Shown piece by piece: positions 1-64,000 of a stretch of DNA of 64,000 nt. This DNA comes from Gammaproteobacteria bacterium (GTDB taxonomy: Bacteria; Pseudomonadota; Gammaproteobacteria; Xanthomonadales; Xanthomonadaceae), in the NCBI GenBank assembly GCA_025356635.1, contig JANXRY010000080.1:1-64000 (forward strand), written 5' to 3'. The notes under the pieces are model-generated. The model made no database searches. It was not told where the DNA came from and saw nothing but the letters and a program-made list of their open reading frames with translations. Numbering within the stretch: position 1 is the stretch's first letter; every line of letters starts with the position of its first letter. The translations under genes and the position numbers were made by a program.

Positions 1-55
1 CGCCCATCAGCACGGCGACGCGACCGAATTCGCGCGGATCAGTCACGGTCTTCAT
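1..55 (-). CDS. ddl: D-alanine--D-alanine ligase, N-terminal fragment (runs off the window)
   Basis: Only the first 18 codons are present, reading [18 protein letters not shown], which matches the usual N-terminus of DdlB (an FGRVAVLMGG strand and glycine loop). The ATG at 55-53 overlaps the murC stop codon in an ATGA junction, continuing the pattern of the operon. Ddl makes the D-Ala-D-Ala dipeptide that MurF adds to the cell-wall precursor. murB, which sits between murC and ddl in some relatives, is absent here. The identification rests on a short stretch plus strong context. Confidence 0.75.
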   Translation of the reverse strand, partial: MKTVTDPREFGRVAVLMG

Positions 56-1500
56 GCCCTGCCCGCTCCCTCAAAACCCTTGGCGGCGATTTCGGCGGCG
101 ACATAACCGATGTCGCCGGCGCCCATCAGCAGCAACAAATCACCATCCTGGAGCACATCTGGCAGCACCGCGGGCAAGTCGCGGGCAGCGCCGGCCAACA
201 CCGGATCGATGCGGCCGCGCGCGCGGATCGCACGCGCCAGCGACTTGGCGTCGGCGCCAAGGATCGGCGTCTCGCCAGCGGCATAAACATCAGTCAGTAC
301 CACGACATCACAACTCGACAACACCGCAGCGAAGTCGTCGAACAAATCGCGCGTGCGGGTATAGCGGTGCGGCTGGAAGGCGACCACTAGGCGCCGCTCC
401 GGCCAACCGCCGCGCGCCGCCGCGAACACCGCTTCCAGTTCGCGCGGATGGTGGCCGTAGTCGTCAACCACAAGCGCCTTGCCCTTGCCGCTGGCATTGG
501 CAAATTCCAGTTCGCCCTTGAGGTTGAAACGCCGACCGATACCCTGGAATTTTTCCAGCGCCGCGGCAATGGCATCAGCAGACACACCCAGCTGCCAGCC
601 GATTGCGGCCGCCGCCAGTGCGTTCTGGACGTTGTGCCGGCCGGGAAGATTCAGGCAGACCGCGTGCGGCGTGCTCTTGGGCAGGTGCAAGGTGAAGTGC
701 ATTTCGTTGCCCGACTGGCTGACATCGCTGGCACGCACATCGGCGGCGGCGGCGAAACCGTAGCGCATCACATGGCGCGGCGTGTGCTCTGCCAGCGCGG
801 CAACTTCCGGATCATCAATGCACAACACAGCCAGCCCGTAGAACGGCAACCGATGCAGGAATTCCGAGAACGCCGCCTTCACGCGATTGAAATCGCCGCC
901 GTAGTTTTCCAGATGATCGACGTCGATGTTGGTGACCACTGCGATCAACGGGTTCAGACGCAGAAAGCTGCCATCGCTTTCGTCGGCCTCCGCCACCAGC
1001 CACTGACCACCGCCGAGCTTGGCATTGGCGCCGGCCGACAAGAGCTGACCGCCGATCACGAAGGTCGGGTCAAGCCCGCCTTCCTTGAGCACGCTGGCGG
1101 TGAGTGAGGTCGTCGTCGTCTTGCCATGGGTGCCGGCGATGGCGATGCCACGCTTGAAACGCATCAGTTCGGCGAGCATTTCCGCTCGCGGAACCACCGG
1201 GATGCGGCGTTCATGCGCAGCCATCAGCTCGGGGTTATCCGCCTTGATGGCGCTTGAAATCACCACGACATCGGCGTCTTCGAGATTGCCCGCGCCATGG
1301 CCACGATGAACCTTGGCGCCCATTTGCACCAGTCGGCGCGTGGTTGCCGATTCATTCTGGTCCGAACCGGAAACCTGGTACCCGAGCGTGACCATGACTT
1401 CGGCAATACCGCTCATGCCGGCACCGCCGATGCCGATGAAATGCACACGCGGGAAAGCGCGGGCGAGGTCGCCGGGTTGCGCGAGTCGACGCTGCATCAT
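52..1500 (-). CDS. murC: UDP-N-acetylmuramate--L-alanine ligase MurC
   Basis: Cytoplasmic Mur ligase that adds L-alanine to UDP-MurNAc using ATP. The product of 482 residues carries the N-terminal Rossmann motif [14 protein letters not shown], the ATP-binding loop [10 protein letters not shown], and the downstream DDYGHHP and FQPHRYTR signatures of MurC. An open frame extends about 19 codons further upstream, but the ATGATG at 1500-1495 overlaps the murG stop (ATGA) and gives the family-typical N-terminus MMQRRL, so I start at 1500. The 3' end overlaps ddl in the same way, which points to translational coupling along the dcw operon. Confidence 0.96.
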
Positions 1501-2588
1501 GGCTTTGCCTCCTGCATCACGATGCCGGCCACGGTGTCTGCGGCATGGGGGAAACAAGCAGCGCGTGCAGATTCAGCCAGCGTGAGCAGTGTCGCGCGAT
1601 CCTTGGTCAACGCACGCAAGTGCAGGCGCATACCGTCTTCGAGTGCACTGTCCTGGCGCAGCCAGACGCCACCGCCGCGTTCGGCGAGGTACTCGGCGTT
1701 GCGCGCCTGGTGATCATCGACAGCACCGGGAAACGGCACGAGCACGCTGCCAACGCCGGCCGCGCACAATTCGGCGATGGTCAACGCGCCGGCCCGACCA
1801 ATGACCAAATCAGCCCAGCCATACGCGGTGGCCATGTCTGTGATGAAAGCTTCGATACTCGCGGCAACACCGGCTGCAGCGTAAGCATCGCGCGCTTCGC
1901 CCAGCATTTTTTCGCCGCACTGATGGCGGACATCAAACGCAATGCCCGGCTTTAGCGCCGCAAGCACTTTCGGTACCGTGGCATTGAGGGCACGCGCGCC
2001 CTGGCTGCCGCCCAGAACCAACAGGCGAATCGCACCAACACGACCTGCGAAACGTTCGGCCGGCGTCGGCAGCGCTTCGATTTCAGGTCGCACCGGATTG
2101 CCAACGATCTCACTGACGACGCCCGGAAAACTGTCCGGGAAACCGCACAACACACGCCGCGCCAGCTTGGACAAAACGCGGTTGGTCATGCCGGGCGCGC
2201 GATTTTGTTCGTGTACGATCAGCGGGCGCCGCAGCAACCACGCGGCAAGGCCACCCGGGCCGGCGGCATAGCCACCGAAACTGACTACGGCCCGCGGCTT
2301 GCTCTGCCGTACAACCGCGAAGGCTTGCCACAACGAGCGCAGCAGCACGAACGGAGCAACCAATGCGCTCACGGCACGCTTGCCACGCAAGCCGCGCACC
2401 GCGATTGTTTCAATCGGAAAATCATTGGCCGGCACCAAGCGTGTTTCCATGCCACCGTTCGCACCTAGCCACAGCACCGGCACGTCGCGAGCGCGCAACG
2501 CGCGCGCCACCGCCAGACCCGGAAAGATGTGGCCGCCGGTTCCCCCAGCCAGGATCATCACTGGTGCGGTCAATGCCTGTGCGCTCAT
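1497..2588 (-). CDS. murG: UDP-GlcNAc:lipid I N-acetylglucosaminyltransferase MurG
   Basis: Peripheral inner-membrane GT28 glycosyltransferase that turns lipid I into lipid II. The 363-residue protein has the N-terminal glycine loop [15 protein letters not shown], the second glycine motif [10 protein letters not shown], and the C-terminal donor-binding signature [15 protein letters not shown]. Length and domain order are normal for MurG. Its start overlaps the ftsW stop and its stop overlaps the murC start, both as ATGA, so the three are very likely translated in a coupled fashion. Confidence 0.96.
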
Positions 2589-3910
2589 CGCATGCCCCCG
2601 ATGCGTGGCTCAATGCGGCCGCGCGCATCCTGCACAGGGATTGGTGCACTGTTGCGCTTTGGCAAGTGCGCTACTACCGATACCGGCGTGGCGATGTCAT
2701 CGTTGTCGGCCATCGCGTCAACACGGCCAGGCTCGGCGCGCAGGCGCATGGCCTTGCGCTCGGCCCGATCGAGTTCGTAGCTCACCCGCAGTAGCAGACC
2801 GAAAGCGGCGCAGGTCATCAACACGCTCGAACCGCCTGAGCTCACCAGCGGCAAGGTCAAACCCTTGGTCGGCAGGATGCCGAGGTTCACGCCCATCGAA
2901 ACGAAGGCTTGCAGACTGATCCACAAGCCGATGCCGAACGCGCAATAGCCGCTGAAACGGCGGCGCATTTCGATGCAACGCAGGCCGAGGCGCAATGCCC
3001 GCCAGGTGAAGAGCGCAAACAAGCCGACCAGCGTACAGACGCCGAGGAAACCGAATTCTTCGGCGATCACTGAGAAGATGAAATCGGTATGCGCTTCTGG
3101 CAGGTAGTCGAGCTTGAGGATGCTGCCGCCAAGGCCGACGCCGGTCCAGTTGCCACGACCGATCGCAATCAACGCCTGCACCAGTTGATAACCGCTGTCG
3201 AGCGCATCGGCCCAGGGATTCTGGAACGACACCAGGCGGCGCACGCGATACGGTTCGAGCAGGACGATGAAGGACATCACCGCCAATCCGGCCAACGCCG
3301 GGATCGCGAGGTTTCGTACTCGCGCGCCACCCAGCCAAACCATGCCGACTGTCACGGCGAGAATCAGCATCGACGAACCGAAATCAGGTTGCAGCAGCAG
3401 CAACCCGGCCATGGCACCGGCCGTGACCAGTGGTTTCAGCAACGCTTTCCAACTGTCGCCGATCTCGTCCCGGTGGCGTACCAGATAGGTAGCCAGCCAA
3501 ACGATCATCAGCAATTTGACCGCCTCGACCGCCTGGAAATTAGCCAAGCCGAGATTCAGCCAACGCCTTGCACCGTTTATCGTCCTGCCGACTCCAGGAA
3601 CGAACACCGCCATCAGCAACATGAAGCACAGCAGCAGCATGGCTTGGCCGCGCTCTTCGATGCGTCGCAATTCGGTGTGCATAAGCACGATCGCGAGTAT
3701 CACGCCGCCGAGCAGGAAGACCAGGTGCCGCTCCAGGTAGTAGAAAGGACTCAGCCCGCCACTCATCGCGTACGGCATCGAACTCGACGCCACCATCACC
3801 ACACCGATCGACGCCAGGGTAATGGCAATCGCAAGCAGCCACGGATCGTAGCGACCTTCGAGATCGTCGAAGCGCAGGGCCTGGCTGGCGCGTTCGGTCA
3901 AGGTCGCCAT
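2585..3910 (-). CDS. ftsW: Lipid II polymerase / division protein FtsW
   Basis: Polytopic SEDS-family glycosyltransferase of the divisome that polymerises lipid II with FtsI. The 441-residue protein shows about ten hydrophobic segments, the SEDS signature [20 protein letters not shown] followed by PEAHTDFIF, and the C-terminal motif [10 protein letters not shown]. The N-terminal tail contains [20 protein letters not shown], typical of FtsW rather than RodA, and a basic C-terminal extension of about 60 residues is present. It starts one base inside the mraY stop codon (TGATG) and sits in the conserved mraY-ftsW-murG order, which settles FtsW over RodA. Confidence 0.95.
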
Positions 3911-4995
3911 CAGCGTATTTTCAACGTAGCGAGGCCGACCAGAGCCAGTACCACCGAGATGATCCAGAAACGCACGATCACCCGCGGTTCCGGCCAGCCT
4001 TTCAACTCGTAGTGGTGGTGGATCGGCGCCATCCGGAATACACGCTTGCCGGTGAGCTTGAAACTGGCGACTTGGATCATCACCGATAGCGTCTCGATCA
4101 CGAAGATGCCACCCATCACCAGCAAAATCGCTTCCTGACGGACAATCACTGCAATCGTGCCCAGCGCCGCGCCAAGCGCGAGCGCGCCGATGTCACCCAT
4201 GAACACCATTGCCGGATACGTGTTGAACCACAGGAATCCGAGCCCTGCCCCGGCAATCGCCGCGCAAACAATGGCCAGCTCGCCGGCGCCGGGAATGGCC
4301 GGGATGCCAAGGTAAAGTGAAAAAACCGAATTGCCAGAAGCATAGGCGAACACGCCGAGCGCTCCCGCAACCAGGACTGTCGGCATGATCGCCAGGCCGT
4401 CGAGGCCGTCGGTCAGGTTCACCGCATTGGAAAAACCGACGATCCAGAAATACGCCAGAACCACGAAGCCGATGCCGAGTGGCATCGCGAAATGTTTGAA
4501 CAGGGGCAAGTACAAGATCGTCGCTGCCGGCACTTTAGCCGTGTAAAACAAGAACAGCGCGGCGGCCAATCCGCATAAGGATTGCAATGCATACTTGTGC
4601 CGCGACTTCAGCCCATTCGGGTCACGCTTGACGATCTTGATCCAGTCGTCGAGCCAGCCGATCGCGCCGAAACTGACCAGTACCGCAAGCAGCAACCAGA
4701 CGAAACGATTGCGCAGGTCGCCCCAAAGCAAGGTCGCAAGGGAAATCGCCAGCAGGATCAAGGCGCCACCCATCGTCGGCGTGCCGGCCTTGACGAAATG
4801 CGTGGCCGGGCCATCGCTGCGGATCGGCTGGCCGCCAGCCTTCAGGCGCGAGAGACGTTCGATGATGCCGGGGCCGAGCAGCAAGGTCAGCACGAGCGCG
4901 GTCAGCGCGCTGAGGATCGCACGCATGGTGATGTAATCGAACAGCGCGAAGAAGCGCGCGAACCCCTGCATCCAGCGTGCCAGTTCAAGCAGCAT
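3910..4995 (-). CDS. mraY: Phospho-MurNAc-pentapeptide transferase MraY
   Basis: Inner-membrane enzyme that transfers phospho-MurNAc-pentapeptide to undecaprenyl phosphate, making lipid I. The 361-residue protein has about ten membrane segments and the family motifs [24 protein letters not shown] (catalytic aspartates), [11 protein letters not shown] and [13 protein letters not shown]. An in-frame ATG lies six codons upstream, but the ATG at 4995 gives the usual [10 protein letters not shown] start and is preceded by a strong GGGGAGGAG ribosome binding site at about eight bases, so I use 4995. The start lies inside the 3' end of murF. Confidence 0.96.
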
Positions 4996-6370
4996 GCCCG
5001 GTCTCCTCCCCATGGTTGGTCAGCACCGTATCGGCCAGCAAAGCAGCGACAACTCTGTCCATGGCGCTCGATCGCGAACCTTTGATCAGGCAGCGCACGC
5101 CCGCATGAAGCTCACTTCGCAATGCAGCGATCAATGTTTCCTGATCCAGGAAATGCCGCGCGCCCGCCCCGAAGCTGGCGCTGGCTTCGCGCGACAAGTC
5201 GCCCAGGGTCAAAAGCTGATCCAGACCGGCCTGTTTTGCGCGCAGCCCCATCTCGGCGTGCAATTGCGCCGCGCCTTCGCCAAGTTCTTTCATGTCGCCC
5301 AACACCAGCCAGGGTGCGCCACTCGCCCGCACAAGCGTGGCGATAGCGGCGGCCACCGAACCTGGATTGGCGTTGTAGCTGTCATCGATCAACACAGCAC
5401 CATTGGCCAGCATGTGTGTGATCTGACGGCCTTGCACCGGCCTCGCATGGCGCAAACCTTCGACGATCGCCGTAAAAGGTGCGCCGGCAGCCAACGCCAA
5501 TGCACTGGCGGCGAGTGCATTCAGCACATTGTGCCGACCTGGCAATGGCAACAGGATTTCGGCACTTCCGGCCGGCGTATGCAGGGCGAAGCTCGACGCG
5601 CCATCGGCTTGCATGATCCGATCGCCGCGGACATCGGCATCGTTGTCGATACCGAAGCGCAGCTTGCGCCGGGAGCCGGACAACGTGGCAAAGAAGGGCG
5701 CAAAAGCGTCGTCGGCATTGATGACCGCGATGCCATCGTCGGGCAAGGCTTCGTAGATCGCGCCCTTGGTTTCGGCGATGCCAAGCAGGCTGCCCATGCG
5801 CTCCAGGTGTGCTGGGCCGATGTTGTTCACCAACGCTACTTGCGGGGGCACGATGCTGGCGAGGTAGGCGATGTCGCCAGGCTTGCCCGCGCCCATTTCG
5901 TAGATCGCGAACTCGGCATCTTCGGGGGCATCGAGTACTGCCAGGGGCAGGCCAATTTCGTTGTTACGATTGCCGGGATTGAAATAGGTACGGCCGGCGC
6001 GCACCAGGATGCCTTGCAACAGCGTCTTGACCGACGTCTTGCCGTTGCTACCGGTGAGCGCAATCACGACGCCGCCTCGACCCTTCTGCATGCCAGCGGC
6101 GATCTCGCCCAGCGCCTCCTGGGTATCGGCGCACAGCACCCTTGGCAAATTCGTTGCGACGTCGCGATGCACCAGCAAGGCACCGGCACCCTTGGCTTCG
6201 GCATCGGCAATGAAATCGTGGGCGTCGAAATTCTCGCCGCGCAAGGCGACGAACAGCTCGCCGGGCCGGATCGACCGGGTATCGGTGCCGATCGCACGGA
6301 TCTCGACGTCGCCGCCGAGGTGACGACCTTCGCACCAGACGGCCAGTTGCGAGAGCATGACTGGCCTCAT
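4985..6370 (-). CDS. murF: UDP-MurNAc-tripeptide--D-Ala-D-Ala ligase MurF
   Basis: Final cytoplasmic Mur ligase, which adds D-Ala-D-Ala to complete the pentapeptide precursor. The 461-residue product contains the P-loop [15 protein letters not shown], the motif [12 protein letters not shown], and [11 protein letters not shown], all diagnostic of MurF. The chosen ATG overlaps the murE stop (ATGA) and has a GGAGG sequence about seven bases upstream. A second Met four codons in is possible but less well supported. It overlaps mraY by 11 bases. Confidence 0.96.
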
Positions 6371-7845
6371 GCGCGCGCCTCCAGCAGGCCATGCGCAACA
6401 GCCATGTCGTCGAAATCGTGCTTGACGCCAGCGACTTCCTGGTAAGTCTCATGGCCCTTGCCGGCGATCAGCACTATGTCGTTCGCGCCCGCACCTTCCA
6501 GGGCGAGCGCAATCGCCCGGGCCCGGTCGCGCTCCACTTCCATCGAAGCGGGATGTATGAAGCCGGCATAGATTTCGGCGACGATGGCATCGCCGGATTC
6601 GCTGCGCGGATTGTCGTCGGTGACGATCACGCGGTCGGCTCCCGCCTCGGCGATGGCGGCCATTTGCGGGCGCTTGCCGCGATCGCGATCGCCGCCGCAA
6701 CCGAATACGCAGGTCAGCTTGCCGGGCGTGTGCACGCGCAGGCTGGCCAGCGCCTGTTCGAGCGCGTCGGGTGTGTGCGCGTAGTCCACCACCACCAGCG
6801 GTTGCCCGTCATGACCACCGATCCGGTTCATGCGACCACCGACCGGCGATAGCTGTGGCAGCATGGCCGCGACTTCGGCCAACGACCAGTCGAGCGAGCG
6901 CAGCGTGCCCGCTACCGCCAACAAGTTGTCGATATTGAAACGACCCAACAGCGGCGAGGCGATGCCGTGGCGTTGATCGCCTTCGGTCAATTCAAACTCC
7001 AATCCCTGCGGCGACAAATGCAGGCCTTCCGCTTGCAGCGTGGCTTCTGCGTGTCCGCGCGAGCTCACCCCGATGCGTTGCACGGTTGGTGCGACATCCT
7101 GGATCAAGCGCACGCCAAATTCATCGTCAAGATTGATTACCACGGCGCTCAGGGTCGGCCAGGCGAACAACTTCGCCTTCGCATCGCCGTACGCTTGCAT
7201 GCTGCCGTGAAAATCGAGATGGTCGCGGCTGAGGTTGGTGAAGACTGCGACCTTGAACGCGACGTCGTCGACCCGGCCCTGCTCGAGCGCGTGCGATGAC
7301 ACTTCCATGGCGACGACGCGCGCGCCGCCATCGCGCATCCGCGCCAGCAAGCGATGCACGTTGATGACATCGGGCGTGGTTCGCTCGCCAGCAACCAGTT
7401 CGCCATATAGACCGGCGCCGAGCGTGCCGATGGTGCCTGTGCGATCGCCATGCAAGCTCAACGCCTGCGCGATCAATTGCACCGTCGAAGTCTTGCCATT
7501 GGTACCAGTGACGCCGGCGAGGGTCATCGCTTTCGATGGTGCGCCATAGAAGCGATCGGCCAGCCGGCCAAGCTTTTCGCGCAGATCTTCGACCGCTACA
7601 GCATTGGTCGGCAGTGGTAGCCCATGCGGCGCGGGCGGCTCGAACAGGATCGTGGAGACCTTGGCGGTCTCAGCTTGAGGCGCGAAACGCAAGCCATGTG
7701 TGCTGGCACCGGCGAGTGCGACGAAGGCATCGCCTTCGTGCAAATCACGACTGTCCTGCGAGAGACCAGTCACGACGGGATTGAATTCCGGCGGCGCAGG
7801 TGCAATGCCTGCCAGCAGTTCTTGCAGGCGCATGGCGCGACTCAT
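6367..7845 (-). CDS. murE: UDP-MurNAc-tripeptide synthetase MurE (meso-DAP type)
   Basis: Adds the third amino acid to the stem peptide. The 492-residue protein has [14 protein letters not shown] as ATP-binding loop, the carbamylated-lysine region typical of Mur ligases, and the motif DNPRSE, whose DNPR form is the known marker for meso-diaminopimelate specificity (lysine-adding enzymes differ here). This predicts an A1-gamma Gram-negative wall. The open frame runs 41 codons further upstream, overlapping ftsI, but the ATG at 7845 overlaps the ftsI stop as ATGA and fits the family N-terminus [11 protein letters not shown]. Confidence 0.95.
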
Positions 7846-9632
7846 GGCCTGATCCCAGCGGCGCTGCGATCTATCGCGGTGTCCGTGGGCACAACCACCT
7901 CGGGTGGCGCATCGTCGCTGTCGTCGGCAATCGTGACGGGCGCAACCGCTGGCTGTTGCGCGTACCACTGCTCGATCCGATCCGGCGGCACGTCCATCAG
8001 GCGCAGCGCGCCGTCCATGACGTTGTGGAATACCGGGCCCGACACCAGGCTGCCGAAGTAACTCTTGCCGCGCGGATTGCAGATCACCACCACCATCGCG
8101 AACTTCGGATGGTCGAGCGGCACGACGCCGGCGAACACCGATACGTAACGCTTCGCGTAACCACCGCCGCTGGCCTGGCGCGCGGTGCCGGTCTTGCCGG
8201 CGACGTGGTAGCCGGTGATCGCGGCATTGGGCGCGGTGCCGCCGGGAGCGACCACGCTCTCCAACATGCCCAACAGCGAGCGCGCGATCGCCGGGTCGAT
8301 CACCTGCCTGCCCTGGCCGGCGCCATCCTTGATGAAGGTCAGAGGCATCATCCGGCCGTCGTTGGCCAGCGTTTCATACGCTTGCGCCAATTGCAGCGGC
8401 GTCACCGACAGGCCCATGCCGTAGGAAATCGTGCCGCGCTGGACCATGCTCCAGGTGTTCGGCGGCGCCAGCACGCCGGAAGACTCGCCTGGGAAACCCG
8501 AGTGCGTGCTGTCGCCAAAACCGAAGCGATGCAGCACGTCGTAGAGGTGCTCGCTGCTCATGCCGAGGCCGAGCTTGGCCGCGCCGATGTTCGAGGACGT
8601 CGCCAGCAGCGTGGTCAGGCTCACGGCACCGTGGTCGCGCACGTCGTGTATCTGGTACTTGCCGAGCATCATCGAGCCCGGGCTGGTCTGGATGATGATG
8701 TTCGGGTTCACGCCGGCTTCCAGCGCGGCCGCCACGGTGTACGGCTTGATCACGGAACCGGGTTCGATCACGTCGGTAACGGCGCGATTGCGATGCGCGT
8801 CCGGCGGCGCGGTCTCGTGCGAATTCGGGTTGTAGGCGGGCTGGTTGACCATCGCCAGGATTTCGCCGGTGGCGACATCCACGACCACGGCCGAGCCGCT
8901 GTCGGCGGAATTGGATACCAGCGCGGATTTCAATTCGCGGTAGGCCAGGTACTGGATGCGCCGGTCGATCGACAGAGCAAGGTCCTTGCCCGGCTCGGCG
9001 GCACGTACCAGATCCACGTTCTCGACGATGCGGCCGTGGCGATCGCGGATCACTTTTTGCGCACCGGGCTTGCCGGTCAGCCAACTATCGAACGCCAGCT
9101 CCAGGCCTTCCTGTCCACGGTCGTCGATGTTGGTGAAGCCGAGTACGTGCGCCATCACTTCGCCGTGCGGGTAGTAGCGGCGGAACTCACGCTGCGAATG
9201 CACACCAGGAATGCCGCGCGCAATCACCGCTTGCGCGTCATCGGGATTCATTTGCCGGCGCAAGAACATGAATTCCTTTCCCGAATGTTGGGCCACGCGC
9301 TGGGTCAGATTGTCGACATCGATGGCAAGCGCAGTGGCCAGCTCGGGAATTCGATCCGGGTGTTGCAACAGTTCCTTCGGATTCGCCCAGATCGACTCGA
9401 CCGGTGTGGATACCGCCAGCGGTTCGCCGTTGCGGTCGGTGATCATGCCGCGCGTGGTGGGAATGGGTATTTCCCGCAGGAAGCGGGCATTGCCCTGGTG
9501 CTGATAGAAATCCTGGTTGAGCAACTGCATCTGCGCGGCGCGGCCGACCAATGCCACCGCGCCGAGGCCAAGCGCAATGCCCAGGCCGACCAGGCGCATC
9601 TTCACGTCATAAGGGCGGGCGCGAACCTTCAT
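7842..9632 (-). CDS. ftsI: Septal peptidoglycan transpeptidase FtsI (PBP3)
   Basis: Class B penicillin-binding protein that cross-links septal peptidoglycan in the periplasm. The 596-residue product has a short cytoplasmic N-terminus, one membrane anchor (about residues 14-34), a PBP dimer domain with [20 protein letters not shown], and a transpeptidase domain with all three catalytic motifs: SVIK (in [10 protein letters not shown]), SSN (in [10 protein letters not shown]) and KTG (in AGKTGTARQ). It lies between ftsL and murE with ATGA overlaps at both ends, as in most dcw operons. It is the target class of beta-lactams such as aztreonam. Confidence 0.96.
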
Positions 9633-9898
9633 GGCTGCAGCACCACCACGTCGTCACCCTGCGGCGAGATCATGCCCAAGCGTTGCGTCGCCACTTGTTC
9701 GATGCGATTGGTTTCCGCCCACGTTGCCTGCTCAAGTTGCAAACGACTGAACTCCAGATTGCTCTCATCGCGCTGCTTTACCAGCCGATTCAATTCGATA
9801 TAGGCCTGACGGTGTTGCTGCCGGGCATACACGACGGCGACGCCGCTGCCCAGGATGGCGACGATCAGGATGGCAATTGTGAAAGCGCGCAGGCTCAT
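9629..9898 (-). CDS. ftsL: Cell division protein FtsL
   Basis: Small bitopic divisome protein of 89 residues. It has a short cytoplasmic start MSLRAF, one membrane segment (about residues 7-26, rich in Ile/Val/Ala), and a periplasmic coiled-coil region with heptad-like spacing ([18 protein letters not shown]) that would pair with FtsB and dock on FtsQ. The C-terminal [13 protein letters not shown] is a typical FtsL ending. The open frame continues upstream through rsmH in another frame, but the ATG at 9898 overlaps the rsmH stop (ATGA), which fixes the start. Confidence 0.93.
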
Positions 9899-10854
9899 GC
9901 CTGCACCTGCACAGCGAGTTTCTCGGCCACGCGGAGCACGGCACTGCGCGCGCGTGGATTGACCGTGGTTTCGCTGCTTTCGGCACGTTGAGCGCCACCG
10001 ATTTCCTTGAGCGACGGCGTGAACTCCGGCGGTGCCGGCATGCGTCGATTGCCCGGCGGTGCCTTGGCGTGACGGGCGATGAATTGCTTGACGATGCGAT
10101 CTTCCAGCGAATGGAAACTGATCACGGCCAACCGTCCGCCCGGCTTGAGCCGCTCGTGCGCCGCGGCGAGCCCGGCTTCGAGATCTTCGAGCTCGCGATT
10201 GATGAAGATGCGAATGGCCTGGAAGCTGCGCGTGGCCGGATGGATCTTGCCGTCGCCGCGACCGAGCACCGAAGCGATCAATTCGGCGAGCGGCCCGGTG
10301 CGTTCGATAGGCGTCTCCTCGCGCTGGGCGACGATGGCGCGGGCAATCTTGCGGCTCAGCTTTTCCTCGCCGTAGGTCCAGAGGACATCGGCGATTTCGC
10401 GCTCCGGGGCGCGCGCCAACCATTGCGCGGCGCTCTCGCCGGATTCGTTGTCCATGCGCATGTCGAGCGGGCCGTCGTTGCGGAAACTGAAGCCGCGTTC
10501 GGCCACGTCGAGTTGCGGGGAGGAGACGCCGAGGTCAAACAACACGCCATCCAGGCCCTCGGCGGTTTCGCTCCAATGCGCCAATTCCGCGAACGATCCC
10601 CGGAAAGCAGCGACGCGAGCGTCCTGGCCGATCAACTCGGCAGCGCTTGCCATCGCCACGGGATCCTTGTCCATCACCAACAACCTTCCTGTCGGCCCGA
10701 GCCGATCGAGCACACCGCGCGCGTGGCCGCCACGCCCGAACGTGCCGTCCAGATACTTGCCATCCCACTGCACCCGCAGGCCTTCCACGACCTGTTCGAA
10801 CATCACCGGACGATGGCTCGGGCTGGGCGCGGAGTCGCGCGTCCCGACCGTCAC
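9895..10854 (-). CDS. rsmH: 16S rRNA m4C1402 methyltransferase RsmH
   Basis: SAM-dependent methyltransferase that modifies N4 of C1402 in the ribosomal P site. The 319-residue protein has the substrate motif [13 protein letters not shown], the SAM-binding motif [16 protein letters not shown], and the conserved blocks [25 protein letters not shown] and [14 protein letters not shown]. It starts two bases after the mraZ stop and overlaps ftsL. The position second in the dcw operon is universal for this gene. Confidence 0.96.
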
Positions 10855-10856
10855 CG

Positions 10857-11300
10857 TTACAGCCTCAATTCGAGCATGTCGTCACTGACCTCTTCCTCGC
10901 CAATGGTCTGGCGGATCTGGGCCAGGTGCGCCTGCTCGCTCCACACTTCGAATTTGTTGCCCATGCCAACGAGCACGGCTTTCTTGTCGATACCGGCGGA
11001 ATTGCGGTGGCTCGCCGGCACCAGCACGCGGCCATTGCCGTCGGGCTCGACCGGCGTGGCCGCACCGACCAGCTTCAGTTGCAGGTTGCGATGCACGCGC
11101 TTGGCGTTGGGCAGGGCCATGACCTGGTCGCGGACTTTTTCCCAATCGGCTTCCGGGTACAGCCACAAGCAGCCGGATTCGTAGGGGTTGTAGGCGACAA
11201 CCAGGCGATTGCCGGCGCGCGCAACAAGGTCGCGATAAGCGACGGGAATCGCTAGTCGACCCTTGTCATCGATCGTGACCGCAGTCTCACCCTGGAACAT
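10857..11300 (-). CDS. mraZ: Transcriptional regulator MraZ
   Basis: DNA-binding AbrB-like protein that represses its own operon in enteric bacteria. The 147-residue product contains two SpoVT/AbrB-type half domains with the signatures DDKGRLAIP and [14 protein letters not shown] frame extends 14 codons upstream of the chosen ATG, but family members begin MF(R/Q)G as here ([11 protein letters not shown]), and the upstream DNA is filled with the operator repeats described separately. It is the first gene of the dcw operon. Confidence 0.95.
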
Positions 11301-11302
11301 TT

Positions 11303-11347
11303 TCCACAATTCCCCACTAAAAACCCGAATTTCCCTCGGCAACCCAC
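11303..11347 (-). promoter_or_regulatory. MraZ operator: ladder of five G-rich boxes with 10-bp period
   Basis: On the minus strand, directly before the mraZ start, five boxes occur about every ten bases: GTGGG (11347-11343), GAGGG (11337-11333), TCGGG (11328-11324), GTGGG (11317-11313) and GTGGA (11307-11303). MraZ is known to bind repeats of TGGGN spaced by five bases. The first box abuts the putative -10 element, so occupancy would block the promoter. The spacing is read directly; the binding is inferred. Confidence 0.75.
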
Positions 11348-11374
11348 GTTAGTCTCGCGTCTTGAGACTGTCAA
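11346..11374 (-). promoter_or_regulatory. Putative sigma70 promoter of the dcw operon
   Basis: A perfect TTGACA (-35, 11374-11369) is followed after 17 bases by TAACGT (11351-11346), a weak -10. Transcription would begin within the MraZ box ladder, giving a short mraZ leader. Confidence 0.55.
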
Positions 11375-11600
11375 GGACCAGTTAAGGGAAATTTCGCTAT
11401 GGGAATCAATATCTTGCGCACTCTTGAGAGAATGCTTTAAGAAACGTTTAGGAAGCCTTGTTTCGGCTCAGAATTGCCCCGAGTCGTGATCGCCGTCGCG
11501 GTCCCGCTACGTGTCGAGGCCCGGGATCAGGCCCGCTGCGGATTCGCCTGGAACAAGGCGGATTGCGCGGTGCAGGCCACAGGAGCGCGGAAAAGACAGT
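11375..11600. other. Intergenic stretch between the mraZ promoter and the RNase P RNA
   Basis: About 226 bases lie downstream of rnpB and upstream of the dcw promoter, both on the minus strand. I see no convincing gene and no clear intrinsic terminator with a T-tract for rnpB; frames that cross this stretch are out of keeping with either neighbour. A second, weaker dcw promoter could lie here but is not evident. Confidence 0.4.
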
Positions 11601-11961
11601 GGCGGAGCCGGCCGTTAAGCCGGGTTCTGTCGTGGACAACCATTCCTCTCGGCCTTGCCTCGCGGCAAGGCTCAAGCAGCGCACCCGGGGACGGGTCGAG
11701 CCAACCCATAGTCCCCCTATTTGGCCTTGCTCCGGGTGGGGTTTGCCGTGCCCTGCGGCGTTGGCCCCGCAGGCGGTGGGCTCTTACCCCACCGTTTCAC
11801 CATCACCACGCATGTCTTGCGACACCGTTCGGCTGTCTATTCTCTGTTGCACTTTCCGTCGGCTCGCGCCGCCCAGGCGTTACCTGGCACCTTGCTCTGT
11901 GGAGCCCGGACTTTCCTCGGCGCGATCAAGTCGCGACGCGGTTGTCTTGGCCGGCTCCGCC
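11601..11961 (-). ncRNA. rnpB: RNase P RNA (bacterial type A)
   Basis: Catalytic RNA that matures tRNA 5' ends. Reading the minus strand, the 5' segment GGCGGAGCCGGCC pairs perfectly with the 3' segment GGCCGGCTCCGCC to form the P1 helix. Inside are the conserved blocks GAGGAAAGTCCGGGCTCC, CAGGTAACGCCTGG, AGTGCAACAGAGA, GTGAAACGGTGGGGTAAGAGC and ACAGAACCCGGCTTA, in the order seen in E. coli M1 RNA. The length of about 361 bases is normal. A GACAAT -10-like element lies just upstream near 11969-11974. Confidence 0.95.
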
Positions 11962-12103
11962 ATTGCGGATTGTCTCATGCTCGCAGCCCGGCGTGGCGCC
12001 TTCGACATGCCATGCAGCGAATTTGTCGGACTCACCGTGTGCCAGCACACTTGCCTATGCATACGAGGATGGGTCTCAATACAAATTCTCTTGCCCAATG
12101 GAT

Positions 12104-13276
12104 TCAGGGCGTTTCCGGAGCCAAAAGCGATTGCGTTTTTGGGGTAATCGCAGCAAGTTTGGCCGTATAAAGATCGTGGTCGGCGCGGGTCGTGCTGTTT
12201 TCAATGGCGATAAGCAAGTGCTTGCGAGCCTGCTCGGCATCGCCGAGCCCGAGATAGGCAGCAGCGAGTGCGGCGTGGAACTCATGATAGTAGGCGGCGC
12301 GGTCAAGTTCCTTGGCAAACATGTCCCGGGCAAGCCGGTAGTCATGTTCCTGCATGGCGCTCATGCCGAGATCGAAAAAATAGAACGGCGGATTGACCTG
12401 GAGCTTCCTCAATGTGGCGGACCAACGACCGGATTCCTCCGCGCGTCCGAGTTTTTCCAAGACCACGACAAGGTTGGAGATCGGGTTCGGGTTGCCCGGC
12501 TCCAGGCCAACGATGTACTTGAGAATGCGCTCCGCTTCCTTCAGGTTGCCGTGGCGCAGGTAGATCACACCGAGCGTGTTGTAGGAACTGAGGAAGGTGG
12601 GGTCGCGTTCGATCGCCTTGCGCGCCCACCAATAGGCGTCATCGAGCCTGCCCTCGCCCAGGGTTTCGGCAGCACGATTGTTCAAATACATGGCGACGAT
12701 GGTTGACTCGCGAATGGCTCGCGAACGCTGGCCGGCGAGTTCTTCCGGGGGCAGGAAATCGATGGTCATCGGCTGTTTGGCCTGGAATACGATCTTGCCT
12801 TCCGTTTCATGGTTGCCGAGCGCCAGGTTGACGTGGCTGCTGTAGTAGATCAAGTCGCCGCTGCGACTCATCGTCTGGTTGCTGAAAACACTCTGGTATT
12901 GCACCGACAAGCCCAGTTGCTTTGCCAGCGCCGAAGTCAGGATCACCAGCGACAGGCAGTTCCCGGTCCGGGCTTCAAAGGCCTGCGCGGCATTGCGGGT
13001 GATCGTGGAGTCGTATTCGAGCTTGAGCTGGCTGTTGCTGTACAACGCATCGTACAAGGCATGCTGGCGATCCTTGCCGCGCATTTGCGCGCTGACATCC
13101 GAATTCAGGTAGTTGCGCATCCCATCACTCAGCGCGAAGATGTCGCCGTCCCCGATCGGCGTGGAAGGTGCCGAAAACAGGCGATCGTTGTAGAGAGAGT
13201 CGGGGCGTTGCACCGTCGGCACGCCCGTACATGCGGCGAGCAGCGCGGCAAGGATCAGGGCAGTCCAATGTTTCAT
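12104..13276 (-). CDS. Predicted lipoprotein with transglutaminase-like segment and TPR repeats
   Basis: The 390-residue product begins MKHWTALILAALLAACTG, a lipoprotein signal with LAAC lipobox, so I start at 13276 although the frame is open for 50 more codons. Residues of about 80-170 contain GNCLSLVILTSALAKQLGL, resembling the cysteine-containing helix of transglutaminase-like proteins (an NC-S-x-L pattern). The C-terminal half holds about four tetratricopeptide repeats (for example PTFLSSYNTLGVIYLRHGN). Such proteins are usually periplasmic scaffolds or peptidases. No partner gene is adjacent: rnpB follows and a divergent monooxygenase-like gene precedes. Function is unassigned. Confidence 0.8.
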   Translation of the reverse strand: MKHWTALILAALLAACTGVPTVQRPDSLYNDRLFSAPSTPIGDGDIFALSDGMRNYLNSDVSAQMRGKDRQHALYDALYSNSQLKLEYDSTITRNAAQAFEARTGNCLSLVILTSALAKQLGLSVQYQSVFSNQTMSRSGDLIYYSSHVNLALGNHETEGKIVFQAKQPMTIDFLPPEELAGQRSRAIRESTIVAMYLNNRAAETLGEGRLDDAYWWARKAIERDPTFLSSYNTLGVIYLRHGNLKEAERILKYIVGLEPGNPNPISNLVVVLEKLGRAEESGRWSATLRKLQVNPPFYFFDLGMSAMQEHDYRLARDMFAKELDRAAYYHEFHAALAAAYLGLGDAEQARKHLLIAIENSTTRADHDLYTAKLAAITPKTQSLLAPETP

Positions 13277-13424
13277 CGGCGCCTTAGAAGCCAGGAAAGC
13301 AGGCATAGTGCAGCCTGCTGAAAAAAGTATCTTTGCCGCCGTTGTGCAAGTCAAGTTTGTTGCGATCGATCGAAAACCGGAACTCCATGCCAACAATGAC
13401 TGCCATGCCGAAGCGTGAGCTGAC

Positions 13425-13721
13425 ATGCATATCGTGATCTTCCGCGCGAAAATCCGCGAGCCCGACCCGGAATACAGTCGCCTGGCGCAGGAATTGCGTG
13501 ACCTGGCGCTGTCGCAATTCGGTTGCCTGGAGTTCCACTCACTGGCCGAAGGTGACGATGAAATCGCACTCTCCTACTGGCCTGGCGAAGAGCACATTCG
13601 CGCCTGGAAAGCCCATGCCGATCACCTGCTGGCGCAGCGGTTGGGGCGTGAGCGCTGGTATGAAAGCTACTCGGTCGAGGTAGCGCAAGTAACACGCCAA
13701 TATCACTATCCGCGCGGATGA
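13425..13721 (+). CDS. Antibiotic biosynthesis monooxygenase (ABM) domain protein
   Basis: A 98-residue ferredoxin-like alpha/beta protein. It begins MHIVIFRAKIRE, has a central GCLEFHSLAEGDDEIALSYW strand-turn-strand block and an HIRAWKAHADH helix, which is the usual pattern of single-domain ABM proteins acting on small aromatic or heme-like substrates. Actual substrate is unknown. It is divergent from the TPR lipoprotein and its last 16 bases overlap the convergent 3' end of xerD. Confidence 0.75.
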   Translation: MHIVIFRAKIREPDPEYSRLAQELRDLALSQFGCLEFHSLAEGDDEIALSYWPGEEHIRAWKAHADHLLAQRLGRERWYESYSVEVAQVTRQYHYPRG

Positions 13722-14659
13722 TGTTGTGCGTGCAGGCGCTTGAGCCCTTCGCGCGCAACCAGCGTGTAGATCTGGGTGGTGGACAGGCTCGAATGACCGA
13801 GCAGCATCTGCAACACGCGCAGGTCGGCACCGTGGTTGAGCAGATGGGTGGCAAAACTGTGGCGAAGACCGTGCGGGCTGACTTTGCCGGGATCGATACC
13901 TGCCCTCCGCGCCAGCGCCTTCACCAGATTCCAGAATTGCTGCCGGCTTAGCGCCGCGCCACGGCGACCGAGGAACAAAGGACTACGCGGCTTGCCGCCG
14001 GCCAGCGCCGGCCGGGATTCGGCCAGATAACGCTCCAGCCAATGCTGGGATTCTTCGCCAATCGGCAACAGGCGTTCCTTGCCACCCTTGCCACTGACCC
14101 GGAGCACGCCTTGGCGCATGTTCACCGCCAACGCGGGCAGGCCGACCAACTCGCTCACGCGCAGGCCCGTGGCATACATCAGCTCCATCATCGCCCGATC
14201 ACGCAAGCCCATTGGCGTGACCAGATCCGGCGCCAGTAACAGGGCCTCGATCTGGCTTTCGGACAACGCCTTGGGCAGAGACCGCCCCAGCTTGGGTGAA
14301 GCCAGTGCGGCAGCAGGATCGCGTGCTATTTCGCCGCGCCGAAGCTGTTGCGCGTAGAAGGCGCGCAGCGACGACAACAAGCGCGCGTTGCTGCGCGGCG
14401 CATAGTGTTTGCTGCTGCGCTCGGCGAGATAGTCGTGCAGGTCTTGGGCCTGCGCATGCAACAAGTCGGTGCTGCGCCCGGATAGCCAGCCGGCCACAGC
14501 CTCGAGGTCACGCCGGTAGCATTCGAGGCTCAAACGCGCCAGGCCCTGCTCTGCCCAAAGCCGTTCGAGGAAATCGGCAATCCGCGCCTGTTCGACGACG
14601 GGAGCTGCGGGCGCTGCGCGTGCGCGCAGCCGACGATCAGTGGCAGTTCCCAGGCTCAT
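13706..14659 (-). CDS. xerD: Tyrosine recombinase XerD
   Basis: Site-specific recombinase that, with XerC, resolves chromosome dimers at dif. The 317-residue protein has an N-terminal SAM-like core-binding domain (from FLERLWAEQGLARLSLECYR) and a catalytic domain with the Arg motif ATGLRVSELVGL, the HGLRHSFATHLL box (His-x-x-Arg), and the nucleophile region TTQIYTLV with catalytic tyrosine. XerD is preferred over XerC because of ATGLRVSELV, LLGHSSLSTTQIYT and the length. A short N-terminal extension (residues 1-25) is variable and the exact start is uncertain. Confidence 0.88.
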   Translation of the reverse strand: MSLGTATDRRLRARAAPAAPVVEQARIADFLERLWAEQGLARLSLECYRRDLEAVAGWLSGRSTDLLHAQAQDLHDYLAERSSKHYAPRSNARLLSSLRAFYAQQLRRGEIARDPAAALASPKLGRSLPKALSESQIEALLLAPDLVTPMGLRDRAMMELMYATGLRVSELVGLPALAVNMRQGVLRVSGKGGKERLLPIGEESQHWLERYLAESRPALAGGKPRSPLFLGRRGAALSRQQFWNLVKALARRAGIDPGKVSPHGLRHSFATHLLNHGADLRVLQMLLGHSSLSTTQIYTLVAREGLKRLHAQHHPRG

Positions 14660-14704
14660 CGGTTGAGCTTAACGGCGCGGCCTGCCCGCGGCTATGCTGT
14701 CGCC

Positions 14705-15145
14705 ATGACTTCCACCGACAACGCCCGTCCCCTCGCCTATCCCGCCGCCCTCGGTTGGCGCCTGCTTGCCTTGCTCTACGACCTGCTGCCAATGACCGTG
14801 CTGCTGCTGGTCGTCAGCGCGATTTCGTTTTGGCTGCACGGCCAGCACACGATTGAAAACGACCTGCTGTTCCAGCTCGGAACCCTGCTGGCGGCGTGGT
14901 TGCTGGTCGGTGGCTATTTCGTGGCGTCCTGGCGGCGCGGCGGCCAAACCATCGGCATGCGCCCGTGGCGGCTGCAGTTACTGGCCACGGACGGCAGGCC
15001 CGCGAGTTGGCGAGCGTTGTCGCTGCGCTACCTGGTGGCAAGCCTGACGCCTGGCCTGTGCCTGTTGTGGTCGTTGCTGGACAGCGAACGCCGCGGCCTG
15101 CACGACCTCGCCACAGGCACCCAACTGGTACGGCGAGAGCGCTAG
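14705..15145 (+). CDS. RDD family membrane protein
   Basis: A 146-residue inner-membrane protein with three hydrophobic segments and the RDD hallmarks: an arginine and aspartate in the first helix region (GWRLLALLYDLLPM), and RRGLHDLATGTQLV near the C-terminus. The frame is open for 14 codons upstream, but the ATG at 14705 (MTSTDNARP) fits better. It is divergent from xerD. Its TAG stop overlaps the lptG stop on the other strand. The function of RDD proteins of this class is poorly known; ion transport has been suggested for some. Confidence 0.8.
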   Translation: MTSTDNARPLAYPAALGWRLLALLYDLLPMTVLLLVVSAISFWLHGQHTIENDLLFQLGTLLAAWLLVGGYFVASWRRGGQTIGMRPWRLQLLATDGRPASWRALSLRYLVASLTPGLCLLWSLLDSERRGLHDLATGTQLVRRER

Positions 15146-16248
15146 ATCTTCTTTGCCAGCCAGCCCCAGCACAGCCACCAGACCAGCAACGGCGGCAGCA
15201 GGAATGCGAGGCGGACGTCGAACCGGTAGACGTCGGCGAGATTGACGAACATCCGCTGCACCAGCAACGCGCCGATTCCGATCAGGATGCCGATGAACAG
15301 GCGCTTGCCGAAGCCACCGCTGCGCAACGAACCGAAAGCGAACGGTAACGTCGCCAGGCACAGGGCGATCACGTTCAACGGATAGAACCAGCGTGACCAG
15401 TAGGCGCTCTCGAATTTGAGCGAATCCAGCTGGTTGCGGCGCAGGTATTCGATGTTGCTGCGCAACTCGGCGCTGGTCAGGTAACGCGGCCGGGCCAGGG
15501 TCGCTTCCAGCGTACTGTCGTCCAACTCGGTCTGCCAGCGCTCGCTGGCGAGCTTTTCCACCCGCACCGAACGCGCTTCGAAATAAGTGCGCTCGACGCC
15601 GAACAAGGTCCAGCCATTGCTCCGGTGCTCGGCACGATCGGCATGGGCGAGCGATTGCAATCGTCCTTGTGGGTCGAACTGGTACAGGCGCACGTCCTGC
15701 AATTCGATCCAGGTTTTGCCGCCTTCGTTATGCGGCGCGCTGTTGCCACGCGCGTTGAAGAACAAATTGCCTTCGCGTGCCCACAGGCCCGAGTAGCGGG
15801 CCATCATCAATTGCCGCGACTTGAGGTTGGCCAGGCCTTGCGCCTGCTGTTCGGCGAACGGCCCGAGCGTCTCGATGTTGACCATCATCAATACGGTCAA
15901 CGCGGTCAGCGGCAACAGTACCGCCAACCCCATCTGCAACTTGGACAGGCCAACCGCGCGCATGGCGGTGAGCTCCGAGCGCGCTGCCAAGCCACCGAGG
16001 CCGAGCAGACTGCCGATCACTGCAACCGTCGGGAACTCGTCGTACAGGCGCCGCGGCACTGTCAGCAAGGTGAACAACAGTGCATCGGCGAGCGTGTAGC
16101 TTTCCTTGCCGATGTCACGCAATTCACCGACCAACGCCACGATCGCATCGAAACTGATCAGGATCGCCCAGGCTGCCAGTGTGGCGAGCACGACGTTGCG
16201 CGCCAGGTAGAACGCCATCCGCCTGGGCATCGCCGCCATCACCGTCAT
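15142..16248 (-). CDS. lptG: LPS export permease LptG
   Basis: Inner-membrane subunit of the LptB2FG ABC transporter that extracts LPS and passes it to LptC/LptA. The 368-residue protein has three N-terminal membrane segments, a periplasmic beta-jellyroll domain (about residues 130-270) and three C-terminal membrane segments ending WWLCWGWLAKKI. The segment RSELTAMRAVGLSKLQMG is the coupling-helix region typical of the YjgP/YjgQ family. It starts four bases before the lptF stop (ATGA). Second position after lptF supports LptG. Confidence 0.93.
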   Translation of the reverse strand: MTVMAAMPRRMAFYLARNVVLATLAAWAILISFDAIVALVGELRDIGKESYTLADALLFTLLTVPRRLYDEFPTVAVIGSLLGLGGLAARSELTAMRAVGLSKLQMGLAVLLPLTALTVLMMVNIETLGPFAEQQAQGLANLKSRQLMMARYSGLWAREGNLFFNARGNSAPHNEGGKTWIELQDVRLYQFDPQGRLQSLAHADRAEHRSNGWTLFGVERTYFEARSVRVEKLASERWQTELDDSTLEATLARPRYLTSAELRSNIEYLRRNQLDSLKFESAYWSRWFYPLNVIALCLATLPFAFGSLRSGGFGKRLFIGILIGIGALLVQRMFVNLADVYRFDVRLAFLLPPLLVWWLCWGWLAKKI

Positions 16249-17324
16249 TGGGATTCCCCGGGCCTGGGCAGCCGCCCATCACGAGCAAACATCCAGGCAG
16301 CCAGCGCCAGCATTGGCAGGTGCACCCACCACAACCCGATCGCTGCCGGCAGCCGGCCATTACCAATCAAGCCACTGCCGAGCAACAAAAGCAGCATGCC
16401 GACCGCATAGACCAGCAAGGAGAACAGAATCAGGCCGTATTGCGGTTGCCGTGGCTCGCTTCGCGCCAGCGGCAGGGCGAACAACGCCAGGATCGCGGCA
16501 AACACCGGCATCGCCATCCGCCAGTTCAATTCGGCCAGTTCGGCCGGCTTGCCGGTTGCAATCAAACTGGCAGAATCGGTCGCGGTGAGATCGTCGTCGT
16601 GATTGCCGACCTCGCGATCCGGTACGCGGATATCGTTTTCGCCGAAACGCATCATCCTGAAAGCCTGTTCGCCGAGTGCACCTTCGACGCGAAAGCCGTT
16701 GTTGAGGTGCAGGTAGCGTCGAGCCTCGCCGACCAGTTTCAGGTTGCCGTCCTGGGCGGTCACGATGTCCAGCCGGCCCTCGACTTCGCGCTGGACGAAC
16801 AGGTGCCCGAAGCGCGTCCCGTCCGGCGTGAGTTCGGTGACGTAGAGAATGCCGCCCTTGCCCGGTAGTTCGACGAATCGCCCCGGCTCCAGGCCAGCGA
16901 TCAGGAAGGAACGGTTCGCAGTCTCGACCATTTCCTTGGCTTTGTGCGCCGATAACGGCGCCAGCCACAAGGAAGCGAGCCCCACCACCAGCACGACCGG
17001 CAGCGCCACCCAGAACAGCGGCCGCCACAGGCGTTGCGGACCGAGGCCGACCGAGGCCAGCACCGCCATTTCGCTTTCGGCATAAAGGCGGCCAATAGCC
17101 AGCAACAAACCAAGGAAAAGTGCAAGAGGCAGCACCAGTGTCAGGAACCTGATTGAGCGCAGGCCGAGTTGGGATAGCAGCAGGGTCGCCGGAACCTTGC
17201 CCTTGGCGATCTCCTGCACCAGGTCGGCGAACAGGCCGCCCAGGCTGATCAGCAGCAGGACAATCGCCACCGCTGCCACGCTCTCGGCAAACTGGCGCAA
17301 CAAATGACGTTCGATCAGCAACAT
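16245..17324 (-). CDS. lptF: LPS export permease LptF
   Basis: Partner permease of LptG. The 359-residue protein begins MLLIERHLLRQFAESVAAV, has the coupling-helix motif ESEMAVLASVGLGPQRL, a periplasmic jellyroll (GRFVELPGKGGILYVTEL) and six predicted membrane segments. It overlaps lptG by four bases and is divergent from pepA, the arrangement found throughout gammaproteobacteria (pepA-holC with lptFG). Confidence 0.93.
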   Translation of the reverse strand: MLLIERHLLRQFAESVAAVAIVLLLISLGGLFADLVQEIAKGKVPATLLLSQLGLRSIRFLTLVLPLALFLGLLLAIGRLYAESEMAVLASVGLGPQRLWRPLFWVALPVVLVVGLASLWLAPLSAHKAKEMVETANRSFLIAGLEPGRFVELPGKGGILYVTELTPDGTRFGHLFVQREVEGRLDIVTAQDGNLKLVGEARRYLHLNNGFRVEGALGEQAFRMMRFGENDIRVPDREVGNHDDDLTATDSASLIATGKPAELAELNWRMAMPVFAAILALFALPLARSEPRQPQYGLILFSLLVYAVGMLLLLLGSGLIGNGRLPAAIGLWWVHLPMLALAAWMFARDGRLPRPGESQ

Positions 17325-17448
17325 GGACCGCGCTCGGGAAATTTTCGGAACATGAAAGTCGGGTGGTGCTTGATCTAAACTGTCGTACTGTCATCGGCCC
17401 AGGCAAGGTCTGCGCCGCTCATCCTCCAATTGTACGGAAATACTGCCC

Positions 17449-18921
17449 GTGGCCCTCGAATTCCAGCTCAACCTGTCCGATCCGACTTACATCGCCTGCG
17501 ATTGCATCGTGGTTGGCGCTTTCTCCGACACCGGGCTCAGCCCCGCCGGCCTGGCGCTGGACGCCATCGGTGACGGTCGCCTCGCTGCCCTGCTCGCACG
17601 CGGCGATCTGTCCGGCAAGGCCGGCCGTAGCACCGTGGTACCGGATCTTCCCGGCCTCGCCGCGCCGCGCGTGCTGGTGGTTGGGCTGGGCGAAAGCACA
17701 AAATTCGGCGCCGAGGCCTACCAAAAAGCGATCAGCGAGGCCGTGCGCGCACTGCGCAGTGGGCCGGTGCGATCGATCCAGCTGACCCTGGTGGAATTGC
17801 CGGTCGCCAGCCGCGATGCCGCCTGGAATCTGCGTCAGGCAGTGGTCACCGCCGATCACTCCGCTTACGAGTACACCGCCACCCGCAGCGCCAAGGCCGA
17901 AGTGACTCTGGCCAAGGTCGGCCTGCCGGCACCTGCCACGCTTGCCCGGGAACTCGATCGCGGCGTCGCCATTGCGGCTGGCGTGCAACTTGCCCGCGAG
18001 CTCGGCAACCTGCCACCGAATATCTGCACTCCGGCCTACCTTGCCGATCAGGCGCGCAAGATCGCCGTCGACCACGACGGCGTGATCTGCGAAATCCTCG
18101 AGCGCGCCGAGATGGAAGCGCTCGGCATGGGTTCGTTGCTCGCCGTTGCGCGCGGCTCGGCGCATCCGCCGAAACTCATCGTGCTTCGCTACAGCGGCGC
18201 CGGCGACGCCAAGCCGTTCGCACTGGTCGGCAAGGGCATCACCTTCGACACCGGTGGCATCAACCTGAAAGTCCAGGGCGGTATCGAGGAAATGAAGTTC
18301 GACATGTGCGGCGCCGCCAGCGTGATCGGCGCCTTCCTCGCCACCGCAAAAATGCGCCTGCCGATCAACCTGGTGACGGTGGTGCCAGCGGTGGAGAACA
18401 TGCCGGATGCCGATGCCTACCGGCCGAGCGACGTGCTCACGTCGATGAGCGGCAAGACCATCGAAGTCGGCAACACCGACGCCGAGGGCCGCCTGATCCT
18501 GTGCGATGCCTTGACCTACGTGCAGCGTTACAAGCCGCGCGCGATCGTCGACGTGGCGACTCTGACCGGCGCCTGCGTAGTGGCGCTGGGCAAGGCAGCC
18601 ACGGGCCTAATGAGCAAGCACGATGATCTTGCGACCGAGCTGCTGACGGCCGGCGAGACGGTGTTCGACCGTGCCTGGCGCCTGCCCTTGTGGGACGAAT
18701 ACCAGTCGCAGCTCGATTCGGTCTACGCCGACATCTACAACATCGGCGGCAAGGGCGCGGGGGCGATCACTGCTGGCTGCTTCCTGTCGCGCTTCACCGA
18801 AGGCCAGCGCTGGGCGCATCTGGATATCGCCGGCGTTTCCAATGGCGAAGGCCGCAAGGGCATGGCCACCGGGCGCCCGGTCGGCCTGCTCAGCCAGTGG
18901 CTGCTCGACCAGGCGGGTTGA
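17449..18921 (+). CDS. pepA: Leucyl (cytosol) aminopeptidase PepA, GTG start
   Basis: Hexameric M17 metallopeptidase, also known in some bacteria as a DNA-binding accessory factor in Xer recombination and transcription. The 490-residue protein has an N-terminal macro-like domain and a catalytic domain with [15 protein letters not shown] (metal-binding Lys and Asp), [11 protein letters not shown] and the M17 signature NTDAEGRL. The start is GTG at 17449, with no ATG fitting the family N-terminus. It overlaps holC by one base (TGATG), so the two are probably coupled. Confidence 0.95.
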
Positions 18922-19346
18922 TGGCCCGCGCCGACTTCTACCTGATCGGCAAGCCGCGCTTCCGCGAGCAGCCATTGCTGCTGGTTTGCGAGTTGGCGCG
19001 CAAGGCAGTGCACACCAACCAGCCGCTGCTGGTGTTGGCTGCATCGGCCGAACAAGCAGAGGCGCTGGACGACCTGCTGTGGTCGTTCGATCCGGACGAT
19101 TATCTTCCGCACCAGATCGCCGGCCTGGATCTGGACGAGGACGAAGCCGACGTGCTGATCGTTCCGCCGGAAATGGACGTGCCGATGCGCCCGCTGGTGC
19201 TGAATCTGCGCGAGGCATCGGTGCCGGGCGAATTCGAACGGGTGCTGGAAGTGGTGCCAGCCGACGAATCGGCGCGCGGGCCGTTGCGCGAGCGCTGGAA
19301 GCACTACAAAGATCGCGGAATCGAGGTCAACAAGCACGATATGTAG
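18921..19346 (+). CDS. holC: DNA polymerase III chi subunit HolC
   Basis: Clamp-loader accessory protein that binds SSB and, with psi, links SSB to the tau/gamma complex. The 141-residue product begins [14 protein letters not shown] and shows the family pattern of an FYL strand followed by an acidic stretch (DPDDYLPHQIAG) and PLVLNL. It uses the last base of the pepA stop (TGATG). pepA-holC is a conserved pair; valS, often downstream, is absent here and a REP-type hairpin follows instead. Confidence 0.88.
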   Translation: MARADFYLIGKPRFREQPLLLVCELARKAVHTNQPLLVLAASAEQAEALDDLLWSFDPDDYLPHQIAGLDLDEDEADVLIVPPEMDVPMRPLVLNLREASVPGEFERVLEVVPADESARGPLRERWKHYKDRGIEVNKHDM

Positions 19347-19348
19347 CC

Positions 19349-19412
19349 GCTGTTGTAGGAGCGATGGAAATCGCGACAGCGTGGTCGCGATTTCCATCGC
19401 TCCTACAACAGC
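19349..19412. repeat. REP-type hairpin: 29-bp perfect inverted repeat
   Basis: The arms 19349-19377 and 19384-19412 are exact reverse complements around a 6-base loop, and contain TGTAGGAGCG and CGCTCCTACA, the core seen in REP elements of Xanthomonadales and Pseudomonas. The element fills the whole gap between convergent holC and pepP, ending one base before the pepP stop, so it can act as a bidirectional terminator or mRNA 3' stabiliser. Confidence 0.85.
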
Positions 19413-20723
19413 TTAGCGCTGCGCGAGCAAAGCCTCGACCTCGTCGATCTCGCGCGGCACACCGTTGGTCAGCACCTCGTGGCCGTCACTGGTGATCGCG
19501 ACATCGTCCTCGATGCGGATGCCGATGCCCTGCCATTTCGCCGCCACGCCCTTCGTGCCCGGCGCGATATACAGGCCCGGCTCGATCGTGAACACCATGC
19601 CCGGTTCGAGTTCTCGGAAATCGCCGGCAAGCTTGTATTCGCCAACATCGTGCACGTCCAGGCCGAGCCAGTGCCCGGTCTTGTGCATGTAGAAGCGCTT
19701 GTATTCGTTGTCCGCCAGCACTTTTTTCAGCGAACCCTTGAGCAGGCCGAGCGAAAGCAGGCCTTCGGACAGTGTCCGCACCGCCGCCTCATGACCAGCG
19801 ATCCAGGGTCGTCCCGGACGCGCTTCGGTCAACGCCGCGTGCTGTGCATCGAGCACCAGTTGATACAGCGCGCGTTGCTCTTTCGAATATCCGCCGCTGA
19901 CCGGCCAGGTGCGGGTGATGTCGGACGCATACAACGCGAATTCCGCACCCGCATCGCAGAGCACCAGATCGCCATTGCGCACAGGCGAACGATTGGCGCG
20001 GTAATGCAGCACGCAGGCATTGGCGCCAGCGCCGACGATGGGCTCGTAGGCCGGCACTGCATTGTGGCGGCGATATTCGAATTGCAGGGCCGCCTCGATT
20101 TCGTATTCATGGCCGCCGGCGCGGGTGGCGCGCATCGCCGCGCGTTGCGCGCAAGCTCCGATGTCGGCGGCCTTGCGCATCAGCTTGAGTTCGGCCGCGC
20201 TCTTGAACAGGCGTAGCTCGTGCAGCAAGTGGCCGAGCTCAAGGAACTCGTGCGGCGGTTGCGCGCCTTGGCGCACTTGCGCACGCACCCGGTTGACCCA
20301 GGCGATCAGCTTGAGGTCGAAGTCGGTGTCGCGGCCGAAGTGGTAGTAGACGCGCGAGCGGCCTTCGAGCAGGCTCGGCAGGATTTCGTCGAGATCGGAG
20401 ATCGGATAGGCGTCGTCCGCGCCGTAGGTTTCGACTGCGCCGTCTTGGCCGGCACGCGGGCCGTCCCAGGCTTCCTTGTCGGCGTCGCGCTCGCGGCAAA
20501 ACAACAAGGTTTCGCCGTGCTTGCGCCCCGGCACCAGCACCAGCACCGCCTCGGGTTCGGGGAACCCACTCAGGTACCAGAAATCGCTGTCCTGCCGGTA
20601 CGGATAGGTGGTGTCCTTGCTGCGCATCCGCTCGGGCGCAGCGGGCAGGATGAGGATCGCGTCTTCGTCAGCCATGCGCATGAGCTGCTTGCGGCGACGG
20701 GCGAATTCGACGGGCTTGATCAT
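19413..20723 (-). CDS. pepP: Xaa-Pro aminopeptidase PepP
   Basis: M24B metallopeptidase that removes an N-terminal residue next to proline. The 436-residue protein has an N-terminal creatinase-like domain (FARRRKQLMRMADEDAILIL) and a pita-bread catalytic domain with metal ligands in LCDAGAEFALYASDITRTW, HKTGHWLGLDVHDVG, FTIEPGLYI and IRIEDDV. The ygfB gene ends 19 bases upstream in the same direction; ygfB-pepP is a common pairing near the ubiquinone genes in relatives. Confidence 0.94.
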   Translation of the reverse strand: MIKPVEFARRRKQLMRMADEDAILILPAAPERMRSKDTTYPYRQDSDFWYLSGFPEPEAVLVLVPGRKHGETLLFCRERDADKEAWDGPRAGQDGAVETYGADDAYPISDLDEILPSLLEGRSRVYYHFGRDTDFDLKLIAWVNRVRAQVRQGAQPPHEFLELGHLLHELRLFKSAAELKLMRKAADIGACAQRAAMRATRAGGHEYEIEAALQFEYRRHNAVPAYEPIVGAGANACVLHYRANRSPVRNGDLVLCDAGAEFALYASDITRTWPVSGGYSKEQRALYQLVLDAQHAALTEARPGRPWIAGHEAAVRTLSEGLLSLGLLKGSLKKVLADNEYKRFYMHKTGHWLGLDVHDVGEYKLAGDFRELEPGMVFTIEPGLYIAPGTKGVAAKWQGIGIRIEDDVAITSDGHEVLTNGVPREIDEVEALLAQR

Positions 20724-20742
20724 GCAGTTCTGCAGAAGGTGA

Positions 20743-21297
20743 TCAGTTCAGGGAACGACGGTGACGCGGACCCAACACGCAGTCACTGTGCAACAGCATC
20801 ACCGCGACCCGGACGAACTCGGCCACTTCCTCGAGCGCTTCTTCGTCGGCCTCGGGATCATCGTAGCTCAAGTCACTGGAAGCGATGCGGGCAATGTCGG
20901 CAAGCGCTTCCCTCGACTCCTCCGACAGCGACGGCGCCGCGCCTGCAGCCAGCCCGAATCCACCGAGGAAGCCACGGCACCAGGCCAGCAGGGCTTCTCC
21001 GCGATCACCGACCGGGGCATCGTCGTCCGGCAGCAACAGTGCGAAGCCGAGTTCCGGCGAAGCCAGAGCTTCGACCGAGGCGAGGTACATCTGGTCCAGC
21101 GCACTGCCAGGATCGGCTGGCGCAATGTCGGGATCGGCCAAGGCTAACCCAAGCCAGAGCTCGCGGCTGCCGATCTTGCCGCCAGAAATCAGCCCGCAGA
21201 GACTGCCGTGCAGTTCGGCCGTATCAAGACCGAGACTCAGCTCGCCGACTTGGTTTGCGACTTCGGAATACGGGGGCAGGGAAAGGTCTGTCATCAC
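20743..21297 (-). CDS. ygfB: UPF0149 (YgfB) family protein
   Basis: A 184-residue acidic, largely helical cytoplasmic protein. It carries the family features ELHGSLCGLISGG near the N-terminus and WCRGFLGGFGLA with a later DLSYDD and EEALEEVAEFVRVAVMLLH. YgfB in Pseudomonas aeruginosa has been linked to control of ampD-family expression through AlpA; a role here is not shown. It lies directly upstream of pepP in the same direction, as in E. coli. Met1/Met2 both possible starts. Confidence 0.88.
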   Translation of the reverse strand: MMTDLSLPPYSEVANQVGELSLGLDTAELHGSLCGLISGGKIGSRELWLGLALADPDIAPADPGSALDQMYLASVEALASPELGFALLLPDDDAPVGDRGEALLAWCRGFLGGFGLAAGAAPSLSEESREALADIARIASSDLSYDDPEADEEALEEVAEFVRVAVMLLHSDCVLGPRHRRSLN

Positions 21298-21402
21298 ATC
21301 CAGCCAGAAGTCGCGTCATTCTAGCAAGCCATGGCCGGATCGCCTTGTAGGCGACGCAGCCGGCACCTAGACTGCAAGGAATTCGACCGCAGGGGATGTC
21401 GG

Positions 21403-23703
21403 GTGCGGGCAAGATCAAGCTCGGGAAAAGGATTCCTGTCTTTCTCTGTCCGGGCCGGCAGGACGGGATTGCTCGCGCTTTGTACGCCCGTGCTCGCCCA
21501 GGCCTCTGAACTGGAGCGTTGGCGGCCCGTCGAGATTGCCCTGCCGCTGGTGATCGCATTGCTTCTGGGCGGTGTGCTCTGGTGGATGCAGCGTCGGCGC
21601 GGGCGGCAACAAGCGGCGATGTTCGCGGAAATCCGCGAACGCGAGACCCGGTTGAACCTGGCTCTTTGGGGATCCGGCGACGAGTTCTGGGATTGGAACA
21701 TCCGCGAAAACACCCTGTATCGGCTCGGCGCGAACCAACTGCTCGGACGCAGCACGATCGAGACGCTGACCACGGACGAATGGCGCCAGCAGGCAATCCA
21801 CCCGGACGACCTGCCGCGAGTACAGAAACTGCTGCAGGAGCATATCGTCGGCAACACCGAGCAATACGACTCCGAGCACCGGATTCGCAACGCTGCCGGA
21901 GAGTGGGTCTGGGTAAGGTCGCGCGGAAAACTGGTCGAGCGCGATAGCAATGGTGCGCCTTTGCGCATGGCCGGAACTGCCCGCGATATCACCTCGTTGC
22001 GCCGGGCCGAACGTGAACGCCGGGTAGCCCTGGAAGTACTGCGCAGCATGAGCGAAGCGGTGGCGGTGATCGACACCGAGTTCCGCTTCATTTCGGTGAA
22101 TCCATCGTTCTCCCGGATCACCGGCTACAGCGAGCAGGACGTCATCAACCGCGACTCGCGCATCCTCGATTCCCGCCAGCACAGCGAGGACTTCTATCGG
22201 CGGATGCGCGATATCCTCGAACGCACCGGGCACTGGGCCGGCGAGATGTGGCAGTTGCGCAAGGATGGCGGCGAATTCCTCGGTTGGGTCGAACTGAGCG
22301 AGGTCTGCGACTCGCAAGGCGTGCGCAGTCATTTCGTTGCGGTGGTCAACGACATCACCGACAAAAAGCGTAGCGAACAGGAGCTGCGCTACCTGGCCAA
22401 CTATGATGCGCTGACCGGGTTGCCCAACCGCGCCCTGCTCCTGGAACGGCTCGGCCGGGCGATCGTGCGTGGGCGCCGGCAGGAGACCCGGGTCGCGGTA
22501 GTGTTCATCGATCTGGATCGCTTCAAGGATATCAACGATTCGCTCGGTCATGCCGCCGGCGACCGCCTGTTGAAAGCGGCGGCCACCCGCCTGCAGACAA
22601 CGATTGGCGCCGCCGACACGGTCGCGCGCCTGGGTGGCGACGAATTCACCGTGGTCCTCGAGGACATCGATGGCCTGGCGACAGTCGAGCGGATCACCCA
22701 GGAAATCTTGTCGGCATTCTCGTTGCCGCTCGAACTCGACGAACGCCATCACGTCAATATCACTCCGTCCTTGGGCATCAGTCTCTATCCCGACCATGCG
22801 CAGGCCCCGACCGACCTGCTCAAATTCGCGGACACCGCGATGTACCAAGCCAAGGCGGAAGGCCGCAACACCTATCAGATCTACAACGAGGCCATGGACG
22901 TGGTAGCGCGCCAACGGACCAACGTGCTGGCCAGCCTGCGCCGGGCGAGCGAACGCGGCGAGTTCAAATTGCAGTTCCAACCCCGGCTACGCCTGTCCGA
23001 CAGCGTCATCACCAGCGCAGAGGCCCTGTTGCGCTGGCACAGCGCCGATCTTGGCGCGATTCCACCGTCGGTGTTCATCCCCCTGGCCGAGGAGAGCGGC
23101 CTGATCCTCCCGATCGGTGAATGGGTGATCGCCGAAGCCTGCAGAACGCTACGCCATTGGCGCGACCAGGGACTGAACGAAATCACCGTCGGCATCAATA
23201 TCTCGGTCTTGCAGTTGTTGCGCGGCGATCTGGTCAAGCAACTGGGTAGCGCCATCGCAGCCAGTGCCGTACCGGCCAACCGTATCGAGCTGGAAATCAC
23301 CGAGAGCATGGTCATGCAGAACGCGCAGCAGGCAACCGATGTGCTGAACCGGCTGCGTGAATTGGGCGTGTCCTTGGCGATCGACGACTTCGGCACCGGC
23401 TATTCGTCGCTGGTCTACCTCAAGCGCCTGCCGATCGATACGCTCAAGATCGACAAGGAATTCATCGCCGACCTGCACCGAGATCCCGACGACGAGGCGA
23501 TTACTTCGACCATCCTCGCCATGGGTCATTCGCTCGGACTGAACGTCGTGGCCGAGGGCGTGGAGACCGCGGGCCAACTGGAATTCCTGCGTCGACAGGG
23601 CTGCGACCAGATTCAGGGCCACTGGTTCTCGCCGCCGCTGGATGCCGATGATTGCCTGGCCTTCATCCGGCAACGGCAATCGGGCGCCACCCCGACCGGT
23701 TGA
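21403..23703 (+). CDS. Membrane PAS-PAS-GGDEF-EAL c-di-GMP signalling protein
   Basis: Predicted bifunctional c-di-GMP enzyme. From a GTG at 21403, preceded by AGGGGA at six bases, the product has 766 residues; an ATG at 21331 would add 24 without a visible binding site. It has a signal-like hydrophobic stretch followed by a membrane segment (about residues 43-63), two PAS domains (about 75-195 and 205-330), a GGDEF domain with intact RLGGDEF (near 410) and an EAL domain with intact EALLRW (near 540) and DDFGTGYSSL. Both catalytic signatures being intact, it could make or break c-di-GMP. The Clp homologue encoded at 31393 is a possible effector. A long antisense frame exists but is a shadow. 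Confidence 0.9.
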   Translation: MRARSSSGKGFLSFSVRAGRTGLLALCTPVLAQASELERWRPVEIALPLVIALLLGGVLWWMQRRRGRQQAAMFAEIRERETRLNLALWGSGDEFWDWNIRENTLYRLGANQLLGRSTIETLTTDEWRQQAIHPDDLPRVQKLLQEHIVGNTEQYDSEHRIRNAAGEWVWVRSRGKLVERDSNGAPLRMAGTARDITSLRRAERERRVALEVLRSMSEAVAVIDTEFRFISVNPSFSRITGYSEQDVINRDSRILDSRQHSEDFYRRMRDILERTGHWAGEMWQLRKDGGEFLGWVELSEVCDSQGVRSHFVAVVNDITDKKRSEQELRYLANYDALTGLPNRALLLERLGRAIVRGRRQETRVAVVFIDLDRFKDINDSLGHAAGDRLLKAAATRLQTTIGAADTVARLGGDEFTVVLEDIDGLATVERITQEILSAFSLPLELDERHHVNITPSLGISLYPDHAQAPTDLLKFADTAMYQAKAEGRNTYQIYNEAMDVVARQRTNVLASLRRASERGEFKLQFQPRLRLSDSVITSAEALLRWHSADLGAIPPSVFIPLAEESGLILPIGEWVIAEACRTLRHWRDQGLNEITVGINISVLQLLRGDLVKQLGSAIAASAVPANRIELEITESMVMQNAQQATDVLNRLRELGVSLAIDDFGTGYSSLVYLKRLPIDTLKIDKEFIADLHRDPDDEAITSTILAMGHSLGLNVVAEGVETAGQLEFLRRQGCDQIQGHWFSPPLDADDCLAFIRQRQSGATPTG

Positions 23704-23734
23704 CCACTGCCCCGGCCACGCCTATCGTGCCAAG

Positions 23735-23956
23735 ATGGATGCCAACGATACCTTTACGCAATTGCAGCAACTCGCCGCCCGCGTCGACAAACTGCTCGAA
23801 TTGACTCGCCGGCTGGCCGACGAAAATCGCAGCCTTCGGCAAGGCCAGGAACAATTATCCAACGAGCGCGCGCAATTACTGAACAAGAACGAGCTTGCGC
23901 GCACCCGGGTCGAGGCAATGATCCAGCGCTTGAAATCGCTGGAGAGCAACGCATGA
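23735..23956 (+). CDS. Small coiled-coil protein upstream of zapA (TIGR02449 type)
   Basis: A 73-residue protein made almost entirely of a heptad-rich helix (QLAARVDKLLELTRRLADEN then RSLRQGQEQL). Proteins of this size and type occur just before zapA in many gammaproteobacteria and resemble ZapB-like division coiled coils. The frame is open upstream, but ATG at 23735 (MDANDTFTQL) is the family start. Its stop overlaps the zapA start (ATGA), supporting joint expression. Confidence 0.82.
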   Translation: MDANDTFTQLQQLAARVDKLLELTRRLADENRSLRQGQEQLSNERAQLLNKNELARTRVEAMIQRLKSLESNA

Positions 23957-24252
23957 GCGAGCCGGTAAACGTACGCATTCTCGACCGTGAATTCACCGTC
24001 GGTTGCGAGCCTGCCGAGAAGGAACAACTGTTGGCGGCGGCGCAATTGGTGGATGCGCGCATGCGCGAGGTGCGCGGCGGCAGCCGCACCGCGGCCCTGG
24101 ATCGCGTCGCGGTGCTGACCGCACTCAACCTGGCACACGAACTACTTCAGGGACGTGACCACGGCGGCAGCAACGAACAGGCGATCCGCAAGACGCTGGG
24201 TGAGATGAACCATAAACTCGATGGCCTGTTCGATTCACTGGCGACGCGCTGA
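23953..24252 (+). CDS. zapA: Z-ring associated protein ZapA
   Basis: A 99-residue cytoplasmic protein that cross-links FtsZ filaments. It has the N-terminal beta/alpha domain with VNVRILDREFTVGCEPAEKE and the segment LVDARMREVRG, then a C-terminal coiled coil (AVLTALNLAHELLQ). Overlaps the coiled-coil gene by four bases. The zapA-6S RNA-fthC order that follows is conserved from E. coli to Xanthomonas. Confidence 0.93.
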   Translation: MSEPVNVRILDREFTVGCEPAEKEQLLAAAQLVDARMREVRGGSRTAALDRVAVLTALNLAHELLQGRDHGGSNEQAIRKTLGEMNHKLDGLFDSLATR

Positions 24253-24309
24253 TTCCAACCTGCCGGGCAAAACCGTCGAACCGTTCACGCCGCGCATTCG
24301 CCATGGCGC

Positions 24310-24315
24310 TATACT
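24310..24315 (+). promoter_or_regulatory. -10 element of the 6S RNA promoter
   Basis: TATACT lies eight bases before the start of the 6S RNA terminal stem. A clear -35 with ideal spacing is not evident; TTCACG at 24284-24289 is the nearest candidate at 20 bases. Confidence 0.5.
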
Positions 24316-24323
24316 GATTCCGT

Positions 24324-24506
24324 ATCCTCTGCCGTGTTCGACAGCGTGCGCTAACATTCGCCTTGTCCCATAAACACGACCTGGGAATCGAGAGCCATCG
24401 CGGTGCGCATGTCCGCCCTGTTGCGGAAAGCCTTATGCAGTGGTTCAGATACCCACTTGATCCCTGGGATCAAGGTCGTTTCGCAGGCATCGACATGGCG
24501 GAGGAT
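24324..24506 (+). ncRNA. ssrS: 6S RNA
   Basis: About 183 bases lying between zapA and fthC, the conserved location of ssrS. The ends ATCCTCTGCC and GGCGGAGGAT pair perfectly, closing the long rod that mimics an open promoter and sequesters sigma70 holoenzyme in stationary phase. Inside are GTGTTCGACAGCG near the 5' side, a GCGGAAAGCCTTATGC stretch and the hairpin TTGATCCCTGGGATCAA, matching 6S RNA architecture. The 3' strand of the closing stem doubles as the fthC ribosome binding site. Confidence 0.9.
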
Positions 24507-24511
24507 GCAAT

Positions 24512-25099
24512 TTGAAGGCTCAACTGCGTCGGCAATTACAGGCTCGACGTGGCGCGCTGTCGGTGGCCGAACGCATGACTGCCGCCACCGCCGTTGCCGA
24601 GAACGTATGCCGGCATCCCAGCTTCGCACAGCCCGGTTATGTGGCTGGATACTGGGCCACGCGTGCCGAATTGCCCTTGCACGTTTTGCAACTCCGGTTG
24701 CGCCAGGACCAGATCTGGTGCTTGCCGGCTGTGCAAGCCGATGGCTCGTTATTGTTCGGTCCGTGGCGCCAGGGCGATCCGCTGGTCAGCAATCGCTACG
24801 GAATTCCCGAACCTGATCTCGCCCCCGCTTCCCTTATTGCGCCGAAAGATCTGGCGCTGGTGTTGTTGCCTTTGCTCGGTTTCGACCGGCTCGGTCATCG
24901 GCTCGGCATGGGCGGCGGCTATTACGACCGCAGCTTCGCGTTTCGCCAAGGCCAGCCCGCACCACCGACCCTGATTGGCGTGGCCTATGCCTGCCAGGAA
25001 GTCGGCACGATTGATCGCGACGAATGGGACGTGCCGCTGGACGCACTCGCCAGTGAGTTCGAGTTGCTGAGTTTCGACCGACCATTCGCCGCGCGTTAG
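24512..25099 (+). CDS. fthC: 5-formyltetrahydrofolate cyclo-ligase, TTG start
   Basis: Converts 5-formyl-THF to 5,10-methenyl-THF with ATP. The 195-residue protein begins LKAQLRRQLQARRGAL, and carries the substrate/ATP motifs DLALVLLPLLGFDRLGHRLGMGGGYYDR, the G-rich block being the family hallmark. The start is TTG at 24512; GGAGGA within the 3' arm of 6S RNA lies about six bases upstream. The nearby ATG at 24505 is out of frame. This gene (ygfA in E. coli) is co-transcribed with ssrS in enterics. Confidence 0.9.
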   Translation: MKAQLRRQLQARRGALSVAERMTAATAVAENVCRHPSFAQPGYVAGYWATRAELPLHVLQLRLRQDQIWCLPAVQADGSLLFGPWRQGDPLVSNRYGIPEPDLAPASLIAPKDLALVLLPLLGFDRLGHRLGMGGGYYDRSFAFRQGQPAPPTLIGVAYACQEVGTIDRDEWDVPLDALASEFELLSFDRPFAAR

Positions 25100-25100
25100 A

Positions 25101-25574
25101 ATGGCCACCAAGATGCGCTACTGGCTGATGAAATCCGAGCCCGAGGAATTCTCGATCGACACGCTCGCGCGGGTCGGTCGCGAGCCGTGGTCGGGCGTGC
25201 GCAATTACCAAGCGCGCAATTACATGATGAAGGACATGGGCGTCGGCGACGGCGTGTTGTTCTATCACTCCAACACTGCCATTCCGGGCATTGCCGGTCT
25301 CGCTGAAGTGGCCAGCGCCGCTTATCCAGACCCGACCCAATTCCTGAAAAAATCCGACTACTACGATCCCGCCAGCCGTCCCGACGAGCCGCGCTGGTGG
25401 CTGGTGGACGTCGCCTTCAAGCGCAAATTATCGCGACTGATCGCACTCGACGAGCTACGCGCCAACGCTGACCGGCTCGACGACTTCCTGCTGTTGCGGC
25501 GTGGCAGCCGGCTCTCGGTGCTACCGGTAACGGCGGCGCAATGGCGGACCATCCTTTCCCTCGAGCAGGCCTGA
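25101..25574 (+). CDS. EVE domain protein
   Basis: A 157-residue PUA-like EVE-domain protein, a fold that reads modified bases in RNA or DNA. Family marks are [14 protein letters not shown], the [13 protein letters not shown] block, and [10 protein letters not shown], with [12 protein letters not shown] in the second half. It begins one base after the fthC stop. The fthC-EVE-rpiA run of same-strand genes with gaps of one and four bases looks like one operon. Ligand unknown. Confidence 0.9.
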
Positions 25575-25578
25575 AGCC

Positions 25579-26229
25579 ATGTCCCAGAACGAAGGCAAGC
25601 GCCGCTCCGGCGACAAAGCCGCCGAGTACGTCACGCCCGGCAGCATCGTCGGCGTCGGCACCGGTTCGACCGTCGCGTTTTTCATCGAGGCGCTGGCGCG
25701 GCGCAAGCATGACATCGCCGGCACAGTGTCGAGTTCCGAGCAAAGCACGCGCCTGCTTGAACAACACGGCATTCCGGTGCTCGACCTCAACGCCTCCGGC
25801 CCATTGGACCTGTACGTTGATGGCGCCGATGAATGCGATCCGCATAACAGACTGATCAAGGGCGGCGGCGCGGCGTTGACCCGCGAGAAGATCATCGCCG
25901 AGGCCAGCAAGCAGTTCGTCTGCATCATCGACGCCAGCAAACAAGTGCCGGTGCTGGGCACGTTCCCGTTGCCCGTCGAGGTGATCCCGATGGCGCGCTC
26001 GCTGGTGGCGCGTGAATTGGTCAATCTCGGCGGCCAGCCGATCTGGCGTCAGAACATCGTCACCGATAACGGCAACTGGATCCTGGACGTGCACAACCTG
26101 CGCATCACCGACCCGGTTGCACTCGAACGCGAGCTCAACCAGATTCCTGGCGTGGTCACCGTTGGCCTGTTCGCCCGACGTGCCGCCGACGTGGTGATCG
26201 TCGACGGGGAACTGCGCCAGAATCGTTGA
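25579..26229 (+). CDS. rpiA: Ribose-5-phosphate isomerase A
   Basis: Interconverts ribose-5-phosphate and ribulose-5-phosphate in the pentose phosphate pathway. The 216-residue protein has [16 protein letters not shown] (phosphate loop), DGADECD (catalytic Asp), [12 protein letters not shown] and the C-terminal [11 protein letters not shown], all standard. rpe, the other pentose-5-phosphate epimerase, is in the same window near 39 kb. It begins four bases after the EVE gene. Confidence 0.96.
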
Positions 26230-26239
26230 ACCAAAGGCG

Positions 26240-27304
26240 TCAGACCGGCGCGCTGGCCGACTGCAAGCGCAGCATCGCGCCTAAACCGCCGTGCATGGCG
26301 TGTACCGGGTAATCGAGTGCGTTGAGGATGAAGGCTGCGGCAGCGGAACGTTCGCCGGTGTTGCAATAAACCACTACGCGACGGCCCCGTTCGACCAGGT
26401 TGGGCATGTCTTCGCGCAGCCGATAGAGCGGGATATTGACGGCGCCGGCAATCGCGCGCTGGGCGAATTCTTCGGGCATGCGCACGTCCACCAACTTCGC
26501 GCCTTCCTGCACGAGTCGCGCGGCTTCGGCCGGCAACACCCACGACACCATCGGCGGTTTGAGCACAGCTTCGAAAGCATCGCGCGACATCCGCATCAAG
26601 CGGCCACCCTGGAGCATGCGCACGGTGGCATTGCGCGGCACGTTTGCCAACAATGCGTCTTCGCCAAAAGCATCGCCCTCGCGCAGGTACGCCACGACTT
26701 GCGGCGCACCGTCGAGCACCTTCGATACCGAAGCTGTGCCCTCGCGGACGATGTAGAAATAATCAGGAGCATCGCCTTCGCGCATGATCACTTCGCTGGG
26801 GCGAACCATGACTTCCTCGAAACTGCGGAACATACGTTCCAGGTTGCCGGTCGGCAGGCGAATGAAGGCCGGACTGCGCAGCAAGCGGAACACCCAGTCA
26901 TTGGCGCCGGGTGCGGCATCGTTGAAACGGTAACCCGGGTCACGGGTCACCTGGTCCCAGGTAATGACCTTCTCCATGAACCGCCGCTCCAATTGCATGA
27001 TCTTGGCGCGGGAACTGGCCACAGTAGCGGTGAATCTGCGCGGCACGGCATCGTTGAGAGAATAGCGGCCATGCCCGGACCCGGCGACATGACTAACCGC
27101 CCGACCATCCGGATAAGTGCAGCGCAATTCGCCTTCGATCAGGTAGATGGTGTCCTCGTCGATGTCGCCGGAGCGGAACAGGATCTCGTTGCGCTGGTAG
27201 ACAATCGAGGTCGCAACCGCTGCCAGCTGCTCACGCGTTTCCGGCCGAAGCGCATCGAGCGGGAACAACTTTGCCAGTTCGGAAACGGGGACGGGCATGG
27301 TCAA
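26240..27304 (-). CDS. Double cyclic-nucleotide-binding domain protein fused to rhodanese
   Basis: A 354-residue soluble protein. Two cNMP-binding-like folds occupy about residues 10-125 and 145-245; the second has GDAFGEDALLANVPRNATVR, a near-complete phosphate-binding cassette, while the first (AGSGHGRYSLNDAVP) is degenerate. Residues 255-350 form a rhodanese domain with KLVDVRMPEEF and the active loop CNTGER, so the catalytic cysteine is present. No DNA-binding domain is seen. It probably couples nucleotide sensing to sulfur transfer or redox, but the role is not known. It is convergent with rpiA and has its own promoter just upstream. Confidence 0.82.
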   Translation of the reverse strand: MTMPVPVSELAKLFPLDALRPETREQLAAVATSIVYQRNEILFRSGDIDEDTIYLIEGELRCTYPDGRAVSHVAGSGHGRYSLNDAVPRRFTATVASSRAKIMQLERRFMEKVITWDQVTRDPGYRFNDAAPGANDWVFRLLRSPAFIRLPTGNLERMFRSFEEVMVRPSEVIMREGDAPDYFYIVREGTASVSKVLDGAPQVVAYLREGDAFGEDALLANVPRNATVRMLQGGRLMRMSRDAFEAVLKPPMVSWVLPAEAARLVQEGAKLVDVRMPEEFAQRAIAGAVNIPLYRLREDMPNLVERGRRVVVYCNTGERSAAAAFILNALDYPVHAMHGGLGAMLRLQSASAPV

Positions 27305-27321
27305 CTCCTGAAAGTGGCTCC

Positions 27322-27350
27322 AGTCTAGCCCCGAGCTAGCAATGGCTCAA
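27322..27350 (-). promoter_or_regulatory. Putative sigma70 promoter of the cNMP/rhodanese gene
   Basis: Minus strand TTGAGC (27350-27345), 17 bases, then TAGACT (27327-27322), about 18 bases before the start codon. It lies just after the terminator at 27361-27388, so the gene is likely monocistronic. Confidence 0.55.
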
Positions 27351-27360
27351 ATGGCACCTC

Positions 27361-27388
27361 AAAAAAACCGGTGGGGAAGCCCACCGGT
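27361..27388 (-). terminator. Strong intrinsic terminator
   Basis: Minus strand: ACCGGTGGG, loop CTTC, CCCACCGGT, then seven T. The perfect 9-bp stem with T-tract is textbook. It ends whatever transcript covers 27389-27582, not the gene at 26240, which starts after it. Confidence 0.85.
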
Positions 27389-27560
27389 AGGGTTTGCCTG
27401 GGGCCATCGGCCTGCGGGGTTAGCGCAGGCCGGGGCCGGATGGCTTAAATGCCCGGCCCGGCAGATCCATACTTCGAAAAGTGTTGCCCCGTCCGGCTGA
27501 GGCGCCATTCCAACATCTCGCACCCCTTCCCCGAGACTCGCGGCGTCATTCCGTGTCCAC
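27389..27560 (-). ncRNA. Candidate structured small RNA between two terminators
   Basis: No plausible protein is encoded here, yet the stretch sits between the tRNA-Gln terminator and another strong minus-strand terminator. It contains a GC-rich hairpin (27433-27439 pairing with 27453-27459, extended by 27429-27431 with 27460-27462) and an 8-bp hairpin (27409-27416 with 27424-27431); the two share bases, so alternative folds are possible. I could not identify a promoter or match it to a known RNA family. The 5' end is a guess. Confidence 0.35.
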
Positions 27561-27582
27561 ACCAGAATCCAAATAGCCAAAC

Positions 27583-27609
27583 AAAAACCCCCGCATCGCG
27601 GGGGTTTTT
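27583..27609 (-). terminator. Intrinsic terminator after tRNA-Gln
   Basis: A perfect 12-bp inverted repeat (27583-27594 with 27598-27609) of type AAAAACCCCCGC / GCGGGGGTTTTT, with a three-base loop, lies six bases after the tRNA 3' end. It likely ends the rplM-rpsI-tRNA transcript. Confidence 0.85.
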
Positions 27610-27614
27610 GATGT

Positions 27615-27688
27615 TGGCTGGGGAACTAGGGTTCGAACCTAGATTAACGGTGTCAGAGACCGTTGTCCTACCGTTAGACGATTCCCCA
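27615..27688 (-). tRNA. tRNA-Gln (anticodon CTG)
   Basis: The minus strand folds as a cloverleaf of 74 bases including encoded CCA: acceptor stem TGGGGAA with TTCCCCA, discriminator G, D-arm region TCGTCTAACGGTAGGAC, anticodon stem ACGGT/ACCGT with loop CTCTGAC, and T-arm TAGGTTCGAACCCTA. The loop gives anticodon CTG, reading CAG. The T-G first base pair region is typical of glutamine tRNAs. It follows rpsI by 20 bases on the same strand. Confidence 0.93.
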
Positions 27689-27708
27689 ATGGGGGCGGTG
27701 CAGGAAGA

Positions 27709-28101
27709 TCAACGCTTGGAGAACTGGGTCGCGCGACGCGCCTTGTGCAGGCCGACTTTCTTGCGCTCGACTTCGCGGGCGTCGCGGGTCATGAACCCGG
27801 CCTTGCGGAGTTCCGGCTTCAGCGTTTCGTCGTACTCGACAAGGCCACGGGCGATGCCGAGGCGGATCGCGCCGGCCTGGCCGGTGATGCCACCGCCCTC
27901 GACCGTAACGGTGATGTCGAACTTGTCCGAAGACTTGGTCAGCACCAGCGGCTGGCGAACGATCATGCGCGAAGTTTCGCGACCGAAGAATTCATCAAGC
28001 GGGCGACCGTTGACAACGATCTTGCCAGCACCCTTGCGCAGGAACACGCGGGCGGTGGAGGACTTGCGACGGCCGGTGCCGTAGTTCTGCTGCTGAGCCA
28101 T
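27709..28101 (-). CDS. rpsI: 30S ribosomal protein S9
   Basis: A 130-residue ribosomal protein with the family start [20 protein letters not shown], the block [19 protein letters not shown] and the basic tail [20 protein letters not shown] ending in KR, which reaches the P-site tRNA. It begins 15 bases after rplM, the conserved rplM-rpsI pair. Confidence 0.97.
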
Positions 28102-28116
28102 GTGTCTGCCTATCTC

Positions 28117-28551
28117 TTAAAAATCCAGCGGCTGCGGCTGCTGGGCGGAATGCGGATGGTTCGGGCCTTTGTACACTTTGAGCTTGCTGTACATGGCGCG
28201 ACCGAGCGGGTTTTTGGGAAGCATGCCCTTGACCGCGGTTTCGATCACACGCTCCGGATGGGCATTCATTGCCTGGCCAAGCGTCTCGGACTTGAGGTTG
28301 CCGACATAACCGGTGAACCGGTAGTACATCTTGTCCTGCAACTTGTTGCCGGTCACATGGATCTTTTCGGCATTGATCACGACGAGATAATCGCCGGTAT
28401 CGACGTGCGGAGTGAACACCGGCTTGTGCTTGCCGCGCAGACGACGCGCGAGCTCGGAGCAAAGACGGCCCAACGTTTTACCGGACGCATCGACGAGGTA
28501 CCAGTCACGCTGGACGGTCTCGGGCTTGGCGCTGACGGTCATGTTCTTCAT
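28117..28551 (-). CDS. rplM: 50S ribosomal protein L13
   Basis: A 144-residue ribosomal protein with [33 protein letters not shown], and the C-terminal [20 protein letters not shown]. The frame is open upstream, but ATG at 28551 ([14 protein letters not shown]) gives the normal L13 N-terminus with GGAA upstream; Met4 at 28542 is an alternative. First gene of rplM-rpsI, divergent from the iron-sulfur protein gene. Confidence 0.96.
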
Positions 28552-28648
28552 GACGATTCCGTAGCAAATGCAAGGGGAAAGAAGCGGAATGATAGCTGCT
28601 GACCCGAGCTCGCGCAAGCCCGATCCTGCTGCGTGATAGCATCGTCCC

Positions 28649-29797
28649 ATGCGCGCGGACGCTGCCCCGGACCTGTTAGACGCCCCTTCCCTCGCGACCT
28701 TGGCCGACCGTTGCGTGCAGTGCGGGCTGTGCCTGCCGCATTGTCCGACCTACCGCCTGGAGGGGGTGGAGAGCGAATCACCGCGCGGCCGGATCGCCTA
28801 TGTAAAGGCCATCGCGACCGGATTGCTCGCCCCGACCGACACCGGCGATCAGCATCTGGAGCACTGCCTGGGCTGCCGACGATGCGAAGTCGTTTGCCCG
28901 GCGGGAGTCGAGATGGAAAGGCTCCTGGTGGGCGCCCGCACCAGCCAGTCCCGGCGCCGGCCACTGGCTTTCACGACTCGTGCCAGGCTGGCGCTGTTGG
29001 CCAGGCCGGGCCTGCTGAAAGCCTTGCTTGGGCTCTACCGTCTGACCTTCAACATCCTGTCGGCGAGTTGGCGTCCATTGCCAGTACCGGGTCGCGGCTC
29101 ACACCGCTCCTACAGGGGAGCCGCCGAGCGTGGTGATGCAACCGTCGCGATATTCGTCGGCTGCGTGGCCGGCCCCTACGAATCGCTGACACGTGCGGCC
29201 CTGATCCGATTGTTTGAGGCGACCGGCGCCAGCGTTGCGATTCCTTCCGGCCAAGGTTGCTGCGGCACGGCTGCGGCCCATGCCGGCGATGCCGAAGGCG
29301 CTGAACGCTTGTCCGCTGCCAACCGCCAAGCCTTCGCCGGGCAAGCCACGGTCCTGAGCCTGGCCTCGGGTTGCCAGCACGGACTCGCAGAAAGCCTGGC
29401 CGGCGTGGCGCCAGTGGAAGACGCACTCGCCTTCCTCGAAGTTCACAGCGATCCTCTGCGCTTTCACTCAGCCGGCGGCAGCAGTGTTGCCCTGCACCTT
29501 CCATGCACGCAGCGAGTGCTTGAAACAGACAGCGCCCTTCGCCGCCTGCTCGCCCGTGTGCCGGATCTGGATCTGATCGAACTCCCCGATACTGGTTGCT
29601 GCGGCGCCGCCGGCCTGCACATGCTGGCCGAACCCGAGCGCGCCGCGCGCTTGCGCGAACCGTTGCTCATCGCGCTGGAAGCAAGTGGCGCAGTCGAACT
29701 ATTGTCATCGAACATCGGCTGCCGCCTGCACTTGGGAAACGGCAGTAAAATTCCCGTCCGCCATCCGATCGAATTCCTGGCCGAGCACCTGGCATGA
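28649..29797 (+). CDS. GlcF-like (Fe-S)-binding oxidoreductase subunit
   Basis: A 382-residue protein with two ferredoxin-type cluster motifs near the N-terminus ([12 protein letters not shown] at about 22-33 and [12 protein letters not shown] at about 73-84), followed by two CCG-type cysteine-rich domains (GQGCCG near 195 and DTGCCGAAG near 313, with IGCRLHLGN). This is the layout of glycolate oxidase subunit GlcF and heterodisulfide reductase-like proteins. No FAD subunit (GlcD/E) is adjacent, so the substrate is open. The linker around residues 147-156 is encoded by DNA like the window's REP element. Its stop overlaps coq7 (ATGA). Confidence 0.82.
29089..29116. repeat. REP-like half element inside the GlcF-like gene
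   Basis: This 28-base stretch contains GTCGCGG and CGCTCCTACA, matching one arm of the REP hairpin at 19384-19412 and about 22 of 25 bases of a segment in aceF (53868-53893). It encodes part of the linker between the ferredoxin and CCG domains without disrupting the frame. Confidence 0.5.
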
Positions 29798-30438
29798 GCA
29801 CGACCCGCCGCTATTCCCCGCTGGACCGCCTGATCATCGAAGCGCAGCGCGCGCTCGCCACGACGGGCGGCAAGCCGGTCGCCGAGCGCGACAACCCGGG
29901 GCTCGCCGAAACCGATGTTGTGATGGCCGAGGCTTCGCGTCGTCATGCCGCTGGGCTGATGCGCATCAACCATACCGGCGAGGTCTGCGCGCAGGCGCTG
30001 TACGTGGGTCAGGCCGCGGTCGCGCGCGATGAAGCCACCCGTTCGCAATTGCTCGCTGCCGCGCAGGAAGAAACCGACCACCTGGTCTGGTGCGCGAATC
30101 GGCTCGACGAACTGCACAGCCGGCCGAGCCTGCTCAATCCCGTCTGGTACGCCGGCAGTTATGCGATCGGCGTGCTGGCCGGAATGCGTGGTGACGGCTG
30201 GAACCTGGGCTTCGTGGTTGAGACCGAGCGCCAGGTCGAAGCGCACCTGGCCGAACACCTGGAAACATTGCCGGCCGAAGACCGGCGCAGCCGCGCCATC
30301 CTAGCGACGATGAAGGCCGACGAAGCGCGTCACGCCGATAATGCCGAAGCGGCCGGCGCGCGGGTATTGCCCGAGCCGATTCCGCGGCTGATGGCGCTGA
30401 CTTCGACGGTGATGAAGGCAGTCGCCTACCGCGTGTGA
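29794..30438 (+). CDS. coq7: Demethoxyubiquinone hydroxylase Coq7
   Basis: Di-iron monooxygenase of the penultimate step of ubiquinone biosynthesis, bound to the inner membrane. The 214-residue protein has [18 protein letters not shown] (first Glu ligand), [10 protein letters not shown] (ExxH), and the later [12 protein letters not shown] ligand set ([10 protein letters not shown]), the full di-iron set of the family. Start overlaps the preceding stop by four bases. Convergent with speD. Confidence 0.95.
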
Positions 30439-30451
30439 CGGATCGATCGCG

Positions 30452-31246
30452 CTAATCGCTCAGGTTGCGGCCGTGGAAGAGTTCCTCGATCTCGCGCTTG
30501 AGCTGCATTTCAATGCGATGGCGATCCTTGAAACCCAGGTTCTTGGCCTTTTCCTCAAACAGATAAGTGTCGAGGTCGAAGTCCTTCAGGTGCATCTTCG
30601 TGTGGAATAAATTTTCCTGATAGACGTTGACGTCCATCATCTCGTAGGTCTGCTTGGTCGCTTTCGAGAGGAAATCCTGGATCGAATTGATCCGGTGGTC
30701 GATGTAGTGCTTCTTGCCTTTGATGTCGCGGGTGAAGCCGCGCACCCGGTAGTCCATCACCACGATGTCGGAATCGAAGCTCTCGATCAGGTAGTTCAAG
30801 GCCTTCAGCGGCGAAATCACCCCGCAGGTAGCGACATCGATGTCGGCCCGGAAAGTAGCGATGCCGTTGTGCGGATGCGTTTCCGGATAGGTGTGCACAG
30901 TGATGTGCGACTTGTCCAAGTGCGCGACCACCGCGTCGGAAATGATCTCGCGGCCGGCCGATTTGCGGTCGATCACCGGCTCCTCGGAAATCAGGATCGT
31001 GACGGACGCGCCCTGCGGATCGTAGTCCTGTCGGGCCACGTTGAGGATGTTGGCGCCAATGATGTGCGCCACCTCGGTCAGGATCTGGGTCAGGCGCTCG
31101 GCATTGAACATCTCATCGATGTATTCAATGTAACGCTGGCGCTGCTCTTCCGAGACGGCATAGCAGACATCGTAGATGTTGAAGCTCAGGGCCTTGGTGA
31201 GGTTGTTGAAACCCTGCAGCCGCAAACGCGGCAACGGCTTGACCAC
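30452..31246 (-). CDS. speD: S-adenosylmethionine decarboxylase SpeD, GTG start
   Basis: Pyruvoyl enzyme that makes decarboxylated SAM, the aminopropyl donor for spermidine. An ATG-led frame reaches 31402, but the family N-terminus ([19 protein letters not shown]) begins at GTG 31246, giving 264 residues, the E. coli length, with AAGGAT upstream. Self-cleavage would occur at the Lys-Ser of [13 protein letters not shown], making Ser113 the pyruvoyl group. HSGxPxx-type contacts and [15 protein letters not shown] are conserved. Divergent from clp. Confidence 0.95.
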
Positions 31247-31285
31247 GGTGGTAATCCTTGATGGGCGGGTAATGGGCGGGCGCGC

Positions 31286-31291
31286 ATTATC
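31286..31291 (-). promoter_or_regulatory. -10-like element of speD
   Basis: Minus strand GATAAT, about 40 bases before the GTG start; the -35 position (TTCCCC at 31314-31309) is weak. Confidence 0.35.
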
Positions 31292-31331
31292 GGGCAATCC
31301 GCCGCCCGGGGGAACCGGCCAGCCCGGATGA

Positions 31332-31360
31332 TTGCCGTGAACCGCGTCACGGCCTAAGCT
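31332..31360 (+). promoter_or_regulatory. Putative clp promoter with CRP/Clp-type palindrome in the spacer
   Basis: TTGCCG (31332-31337), 17 bases, TAAGCT (31355-31360). Within it, GCCGTGA (31334-31340), six bases and TCACGGC (31347-31353) form a perfect 7+7 palindrome resembling the CRP/Clp consensus TGTGA-N6-TCACA. Binding there would block polymerase, suggesting autorepression. Confidence 0.6.
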
Positions 31361-31392
31361 GTGTCCGTACTTCACAGAATGCCAGGCTCGCC

Positions 31393-32088
31393 ATGACACC
31401 ACACCGGACCTCGCTCAGCGATTCCAGCATCCTTCGCCCGGTCATCAGCCCATTGGCGCTGGACTCTGTGTCGCTCGGCCACTTCCTCGACCAATGCCAC
31501 CGCCGACGCTACCCGACGCGAACCGATGTCTTTCGCCCGGGCGATACCGCCAACACCCTGTACTACGTGATCAGCGGCTCGCTAAGCGTCATCAGCGTGG
31601 AGCCGGATGGGCGCGAGCTGGTGCTGGGTTACATCAACGCCGGCGAATTCATCGGCGAAATGGGCCTGTTCGTCTCGGCGACCATCCGCAATGTCTTGCT
31701 GCGGACCCGTACGCCCTGCGAGCTGGCCGAGCTCGGTTATGAACGCCTGCATCAGCTGTTCTCCGGCACACTGGCCAACGAGTGTCCACGAATCCTCTAT
31801 TCGATCGGGGCCCAGTTGTCGCAGCGCCTGCTCGACACCAGCCGCAAGGCCAGCCGCCTGGCCTTCCTCGATGTGACCGGGCGGATCATCCGCACCCTGA
31901 ACGACCTGTGCCGCGAGCCGGATGCCCTGAGTCATCCCCAAGGCACCCAGCTGCGGGTCTCGCGCCAGGAACTGGCGCGCATCGTCGGCTGTTCGCGCGA
32001 AATGGCCGGCCGCGTGCTCAAGCAGCTGCAGATTGAAGGCAAGCTGCACGCCCGCGGCAAGACCGTAGTGGTGTACGGCACGCGCTGA
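31393..32088 (+). CDS. clp: CRP-family regulator Clp (CAP-like protein)
   Basis: A 231-residue CRP/FNR-type regulator. It has a cyclic nucleotide-binding domain with [10 protein letters not shown], a long dimer helix ([20 protein letters not shown]) and a winged helix with [23 protein letters not shown] and GKTVVVYG. At the position of the E. coli CRP cAMP contacts Arg82-Ser83, it reads Arg-Asn. In Xanthomonas, Clp is a global virulence regulator inhibited by c-di-GMP; the same is plausible here. The neighbourhood (coq7, speD, trp genes) is like that of Xanthomonas clp. Confidence 0.93.
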
Positions 32089-32090
32089 AG

Positions 32091-32555
32091 ATGGCCAGCG
32101 CAACCCGGCAAACCCTGACCTCCCCGCTGATCCGGCCAGGCCGAGCCAGCGATGCCGACGGCCTGTCGCAGCTGCTGGCAGTGCTCGGTTACCCCTGTAC
32201 TCCCGAGGAAGCACGTGAGCGCTTGCTCCAGGTCTCCCACGACCCGGACCAGCATCTGTGCGTGGCCGAAGCGCAGGGCGAATTGCTCGGACTACTCTGC
32301 TACGACTTGATGTACTTCCTGCCGCTCGGTGCTCCGACCTGCCGCATCACGGCACTCTCGGTTTCCGAAGGCGCCCGGCGCCGCGGCATTGGCCGGATGC
32401 TGTTGCGTGAGGCCGAGGCGCGCGCCCGTGAAGCGGGCGCAGTGCGCATCGAGCTGACTTCGGCCAGCCATCGCAGCGAAGCCCACGCTTTCTATCGCGC
32501 TTGCGGCTATGGCGATGGCGCGTTGCGCTTCGTCAAACGATTGGGAGGTGCCTGA
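32091..32555 (+). CDS. GNAT family N-acetyltransferase
   Basis: A 154-residue single GNAT domain: N-terminal strand LIRPGRASDADGLSQLL, the acetyl-CoA loop motif RRRGIGRMLLREAEARA, and the C-terminal AHAFYRACGYG. Begins two bases after clp and ends ten bases before the sensor gene, so the three form an apparent operon. Substrate unknown. Confidence 0.87.
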   Translation: MASATRQTLTSPLIRPGRASDADGLSQLLAVLGYPCTPEEARERLLQVSHDPDQHLCVAEAQGELLGLLCYDLMYFLPLGAPTCRITALSVSEGARRRGIGRMLLREAEARAREAGAVRIELTSASHRSEAHAFYRACGYGDGALRFVKRLGGA

Positions 32556-32565
32556 CTCCTTCGCC

Positions 32566-34419
32566 ATGAACCTGCGCCGCCGCACCTTGTTGATCGTGCT
32601 GCTGCTACTCCTGGCGACCTTGCTCGCCATCGAGCTGGCCAGCCGTTGGCTGGTGTACCCGAAATTCCTTGACCTCGAACAGGAACAGGCCCGGCGCAAT
32701 GCCGAGCTGGTGATCGAAGTCACCAACCACGAGTTGGAAGTCCTGGCCGGTAAACCCGAGGACTGGGGCTACTGGGACGACACCTACAAGTTCGTCCAGG
32801 ACGACAATCCCGAGTACATCAACAGCAACCTCAGCCAGCAATCGCAGCTCAGCCTCAGGGTGAACTTGCTGGGTATCTACGACACTGCGGGCCGAAAGGT
32901 CTGGGCGCGTGCGATGGACCTGAACTCGCTCGGTGAATTCGATCTGGATGATTTCACCGGTCCGGCGCTCCCGGCCCATTCCCCGTTCATGGCCAGCGAA
33001 GACCAGCCAAAAACTCGCGCCGGGCTGGTCCTGACTTCCCACGGCGTCATGCTCATTGCGGCAACGCCGGTGCTCAGTTCTCTGCGGGTTGGCCCGCACC
33101 TGGGCACGCTGATGATGGGCCGGTTCTTCGACACTCGGGGCATCTTGCGTATCGCCAGGCAGGCCGGGCTTGAAGTGAGCTTCGTTCCGCATCGCGGCGA
33201 TTCGATCCCGCTGCCGCCGGGCCAGGCCCGGCCGGATTCGCTGGTTCACACGCCGCTCATTCTGCGGGCCGACTCGCAGCGAACCTACGTTGACACGGTG
33301 ATTTTCAGCGTCGACGGCAAGCCAGCCCTGGACTTGCAGGTCTCGACGCCGCGCGACATCAGCGCGGGCGGCAGGGACACCTTGCGCGTGGCCCTGATAA
33401 GCACTGGCTTGGCCGGCGTGGCGATCGCATTGATCCTGCTCTGGCAATTGAACATCGGCGTGGTGGTCCCGCTGTCACGACTGTCGCGGCGTTTGCGCCG
33501 GATCGGCGCCAGCGACGACGACGTGACCCGACTGAATTTCAACCGCCACGACGAGATCGGTGATCTTGCGGCGGAGTTCGACCGCATGCTCGACCGCCTC
33601 GCCGATGCCCGGCAACGCCTGCGTCAGGAAAGTTACCGCAGCGGCGCCAGCGAGATGGCCGGCGGCATTGTCAGGGACATAGGCAATTCACTTTCGCCAG
33701 TACAGGAACAGATCGGGCAACCACTGCGCTTGCTCGACCAGGCACACACCTCGAGCATGCAAGCACTGGTCCGGGAGTTGGTGCAGCCAGGCTTGTCGCA
33801 CCATCGGCAGACCGAATTGCTGGCTGTGCTCCAGGATCTGCTCGGCGAACAGGCCGGCCTCCTGTCGGAAGCACGCGGGGAATTGCGCTCGTTGCGCAGA
33901 CGGTTGGAGCAGATGCAGGAAAAGGTGGCCGAACACTCCCGCTATATGGCCGCTCCTGGAACATTGGCCCCAGTGTTGCTCGCCGAGCTGCTGGACTTGG
34001 CGCGCCGGCGATTGTCCGAAGGTCGCGCACGCGCGACCGACATCCGCATCGCCGATTCCGTGCAACAGGTACCGGCGGTAGCCGCAGCGCGCGAAGTGCT
34101 GCTGCAAGTGCTGACAACACTGATCGGCCAACTGGCCAGCCTTGGCGATGGCGAGCACCATCTCTTGCGCATTTCCGCAGGCAGCGAAATCGTGAACGAT
34201 TGCGCCGTGGTGTTCCTGTACTTCGATGACGAGCGCCCGCTCGCCGAGGCCCGTCGCCTGGCGGCGGAATTCACGCAACCGGCACCTGCGCATCCCGAAG
34301 GCAGCAGCCTGGCATGGACGGAGAATGCCGTATCAGCGATGGGCGGCCGCTTGATTGCCGAAGCGTCGGAAGGCTACGGCGGGTTGCGGGTGGAATTGAG
34401 GCTTCCGCAAGCCAAATAG
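32566..34419 (+). CDS. CHASE4-HAMP sensor with degenerate histidine-kinase region
   Basis: A 617-residue membrane protein starting at ATG 32566 (MNLRRRTLL). It has a membrane segment (about 4-27), a periplasmic CHASE4 domain with DWGYWDDTYKFV, a second membrane segment (about 268-292), a HAMP domain, then a helix with GGIVRDIGNSLSPV. In kinases with this helix the equivalent reads G-x-L-H-N-V-G-N; the phospho-accepting His is replaced by Arg here. The C-terminus resembles an ATPase domain but lacks a clear N box and G1 box. It is likely a signalling pseudokinase. No response regulator is adjacent. It ends 19 bases from the convergent trpC. Confidence 0.78.
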   Translation: MNLRRRTLLIVLLLLLATLLAIELASRWLVYPKFLDLEQEQARRNAELVIEVTNHELEVLAGKPEDWGYWDDTYKFVQDDNPEYINSNLSQQSQLSLRVNLLGIYDTAGRKVWARAMDLNSLGEFDLDDFTGPALPAHSPFMASEDQPKTRAGLVLTSHGVMLIAATPVLSSLRVGPHLGTLMMGRFFDTRGILRIARQAGLEVSFVPHRGDSIPLPPGQARPDSLVHTPLILRADSQRTYVDTVIFSVDGKPALDLQVSTPRDISAGGRDTLRVALISTGLAGVAIALILLWQLNIGVVVPLSRLSRRLRRIGASDDDVTRLNFNRHDEIGDLAAEFDRMLDRLADARQRLRQESYRSGASEMAGGIVRDIGNSLSPVQEQIGQPLRLLDQAHTSSMQALVRELVQPGLSHHRQTELLAVLQDLLGEQAGLLSEARGELRSLRRRLEQMQEKVAEHSRYMAAPGTLAPVLLAELLDLARRRLSEGRARATDIRIADSVQQVPAVAAAREVLLQVLTTLIGQLASLGDGEHHLLRISAGSEIVNDCAVVFLYFDDERPLAEARRLAAEFTQPAPAHPEGSSLAWTENAVSAMGGRLIAEASEGYGGLRVELRLPQAK

Positions 34420-34437
34420 GCCTGATACGAAATAAAG

Positions 34438-35226
34438 TCAGGCGAACAGGCGGGCCAATTCGGCGCCGGGATCAGGCGCGCGCATGAAGGCTTCGCCCAC
34501 TAGAAACGCATGTACGCCCTCGCCACGCAGATGGGCAACATCGCCGCGCGTGTGGATGCCGCTCTCGGCAACCAGGATGCAATCGCCCGGCACTGCCGGT
34601 TTCAAGGCCAGGGTCGTGTCGAGCGACACTTCGAAAGTGCGCAAATTCCGGTTGTTGACGCCGATCAATGGCGCACCCAAGGGCAAGGCGCGTTCGAGTT
34701 CGTCAAGATCGTGCACTTCGACCAGCACATCCATGTCGAGCGACAACGCCAGGTTGGAAAGCTCGGCCAGTATGACATCGCCCGTCGCCGCCACGATCAA
34801 CAGGATGCAATCGGCCCCGAGCAAGCGCGATTCGTAGATCTGCCAGGCGTCAATCATGAAATCCTTGCGCAACACCGGCAGTCGGCAGGCCGCCCGGGCT
34901 TGCTGCAAGTAAGCATCGCTACCTTGAAAAAAATCCACATCGGTCAGCACGGACAAGCACGTCGCACCGCCGTGTTCGTAACTGCGGGCAATGTCGGCGG
35001 GGTGGAAATCCGGGCGAATCACGCCCTGGCTCGGGCTGGCTTTTTTGACTTCGGCGATCACCGCCGGCACGCCGGCGGCAATGGTCCTGCGCAGGGCATC
35101 TGCGAACCCGCGCGGCATTGGCAGATCGGCGCAGCGCGCGCGCAATTCGGCCAGCGACATGCGCGCAGCACGTTCGCGCACTTCCTCGGCCTTGCGCGCC
35201 AGGATTTTCTGCAAGATATCGCTCAT
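34438..35226 (-). CDS. trpC: Indole-3-glycerol phosphate synthase
   Basis: TIM-barrel enzyme of tryptophan synthesis. The 262-residue protein has [12 protein letters not shown] at the N-terminus, the phosphate/substrate blocks [39 protein letters not shown] and the [12 protein letters not shown] loop. Its start overlaps the trpD stop (ATGA). Monofunctional form, without fused trpF. Confidence 0.96.
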
Positions 35227-36269
35227 CGGAAATTCTCCGACGCCAGTCGGCGCGTTGCCGTCAGGTAATCGTCGAGCTTGGCCCGCGCGGCGCCGCTGGC
35301 AAGCACGGCGCGCGCACGTTCCACGCCCTCGACGATCGATCCGGCGACGCCGGCCGCATACAAGGCGGCACCGGCATTGAGCAACACGATGTCACGGGCC
35401 GGGCCGGGCCGGTCTTCGAGCGCGGACAACAGCATCACCTTAGATTGCTCCGGCGTCTCGACCCGGATCGCGTGCAGGTCGGCCATTGCCAGGCCGAATT
35501 CACCAGGAAGTATTTCGTATTCTTCTACCTGGTCGCCACGCAATTCCGCCACCAGCGTGCCGCCGGCAAGGGTGATTTCGTCGAGGCCATCGCGGCCGTG
35601 CACGATCAACGCGTGCTTGGCGCCGAGCCGTTGCAGCACGCGCGCCTGGATGCCGACCAGGTCGGCATGGAACACGCCCATCAGGATGTTTGGCGCACCG
35701 GCTGGATTAGTCAGCGGGCCGAGTATGTTGAAGATCGTCCGCACGCCCAGTTCCTTGCGAATCGGTGCGACGTTCTTCATCGCCGGGTGGTGCATTGGCG
35801 CGTACATGAAGCCGAAACCGGTCTCTGCCAGGCAACGCGCAACCTGTTCGGGCTGCAGCTCGATTGCCGCGCCTAGCGCTTCGAGCACATCGGCGCTACC
35901 GGATTTCGACGACACGCTGCGGTTACCGTGCTTGGCGACGCGGGCGCCGGCCGCCGCCGCAACGAACATCGCCGCCGTGGAAATATTGAAGGTGTGCGCG
36001 CCATCGCCACCGGTGCCGACGATATCGACCAGGTGTTCGCGATCCGGTACCTCGACCTTCGCTGCGAATTCCCGCATCACGGTCGCGGCAGCGGCGATTT
36101 CACCGATGGTTTCCTTCTTCACCCGCAGGCCGATCAGCAGGGCCGCGGTCATCGCCGGCGAAACTTCGCCGCGCATGACCTGGCGCATGAGGTCGACCAT
36201 TTCGTCGAAGAAGATCTCGCGGTGGACGATGACGCGCTGCAGGGCATCGTGCGGGGTGATCGCCATCAT
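35223..36269 (-). CDS. trpD: Anthranilate phosphoribosyltransferase
   Basis: Joins anthranilate to PRPP. The 348-residue protein has [18 protein letters not shown] (PRPP loop), [21 protein letters not shown] and the HHPAMKNV motif of anthranilate binding. The upstream frame is open for 48 codons, but the ATGATG at 36269 overlaps the trpG stop, as in other coupled pairs of this window, so I start there; Met at 36266 is an alternative. Confidence 0.95.
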
Positions 36270-36847
36270 GGCTGGCCGATGAAATTGCGCAGCAGGTCGT
36301 GGCCGTGCTGGGTCAGGATCGATTCGGGATGGAATTGCACGCCTTCGACGGGCAGGGTTTTGTGGCGCAGGCCCATGATCTCGTCGAAGCCGCCGTCGGC
36401 GCTCTCGGTCCATGCGGTGATTTCAAGACAATCGGGCAGCGAGTCGCGTTCGACCACCAGCGAGTGGTAACGGGTCGCTTCGAAGTCGTCGGGCAGGCCG
36501 GCGAACACGCCTCGGCCGGTATGGCGGATGCGCGAGGTCTTGCCGTGCATGATCGTCCTGGCGCGCACGACCTTGCCGCCGAAGGCCTGGCCGATGCTCT
36601 GGTGGCCGAGGCAGACGCCGAGGATCGGCACCTGGCCCGACAGCCTGGCCAGCACTTCAAGCGAGACGCCGGCCTGGTCGGGCGTGCACGGACCGGGCGA
36701 GATAACGATGCGCGCGGGCTTGAGCGCGGCGATCTCGGCCACGGTCATCGCATCGTTGCGCACGACCTTCACTTCCTGCCCCAACTCGCCGAAATACTGC
36801 ACGAGGTTGTAGGTAAAGCTGTCATAGTTGTCCAACATCAAAAGCAT
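36266..36847 (-). CDS. trpG: Anthranilate synthase glutamine amidotransferase subunit
   Basis: Class I glutamine amidotransferase supplying ammonia to TrpE. The 193-residue protein begins [19 protein letters not shown], with nucleophile Cys in [15 protein letters not shown] and His/Glu in [10 protein letters not shown]. In many bacteria the same protein serves PabB. It is separated from trpE by a DUF559 gene and three palindromic repeats, so the E-G link is broken by an insertion. Confidence 0.95.
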
Positions 36848-36875
36848 GTGTTGCTCCGCTACTCGTCGTCGTTCG

Positions 36876-37262
36876 TCATTCTCCCTCTCCCGCTGGCGGG
36901 AGAGGGCCGGGGTGAGGGTGGCTCCGGCGCAATGCCAGCTCGATGCCTTCGCGAACCGCCTCCTGCATGGTCAGGATCTCATGGTTCCAAAATCGCACGA
37001 CCCGATACCCCTGCAACTCAAGAAAGCGTGTTCTTTCGGCATCATCTTCGGCTTGCTGCAGATGGTGGCCGCCATCCGCCTCGATAACCAGCTTTTCCGC
37101 AAGGCAAGCGAAATCAGCGACATATGGACCGATTGCATGCTGGCGTCGAAACTTGAATCCACCGAACTCCCTCGCCCGAAGCATTCGCCAGAGAACCGTT
37201 TCGGCTTCGGTCATCCCTTTGCGCAAAATCCGCGCCTTGACTGTGTTGTGTCTCTTGTCCAT
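36876..37262 (-). CDS. DUF559 family endonuclease-like protein
   Basis: A 128-residue protein with the Vsr/restriction-endonuclease-like fold signature: [35 protein letters not shown] (split here by the catalytic region) with [19 protein letters not shown], which supplies the acidic and E-x-D residues, and [13 protein letters not shown]. The core ends near residue 113; the last 15 residues ([14 protein letters not shown]) are encoded by the palindromic repeat at 36881-36920. The ATG lies two bases from an inverted copy of that repeat (37264-37300). The gene interrupts trpE-trpG and is likely a mobile cassette. Activity is inferred only. Confidence 0.82.
36881..36920 (+). repeat. Palindromic repeat copy A
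   Basis: A 40-base repeat with the core CTCTCCCGCTGGCGGGAGAG, a perfect 9-bp hairpin, followed by GCCGGGGTGAGGGTG. It is identical to the copy at 37376-37415 and overlaps the 3' end of the DUF559 gene. Confidence 0.9.
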
Positions 37263-37263
37263 C

Positions 37264-37300
37264 CACCCTCACCCTAACCCTCTCCCGCCAGCGGGAGAGG
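37264..37300 (-). repeat. Palindromic repeat copy B, inverted and slightly diverged
   Basis: The reverse complement reads CCTCTCCCGCTGGCGGGAGAG followed by a TTAGGGTGAGGGTG variant of the tail. Together with copy A it forms inverted repeats bounding the DUF559 gene. Confidence 0.88.
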
Positions 37301-37375
37301 AAACAAAAAGCTGGATCCGGCTTCTCGCCTCCTGTCCTGCTGTCGAGAAAGGGAACTGATGGCCGCGGCGGTACT

Positions 37376-37415
37376 CTCCCTCTCCCGCTGGCGGGAGAGG
37401 GCCGGGGTGAGGGTG
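37376..37415 (+). repeat. Palindromic repeat copy C
   Basis: Forty bases identical to copy A in the same orientation, lying 11 bases before the trpE stop. It may serve as the trpE terminator in addition to being mobile. Confidence 0.9.
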
Positions 37416-37426
37416 GGAAAGCATTG

Positions 37427-38917
37427 TCACAACCCGCTCGCCGCCTGCGCCACGGCGCGGAACAGCGCGCGGCCCTTGTTCATGGTCTCGTCCCACTCTT
37501 TCGCGGGGTCGGAGTCGTGAACGATCCCGGCGCCGGCCTGCACGTGCAGGCGGCCGTCCTGGATCACCGCGGTGCGGATGGCGATGGCGGTGTCGGCGTC
37601 GCCCCACCAGCCGAGGTAACCGACCGCGCCGGAGTAGATGTTGCGCTTGATCGGTTCGAGTTCGCGGATTACTTCCAGCGCGCGGATCTTCGGCGCGCCG
37701 GAAACGGTACCGGCTGGGAACGTGGCCTTGAGCACGTCGGCGAATGTCTGGTCGCTGCGCAGCTTTCCCGTGACCTCGGAAACGATGTGCATGACGTGCG
37801 AATAGCGCTCGATCACGAATTGTTCGCCGACTTTCACCGAACCCGCTTCGGCGACGCGGCCGACATCGTTGCGGCCGAGGTCGATCAGCATCAGGTGCTC
37901 GGCGCGCTCCTTGGGATCGGCCAGCAGCTCGGCTTCCAGCGAGAGATCTTGCTCGAGGGTCGCGCCGCGCGGACGCGTACCCGCGATCGGCCGCACCGTG
38001 ACTTCGCCGGCCTGCAGACGCACCAGGATTTCCGGCGAGCTGCCGACCACCTGGGTGCCGCCGAGGTCGAGGAAGTACATGTAGGGAGAAGGATTCATCG
38101 CCCGCAGCGCGCGGTAGACGTCCACCGGTCGCGCCCGGAACGGCACGCTCATGCGCTGGCTGAGCACGACCTGGAAAATATCGCCGGCACGGATGTAATC
38201 CTTGGCCGTTTCCACCGCGGCGATGAAACCCTCGCGGGTGAAGCCGGACACGAAGTCCTCCTCCTTGAGCAACGATGGATCGAGGACATCCGGGTACGAG
38301 GCGCCGGCGTGACGCAACCGGTGCACCAGCGCGTCGAGCCGACGCTGCGCCTTGGCCCAGGCCTGCGGCTCGGAAGGATCCGCGTGCACGATCAGGTACA
38401 GGCGGCCCTTGAGGTTGTCGAATACCGCGACTTCCTCGCTAAGCATCAGCAGCGCATCGGGCGTACCGAGCTGGTCTGGTTTGTGACCCCCGCTTTCAAT
38501 CAATTCGCGCAGCCGAGGCTCGATCCAGCCAATGGTTTCGAAGCCGAAATAACCGACCAGGCCGCCGGTGAATCCCGGCAGTCCGGGCAGGCGCGGCACG
38601 CGGAATCCTTCGCGCAGGCGATCGATCTCGGCGAGCGGATCGGCGAGTTCGCGCGATTCGATCACGTCGCCGTGTTCGCGCACTTCCAGCGAATGGCCAC
38701 GAAAAATATAGGTGCGCTTGGCCGGCAGCCCGATGATCGAATAGCGGCCCCAGCGTTCGCCGCCCTCGACCGATTCGAACAAATAGGTATGCGGGCCATC
38801 GGCGAGCTTGAGGTAGACCGACAGCGGCGTATCGAGGTCGGACAACACCTCGCGCACCACCGGGATGCGGTTATGGCCGGCGGCGGCGAGCTGTCGGAAA
38901 TCTTCGGCAGTGGTCAC
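37427..38917 (-). CDS. trpE: Anthranilate synthase component I
   Basis: Chorismate-using large subunit. The 496-residue protein has an N-terminal tryptophan-binding domain ([20 protein letters not shown], with the LLES-like feedback motif as LFES) and catalytic blocks [43 protein letters not shown] and [15 protein letters not shown]. It is probably feedback inhibited. Gene order here is rpe-trpE-[DUF559]-trpG-trpD-trpC on the minus strand. Confidence 0.96.
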
Positions 38918-38930
38918 GGTGAACTCCGGA

Positions 38931-39605
38931 TCAAGCGCGGGCTTTCGCCACTTCCGCGCGCATTTGAGTAATCACCTTGGCGTAGTCGGACTGGCCGAAG
39001 ATCGCCGAGCCGGCCACAAAGGTGTCGGCACCGGCGGCGGCGATCGCACCGATATTGTCCGGCTTCACGCCACCGTCCACTTCCAGGCGGATATCGCGAC
39101 CGCTGGCATCGATCATCGCGCGTACCTTGCGCAGTTTGTCCAAGGCGCCGGAAATAAAACTCTGGCCGCCGAAGCCGGGATTGACCGACATGATCAGCAC
39201 CAGATCGAGGTCGCCGAGCACGTTGTCGAGCACGTCCAGCGGCGTGGCCGGATTGAATACCAAACCAGCCTGGCAACCACTGGCCTTGATCAGTTGGATC
39301 GTGCGATGGATGTGTTCGCTGGCCTCGGGATGGAAGCTGATCAGCGTAGCGCCGGCCTTGGCGAAGTCCGGCACGATCAGGTCGACCGGCTTGACCATCA
39401 GGTGTACGTCGATTGGCGCGGTGACACCATGCTTGCGCAAGGCTTCGCACACCAGCGGGCCAATGGTCAGGTTCGGCACGTAGTGGTTGTCCATCACGTC
39501 GAAGTGCACCCAATCGGCGCCGGACTTGAGCACGTGGTCGACTTCCTCGCCGAGCTTGGCGAAGTTCGCGGACAGGATCGAGGGGGCGATCAGGCACTTG
39601 GACAT
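38931..39605 (-). CDS. rpe: Ribulose-phosphate 3-epimerase
   Basis: TIM-barrel enzyme of the pentose phosphate pathway. The 224-residue protein has [32 protein letters not shown], the metal His of [21 protein letters not shown] and [10 protein letters not shown]. It lies 13 bases before trpE and four bases after the J-domain gene on the same strand, suggesting one operon. Confidence 0.96.
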
Positions 39606-39608
39606 GGC

Positions 39609-39965
39609 TCAACCCTTGCGACGTTGCTTCTGGATGATTTCGTAGGCGGCGTTGATCTCGCTCGCGCGTTTTTCGGCCAGCGCGCGGATCTCGTCGGCGG
39701 AATTGGCGACCCGATCCGGATGGTACTCGGACATCTTGCGGCGCCAGGCCTGTTCGATTTCTTCGTCCGTGGCCGAGGCGCTGACACCGAGCGAGGCATA
39801 GGGGTTGGTGGCCGGCGATGGTGGGGCGACCGGCGGCTTCGCGGCACTGTTGAACACGCCCATGTCGTAGAGATGGCCGAGGATCAGGCCGATCACCATC
39901 AACTGCGGGCGTCGGGTGAGCAGCCCCAGCAGCAGGCCGACGATCTTGCCAGTCCAGTTCATCAT
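39609..39965 (-). CDS. Membrane-anchored J-domain protein (short DjlA-like)
   Basis: A 118-residue protein: N-terminal membrane segment ([13 protein letters not shown] then [12 protein letters not shown], like the glycine-rich DjlA anchor), a Pro/Ala linker and a C-terminal J-domain with HPD (EYHPDRV). The TerB-like domain found in E. coli DjlA between anchor and J-domain is missing, so it is about half the usual length. It would recruit DnaK at the inner membrane. Ends four bases before rpe; divergent from purC. Confidence 0.85.
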
Positions 39966-40022
39966 GTCGGCATTCTAGCAGCGCCGGCTACAATAGCCGC
40001 CCAGTCTTGCGCCGGAGCGCCC

Positions 40023-40919
40023 GTGTCCACCGTCCTGCATACCTCGAACCTGCCCGGCCTGCCCCTGCTCCATCGCGGCAAGGTCCGCGATGTCTATGGC
40101 CTGCCGAACAATCGCCTGCTCATGGTCGCCAGTGACCGGCTTTCAGCCTTTGACGTGGTACTTCCGGATCCGATCCCGGGCAAGGGCGAAATGCTCTGCC
40201 AGATTTCGAATTTCTGGTTCGACAAGACCGCGCACCTGATCCCGAACCACCTGACACACGAGGACGTGGCCACCGTGCTGCCGGCCGGCACCGATGCCGC
40301 GCTCTACGCCCAGCGCACGGTGATCACCAAAAAACTCAAGCCGGTGCCGGTGGAAGCAATCGCCCGCGGCTATCTGATCGGCAGCGGCTGGAAGGATTAC
40401 CAGCGCACGGGCAGCCTGTGCGGCCTCGTCTTGCCTGCCGGCCTGCGCCAGGCGGAAAGACTGCCGGAACCGATTTTCACGCCCTCGACCAAGGCCGCGG
40501 TTGGCGACCACGACGAGAACGTCAGCTTCGACGCGGTGGTGGGTTTGGTCGGCGCCGAACTCGCCGAGCAGGTGCGCGCGGCCACGCTAAAGATCTACCA
40601 ATTCGCCGCCACCTATGCCGCCGAGCGCGGGATCATTATTGCCGACACCAAGTTCGAATTCGGTCTCGACGAACACGGCGTGCTGCACGTGATGGACGAA
40701 ATGCTGACGCCCGACTCCTCGCGTTTCTGGCCGGCCGATTCCTATGCCATTGGCATCAACCCGCCCAGTTACGACAAACAATTCGTGCGCGATTACCTGG
40801 AAACGCTGGACTGGAACAAGACCGCGCCCGGGCCGAAAGTGCCGGCCGATGTCATCGCGGCCACGCGCGGCAAGTATGCCGAGGCGCTGTGGCGGCTGGC
40901 CGGCATCCGCGTAGACTGA
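40023..40919 (+). CDS. purC: SAICAR synthetase PurC, GTG start
   Basis: Purine biosynthesis enzyme joining CAIR and aspartate. The 298-residue protein, of the longer family with [15 protein letters not shown], has [42 protein letters not shown] and [13 protein letters not shown]. The start is GTG at 40023 with GGAG six bases before it. Longer frames through upstream genes are shadows. Confidence 0.96.
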
Positions 40920-40946
40920 TCCATAACTTTCTGCGGGATCGCCAGC

Positions 40947-41411
40947 ATGGCCAGCACCATCAACTCATTGCTCGACCAATACACCAGCGATCACCAAAAC
41001 CCGACGAATCAGGTAATCCATGTCCTGTGCGTACCGGCGATTGTCTGGTCGGTGTCGGCAATGCTCTGGACGATCCCAGTGCCCGGAAGTTTCTTCCTGC
41101 CCGGTGCCTGGTGCGCGCTCGCGATGTTCCTGGCCTGGGCTTGGTACTGGCAGAAGTCGCGCTCGCTGGCGATGGGCGCGTTGATCGCTTTCGTGCTGAT
41201 GCTCTTGCTCAACCGCTGGCTGGCCGCGCGCTTCGGCATGACCGTCCTGCTCGAACTCGCGGCCGGTGTGTTCGTGGTCGCCTGGATCGGCCAGTTCATC
41301 GGCCACAATATTGAGGGCAAGCGGCCGAGTTTTTTCACCGACCTGGTCTACCTGTTGGTCGGGCCACTGTGGACCTTGAACAAACTCTACCGCCGGATCG
41401 GACTTGGCTGA
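40947..41411 (+). CDS. Mpo1-like (DUF962) membrane protein
   Basis: A 154-residue protein with four hydrophobic segments and family motifs NPTNQVIHVLCVP near the N-terminus and IGHNIEGKRPSFFTDL near the C-terminus. The yeast member Mpo1 is an iron-dependent dioxygenase of 2-hydroxy fatty acids; the conserved His residues are present here, but activity is inferred. It starts 27 bases after purC and overlaps the next gene by eight bases. Confidence 0.82.
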   Translation: MASTINSLLDQYTSDHQNPTNQVIHVLCVPAIVWSVSAMLWTIPVPGSFFLPGAWCALAMFLAWAWYWQKSRSLAMGALIAFVLMLLLNRWLAARFGMTVLLELAAGVFVVAWIGQFIGHNIEGKRPSFFTDLVYLLVGPLWTLNKLYRRIGLG

Positions 41412-42315
41412 GTCTCGGCAACACGGCCTGGTCGGCCGCGATCTCGCCCTGGTCGCACTCGTTTGCCTGGCCTGGGCCGGAAATTTCATCACCTCGAAAC
41501 TGGCATTGCGGGAATTCCCACCGCTGCTGTTCACCGGCTTGCGCTTGGTCCTGCTTGGCGCGCTGATGCTGCCTTTCCTGAAAAAACCGGCACCGGGCCA
41601 GTGGCCAAGACTGGCCACGGTCTGCATCTGCAATGGCGTGCTGCACTTCGGCCTGAGTTTCTGGGCGCTGAGCCTGTCGAAGACCATCGCTTCGCCGGCC
41701 ATCGTGATGCAAAGCTACGTGCCGATGGCGGCATTGCTCGCCTGGTGGTGGCTGGGCGAACGCTTCCACTGGCGCACCGGTGCGGCAATCGCACTCAGTT
41801 TCACCGGCGTGCTGGTGCTGGGCTTCGATCCGGCGGTGACACACAGCCCGGAAGCCTTGCTGCTGATGCTGGTGTCGGCGTTTTTCCTGGCCGTCGGCAC
41901 GGTGCTGATGCGCGGCCTGAAAGGACTGGATCTCTACAGTCAGCAAGGCTGGACCGCGCTGATCGGCATGCTGCCGCTGCTCACAGCCAGTGCATTGATC
42001 GAGCCGGCGGCGCCCGCGAGCATCGCCCATGCCACTTGGGTCGCATGGGCTGGTGTCGCCTATGCAGCGGTGATTGCTTCATTGGTCGGGCACGGCATCT
42101 ATTACCTGCTGTTGCAACGGCATCCGGTGGCGCAGGTGACGCCTTATCTGCTGTCCGCGCCGGTGCTCGCGACCATGCTCGGTATCTATTTCCTGCACGA
42201 CCAGGTCGGCCCGCGCCTGTGGTTCGGTGGCGCGATGGTGCTCGGCGGCGTGTTCGCCATCGCTGTGCGCAACTTGGCTGTGGTGCGAGTCGCGCCACCA
42301 GCCAGCGATATCTGA
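41404..42315 (+). CDS. EamA family drug/metabolite transporter, TTG start
   Basis: A 303-residue inner-membrane protein with ten hydrophobic segments arranged as two EamA repeats (ARNFITSKLALREFPPLLFTGLR-like start, and a second repeat from LMLVSAFFLAVGTVLM). Begins at TTG 41404 inside the previous gene. A later start within the first helix cannot be excluded. Substrate unknown. Convergent with the RND permease. Confidence 0.84.
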   Translation: MAESRQHGLVGRDLALVALVCLAWAGNFITSKLALREFPPLLFTGLRLVLLGALMLPFLKKPAPGQWPRLATVCICNGVLHFGLSFWALSLSKTIASPAIVMQSYVPMAALLAWWWLGERFHWRTGAAIALSFTGVLVLGFDPAVTHSPEALLLMLVSAFFLAVGTVLMRGLKGLDLYSQQGWTALIGMLPLLTASALIEPAAPASIAHATWVAWAGVAYAAVIASLVGHGIYYLLLQRHPVAQVTPYLLSAPVLATMLGIYFLHDQVGPRLWFGGAMVLGGVFAIAVRNLAVVRVAPPASDI

Positions 42316-42324
42316 GGCCGCAGG

Positions 42325-44805
42325 CTAGACCGGTGGATTCCAGGTATCGGGCTCGTTCGGCTTCAGCAACCAGCGGCATAGCGCCGGCAGGAACACGATC
42401 GCGGCGATCATGTTAACCAGGAACATGAAGGTCAACATGATGCCCATGTCGGCCTGGAACTTGAGCACCGAGAACATCCACATCGCCACGCCGACCGCCA
42501 GGGTCAGCGCCGTGTAGAAGATGGCGATGCCGGTGGTCTTGAGGGCGATGAAGTAGGACTCGCCCAGCGGATGCCCCTGGTTCATTGCCTCGCGCATACG
42601 GGCAAAAATATAGATGCCGTAATCGACACCGATGCCGACGCCGAGCGCAACCACGCACAGGGTGTTGATCTTCATGCCGATGCCAAGGTGCACCATCAGC
42701 GAATGGCCCAGCTCGGTGACCAGCACCAGCGGCAGCAACACGCACAGCGCCGCACGCGGGCTGCGGAAGCTGATCCAGCACATCACGAACACTGCCCCGT
42801 AGAGCAGGTACAGGATGAAGTGTTCCTTTTCGCGCACGGTATCGTTGATCGCAGCCATCACGCCGAGGCTGCCGGTGGCAAGGCGGAAATTGACCTGGTC
42901 GGTCCGGTATTCCTCGCCCTTGTCCTGGGCGGCCTTGATCGCGGCATCGCGGGTCCTCGCGAAATTCGGATCGTAGGCATGATTTTCGCTGCGGAAACGC
43001 TTGGTCTCGGCCACCACGCGGTCAATGGTGGAGGACTGGTGGTCGCGGGTGAATACGGTCACTGGAATGGCGCTGCAATCGGCATTGAGCAGGCCCGAGT
43101 CAGTCTCGAAACTCTGCGTGGCCTGGCGCAACGTATCCTGCTCGCGCGGCAACACGCGCCAGCGCGCCGAACCGTCGTTCCAACCGGCATTGACCATCTT
43201 TGCCGCCATTGGCAGCGTCATTACCTGCTCGACGCCTTCGACATTGCTCATGTGCCAGGCGAAACGATCGATGGTCTCCATCGCCTTGTAGCTGGTGGTG
43301 CAGGCCGAGGGGCCGGCCTCGACGATCACGTTGAGGATGTCCACGCCGAGGGCGAACTTCCTGCTGATCAGTACCGCGTCCTGGTTGTAGCGCGAATCAG
43401 CACGCAGTTCGGCCACGCCGGCCTGGGCGTCGCCAATCATTACTTTCTTGCCTTCCTGCCAGGCGAAGAACCAGGTAACAACGCCGATCACAAGCACGAT
43501 TGCGGCGGCACGCGGGCGGCTCAGGCGCGACAGCAGGGCCCAGATCTTGTCGAACTGGGTCAGCTGGCGCAGGCGGTAGGCACGCTTGCGATCAAGGTTG
43601 CGCAAGCGCGTGTAACTGAGCAGCACCGGCAACAGGATCAGGTCGGTGAGGATGGTTATGCCTACACCGGCGGTGGCGGTGATCGCCAGCTCCTTGATCA
43701 TCTGGATCGGGATGAACCAGATCGCGCCGAAACCGATGCAACCGGCCAGCAAGGCGACCGCGCCCGGCGCCAGCAGCATGCGGAACGAGAGCTGGGCGGC
43801 CTCCAGTGGCGGCAGCGCGAACTTGGCGCGTTCGCGCAACTGCTCGACCGTGCCTTCTTCGAGGCCACCGAAGAAGATCTCGCCGCGGAAGCGGTTGATC
43901 ATCTGTTCGCCATGGCTGACCGCGATCGCGAATATCAGGAATGGCGTCAGCATGTTCATCGGGTCAATGCCGAAACCCATCAGGCGCAACGCGCCGAGCA
44001 TCCACACGACCGCAACCATCGCGCACAACACCGTCAGCGAAGCCAGCTTGATCGAGCTCGAATACAGGAACAGCAGCAGCCAGGTAAACGCAATGGTGAT
44101 CGCGAAGAATTTCATCACCGACTTCGCGCCATCGCTGATATCGCCGACCATCTTGGCGAAGCCGATGATGTGGATGGTGACGTTGCCTTTCTCGTACTTC
44201 TTGCGGATCTGCTCGAGTTGGTGGGCAATCGCCTGGTAATCGACCTTGCGGTCCCTGGACTCGGGGATGATGTCGGCCCAGACCATTGCGCCCGAATAAT
44301 CCTTGGCAACCAGCCGGCCGAGGATATTGGCCTTGACGATGTTCGAGCGGATCGCGTCGAACTGCGCCGGCGTGCCCGGCTGGAAACTCGGATCGTAATC
44401 GTTGGGGATGACGTTACCGCCGGAAATGCCGTCCTCGACTACTTCGATGTAGCGGACGTTCGGCGTGAACAGCGAGCGGGCGCGGGCGTCGTCGGTATCG
44501 TCGAGGTTGACCACGTCCTTGGTCACCTGCTGCAAGGTGCCCATGAACTGATCGGTGAACATGTTGCCGTCTTTGGCAATCACCGCCACCAGTACGCGGT
44601 TGGCACCGCCGAAATCCGACTCGTAGTCAGTGAACGTGCGCATGTACTCGTGCTGCAACGGGATCTGTTTCTTGAAGCCGGCGTCGACCTTGAGCTGACT
44701 GGCGAAAAAGACCATCACCACCGTGATCGCCGCGAACAGGAACAACACGAGCGGGCGGGCCCCAAACACGATTCTTTCGGCGAAACGTTGTGTGGCGGTG
44801 CTCAT
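42325..44805 (-). CDS. RND/MMPL family permease of the DUF1302-DUF1329 cluster
   Basis: An 826-residue inner-membrane permease. One membrane segment near residues 17-37 is followed by a large periplasmic loop, five segments, a second loop (about 430-620) and six more segments, with sterol-sensing/MMPL features such as FLIFAIAVSHGEQMINRF and VVALGVGIGVDYGIYIFARM. No membrane fusion protein is adjacent, unlike drug-efflux RND pumps; lipid-type substrates are usual in MMPL proteins. The frame is open 24 codons upstream; ATG 44805 (MSTATQRFAER) is preferred. It starts 10 bases after the YCF48 gene. Confidence 0.88.
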   Translation of the reverse strand: MSTATQRFAERIVFGARPLVLFLFAAITVVMVFFASQLKVDAGFKKQIPLQHEYMRTFTDYESDFGGANRVLVAVIAKDGNMFTDQFMGTLQQVTKDVVNLDDTDDARARSLFTPNVRYIEVVEDGISGGNVIPNDYDPSFQPGTPAQFDAIRSNIVKANILGRLVAKDYSGAMVWADIIPESRDRKVDYQAIAHQLEQIRKKYEKGNVTIHIIGFAKMVGDISDGAKSVMKFFAITIAFTWLLLFLYSSSIKLASLTVLCAMVAVVWMLGALRLMGFGIDPMNMLTPFLIFAIAVSHGEQMINRFRGEIFFGGLEEGTVEQLRERAKFALPPLEAAQLSFRMLLAPGAVALLAGCIGFGAIWFIPIQMIKELAITATAGVGITILTDLILLPVLLSYTRLRNLDRKRAYRLRQLTQFDKIWALLSRLSRPRAAAIVLVIGVVTWFFAWQEGKKVMIGDAQAGVAELRADSRYNQDAVLISRKFALGVDILNVIVEAGPSACTTSYKAMETIDRFAWHMSNVEGVEQVMTLPMAAKMVNAGWNDGSARWRVLPREQDTLRQATQSFETDSGLLNADCSAIPVTVFTRDHQSSTIDRVVAETKRFRSENHAYDPNFARTRDAAIKAAQDKGEEYRTDQVNFRLATGSLGVMAAINDTVREKEHFILYLLYGAVFVMCWISFRSPRAALCVLLPLVLVTELGHSLMVHLGIGMKINTLCVVALGVGIGVDYGIYIFARMREAMNQGHPLGESYFIALKTTGIAIFYTALTLAVGVAMWMFSVLKFQADMGIMLTFMFLVNMIAAIVFLPALCRWLLKPNEPDTWNPPV

Positions 44806-44815
44806 GTCGACTCCG

Positions 44816-45937
44816 TTACTGCGGGTGGTACAGATCGACGCCCTTGTCGCCGACCAGCAGGTAATCACCGTTGCCATCGAGGATCACGCCGGCAAGGTAA
44901 GGGGTTTCGCCATTGGCGTTCTTGAACGTCTGCGCCACGAACGGCTGGCCGGATTTTGCCCGCACCCGCACGGTGCCGTTGGCGCCAACCAGCACGGCGC
45001 CTCCTTCTGGCAGTGCGATCCCGCCCATCAGGGCGACCCCGCACAAGGCATCGACCTTGCTCCAGATCAAGCCCTGGTCGAAGGATTCGTAGACGTTGCC
45101 GCGCAGGCCAAAGGCAAGCAGGTGACTTTCGTCCCAAGCCATTACGCCGAACATCGAACCGGCATACGGGAAAGCAAGCTTCTGCCAGTGTTCGCCATTG
45201 TCAGTCGAACGCAGGAAGGTGCCGCGCTCGCCGGCAATAACCCAGGCATCACCGCCTGCATGGGCAATCGAATTCAGATGCGGATCGGATTCCTCACCCA
45301 GCTGCAAGTCTTCCTTGCTGAACACGTCGCCTTGGGCCGGTTCATGCCGTGCTTCGGTGGCCGGTGCTGACGAAATCGCCTGGCGCGCGGACCACGTCGC
45401 CCCGCCATCATGGGTGATGAGCACGAGGTTGTAGGCACCCACGGCGATGCCATTGCGGGTGTCGGCGAATGCGATATCCAGGATCGGCACGCCCTGGCGG
45501 ATATCGTGATCGGCCGGATTTTCGCCTGCGGCCAACTGGTAAGGATCGCGACGCTGCGCCTGCCATGATTTACCGCCATCTGCCGAATGCAGGATCACGC
45601 CATCGTGCCCCGCCGCCCACAATTGGCCCTCGATCGAAGTAACGACAGTGAGGGTAGATCGAGTCGGTGTTTGCACCTGCGCCCAGGTTTTCCCGTCGCT
45701 GGAAAGCAGCACATGGCCACGCTCACCGACGGCAACAAAGCCAACCTCGGTGTGGGCGACGTCCAGCAACAGCGATTTCACCGCCCTCGGCAGGATTTCC
45801 GACGGTTGGGTCGACGGGTCATCAGAAGCAATGGCGCCAGCGCCTTCAACCGCAGATGCGGGCGCCGCCAGCGGCAGGGTCAGGAACAGCAGCATCACGC
45901 CCAACCAGCGCGCGGTGCGCAATCGGATCTTCGACAT
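44816..45937 (-). CDS. Secreted YCF48-type beta-propeller protein
   Basis: A 373-residue periplasmic protein with signal peptide (MSKIRLRTARWLGVMLLFLT then LPLAAPASA) and repeated BNR/YCF48 motifs, such as LLSSDGKTW, HSADGGKSW, THDGGATW and STDNGEHW, that predict a beta-propeller. Ycf48 in photosynthetic organisms assists photosystem II assembly; the role here is unknown and probably involves the adjacent RND permease. The start at 45937 gives the signal peptide; the frame is open for 26 more codons. Confidence 0.85.
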   Translation of the reverse strand: MSKIRLRTARWLGVMLLFLTLPLAAPASAVEGAGAIASDDPSTQPSEILPRAVKSLLLDVAHTEVGFVAVGERGHVLLSSDGKTWAQVQTPTRSTLTVVTSIEGQLWAAGHDGVILHSADGGKSWQAQRRDPYQLAAGENPADHDIRQGVPILDIAFADTRNGIAVGAYNLVLITHDGGATWSARQAISSAPATEARHEPAQGDVFSKEDLQLGEESDPHLNSIAHAGGDAWVIAGERGTFLRSTDNGEHWQKLAFPYAGSMFGVMAWDESHLLAFGLRGNVYESFDQGLIWSKVDALCGVALMGGIALPEGGAVLVGANGTVRVRAKSGQPFVAQTFKNANGETPYLAGVILDGNGDYLLVGDKGVDLYHPQ

Positions 45938-45980
45938 CGGCTCCACTCCTGTCCGCAGCTTGCCGGCACGGCCCGAAAAG

Positions 45981-46006
45981 CCGTCGCGCCCTTGCGGGCG
46001 CGACGG
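45981..46006. other. Intercistronic hairpin between DUF1329 and YCF48 genes
   Basis: CCGTCGCGCCC and GGGCGCGACGG form a perfect 11-bp stem with a 4-base loop, with no T-tract. It may stabilise the upstream message or attenuate downstream expression. Confidence 0.7.
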
Positions 46007-46018
46007 TGATGGCACGGA

Positions 46019-47383
46019 TCAGCGGACGCCGCTGTCGCGCAAGTCTTGCGGTGAGTAGTCGGCCGGTGTGCTCTGGAAGCTGAAATCGCGCGGCTTGTCC
46101 TGGTTGTCCAACAGCCCGGAAATATACCGGCCGGACTTCAGGTCGTAATGCGATTCAAGCGTGGTCCACAGGGTCGGCACTTCGTAGTAATTGATCGGCT
46201 CGGCCTCGGAATAACGCCACAGATTGCCTTGGCCGTCGTAGTGATCAACCATCACGATCTGATAGCTGTCCTCGTCGAGGTAGAAAGTGCGCCGGCTGTT
46301 GATGTGGCGCTGGCCCGGCTTGAGTTTGGCTTCGATCACCCAGACCCGGTGCAGTTCATAGCGCAGGTAGTCGGGATTGATGTGACCCGGACGCACCATG
46401 TCACTGACCTTGGATCGGCTGCTGTCGGCCTTGTAGGCGTTGTAGGGAATGAACATCTCCTTCTTGCCGACCAGCGTCCAGGCGAAGCGATCCATGGCGC
46501 CATTGAACATGTCGGTCATGTCGTTGGTGCGCAGGCCGTCGGAGGCGGTGCCGGGATTGTCATAGGCGACGTTCGGGGCGCGCCGGACGCGACGCTGGCC
46601 GGGGTTGTAGACCCAGGCTTGGCGGGGCGCGGCCTTGGCGTTCAAGGTTTCATGCACCAGCAGCACGCCGCCGGCTAGGCGCGCCGGCGACAGCACATCC
46701 TGTTTGAAGTACAGCAGGTTGTTGTTGATGTTCTCGGAGGTGTTGCCCGGCTTGTAATAGAGGCCGAGGATTTCCTCGCGCAAACGGGTCAAGGTGTACG
46801 ACCCCCCTGCGGTCGGAGTGACCTGGTTGGAAAAGCTGCGCACTGACAAGCCCTTGTACTTGAGCTTGTGGTTCCAGATCGCTTCATAGGCGTTGTTCGG
46901 GATCGGGAACGGAAAACCTTCGGCACAATTGCGAATACCATCACCATCGGCGATCAATTCGCAGGCAGTGGCATTGCGCCGGGTGAACTCGTAAGTACGT
47001 TGCGGGAACGAAGCACTGCGGTGGCTCGGGTAGACATCCATGCGGAACGTCTTGTAACGCTCGAACATGGCTTGCTCGCCGGCACCGAGCCGGTCTGCAT
47101 ACTGTTTGTAGTTGGCCGGAGTGATCTGGAACGACACCCGGTCGGCGGCGTAAGGATCAATATGGTCGCCGCCGGCCCGGTAGCCCGCGGGCGGACGGGT
47201 AATGCCGCCATCCCAGGCCGGGATCGTACCGGCAGCATTACCGGCTTTTTCCGAACCCATCGGGGTGAGTGTGTTGCCCAACTGCGCGGCCTTGTCGGAG
47301 CTCACCTTGGCTTGAGCCACTACCGCGCTCAACAAGGCGGCGCCGACAAATGACGCCAGCATCGAGTTTTTGATCAATTTCAT
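46019..47383 (-). CDS. DUF1329 family periplasmic protein
   Basis: A 454-residue protein with a signal peptide (MKLIKNSMLASFVGAALLSA then VVAQA) and the DUF1329 pattern: GTIPAWDGGITRPP early, YEFTRRNATACELI, and late blocks VWVIEAKLKPGQRHINSRR and FYLDEDSYQIVMVDHYDGQG. The fold is related to LolA/LolB-type lipoprotein-binding shells, so a periplasmic lipid carrier is plausible. It lies 20 bases after DUF1302. Confidence 0.87.
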   Translation of the reverse strand: MKLIKNSMLASFVGAALLSAVVAQAKVSSDKAAQLGNTLTPMGSEKAGNAAGTIPAWDGGITRPPAGYRAGGDHIDPYAADRVSFQITPANYKQYADRLGAGEQAMFERYKTFRMDVYPSHRSASFPQRTYEFTRRNATACELIADGDGIRNCAEGFPFPIPNNAYEAIWNHKLKYKGLSVRSFSNQVTPTAGGSYTLTRLREEILGLYYKPGNTSENINNNLLYFKQDVLSPARLAGGVLLVHETLNAKAAPRQAWVYNPGQRRVRRAPNVAYDNPGTASDGLRTNDMTDMFNGAMDRFAWTLVGKKEMFIPYNAYKADSSRSKVSDMVRPGHINPDYLRYELHRVWVIEAKLKPGQRHINSRRTFYLDEDSYQIVMVDHYDGQGNLWRYSEAEPINYYEVPTLWTTLESHYDLKSGRYISGLLDNQDKPRDFSFQSTPADYSPQDLRDSGVR

Positions 47384-47403
47384 CGTCTGCCCTCCCTAAT
47401 GGC

Positions 47404-49446
47404 TCAGAACGAATACTTGACGGTGAAGGAAGCGAAATCCCGGTCGGAGATCTGGTTGAAACTACCGCCGCCGAAGAAGGCTGTATAGCTGAGATCGAAC
47501 ACTAGCTTGTTGAGGTAGTTCGCCTCGACGCCGACGGTTCCGGACTTGCGACCCTCGAGGAAATTGCCACCCGGCCCCGGAGTGGTGCCATGCACGTCAT
47601 GATTGAAGGCAATACGTGGCGACAGCGTGATCGAAGTACCAAACGCGCTGTTGTAGTCGGCCTTGGCGGCCAGGCGATAGCCCCAGGAGAACCGGGTCGG
47701 GAAGCCGCCGCCCAGAGTCAGCGGGTTGCGCAGGCTACCCGGAGGGCAAGTCGACGGAACCGGGATCGAGCCAACACCCGGCACCGTAACGTACAGGGCG
47801 CAGGAGTTCACATCCTTGCCGCCACCGGTATCGGTACCTTCACCTTCATAGCGCAGCACCGACGGATCTTCCAGGTTGGGCACGTTGGTCGCGCCGATTT
47901 CGCCCACCAACGCGAGCTGTTCGGCACCCAGGACATCCGGGAAAGCCTTGGTGAAAGTCATCTGCAACTGCTCCACTTCTTTCCGGCGCCAGCCCTGCAC
48001 GTAATGGTTCTGCGGCGCACTGGTACAGCCCGGGAGCAACTGACTGCAGAACTTCAATGACGAATACGGAATCGAGATATTGAGCGGGCTCAGCGCCGCG
48101 AACAGTAATTCGACGTCATCCAGTTGCAGCGGCATGTTCGGGCGATAGCTGACTTCACCCTGCCAAGCCACGCCACCCGGCAGCGAAGTGTTCCAGCTCA
48201 TGCCGTACATCTGGATGTCTTCCGGATACTCGACGAAATAACCTGCGGCCTGCCCGATCGGCACACCGGCAGCTACCTTGGCGAGATTGATCGACTGGCC
48301 GGACAGCAGTGGCAGACGGCTGTGGTAGTTCAGGAAGTAGAAACCGAAATCGGTGCTGCCCAGATTCTCGGCGAAATAATGCACCGCGAAACCGTATTGG
48401 CCGTTGTTGCTGGCCTTTTTGTCAGCCAAGCGCTGCACGGCACTCGGGCAGGCGACCGCAATCAGCGCGCCGATGCCGGCATCGGAATTGGCGTAGCCCG
48501 CAGGGCCATGGGCGCATGTGGCGTTGTACAGCTCAGGATTGTTCACCGGCTGCGGCGTCGTGCCGAAGCCCAGCATCACATAGGTGCCGCCGGGGGAGGC
48601 GAAGTCGTTGGAGCTGAAGTAGGTGCCGGAAGGATCAACCTCGATCTCCTGGAACTTGAGCATGTAAAGGACATCGGCCGACAGGTTGTCAGTGAAGCTG
48701 AACGAGCCCCAGAGCATCGGGACGGGCAGGAACGCTTCCTTGAGCTCGGCGCCGGCGACGCGCAGCTTGGACACGTCGATCGGGTTGATCACGTTGATGC
48801 CGTTCTGGATGAAGGTGCTCTCGCCCCAACTCACCACCTGTTGGCCAACGCGCCAGCTGCCCTTGTGATCGGCGATGGTGTAGTCGTGGTACAGGAACGC
48901 ATCAAGCAGGCGGAATTCCTTGCCGACCTTGTTTTTCGCGGCCTGGGTCAGGTCGTCGCGTCCCTCATTCTCGAAATCATAAAAATAGCTGGCGCGAACG
49001 AAGGCGCCCCAACTCTGGTTCTCACCCCATTTCAGGCTCAGTTCCGAAGTGATCTTGAAAGCATTGGAAAAGGCATCGCCCTTGCCGTACTTGAGGTCGC
49101 CGTCGTCGCGATTGACCGAGAACCGGCCCGGAGCGGCTACTTGGTAGGCCGAACCCGGTACGCCGCCGGTGGAGGTGCAGCGACCGAAGCCGGGCGGGAT
49201 GGCGCCAAGCGGAACGTTGAAGGCACATAGACCCGGATTGAAATGGGCCTTGCCGATCAGGTTGGGATCCGCGTCCTGGGTGCGGACCGAGATTCCGTAG
49301 GAAATGGTGGTGTCGAGACTGCCGGTGAGTCCGCCATTCTCGAAATCGTAAGCTTGGGCAGCCGGCGCGACAAACAGCGCAGCGGCAACAGCAGATGCGA
49401 GCGGGGCGCGGGCAAGAAGTCCGCGGAGCGGTTTGCGTTGGGTCAT
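47404..49446 (-). CDS. DUF1302 family outer-membrane protein
   Basis: A 680-residue protein with a signal peptide ending AAQA and amphipathic strands throughout, ending FASFTVKYSF with the terminal aromatic typical of beta-barrels. Diagnostic stretches are WGENQSWGAFVRASYFYD, GQQVVSWGESTFIQNGINVI and PIDVSKLRVAGAELKE. DUF1302 proteins are found beside DUF1329 genes in many proteobacteria and probably form an outer-membrane pore. First gene of a four-gene minus-strand operon. Confidence 0.87.
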   Translation of the reverse strand: MTQRKPLRGLLARAPLASAVAAALFVAPAAQAYDFENGGLTGSLDTTISYGISVRTQDADPNLIGKAHFNPGLCAFNVPLGAIPPGFGRCTSTGGVPGSAYQVAAPGRFSVNRDDGDLKYGKGDAFSNAFKITSELSLKWGENQSWGAFVRASYFYDFENEGRDDLTQAAKNKVGKEFRLLDAFLYHDYTIADHKGSWRVGQQVVSWGESTFIQNGINVINPIDVSKLRVAGAELKEAFLPVPMLWGSFSFTDNLSADVLYMLKFQEIEVDPSGTYFSSNDFASPGGTYVMLGFGTTPQPVNNPELYNATCAHGPAGYANSDAGIGALIAVACPSAVQRLADKKASNNGQYGFAVHYFAENLGSTDFGFYFLNYHSRLPLLSGQSINLAKVAAGVPIGQAAGYFVEYPEDIQMYGMSWNTSLPGGVAWQGEVSYRPNMPLQLDDVELLFAALSPLNISIPYSSLKFCSQLLPGCTSAPQNHYVQGWRRKEVEQLQMTFTKAFPDVLGAEQLALVGEIGATNVPNLEDPSVLRYEGEGTDTGGGKDVNSCALYVTVPGVGSIPVPSTCPPGSLRNPLTLGGGFPTRFSWGYRLAAKADYNSAFGTSITLSPRIAFNHDVHGTTPGPGGNFLEGRKSGTVGVEANYLNKLVFDLSYTAFFGGGSFNQISDRDFASFTVKYSF

Positions 49447-49499
49447 GACGTTGGATCCTCTTCAGGGCGAATCAGGTGGGGCAGGCTGTACGTTACTCC

Positions 49500-49529
49500 A
49501 TATTAAAAGTCCGTTATGCAAAGAAGCAA
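49500..49529 (-). promoter_or_regulatory. Putative promoter of the DUF1302 operon
   Basis: Minus strand TTGCTT (49529-49524), 18 bases, TAATAT (49505-49500), about 54 bases before the start codon. A short GCTGC-N3-GCAGC palindrome lies upstream near 49560 and could be a regulator site. Confidence 0.5.
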
Positions 49530-49598
49530 TGCCCTAGCGTATGGAATGAGAACAATTCCCTGCTGCATCGCAGCATAAAATATTGACAACAAGCCAAC

Positions 49599-50429
49599 TC
49601 AAGGCTCGAAAAGACGCGGCTGGAAACCGAATGCTGCCGCTGCCGGGCCTGTTTCCGCCGTCTGGTCGCGGCGGGTGCGCTCAAGAAATCCCGGGCCCAG
49701 CGACAACGTGCCAACGCGTCCGGCGGCGGCCAGCAAGGCCTGGAACAGTATTCGCGGGACCGTCACCACCCGTGCCCCGGGGACATGGCGGGCAAGGCTG
49801 CGCACGATCATTTCCCGAAAGGACAAGCGCTCGCCACCCGGCAGATCGAAACACCGGCCCACTGCTGCCGGCGCATCCAGGCAGTCGACGATGGCGCCCG
49901 CGACGTCATCCACATGCACCGGCTGGCGCAATCCGGAGGCGCCCGCAGGCAGCACGACGAATCCCCAGCGCCGGGCCAGGGCAAGCATCGGCGTCAGGCT
50001 GGCATCGCGACCGTGGCCGTACATAAGCGTCGGGCGCAGCAAGGTCACTTCTGCACTCTGTCTGCGCCCGGCCTCGAACAGGCCCAACTCGGCGCGAGAC
50101 AGCGCCAGCGCCACGCCCTGTTCTTTCAGATCCCGGGATTCGCGCTTGTCCTCCCGCCCGGTCGAGCCCAGGGCTACGACACGCACATTCGACAAACCAG
50201 ATTGGCCGAACCAGTCCGTGAAAGCATCCAACGGTCCCAGGCTGATCACGGTGTCAAGGCGCTCGGGCAAGGGCGGCATCGCCTGGAGCAAGCCGGTAAG
50301 CCAGTAAATGCCTGCTGATGCTGGCGGCGCTTGCCGGGACACGGCCCAACATTCGCCCAGGCTGGAAAGGTGCGGCCACAAGGCATCACCCACCTGCCCG
50401 GTCAAGCCGATGACGAGGATTCGCCTCAT
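49599..50429 (-). CDS. NAD(P)-dependent epimerase/dehydratase-like protein
   Basis: A 276-residue protein with an N-terminal Rossmann loop (MRRILVIGLTGQVGDAL), VVALGSTGREDK and VTLLRPTLMYGHGRD, the usual extended SDR fold, followed by DLPGGERLSFREMIVRSL. The Tyr-x-x-x-Lys dyad is not obvious, so it may be an atypical SDR with a regulatory or binding role. The start is set at 50429; 26 upstream codons are open but lack the motif. It begins seven bases after the antiporter gene. Confidence 0.8.
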   Translation of the reverse strand: MRRILVIGLTGQVGDALWPHLSSLGECWAVSRQAPPASAGIYWLTGLLQAMPPLPERLDTVISLGPLDAFTDWFGQSGLSNVRVVALGSTGREDKRESRDLKEQGVALALSRAELGLFEAGRRQSAEVTLLRPTLMYGHGRDASLTPMLALARRWGFVVLPAGASGLRQPVHVDDVAGAIVDCLDAPAAVGRCFDLPGGERLSFREMIVRSLARHVPGARVVTVPRILFQALLAAAGRVGTLSLGPGFLERTRRDQTAETGPAAAAFGFQPRLFEP

Positions 50430-50436
50430 GGCCGTT

Positions 50437-51390
50437 TCAGTGCCCGGCGTGGATGAGCTCGAACGCAAGCCAGGCGACGAACAGCACACCAAGGATGCCG
50501 CCGTCACGACGCCCCAGGCGCGTATCGCGCGTCAAGAGCAAATACACGACCAGGCCGAACGCCATGGCGACGGGCAGCGCGAAACTGATCACCGACGCAG
50601 GTAGCTGTACCGGACGAATCGCCGCCATGCCGCCGATGACCACGAGCAAGTTGAACAGGCATGCGCCGAGCACCTGGCCGGCGACAGCATTGCCATGCCC
50701 CCGGTAGGCAGTCAGCGCCGCGGTGACCACTTGCGGCAAAGCGGTTCCGACCGCGACTACGGTCAAGCCGGTGAGCGCCGCACTCAAACCCAGTGCCGGC
50801 CCGATGATCAGCGCATTGGCCACAACAAACTTGCTGCCGAAATACAGCACTACGGCTGCAATCGCCAACCGGGACACGTTCTGCGCCGTGCCGATACTGG
50901 TGTGGGCGAATTCCGTCAGTTCCTGCTGCACTTCAGCTGGCTCGTTGCGTCCGCGAGTGAATACGAAAACGAGGAAGGCGGCGAAACCCGCCAGCAGCAG
51001 CGTGGCTTCCCAGCGCACGATTTCGCCATCAATCCCGAACAACAGCACGGCGCCGGTAGCCACTAGGACGAAGACAGCTTCGGCAACCAGCGCGCGCATG
51101 CCGAGCAGCAAGGGCGCGGTGATCGCCGCCAACGCGAGGGTCAAGCCGATGCTGGCGATCGTGCTGCCAATCGCATTACCCAAAGCGAGGTCAACCTGCC
51201 CGTGTTCGAGCGCATAGGCGTTGACCGCCAGTTGTGGCAGCGAGGTCGCGACCGACAGCAACAACAAACCGGCAGTGAACGAAGCAAGACCGAGTCGTTG
51301 CCCGAGCCCGGAAACACCGCGCACCATCGAATCACCGCCAAGCAGCAGCAAAAACACGCCAAACAGGAAGAATCCGATCACTTCGTACAT
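50437..51390 (-). CDS. Calcium/sodium antiporter (YrbG-like)
   Basis: A 317-residue CaCA-family exchanger with ten hydrophobic segments and two alpha repeats: GNAIGSTIASIGLTLALAAI in the first half and VAVGTALPQVVTAALTAYRG with GNAVAGQVLGACLFNLLVV in the second. The usual acidic ion-binding residue of the first repeat (SLPE/N) is modified to SLPQ. Cation use is inferred. Confidence 0.86.
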   Translation of the reverse strand: MYEVIGFFLFGVFLLLLGGDSMVRGVSGLGQRLGLASFTAGLLLLSVATSLPQLAVNAYALEHGQVDLALGNAIGSTIASIGLTLALAAITAPLLLGMRALVAEAVFVLVATGAVLLFGIDGEIVRWEATLLLAGFAAFLVFVFTRGRNEPAEVQQELTEFAHTSIGTAQNVSRLAIAAVVLYFGSKFVVANALIIGPALGLSAALTGLTVVAVGTALPQVVTAALTAYRGHGNAVAGQVLGACLFNLLVVIGGMAAIRPVQLPASVISFALPVAMAFGLVVYLLLTRDTRLGRRDGGILGVLFVAWLAFELIHAGH

Positions 51391-51411
51391 GTGCCCTCCG
51401 GGAAAGCGCCT

Positions 51412-52827
51412 TTAGCGTTTCTTCGGAATATACAGGTCGGTGATGCTGCCTTCGAAGACTTCGGCAGTCATGCCCACCGATTCACTGAGCGTCGGATGCG
51501 GATGAATGGTGTGGCCGATGTCGCCGGCTTCGCAGCCCATTTCGATAGCCAGCGCGATCTCGGCGATCAGGTCACCGGCATGAACGCCGACAATGCCGCC
51601 GCCAACGATCCGATGCGTGGCTTCGTCGAAAATCAATTTCGTGAAACCCTCGGTACGGCCCAAGCCGATCGCGCGACCGGACGCGGCCCAGGGGAATTTC
51701 GCGACGCCGACCTTGAGTCCCTTGGCCTTGGCATCGGTTTCGGTGACACCCACCCAGGCGATTTCCGGATCGGTATAGGCTACCGAAGGAATCACCCGCG
51801 CCACCCACTCGCGTTTTTCGCCCGCCGCCACTTCTGCAGCGAGCTTGCCTTCGTGCGTGGCCTTGTGCGCGAGCATCGGCTGGCCGATCACATCGCCGAT
51901 CGCGAAGATGTGCGGCACATTCGTGCGCATCTGCCGGTCCACGGCGATAAAGCCGCGCTCGCTGATCTGCACCCCGGCCCTGTCCGCGCCGATCTTGCCG
52001 CCGTTCGGGGAACGCCCGACCGAGACCAGCACGCGATCATATTTCGTGTTGGTCGGCGCTTTCTCGCCCTCGAAGGTCGCATGCAGCGCGTCTTTCTTGG
52101 CGTCGACTTTCGCCACCTTGGTGGAAAGATGCACGGCGACGCCGCGTTTCTTCAGCAAATCAGCCAGTGGTTTGACCAGGTCGGGATCAGTGCCGGGCAT
52201 CAGCTGCGGCATGAACTCAACCACCGTGACAACGCTTCCCAGCGCCGAATACACACAGGCCATTTCCAGGCCGATGATGCCGCCACCAACGACCAACAAC
52301 TGTTTCGGAATGTCGGCCAGCATCAGCGCATCGGTTGAATCCATCACGCGCGGATCGTCCCACGGGAAACCCGGAAGCTTCACCGGCTGCGAACCAGCCG
52401 CGATGATGCACTGGGCAAAGCGCACGAGCTTCTTGCCGTCGACGGTCTCGACTTCGATCTCATTGGCGGACACGAACTTGCCAACGCCGGTCACCGTGCG
52501 CACCTTGCGCGCCTTGGCCATGCCGGCCAGGCCGCCGGTGAGTTGGCCGACGACCTTGTCTTTGTTCGCGCGCAATTTGTCCAGGTCGATCTTCGCCTCG
52601 CCGAAATTCACGCCATAGCTCGCCGCATGTTTGGCTTCCTCGATCACTTCGGCCGCGTGCAGCAAGGCCTTCGATGGAATGCAACCGACGTTGAGGCAGA
52701 CGCCGCCCAACGCGGCGTAGCGTTCGATCAAGACCGTATCGAGGCCGAGGTCGGCGCCACGAAACGCGGCGGTATAGCCGCCAGGGCCGGCACCGAGCAC
52801 GACGAGCTGGCATTCGATCATGGTCAT
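51412..52827 (-). CDS. lpdA: Dihydrolipoyl dehydrogenase (E3)
   Basis: FAD enzyme that reoxidises lipoyl groups of the 2-oxoacid dehydrogenases. The 471-residue protein has VVLGAGPGGYTAAFRGADLG (FAD), the redox-active disulfide GVCLNVGCIPSKALLH, NAD loop VVGGGIIGLEMACVYSALG and active-site His/Glu near HPHPTLSES. It lacks the fused N-terminal lipoyl domain seen in some relatives. GTG at 52833 is also in frame, but ATG 52827 has GAGG at six bases. Follows aceF. Confidence 0.95.
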   Translation of the reverse strand: MTMIECQLVVLGAGPGGYTAAFRGADLGLDTVLIERYAALGGVCLNVGCIPSKALLHAAEVIEEAKHAASYGVNFGEAKIDLDKLRANKDKVVGQLTGGLAGMAKARKVRTVTGVGKFVSANEIEVETVDGKKLVRFAQCIIAAGSQPVKLPGFPWDDPRVMDSTDALMLADIPKQLLVVGGGIIGLEMACVYSALGSVVTVVEFMPQLMPGTDPDLVKPLADLLKKRGVAVHLSTKVAKVDAKKDALHATFEGEKAPTNTKYDRVLVSVGRSPNGGKIGADRAGVQISERGFIAVDRQMRTNVPHIFAIGDVIGQPMLAHKATHEGKLAAEVAAGEKREWVARVIPSVAYTDPEIAWVGVTETDAKAKGLKVGVAKFPWAASGRAIGLGRTEGFTKLIFDEATHRIVGGGIVGVHAGDLIAEIALAIEMGCEAGDIGHTIHPHPTLSESVGMTAEVFEGSITDLYIPKKR

Positions 52828-52834
52828 GCCCACC

Positions 52835-54142
52835 TCAGACCAGCAGCCGGCGGATATCGCCGAGCACTTGCGACAGATACGTGGTGAAGCGCGCGGCGGC
52901 GGCGCCGTCGATCACCCGATGGTCGTAGGAGAGCGACAACGGCAACAACAGGCGTGGCGCGAACTCGCTGCCATTCCAGACGGGTTTCATCTGTGACTTG
53001 GACACACCGAGGATCGCCACTTCCGGCGCGTTGATGATCGGCGTGAACGCCGTGCCGCCAATGCCCCCGAGCGAGGAGATCGAGAAGCAGCCGCCCTGCA
53101 TGTCGTTCGGGCCAAGCTTCTTCTCGCGCGCCTTGCCACTGATCTCGGCCAGCTCGGCCGACAATTGCAGCAGGCCTTTCTGGTCGCAATCGCGGATCAC
53201 TGGCACCACTAGGCCATCGGGCGTGTCGACGGCGATACCGACGTGGAAGTACTTCTTCAGGATCAGGTTTTCGCCATCAAGCGAAGAATTGAACGCTGGG
53301 TATTTCTTCAGCGCCGCCACCACTGCCTTGATCAGGAACACCAGCGGCGTGACTTTCACGTCTTTCTGCTCTTCGCCGAGTTTCTTGCGGAAGGCCTCCA
53401 TCTCGGTGATGTCGGCGTCCTCGAACTGGGTGACGTGCGGGATCATCGCCCAGTTGCGCGCCAGGTTGGCGCCGGACAATTTCTTGATCCGGGACAGCGG
53501 CTGCGATTCGACCGCGCCGAACTTGCCGAAGTCCACCTGCGGCCACGGAATCAGGTTGAGCCCGCCGCCCGCGGTGACCGTGGCGCCACCGCCGGCGAGC
53601 GCCTTCTTCACGAAGGCCTGCACGTCTTCCTTGCTGATCCGGCCGCCGCGCTCGCTGCCTGCGACTTTCGCCAGATCTACGCCGAGCTCACGCGCGAACA
53701 CGCGCACCGCCGGACTGGCGTAAGGCACCTGATCGGGCATCAGTGCTTCGGCACCAAAGGTCGGCGCAGGAGTATTGATTGTCGCAGGCGCTGCGGCGAC
53801 CATGACGTCAGGCGTCGCAACGATCGGGGCGGCAGCCACGGGTTGCGGCGAAGGTGGCGGGGAAACCGGGGTCACGGCTGACGCCGCTCCTACCGTGGCA
53901 TCGGTAGCTTCAATCAGGGCGACGATGGCGCCTTCGGAAACTTCGTCGCCGATCTTGAGCTTGAGCTCGCGGACAATGCCAGCGAACGGCGCCGGAACTT
54001 CCATGGTCGCCTTGTCCGACTCGAGGGTGAGCAGGCTCTGGTCCTTCTTGACGATATCGCCAACCTTGACCAGCAACTCGATCACCGGCACATCATTGTG
54101 ACCGCCGATGTCCGGCACTCGTGCTTCCTTCAACTCCGCCAT
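52835..54142 (-). CDS. aceF: Dihydrolipoamide acetyltransferase, pyruvate dehydrogenase E2
   Basis: Core of the pyruvate dehydrogenase complex. The 435-residue protein has one lipoyl domain with ESDKATMEVP (lipoylated Lys near 44), an Ala/Pro linker, a peripheral-subunit binding domain (YASPAVRVFARELGVDL) and a catalytic domain with the SLSYDHRVIDGAAAARF active site. E. coli has three lipoyl domains. Part of the linker is encoded by REP-like DNA. aceE is not adjacent. Starts after a promoter at 54174-54202. Confidence 0.95.
   Translation of the reverse strand: MAELKEARVPDIGGHNDVPVIELLVKVGDIVKKDQSLLTLESDKATMEVPAPFAGIVRELKLKIGDEVSEGAIVALIEATDATVGAASAVTPVSPPPSPQPVAAAPIVATPDVMVAAAPATINTPAPTFGAEALMPDQVPYASPAVRVFARELGVDLAKVAGSERGGRISKEDVQAFVKKALAGGGATVTAGGGLNLIPWPQVDFGKFGAVESQPLSRIKKLSGANLARNWAMIPHVTQFEDADITEMEAFRKKLGEEQKDVKVTPLVFLIKAVVAALKKYPAFNSSLDGENLILKKYFHVGIAVDTPDGLVVPVIRDCDQKGLLQLSAELAEISGKAREKKLGPNDMQGGCFSISSLGGIGGTAFTPIINAPEVAILGVSKSQMKPVWNGSEFAPRLLLPLSLSYDHRVIDGAAAARFTTYLSQVLGDIRRLLV
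53868..53893. repeat. REP-like half element inside aceF
   Basis: The stretch GTCACGGCTGACGCCGCTCCTAC shares its core with the REP hairpin at 19349-19412 and with 29089-29116. It encodes a Val-Gly-Ala-Ala-Ser-Ala-Val-Thr part of the flexible linker after the lipoyl domain. Confidence 0.5.
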
Positions 54143-54173
54143 GGCGATTCCCGCTCCCGAACACTAGACCGCT

Positions 54174-54202
54174 ATTGTGGCCCGGTTGCCCCGATCGGCC
54201 AA
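54174..54202 (-). promoter_or_regulatory. Putative promoter of aceF-lpdA
   Basis: Minus strand TTGGCC (54202-54197), 17 bases, CACAAT (54179-54174), about 32 bases before the ATG. Confidence 0.5.
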
Positions 54203-54220
54203 CCATGGCGGCGAGCGCGC

Positions 54221-54248
54221 AAAAAAAACCTCCCCATGGGAAGGGAGG
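54221..54248 (-). terminator. Intrinsic terminator of the DUF2884 gene
   Basis: Minus strand CCTCCC, short loop, GGGAGG followed by eight T. It separates the DUF2884 gene from aceF. Confidence 0.75.
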
Positions 54249-54277
54249 GAGGGGAAATGTCGCGGGTCCGTCGCCTC

Positions 54278-55042
54278 TCAGGGCGTCTGGGCAGTTGCTT
54301 GCTTGTCCACGCTGAGCAATTCCAAGCGGCCACCATTGGGCAAGCGGTAGTCGAGCGCGTTGTCGAGGGCGTCCATGCGCTTGAGGCGCTGGCACATCGA
54401 ATCGGCCAACGGCTCCAACGCCTTGGAACGGGCATCGATCTCATGGTCCATGGCCTGCTCCAGCCGGTTCATTCGCGCTTCCATGGCGTCGCGCTCGTGA
54501 TCACCTGCGAAGATCGCATGGAACGCCAGGCTGACGGCGCCACCGGCGATCTCGGGGACGAATCTCGAGACGATCGGTTCGATCACGGCATCAATGGCAT
54601 CGTCATCGTGGCTGAACAGGAAGGTCGGGTGCGAATACAGTTCGCGCAGGGCAATGGCACGCGAGCGTTCCAAATCGGCGAGCGCCTCGCGCGGGTGGCT
54701 GGCCAAGGTCTTCGCCACTTCGCCGAGGGCATCGAAGGCGATCCCGATTGCCGCCGTCGCCACCTTCTGCGATTCCGGTAGCAGCAAGCGAAGCTCGGCA
54801 TCGAACTGGCGAACCCGGGCCTGATCTTGCGGCGACAGGCTCATGGCATGACCATCCACGGCGATGGCACCATCGCCCATAATGACGCGGCCGGGTCTGC
54901 CGTCCGCTTGCGTGAAGATCATGGCCTCGTTCCCGGCCACCAGCGAGTAGCGGGAATCGATATTGCAGCTCATGTGCACTTCACGCGCCTGCGCCGCACC
55001 GCTGCCAAGGGCAAGTGCCAGTACCAGAATCGTTCGCTGCAT
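54278..55042 (-). CDS. DUF2884 (YggN-like) periplasmic protein
   Basis: A 254-residue protein starting MQRTILVLALALGSGAAQA (signal peptide), with DUF2884-type content: VHMSCNIDSRYSL early, GRPGRVIMGDGAIAVDGHAM, and a helical acidic middle with FDALGEVAKTLASHP. C-terminal segment is Lys/Arg and Leu-rich. Function unknown. The open frame extends 40 codons upstream, across a divergent promoter region. Confidence 0.8.
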   Translation of the reverse strand: MQRTILVLALALGSGAAQAREVHMSCNIDSRYSLVAGNEAMIFTQADGRPGRVIMGDGAIAVDGHAMSLSPQDQARVRQFDAELRLLLPESQKVATAAIGIAFDALGEVAKTLASHPREALADLERSRAIALRELYSHPTFLFSHDDDAIDAVIEPIVSRFVPEIAGGAVSLAFHAIFAGDHERDAMEARMNRLEQAMDHEIDARSKALEPLADSMCQRLKRMDALDNALDYRLPNGGRLELLSVDKQATAQTP

Positions 55043-55264
55043 GGTCTTTACTCGTTGCTGGCAAGGCGATGAAGCTAATTTCTCATGGCGGGCCGAACCA
55101 AGAACGTGCCGAACGGCGGAGTGACCAAAGTCATGGTTCGTGAACGGCACAAGAAAGTTCACTGCTCGCCGAGCACCGGCTCACTGGCGATTCATGCCGG
55201 CTTTGCCAGTCTTGCCGCGCCGTCTCCCCCGAGCGGCGTCCCCACCCCCAAGAGGAATCCTCCC

Positions 55265-55873
55265 ATGCGCACCCCCACCCTGCTTTCCCTCGCGCTGCTG
55301 TCGGCTCTCGCGGCCGGCACTGCCAGCGCCGAAGGCTTCACCGCTACCCTCGGCTACGAAAACGTCCACCCGACCGGAAACAATGGCTCGCTGTCCAGCG
55401 CAGATGCCAACGTCAGTTCGGAGTGGGGCGTGACCGGCAGCGTTGGCTACGACTTCGACGACCATTGGTCCGCCGATTTCTGGACCGGCCTGGGCAAGTA
55501 CCAGCATACGGTCAGCCTGACTGGCGTCGGCGATGTCGCCCGGGTCGACCAGCGGCCAATGGCCTTGACCGGGAACTATCACTTCCTGCCTGGAAGCAAG
55601 TTCAATCCATTCGTGGGCGTCGGCTACAACTGGGTCGATGTGTCGGGCGAAAAGGGTCTCGGCACCCTTTCCACCGCCACCATCAAAGCTGGCAACTCCA
55701 GCGGCCTGACCTACACGCTCGGTGCCGATGTCGCGCTGAACGATAAGGTGTTCTTGCGCGGCAGTGCCCGCCACCTCGATTTCAACAGCGATGTCGCCGT
55801 GAACGGTGTCGCAGCCGGCAATGTCAAGGTCGACCCCTGGGTGTACGGCATCAGCGTCGGCTACAAGTTCTGA
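55265..55873 (+). CDS. Outer-membrane OmpW-like beta-barrel protein
   Basis: A 202-residue secreted barrel with a signal peptide (MRTPTLLSLALLSALAAGTA SA) and eight predicted strands, for example FTATLGYENVHP, GSVGYDFDDHWSADFWTG and RGSARHLDFNSDV, ending in VGYKF. The terminal Phe and Gly-Tyr rich strands are typical of OmpW/OmpA-type barrels. RBS AGAGGAA precedes the ATG at 55265; the upstream open frame is not coding. A terminator follows. Confidence 0.83.
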   Translation: MRTPTLLSLALLSALAAGTASAEGFTATLGYENVHPTGNNGSLSSADANVSSEWGVTGSVGYDFDDHWSADFWTGLGKYQHTVSLTGVGDVARVDQRPMALTGNYHFLPGSKFNPFVGVGYNWVDVSGEKGLGTLSTATIKAGNSSGLTYTLGADVALNDKVFLRGSARHLDFNSDVAVNGVAAGNVKVDPWVYGISVGYKF

Positions 55874-55901
55874 TACTCCACTGTGCATGAAACAAGAATT
55901 C

Positions 55902-55927
55902 GGGGCGCATCGCGTCCCGTTTTCTTT
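55902..55927 (+). terminator. Intrinsic terminator after the OmpW-like gene
   Basis: GGGGCGC, three-base loop, GCGTCCC (one G-U pair), followed by GTTTTCTTT. Confidence 0.65.
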
Positions 55928-55970
55928 GGCATGGACGGAACCACAGGTATCCTAGGCGGGAATTTCCACT

Positions 55971-57467
55971 GTGAGCCCCTGGGTGACCCTGAGCGAATCG
56001 ATTCGCCGCCGACCGTTCCTTGCGGTCTTCCTGCTCTCGATCCTGATGGCGATGGCCTTCCAGGGTAGCCGCGGGTTATGGGAACCAGACGAAGGCCGCT
56101 ACACCAACGTCGCGCTGCAGATCCTGCGCAGCGGCGACTGGATTTCGCTGTATCGCCACCATGACTCCTTCCATTTCACAAAGCCGCCCTTGACCTACTG
56201 GGCGATGGCGGCCAGCGTGAAAGTCTTCGGCTACAACGAATGGGCAGTGCGCTTGCCAATGGCGCTCGCATACACGTTCACGGTGCTGATGCTGTATCGG
56301 CTCGGCCGCAGTTTCGTGCCGACCCGGCCATGGTTGCCGGCGTTGATCTACGCCACCGCGCCCTTGCCGTTTCTGGCCGCCAACGCAATCACAACCGACG
56401 ACATGCTGACGGCGATGGAAACGCTGGCGGTACTGTGTTTCGTGCAGGCGCGCTTGGCCGGCGAATCACGACGCTGGCTGGATGGCATGTGGCTGGCGTT
56501 CGGCCTGGCCTTCCTCACCAAAGGACCTCCGGCGTTGTTGCCATTGCTGGCGATCGTCGCTTTCCTGGCCTTGCACGGCCGCGTGCGCGACCTGTGGCGG
56601 CCGCTCGGCTTAATCGGCTTCGCTGTCGTCGGCTTGGGCTGGTACTTGATGGTAATAGTGCGGCATCCCGGGTTGCTCGATTACTTCATCGGTCACGAAG
56701 TGGTCGCACGTGTGACCTCGGACGAGTTGCACCGCTTTCCGCAGTGGTATGGCTGGCTTCTGGTGTACTTACCGACACTCCTGCTGGGTGCATTACCGTG
56801 GATTGCCGTTGCGCTTTGGCGCACGCCGTGGCGCGCGCAGCGTTGGGCCAACGCGGACGAGCCCAAGCGGTTCCTGTGGTTGTGGCTTTGCCTGCCGCTG
56901 CTGGTGTTCTGCCTCGCCCGCTCACGCTTGCCGTTGTATGTGCTGCCGCTGTTCGTGCCACTGAGCCTACTGATGGCGCGAACGCTGGAACGCGCGAATT
57001 GGCATTGGCTGGCCACGACGCTGCTGTCGATCTGGGTGTTGGCATTGTTGTCGCTCAAGCTGGGGCTGACCTTCTATCTGCATGCCAAGGACACCCGCGA
57101 ATTTGCCGAGACTTTGCAGCACCTGGTGCCGGGGCGCCTGCGCGAAATCGTCTTCGTCGAGGACATGACCCGCTACGGCCTACATCTGTACACGGGCGCC
57201 GAAGTCGAAAAAGTCAGCTTCAAGCCCCACCCAAAACCGATTTCCGATGCAGACTTCGACAATACGCTTGCGGTGGCGCTGCACGAGCAAATCACGCGCC
57301 GGGTGTTCATCATGAAGCGTAGCAACGAAGGCTACTTCCTGACCGCCGTGCAGGCGAACGGCTTGAAAGCCGAACTGCGCGGCGTGATCCCCGAGCAAAA
57401 GAAGCACACCGACACCAGCCGCGACCGGATGATTTACACCCTGGCCGGGGATTTCCCGCCACGCTGA
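55971..57467 (+). CDS. Glycosyltransferase family 39 protein (ArnT-like), GTG start
   Basis: A 498-residue membrane glycosyltransferase that would use polyprenyl-phosphate sugar donors in the periplasm. After a first membrane segment, GLWEPDEGRYTNVALQIL carries the Asp-Glu catalytic pair of the family, then KPPLTYW and about eleven further segments, and a C-terminal soluble part (VFIMKRSNEGYFLTAVQANG). The GTG at 55971 is the only fitting start. Acceptor (lipid A or protein) cannot be told. Confidence 0.83.
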   Translation: MSPWVTLSESIRRRPFLAVFLLSILMAMAFQGSRGLWEPDEGRYTNVALQILRSGDWISLYRHHDSFHFTKPPLTYWAMAASVKVFGYNEWAVRLPMALAYTFTVLMLYRLGRSFVPTRPWLPALIYATAPLPFLAANAITTDDMLTAMETLAVLCFVQARLAGESRRWLDGMWLAFGLAFLTKGPPALLPLLAIVAFLALHGRVRDLWRPLGLIGFAVVGLGWYLMVIVRHPGLLDYFIGHEVVARVTSDELHRFPQWYGWLLVYLPTLLLGALPWIAVALWRTPWRAQRWANADEPKRFLWLWLCLPLLVFCLARSRLPLYVLPLFVPLSLLMARTLERANWHWLATTLLSIWVLALLSLKLGLTFYLHAKDTREFAETLQHLVPGRLREIVFVEDMTRYGLHLYTGAEVEKVSFKPHPKPISDADFDNTLAVALHEQITRRVFIMKRSNEGYFLTAVQANGLKAELRGVIPEQKKHTDTSRDRMIYTLAGDFPPR

Positions 57468-57475
57468 CGCAAACG

Positions 57476-58354
57476 TCAGGGATGCTCGGACTCGACGTGC
57501 ACCCGTTCGCGCCGTACCAGGTAAACGCCGCTGGCGATGATGATCGCCGCTCCTATCAAGGTGATGCGATCCGGTGTCGCACGCCAGAGCAGCCAATCAA
57601 GCGCCAACGCCCAGGCCAAAGCGGTGTATTCGAAGGGCGCGATCACCGAGGCCTGGCCATGCCGGAACGCTTCGGTAATGGTCAGTTGCCCGAAGAAGCC
57701 GAACACCGCCACGCCGAGCAGGATCCAGCCGTCGTCGATGCGCACTTCGGTCCAGTGCGGCACGGCCATCGCCCCAGCACCGACGGCGACGAATGTCATC
57801 AACCAGAACACCAGGCTTTCGCTGCTGTCGGTCTTGTTCACCAATCGCACGGCGATGGCAGAAACCGCATAACAAAACGCGGCGCCGAGGATGGCCAGGC
57901 CGCCCAAGCCAAACATGCCGGCAGCGCTGGGTCGCAGCACCACCAGCACGCCAGCCAGGCCAACGAACACTGCCGCCCAACGGCCGGCATCGACTTCTTC
58001 GCCCAGCACCGGCACCGACAGCGCGGTGATCAGGACTGGCGCGATGAACGAGATCGAATACGCCTCCGCCATTGGCAAGTGACGCAACCCAAAGGCGAAC
58101 AACGAGAGCATAGCGATACCGAGTACGCCGCGCAGCAGATGCCAACGCCAACGTACCCGCCACAGGCTTGGGATCGCACCACGCCAGGCAACATAAGCGT
58201 AGACCAGCGGCAGCGAGGCTAGCGCCCGCAACGCCGCCACCTGCATGGCCGGGTAGTGCTGCGAGAGCAGCTTCAGCCCGGCGTCCATGAAGGCGAACGA
58301 AGGCACCGCCAGCAGAATCGCGCTGATGCCGCGCAGGTTGTTTTTGGAAGGCAT
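57476..58354 (-). CDS. EamA family transporter
   Basis: A 292-residue inner-membrane protein with ten hydrophobic segments in two EamA repeats (SFAFMDAGLKLLSQHYPAMQ; later VFGFFGQLTITEAFRHGQAS). Start at MPSKNN (58354); an ATG seven codons upstream is also possible. Convergent with the GT39 gene. Confidence 0.84.
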   Translation of the reverse strand: MPSKNNLRGISAILLAVPSFAFMDAGLKLLSQHYPAMQVAALRALASLPLVYAYVAWRGAIPSLWRVRWRWHLLRGVLGIAMLSLFAFGLRHLPMAEAYSISFIAPVLITALSVPVLGEEVDAGRWAAVFVGLAGVLVVLRPSAAGMFGLGGLAILGAAFCYAVSAIAVRLVNKTDSSESLVFWLMTFVAVGAGAMAVPHWTEVRIDDGWILLGVAVFGFFGQLTITEAFRHGQASVIAPFEYTALAWALALDWLLWRATPDRITLIGAAIIIASGVYLVRRERVHVESEHP

Positions 58355-58394
58355 GACGCCAGTATGCCCGGGCAAGCTGTCGTTCTGAGCGATG

Positions 58395-58423
58395 TTCGCT
58401 TTGGCTCTTTACGCCCTTACAAT
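58395..58423 (+). promoter_or_regulatory. Putative promoter of the small secreted protein gene
   Basis: TTCGCT (58395-58400), 17 bases, TACAAT (58418-58423). The -35 is weak. Confidence 0.4.
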
Positions 58424-58507
58424 GTCGTTTCCGCCACTAATCGGAGGCACGCTGAGGGCAGACGCTATGCCTACCCCGGGTCCCCGACCCGTCCAAGGAG
58501 ATGCAAC

Positions 58508-58924
58508 ATGCGTATCGCCCTGAGCGTTCTCGCTCTCGCCGCCATCCTGTTTTCCACTCGCAGCGCGGCCCAGTTCAACGACTCCCATCGCCCGGTCTAC
58601 GGTATCGGCGGTCAGTACTCGGCCGTGCTTTACCAAGCACGCAGCACTTGGCAGCTGCTACCGGCCAACGGCCCGGACCAGCTGATCCCGGCCAGTCATT
58701 GCGGCAAGCACAGCCACTTCCCCACCGGTGTCTGGCTGGTGGCGCAGGATGCCGACGGGAAACCGGAGCTGATTGCACCGTCGACGACCGTGTTGCCGCC
58801 CGGCAGCCCGGATCACATCCCGCTGCGTGCCTGCGGAGTGTCTGGCGAATCCGCGCTGGTGCTGCCGCAAAACCTGCTCGATCAGCTGATCGTCAACGTC
58901 GGCGCGGTGTATATCGATGACTGA
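58508..58924 (+). CDS. Secreted small protein of unknown function
   Basis: A 138-residue protein with a signal peptide (MRIALSVLALAAILFSTRSA then AQ), and a single pair of cysteines (SHCGKH and RACGVS) that may form a disulfide. AAGGAG lies nine bases before the ATG. Its 3' end overlaps the GlxA-type regulator by eight bases. I do not recognise the family. Confidence 0.7.
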   Translation: MRIALSVLALAAILFSTRSAAQFNDSHRPVYGIGGQYSAVLYQARSTWQLLPANGPDQLIPASHCGKHSHFPTGVWLVAQDADGKPELIAPSTTVLPPGSPDHIPLRACGVSGESALVLPQNLLDQLIVNVGAVYIDD

Positions 58925-59915
58925 GCGCCGACTTCGGATAGGCGTCCTCGCTTTTGATGGTGCGATGCTTTCGAGCATCGCCACCGCCAGCGATACCCTG
59001 CGGGTGGCGCATACCCTGGCCAACATCCGCCAACCCGGCGCCCTGACTCTGGAGACTGTGGTCTTTGGCGCCCTCGGCCAACGTTCGGTCCAGACCTCGA
59101 CCGGACTCGAACTCGGCGGCCTGGCCGAGCCTCCGGAACAGCTGGACCTGCTGTTGTTGCCCGGAATCATGCACCGCAGTTCGGAAGACCTGATCGAGAG
59201 GGTCGAGGCGCTGCAGCCCGAGCTGGAGTTCATTCGACGCACGCATCTGGGCGGCATCAGGATCGCCGGCACTTGCAGCGGCAGCTTCCTGTTTGCCGAG
59301 TCGGGACTGCTCGACGGCCATCGCGCCACATGCAGTTGGTGGCTGGCGGGGACTTTTCGCCAGCGTTACCCGGCGGTGCATCTTGAAGCCGATGCGATGG
59401 TGATCGAGGACGGCGGTTTCTATACCGCCGGCGGCGCCGGCTCGATCCAGTCACTGATGTTGCGACTGATCGGGCAAGCGGGCGGTGAGGAACTGGCACA
59501 GCAAACGGCGCGCCTGCTGCTGATTGACAACGAGCGACAGAGCCAGGCGCCGTACGTGAGCCAAGCCATGATGGAACGGCCGCGTCACTCGTTGACCGAG
59601 AAAGCCGAGCATTTCCTGCAAAGCCGACTGCACCACGAGATCAGCGTCGGTGAGCTCGCCGAGCATTGTGGTACCAGCGAACGCAGCCTGTTGCGCCATT
59701 TCCGTACTTACCACGGGCTGTCGCCGATCGAACACATCCAGCGGTTGCGGGTTGAACGCGCCAAGGCGTTGCTGGAGACCACGCACCTGTCTTTCGACGA
59801 GATCGTCGAACGCTGCGGCTACAGCGACAGCGCCAGTTTCCGCAAACTGTTCAAGCGCGCCACGGCGATCACGCCCGGCGACTACCGCGAACGCTACCGG
59901 ATGCGGCCGCATTAA
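58917..59915 (+). CDS. GlxA-type AraC family regulator with DJ-1/PfpI domain
   Basis: A 332-residue protein. N-terminal class-I-amidotransferase-like domain (LRIGVLAFDGAMLSSIA; LLLLPGIMH; GTCSGSFLFAESGLLDGH with the Cys) and a C-terminal AraC double helix-turn-helix (ISVGELAEHCGTSERSLLRHF then FDEIVERCGYSDSASFRKLFK). Binds DNA; effector unknown. It follows the secreted protein gene with translational overlap, which may be its target or partner. Confidence 0.88.
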   Translation: MTERRLRIGVLAFDGAMLSSIATASDTLRVAHTLANIRQPGALTLETVVFGALGQRSVQTSTGLELGGLAEPPEQLDLLLLPGIMHRSSEDLIERVEALQPELEFIRRTHLGGIRIAGTCSGSFLFAESGLLDGHRATCSWWLAGTFRQRYPAVHLEADAMVIEDGGFYTAGGAGSIQSLMLRLIGQAGGEELAQQTARLLLIDNERQSQAPYVSQAMMERPRHSLTEKAEHFLQSRLHHEISVGELAEHCGTSERSLLRHFRTYHGLSPIEHIQRLRVERAKALLETTHLSFDEIVERCGYSDSASFRKLFKRATAITPGDYRERYRMRPH

Positions 59916-59953
59916 GCAGTAGCGATCCACGATCGGCGCGGCGACAATGGCGC

Positions 59954-61033
59954 ATGCGAAAAATCGTCCACGTCGACATGGACGCGTTCTATGCGTCGGT
60001 CGAACAACGCGATGACCCTTCCCTGCGCGGCCGGCCGGTGGTGGTCGCCTGGCGCGGCGCGCGTTCCGTGGTCTGCGCGGCCAGCTACGAGGCGCGCAAA
60101 TTCGGAATCCGCTCGGCCATGCCGGCAGTACGCGCCGAGCGCCTGTGCCCACAAGCCGTGTTCGTGCCACCGGACTTCGCGCGTTACAAACTGGCGTCGA
60201 AACAGGTACGCGAGATCTTCGCCCGGCACACTGACCTGATCGAGCCGCTATCGCTGGACGAAGCCTATCTCGACGTAACCGAAAACAAGCTCGATCTGCC
60301 CAGCGCCACCGCCGTCGCCGAAGCCATCCGCGCGGATATTCGCGCAACCACGCAACTCACTGCATCGGCGGGCATCGCCACCAACAAGTTCCTGGCCAAG
60401 ATCGCCTCCGACTGGAACAAGCCTGACGGCCTGTTCGTGATCCGACCGGAAGCAGCGCTGGATTTCCTCACACCTCTGGCGGTCGGTCGTTTGCCCGGCG
60501 TCGGTAAAGTGATGGAAGCCAAGCTCGCGGAACTGGGTATCACTACCGTCGGGCAGTTGCGCGATCGCGGCGAAGCGGAATTGCTGCGTCGCTTCGGCCG
60601 CTGGGGCCGACGCCTGCATGAACTCTCGCTGGGCATCGACGACCACGCCGTGGTCAGCGAACGACCGACCTTGCAGGTATCGTCTGAAGACACCTTCGAG
60701 CGCGACCTGACCTTGTCCGAACTCGAGCCGCACATCATCCGCATGGCGGGTCGGGCCTGGGCAGCCTACGAGCGCGAACTCGCCCAGGAGCGCAGCGCGC
60801 GCACCGTCGTGCTCAAACTAAAGACTGCGGATTTCCGGATCATCACCCGCAGTCTCACGGCGGAGGCGCCGCCGCCGACGCTGGCGCACTTCGCCGCGCT
60901 GGCATTGGACCTGCGCGACCGGGTCGGGCTGCCTTCGCGCATCCGCTATCGCCTGGTCGGCGTCGGTTTGTCCAACTTCCGCCATGCCGAGGAAACGCCT
61001 CCGCAGCAGGGGTTGTTCGATACCGAAGGCTGA
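59954..61033 (+). CDS. dinB: DNA polymerase IV
   Basis: Y-family translesion polymerase. The 359-residue protein has HVDMDAFYASVEQRDDP and PLSLDEAYLDVTEN (catalytic Asp/Glu), the RFGRWGRRLHELSLG little-finger link, and a C-terminal QQGLF clamp-binding motif. No LexA box is obvious in the short 38-base gap upstream. Confidence 0.95.
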   Translation: MRKIVHVDMDAFYASVEQRDDPSLRGRPVVVAWRGARSVVCAASYEARKFGIRSAMPAVRAERLCPQAVFVPPDFARYKLASKQVREIFARHTDLIEPLSLDEAYLDVTENKLDLPSATAVAEAIRADIRATTQLTASAGIATNKFLAKIASDWNKPDGLFVIRPEAALDFLTPLAVGRLPGVGKVMEAKLAELGITTVGQLRDRGEAELLRRFGRWGRRLHELSLGIDDHAVVSERPTLQVSSEDTFERDLTLSELEPHIIRMAGRAWAAYERELAQERSARTVVLKLKTADFRIITRSLTAEAPPPTLAHFAALALDLRDRVGLPSRIRYRLVGVGLSNFRHAEETPPQQGLFDTEG

Positions 61034-61042
61034 ACGCCTGCG

Positions 61043-62239
61043 CTAGACCGCCATCAGCGTATCGGGTGCCATCAAGTCGACCAGTACCCGGTTGCGGCCA
61101 CTGTGCTTGGCCTGGTACAGGGCACGATCCGCGCGCTGCAGCAGGTGGTTGAAATCGCCGTCTTCGACGCGGTATTCGGACACGCCGATCGATACCGTCA
61201 ACGAACGGAACGTGCCGAAGAACGTCACTGGCCGGAGCTCGACCTCATTGCGCATGCGCTCCGCCGCCTAACGCGCCTGCACGGCATCAGTATCGGGCAT
61301 CAGCACTACGAACTCCTCGCCGCCGAGCCGACCCAGCAGGTCACAGGAGCGAACCAGGGTCTGCATCATCTGCACGGTGGCAAGCAGCGCCTTGTCCCCT
61401 GCGGCATGGCCGAGTTCGTCGTTGATGCGCTTGAAATGATCGATGTCGACGACCATGAGGGACATCGGCGTGCCGTGCCTGATCGAAGCCGAGATCATCC
61501 GGCCAGCCAGGCCTTCGATCGCACCGCGGTTGTAGATGCCAGTCAGGTGGTCGGTCCGCGCCGTGCGTTCGATCTCGCGCTGGCTGCGTTCCGTGCACAT
61601 GAGCAGAAAAGCGATCGTACCCACCACCGGCATCAGGCCGCCAACGGCGTAGATCGCCAGCGTCAGGGGGTTCACTTCGAAGATTCCGTGTGTCGGCATT
61701 CCCAATAGCAGCGTCGCCATGGCTCGCGCCATGAGCAGGGCCAGGCCGAGCAGGAAATAGAAGCCGATGATGTGCTGGCTCAGCGTTCGCGGCAGTGCAT
61801 GGCCGTAGATGGACTGCACGCAGACACCGGCCAACGATGCCAGCAGGATCGAGATCAGGCCAAGCCGGATGCCCTCGTCCGGCATGGCGAACAGCAGCGT
61901 CCCCGATACGGCCATGGCTGACAATGGGATGATCAGCAGCAGGCGCTTGCGCCATTCCTGCAACCCGAAGAAGCGACGCAGTGCAATTGCGAAACAAGCC
62001 ATGCCGACGGCGACCAGGCCATTGCCCAGTACCGCCGACCAGCCGATCCAGATCCAGTCACGCATGCCGGTGAGCACGAAGCCGAGCGCATAGCTCAGGG
62101 CACCAACCACCCACCAGCGCATCGTGCCGCGATAGGCATCGGGCTGCGTCGAACTGACGGCGTACATCATCGCGCCGATCAGGAACGTGAGCGCGGCTCC
62201 GACCAGGATTGCCGTGCGGATGTCGAATTGCCAGGCCAT
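61043..62239 (-). pseudogene. Diguanylate cyclase interrupted by an in-frame amber codon
   Basis: A membrane GGDEF protein split by one TAG at 61268-61270. Before it are about six hydrophobic segments, then RTDHLTGIYNRGAIEGL and an intact GRLGGEEFVVLMPDTDA; after it the frame continues as AAERMRNEVELRPV and keeps the C-terminal TVSIGVSEYRVEDGDF and RADRALYQAKHSGRNRV. No frame change occurs, so one base (such as TTG to TAG) explains the break. The GGEEF half lacks its last strands and helix, so it is likely inactive unless the codon is read through. Start at 62239 is a best guess; the frame is open further. Confidence 0.8.
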
Positions 62240-62327
62240 TCCTGCCATTCCCCCCCGGGGAGCTGGATTCAAGCGACCGGCAAGGGTCCCATGAATCACC
62301 GCACCGCACAATTCCGCCGATCGGCCT

Positions 62328-63032
62328 CTAACCACCTTCGAACAGGGAATGCCGGTCAGCGGTGTCGAGTACGCGCCACTGGCCCGGCGCAAGATCGCCG
62401 ATCTCCAGGCCACCGATCGATACCCGTTCGAGCGATAGCACGTGGTTTCCGACTGCCGCGAACATCCGGCGCACCTGGTGATAACGGCCTTCGACCAGCA
62501 CAAGTCTGGCATGGCGCGAAGTCACTGCTTCCAGTGTTGCCGGCGCCAGCGCCGTGGTCTCGGATTCAAGCAGCAGCGTACCGCTGGCGAACGCGCTGGC
62601 TTCGTCGCCGCGCAAGTCGGACGCAAGCTCGGCCAGGTAACACTTGGGCAAATGCGACTTCGGCGAAGTGATCCGATGCAGCAATGCACCATCGTCGGTC
62701 AGCAATAGCAGGCCGGAAGTATCACGATCGAGCCGGCCAACCGGCGACAGGGCCGGATTGCGAAGGCGAAATCGCGGCGGCAGCAAATCGTAGATCACCC
62801 GTCCCTTGTCCTTGGTCGAACAGGTAAAGCCGATCGGCTTGTTGAGCAGAATCAACAAGCCTGCGGCTGGATCCAGTGGCGCATCGTCCAGCCGCAGGTC
62901 GGCGTGCTCTACCTGATCGTCGGCGTACAGCACTTCGCCAGAGGCGTCAGTGATGCGGCCCTCGCGGAACATCGCCGCGACTTCCTTGCGGCTGCCGTAA
63001 CCCAGGTTGGCGATGAGCTTGACCAGTTTCAA
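62328..63032 (-). CDS. rsuA: 16S rRNA pseudouridine 516 synthase RsuA
   Basis: A 234-residue protein with an N-terminal S4-like domain (LIANLGYGSRKEVAAMFREG), and the synthase signature GRLDRDTSGLLLLTDDG with the catalytic Asp. Further motifs are LLNKPIGFTCSTKD and EGRYHQVRRMFAAVGNHV, as in RsuA (C-terminal RMFAAVGNHVLSL). RluB/E/F are longer and differ in the S4 region. Confidence 0.9.
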   Translation of the reverse strand: MKLVKLIANLGYGSRKEVAAMFREGRITDASGEVLYADDQVEHADLRLDDAPLDPAAGLLILLNKPIGFTCSTKDKGRVIYDLLPPRFRLRNPALSPVGRLDRDTSGLLLLTDDGALLHRITSPKSHLPKCYLAELASDLRGDEASAFASGTLLLESETTALAPATLEAVTSRHARLVLVEGRYHQVRRMFAAVGNHVLSLERVSIGGLEIGDLAPGQWRVLDTADRHSLFEGG

Positions 63033-63039
63033 CGGGCAA

Positions 63040-63486
63040 TCAACGGCGCTTGATGGTGAACGCGCCGATATCCACGCCGATGTTCATGCCTTCACCACCG
63101 CCTGCGAGCGCCAGCGAGACCGGGCCCTTGCTCAACACTTGTGCTTCGCCGGATTTGACGACGCCGGCATTGGCACTGGCCTGGGCATAGCGGCCAAGCA
63201 CTTCGTTGATGTTATGGACATCGCTGAAAGTTCCGTGGCCATTGTCGATATGCCACTTGCCGGCGGTCAGGCCTACTGCCTTGGCGCTTATGTTCACCCG
63301 CATTACCAAGCCATTGCTGCATCGGACCGTGCCGGTGCCACTGGTGTGCTTGTAGATCAACGACCAGCCAGTGAGCTGGTAATCAAGCTTGCAGTCGAGA
63401 TCGGCACTGGCGAAAGCCGGGGCTGCAGCCGACAGTCCGAAAGCGCAGGCCAGGGTGAGGGATAGCAACTTCGTGGTCATGTTCAT
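63040..63486 (-). CDS. Secreted protein of unknown function
   Basis: A 148-residue protein with a signal peptide (MNMTTKLLSLTLACAFGLSA then AAPAFA) and a cysteine pair (DCKLDY and VRCSNG). The remainder is Gly/Ala/Val-rich and ends IGAFTIKRR. It starts at ATG 63486 with AGGAG six bases upstream and lies seven bases after the rsuA start on the same strand. Family not recognised. Confidence 0.7.
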   Translation of the reverse strand: MNMTTKLLSLTLACAFGLSAAAPAFASADLDCKLDYQLTGWSLIYKHTSGTGTVRCSNGLVMRVNISAKAVGLTAGKWHIDNGHGTFSDVHNINEVLGRYAQASANAGVVKSGEAQVLSKGPVSLALAGGGEGMNIGVDIGAFTIKRR

Positions 63487-63567
63487 GGGCAATCTCCTGC
63501 GTTGGAGTAACGCGGCGACCAGTCTGCACAAGCTGGCTGAACGGCAGCGAAGTGTAGTGTAGCTGCC

Positions 63568-64000
63568 CTAGCCGACGACAATGACTTGAGTCTCGAGATG
63601 GACTTCGCCATTGAGCGAATTCGTAATCAGGCAGCTGTGTTCGGCTTTTTCGAGTGCCGCGCGCGCCTGCACGACGTCAACGCCTGCAGGCACGGTCAAG
63701 CGGGCGCGAACCAGATACGTCGTGAAGCGCGACTTGCCCTGCTCGCGCGTCAGCGTGCCGGTAACCTGACACTCCAAGCCCTGCCATTCCATGCGTGTGG
63801 CGCGGGCAATTGCACGAAAGGTGAGGATGAAGCAGTCGGCGATCGCCGCAACCAGCAGCGTCTCAGGCGACCAGCGATCCCCCGGGCCATCGAATTCCAC
63901 TGGCGGCGCCGAATGCATCGTTTCCAGACCCGGACTGTCCAGCAGGACCTCTCCGAGTGCTTGCGCGATCGCGTTGACCTGATATTCGTGCGGATAGGCT
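63568..64000 (-). CDS. OsmC family protein, N-terminus beyond the window
   Basis: The frame is open to the window edge; the visible part begins AYPHEYQVNAIAQALGEVLL. It has the two redox cysteines of the OsmC/Ohr fold in LLVAAIADCFILTF and KAEHSCLITNSL, the second in the conserved helix, and a Pro-rich substrate edge. These enzymes reduce organic hydroperoxides; whether this is Ohr or an OsmC relative cannot be told from the fragment. Confidence 0.8.
   Translation of the reverse strand, partial: AYPHEYQVNAIAQALGEVLLDSPGLETMHSAPPVEFDGPGDRWSPETLLVAAIADCFILTFRAIARATRMEWQGLECQVTGTLTREQGKSRFTTYLVRARLTVPAGVDVVQARAALEKAEHSCLITNSLNGEVHLETQVIVVG

Follow-up and report, generated by a model that had tools for sequence, protein, structure and literature searches.

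A DUF559 nuclease gene framed by inverted BoxC/PIT/TM repeats between trpG and trpE in a gammaproteobacterium

The window analysed here, a stretch of 64,000 nucleotides from a gammaproteobacterium of the Xanthomonadaceae, carries between trpG and trpE a gene for a small predicted nuclease of the DUF559 family that lies between inverted copies of a three-strand repeat. Nuclease and repeat go together in hundreds of genomes, which suggests that DUF559 is the partner of the repeat. The preferred reading, with a probability of about 0.7, is that a nuclease-repeat system widespread in bacteria, comparable to RAYT/REPIN and with an unrelated enzyme, is represented in the window by one complete unit. 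The features of the locus are listed in the table.

Table. Position of the DUF559 gene, the repeat copies and the adjacent trp genes in the window
Feature	Position	Strand	Remarks
DUF559 gene, predicted PD-(D/E)XK, Vsr-like nuclease	36876..37262	-	128 aa; domain residues 6-111
Repeat copy A, downstream end of the unit	36883..36921	+	hairpin 36883-36906, spacer CCG 36907-36909, GGGTGAGGG third strand 36910-36918
Repeat copy B, upstream end of the unit	37263..37301	-	third strand 37266-37274, spacer 37275-37277, hairpin 37278-37301
Repeat copy C	37378..37416	+	CCG type, same as A; adjoins trpE 3' end
Proposed complete unit, ~419 bp	36883..37301	-	hairpin-tail, DUF559 gene, tail-hairpin
trpG (anthranilate synthase component II)	36266..36847	-	3' neighbour of the unit
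trpE (anthranilate synthase component I)	37427..38917	-	5' neighbour of the unit

The DUF559 reading frame scores 132.3 bits against the Pfam family DUF559 (PF04480; cut-off 20.6). Its neighbours are typed as TrpG-type, TrpE, TrpD and TrpC by NCBIfam models above their cut-offs, in agreement with the position between trpG and trpE assigned in a preliminary description of this DNA. That description also recorded a copy of the repeat overlapping the 3' end of the gene and an identical one beside trpE, and both were recovered: copy A (36880-36921) matches copy C (37375-37416) at all 42 nt, and approximately the last 14 codons of the gene (about 15 in the description) fall inside copy A. Copy B (37263-37300) is inverted relative to A and C, as described, with 92% complementarity across 38 nt and one unpaired end base in its hairpin; it directly abuts the ATG (37262) instead of starting two bases before it. 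The tails of A and B point into the gene, while that of C points away, so that the unit reads hairpin-tail, gene, tail-hairpin. A search with CTCTCCCGCNNGCGGGAGAG allowing up to three mismatches found three matches in the window versus 0.06 expected, a number reached in none of 100 shuffles. PADLOC gave no match on the window. A sub-threshold Rfam match to mir-3718 at 37278-37353 (31.6 versus 78 bits) was judged spurious, as a chance match to the hairpin.

The home genome has one DUF559 gene and about 18 places with the palindrome (at most two mismatches). Three of the dispersed places (L006, L013 and L021) are inverted doublets with their tails inward, one (L019) has its tails outward and the others are single. 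The trp site of the window is also found in two other genera (G063 and G067), framed by the same repeat variant. The trpE-trpG gap (36848-37426 in the window), which the preliminary description had singled out for comparison, differs in sequence among related species (L248, L261, L263, L266, L267 and L269) and seems to be a place that varies within the genus; a clean empty site for the whole DUF559 unit was not found there in the relatives examined, the close relative G016 having another ORF between trpE and trpG. A target-site duplication at trp was not obtainable from G016 and the other relatives, whose gap holds other sequence. Between G000 and G016, compared at the four places with both flanks and with junctions blurred by divergence, the L013 doublet is absent, L021 is replaced by other sequence, the L017 copy is kept and the L015 place keeps one of two copies. 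A palindrome copy at L015:1210-1300 lies inside an apparent coding sequence and occupies the same place in G016.

The repeat consists of a hairpin, CCCTCTCCC..GGGAGAGGG, followed by a 3-base spacer, TTA or CCG, and a third strand, GGGTGAGGG. Since each copy continues as spacer and GGGTGAGGG, it is a three-strand motif and more than the palindrome noted in the preliminary description, which had seen the hairpin present in A, B and C and had overlooked the rest. Comparison with Table 1 of PMC4666352 reveals in all three copies the same Y-loop-R hairpin, 3-nt spacer and mirrored third strand. The window repeat is thus the published BoxC/PIT/"TM" (TMECO) intrastrand-triplex repeat and is not itself new. 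The accessible text of that paper describes BoxC, renamed PIT and TM, as a Y arm, loop, R arm, spacer and third strand GGGTGAGGG, with two spacer types in E. coli, TTA (type A) and CCG (type B), joined as A to B in 5/5 inverted pairs. The spacer TTA of copy B, which reads TAA on the + strand, is of type A and that of copy A of type B. The E. coli sequence forms an intrastrand triplex in vitro, while stable triplex in vivo found no support; transposase or integrase remnants and mobility genes are reported missing around the E. coli copies and the mechanism of spread was left open (PMC4666352, same text). No enzyme is named in that text, neither DUF559 nor ycjD nor an endonuclease, whereas the repeat here frames a nuclease gene. 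Of the "new mobile-repeat system" first envisaged, what appears new is therefore only the pairing of BoxC/PIT/TM with DUF559.

Unlike in the published description, further stem variants were found here (GGGAGAAGG, GGGGAGGG and GGGGGAAGG). The stems GGGAGAGGG, GGGAGAAGG, GGGGAGGG and GGGGGAAGG are matched by the third strands GGGTGAGGG, GGATGAGGG, GGGTGGGG and GGATGGGGG, respectively. Covariation was scored by the purine-motif triplet rules (G on G, A or T on A) with one randomly drawn element per site from loci that are framed by the measure given below (IR score of at least 18). The third strand fits its own stem perfectly at 33 of 62 sites, against a mean of 13 and a maximum of 20 when tails were permuted between sites. 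This covariation of third strand and stem, read from sequence, argues for a triplex and not a hairpin alone. Elsewhere, at G101:C5:229471-230154 and in L055, palindromes are spaced ~160-170 bp apart, suggestive of tandem amplification of a unit that carries the repeat.

Framing is common among DUF559 genes elsewhere. A DUF559 match was found in 71 of 149 relatives. The 350-bp upstream flank of each gene was aligned to the reverse complement of the downstream flank, and a cut of 18 on the resulting IR score was chosen after seeing the data. Among the 106 of 123 DUF559 rows of the order that were used (61 genomes; 17 weak or partial rows dropped), 71 loci reach the cut. A second set, the best 80 of 556 confirmed loci from named genomes, left 77 usable after removal of three with short flanks; 59 of these reach the cut, or 58 without L204, an N-run artefact. 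The other 35 and 18 loci, respectively, score below 18. The cut was reached by 0/167 pseudo-gene windows from the relatives' loci and 0/281 windows from the named loci. ParE genes served as an accessory-gene control: of the 30 best-scoring among many, 24 were used and six dropped, and 0/24 were framed or had a palindrome within 350 bp. Controls combined thus give 0/472. The rarity of flanking copies elsewhere, which the preliminary description would have taken as a sign of coincidence, was not observed.

Framed loci span alpha-, beta- and gammaproteobacteria, Desulfobacterales, and assemblies of Nitrospirae, Chloroflexi and FCPU426, with many MAGs among them. Loci with flanks in common were treated as one site, which reduces the 183 loci (one genome enters twice, as L036 and L172) to 98 sites; at 71 of these at least one locus carries the inverted repeat. 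Framing is complete at one site (21/21 loci, the duplicated genome among them) and is seen in only six of the 22 loci at the most populated one. In Sinorhizobium two loci are framed, with IR scores of 104 and 50, and in S. meliloti pSymB the DUF559 gene lies between the arms of an almost perfect inverted repeat of 114 bp with triplex-type elements in it (L294:2349-3040). One gonococcal locus scores just 18 and two Azospirillum loci are not framed (IR 14). Phages yielded four weak tblastn records.

The elements are also oriented. The tail is directed towards the gene in 224 of the 251 nearest elements (116/130 upstream and 108/121 downstream; 182 loci), elements occur on both gene sides in 94/182 loci, and their density falls 12-fold, from 2.28 per kb in the 250 bp next to the gene to 0.19 farther off. 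The two ends of the unit are of different spacer class in 24 of 75 scored loci; an earlier, stricter spacer pattern matched 12 loci only. The arrangement of the window, TTA upstream and CCG downstream, was considered as a left/right rule, and since discordant pairs split 10 to 6 over 41 sites (p 0.45) no such rule is claimed.

A sequence variant of the repeat goes with one particular DUF559 site. CCCTCCCCTTNAAGGGGAGGG (at most one mismatch) was found in 11 of 149 genomes, with 7-86 copies in exactly the seven genomes that have the site-2 DUF559 gene and at most two in the other 142 (Fisher p 4e-12, the copy cut of 7 being set after seeing the data). This 7/7 match adds to the support for nuclease and repeat as a cognate pair, as originally proposed. 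A CCCTCCCCTTNAAGGGGAGGG copy lies close to the DUF559 gene in 9/9 site-2 loci, including two with the name Luteimonas. In G099 and G046, two of the nine, the IR score is below 18. G099, with 86 CCCTCCCCTTNAAGGGGAGGG copies, belongs to another family than the other site-2 genomes, and its protein resembles most closely one from site 0; the link of the variant is thus plainer with the site than with the protein lineage. Over 56 sites, repeat and protein similarity correlate with a Mantel rho of 0.25 (p 0.0015). Exclusive pairing was rejected for the GGGAGAAGG variant, which is present in 54/149 genomes and not confined to those with such DUF559 ends; four DUF559-free relatives carry 6-21 copies of it.

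The residues E21, D50, E61, D63 and H67, among others, are conserved at 99-100% in 176 DUF559 proteins. The window protein was modelled with AlphaFold2 (pLDDT 85), and its Foldseek matches are 3hrl (N. gonorrhoeae NGO0050; 1e-8), 3r3p (1.5e-4) and 1vsr (0.06). In profile searches it matched DUF559 and, below cut-off, MTES_1575, with no others. The model points to a PD-(D/E)XK/Vsr-like fold with active-site-type residues. YcjD, the E. coli member of the family, was assigned to the PD-(D/E)XK superfamily near Vsr (PMC1189080, as far as its accessible text goes). Proteins of the same Pfam family or fold, like Caulobacter VsrA and NGO0050 (PDB 3hrl), have been given proposed roles that are restriction- or repair-like. 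The titles and abstract openings of the DUF559 literature in PMC make no mention of such repeats, and none of the PMC matches listed, at the same depth and with bioRxiv and subscription papers outside, ties DUF559, YcjD, COG2852 or PF04480 to BoxC, PIT or triplex repeats.

The second-best fold match, stronger than Vsr, is the catalytic domain of the homing endonuclease I-Bth0305I, which is also a weak sequence match (E 9e-4). The two share a similar catalytic fold and a selfish nuclease logic, with the difference that I-Bth0305I is intron-borne (PDB "Mobile intron protein") and the genes studied here lie between repeats in bacterial chromosomes. I-Bth0305I stems from a phage. The likeness raises the alternative that the repeat is a target and that break repair copies the gene of DUF559, a free-standing homing nuclease, into sites bearing the repeat. 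The gene does recur at the same sites in different genera, and the protein of G099 is nearest to that of a different site, as homing would produce. Proteins of one site mostly form one or few clades, though, and vertical descent is then mostly enough without homing: the gene tree requires 12 changes for nine syntenic sites versus 48 when shuffled and, with few well-supported branches, points to mainly vertical descent of the DUF559 gene. Homing alone also leaves unexplained the spread of doublets that have no gene. It is considered unlikely.

Association between gene and repeat extends to whole genomes. The palindrome was counted as CTCTCCC(2-8)GGGAGAG. In 139 relatives (10 of the 149, with weak hits of E above ~1e-20, were set aside) the median number is 18 with a full DUF559 gene (n=61) versus 0 without (n=78; p 4e-19), and the difference holds inside the genus (p 0.0045) and in the rest of the family (p 5e-7). 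The phylum set comprised 397 genomes, nine of them also among the 149 relatives; after 36 weak hits (E above 1e-10) were set aside, the 361 scored genomes have medians of 14 with DUF559 (n=125) and 0 without (n=236; p 5e-47). Five or more palindromes occur in 91/125 genomes with the gene and 11/236 without, and label permutation within 12 of the families gives p 0.0002. The repeat is thus far from equally common where DUF559 is missing; equal abundance there had been named beforehand as the outcome that would make the pairing coincidental. Genomes that bear the repeat and no DUF559 are real exceptions: the 11 in the phylum set have up to 57 palindromes, 8/78 DUF559-free relatives have at least five, and so do 5/36 genomes with weak DUF559 hits (up to 152). 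Lost or diverged DUF559 genes are conceivable there.

Co-occurrence fits DUF559 as driver or as beneficiary alike. DUF559 could be a structure-specific repair nuclease that processes folded repeats, in which case the repeats would spread otherwise and repeat-rich genomes would keep the gene. Such a role accounts for the co-occurrence and the Vsr-like fold, and a Caulobacter DUF559 protein that brings about SOS induction once a cytosine methylase has been deleted was proposed as a VSP-repair enzyme (PMC12907096, accessible text). No cytosine methylase gene adjoins the DUF559 gene of the window, whose neighbours are trp genes. A repair role leaves unexplained the inward orientation of the nearest copies (224/251), the framing at 71/98 sites and the 7/7 match between site and variant, and it appears quite unlikely.

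The repeats might instead be moved by another activity, a RAYT or other transposase, with DUF559 as cargo between two copies. Y1_Tnp is indeed associated, weakly, with palindrome number (p 0.028 overall, 0.019 in the family block; ParE p 0.27), and ends of different spacer class in 24/75 units look as if two separate repeats had met. The 52 genomes with Y1_Tnp and no DUF559 have a median of 0 palindromes, which rules out RAYT as a sufficient mover, and the 15 with DUF559 and no Y1_Tnp hit have a median of 5 and up to 91; passive carriage of the gene is accordingly held to be very unlikely. Note that G141:C1 carries at least 15 near-identical 152-aa Y1_Tnp genes; these probably belong to an IS200-like element and show no link to the repeat. 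That repeats and accessory genes merely collect in the same variable intergenic regions, as the divergent trpE-trpG gap could suggest, is hardly credible given that ParE, also accessory, is never framed (0/24), and it would explain neither orientation nor variant matching.

The DUF559 gene of E. coli is ycjD, between sapF and fabI. E. coli was reached via chromosome-sized records in a plasmid collection; a search of E. coli with a Cedecea locus as query gave no match. The ycjD locus of strain KE47 is covered to at least 80% in 3363 of 5426 E. coli genomes. In two other E. coli genomes examined efflux genes adjoin sapF instead, and the eef operon efflux genes have been placed beside sapF (PMC12817139, accessible text). 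Table 1 of PMC4666352 lists 23 BoxC copies, of which number 9 lies between fabI and ycjD, and a copy was confirmed at that position. In KE47 an intact BoxC overlaps the 3' end of ycjD, like copy A of the window, while the K-12 copy there is degenerate. By the IR measure ycjD is not framed (scores of 13 and 10). Directly before the ycjD start codon of E. coli lies an 18-bp hairpin formed by CACCTCATTCTGACAAGA with its complement (L292:2430-2482), which is unlike BoxC and possibly regulatory. The downstream flank of ycjD was compared with four doublet flanks, and 5, 53, 253 and 981 of 2000 shuffles did as well; this likeness, suggestive for two flanks and absent for the other two, was left unused.

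BoxC doublets of E. coli are polymorphic, with gain and loss unpolarised. The hrpB-mrcB doublet of K-12 is absent in two strains (102 bp shorter) and a third has its hairpins fused into one. The fepB-entC doublet lies within a 186-bp stretch missing from two other strains. At alx-sstT one strain has kept a single hairpin and another has a different, longer sequence, a case better read as deletion between hairpins. No clear target-site duplication was seen at the polymorphic doublets. In four cases the doublets have the structure hairpin-tail-spacer-tail-hairpin and measure 86-102 bp. Three of the four share a common spacer (scores 22-23 over 28-29 nt; 0/1000 shuffles each), and so seem to have been copied from a single unit of 101-102 bp; the fourth differs. 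In ST131 and similar strains there is a hint of fewer repeat places together with the absence of ycjD, which follows lineage and is misfitted by the O157 rows.

Under the preferred reading, a small PD-(D/E)XK nuclease would be encoded between inverted copies of its own recognition element, BoxC/PIT/TM, in which the gene-side third strand mirrors the purine arm of a GC-rich hairpin. The nuclease may recognise the folded repeat on single-stranded or extruded DNA, e.g. at replication forks, and nick or cut there; repair or strand transfer would then copy the repeats, largely as short inverted doublets, to new intergenic sites. DUF559 would in this way be responsible for recognition, cleavage, movement and copying of the repeat, while its own gene would stay at relatively few sites and be passed on mostly by vertical descent, like a domesticated RAYT beside REPINs. 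The mostly vertical gene tree fits such a domesticated partner better than an active transposon.

RAYT genes have palindromes on their flanks and are mostly vertical, and domesticated RAYT genes sit beside REPINs. The likeness to REP/REPIN-RAYT lies in small palindromes arranged as inverted doublets, a copy number that goes with the partner gene, and a partner gene flanked by palindromes and mostly vertical. The differences are the enzyme, a predicted PD-(D/E)XK nuclease and not a HUH Y1 transposase, and the three-strand repeat. No GTAG/CGTC tag is in register at the hairpins and none lies within 12 nt of copies B and C; one CGTC is near copy A.

A broader proposal, for which the chances are put a little short of even, is that DUF559 enzymes are guided by structure, recognising a triplex or hairpin in DNA and spreading copies of it through the genome. 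They would define a bacteria-wide class of mobile repeats in which the BoxC/PIT repeats of E. coli, along with similar ones in Sinorhizobium and Xanthomonadales, are non-autonomous derivatives, variants are served by their own DUF559 genes, and the mobiliser is a Vsr-like nuclease acting alone, in place of any transposase or HUH enzyme. DUF559 is a candidate enzyme for the spread of BoxC: its genes are framed by the repeat, and their presence predicts the number of repeat copies and, in one case, the sequence variant. The candidate is testable in E. coli K-12, where ycjD and the 23 listed BoxC copies are known. If the reading is true, a common domain family would gain a function and an enzyme class would be added to the makers of mobile repeats; triplex-capable DNA would then be kept because a protein recognises it, as is suggested here.
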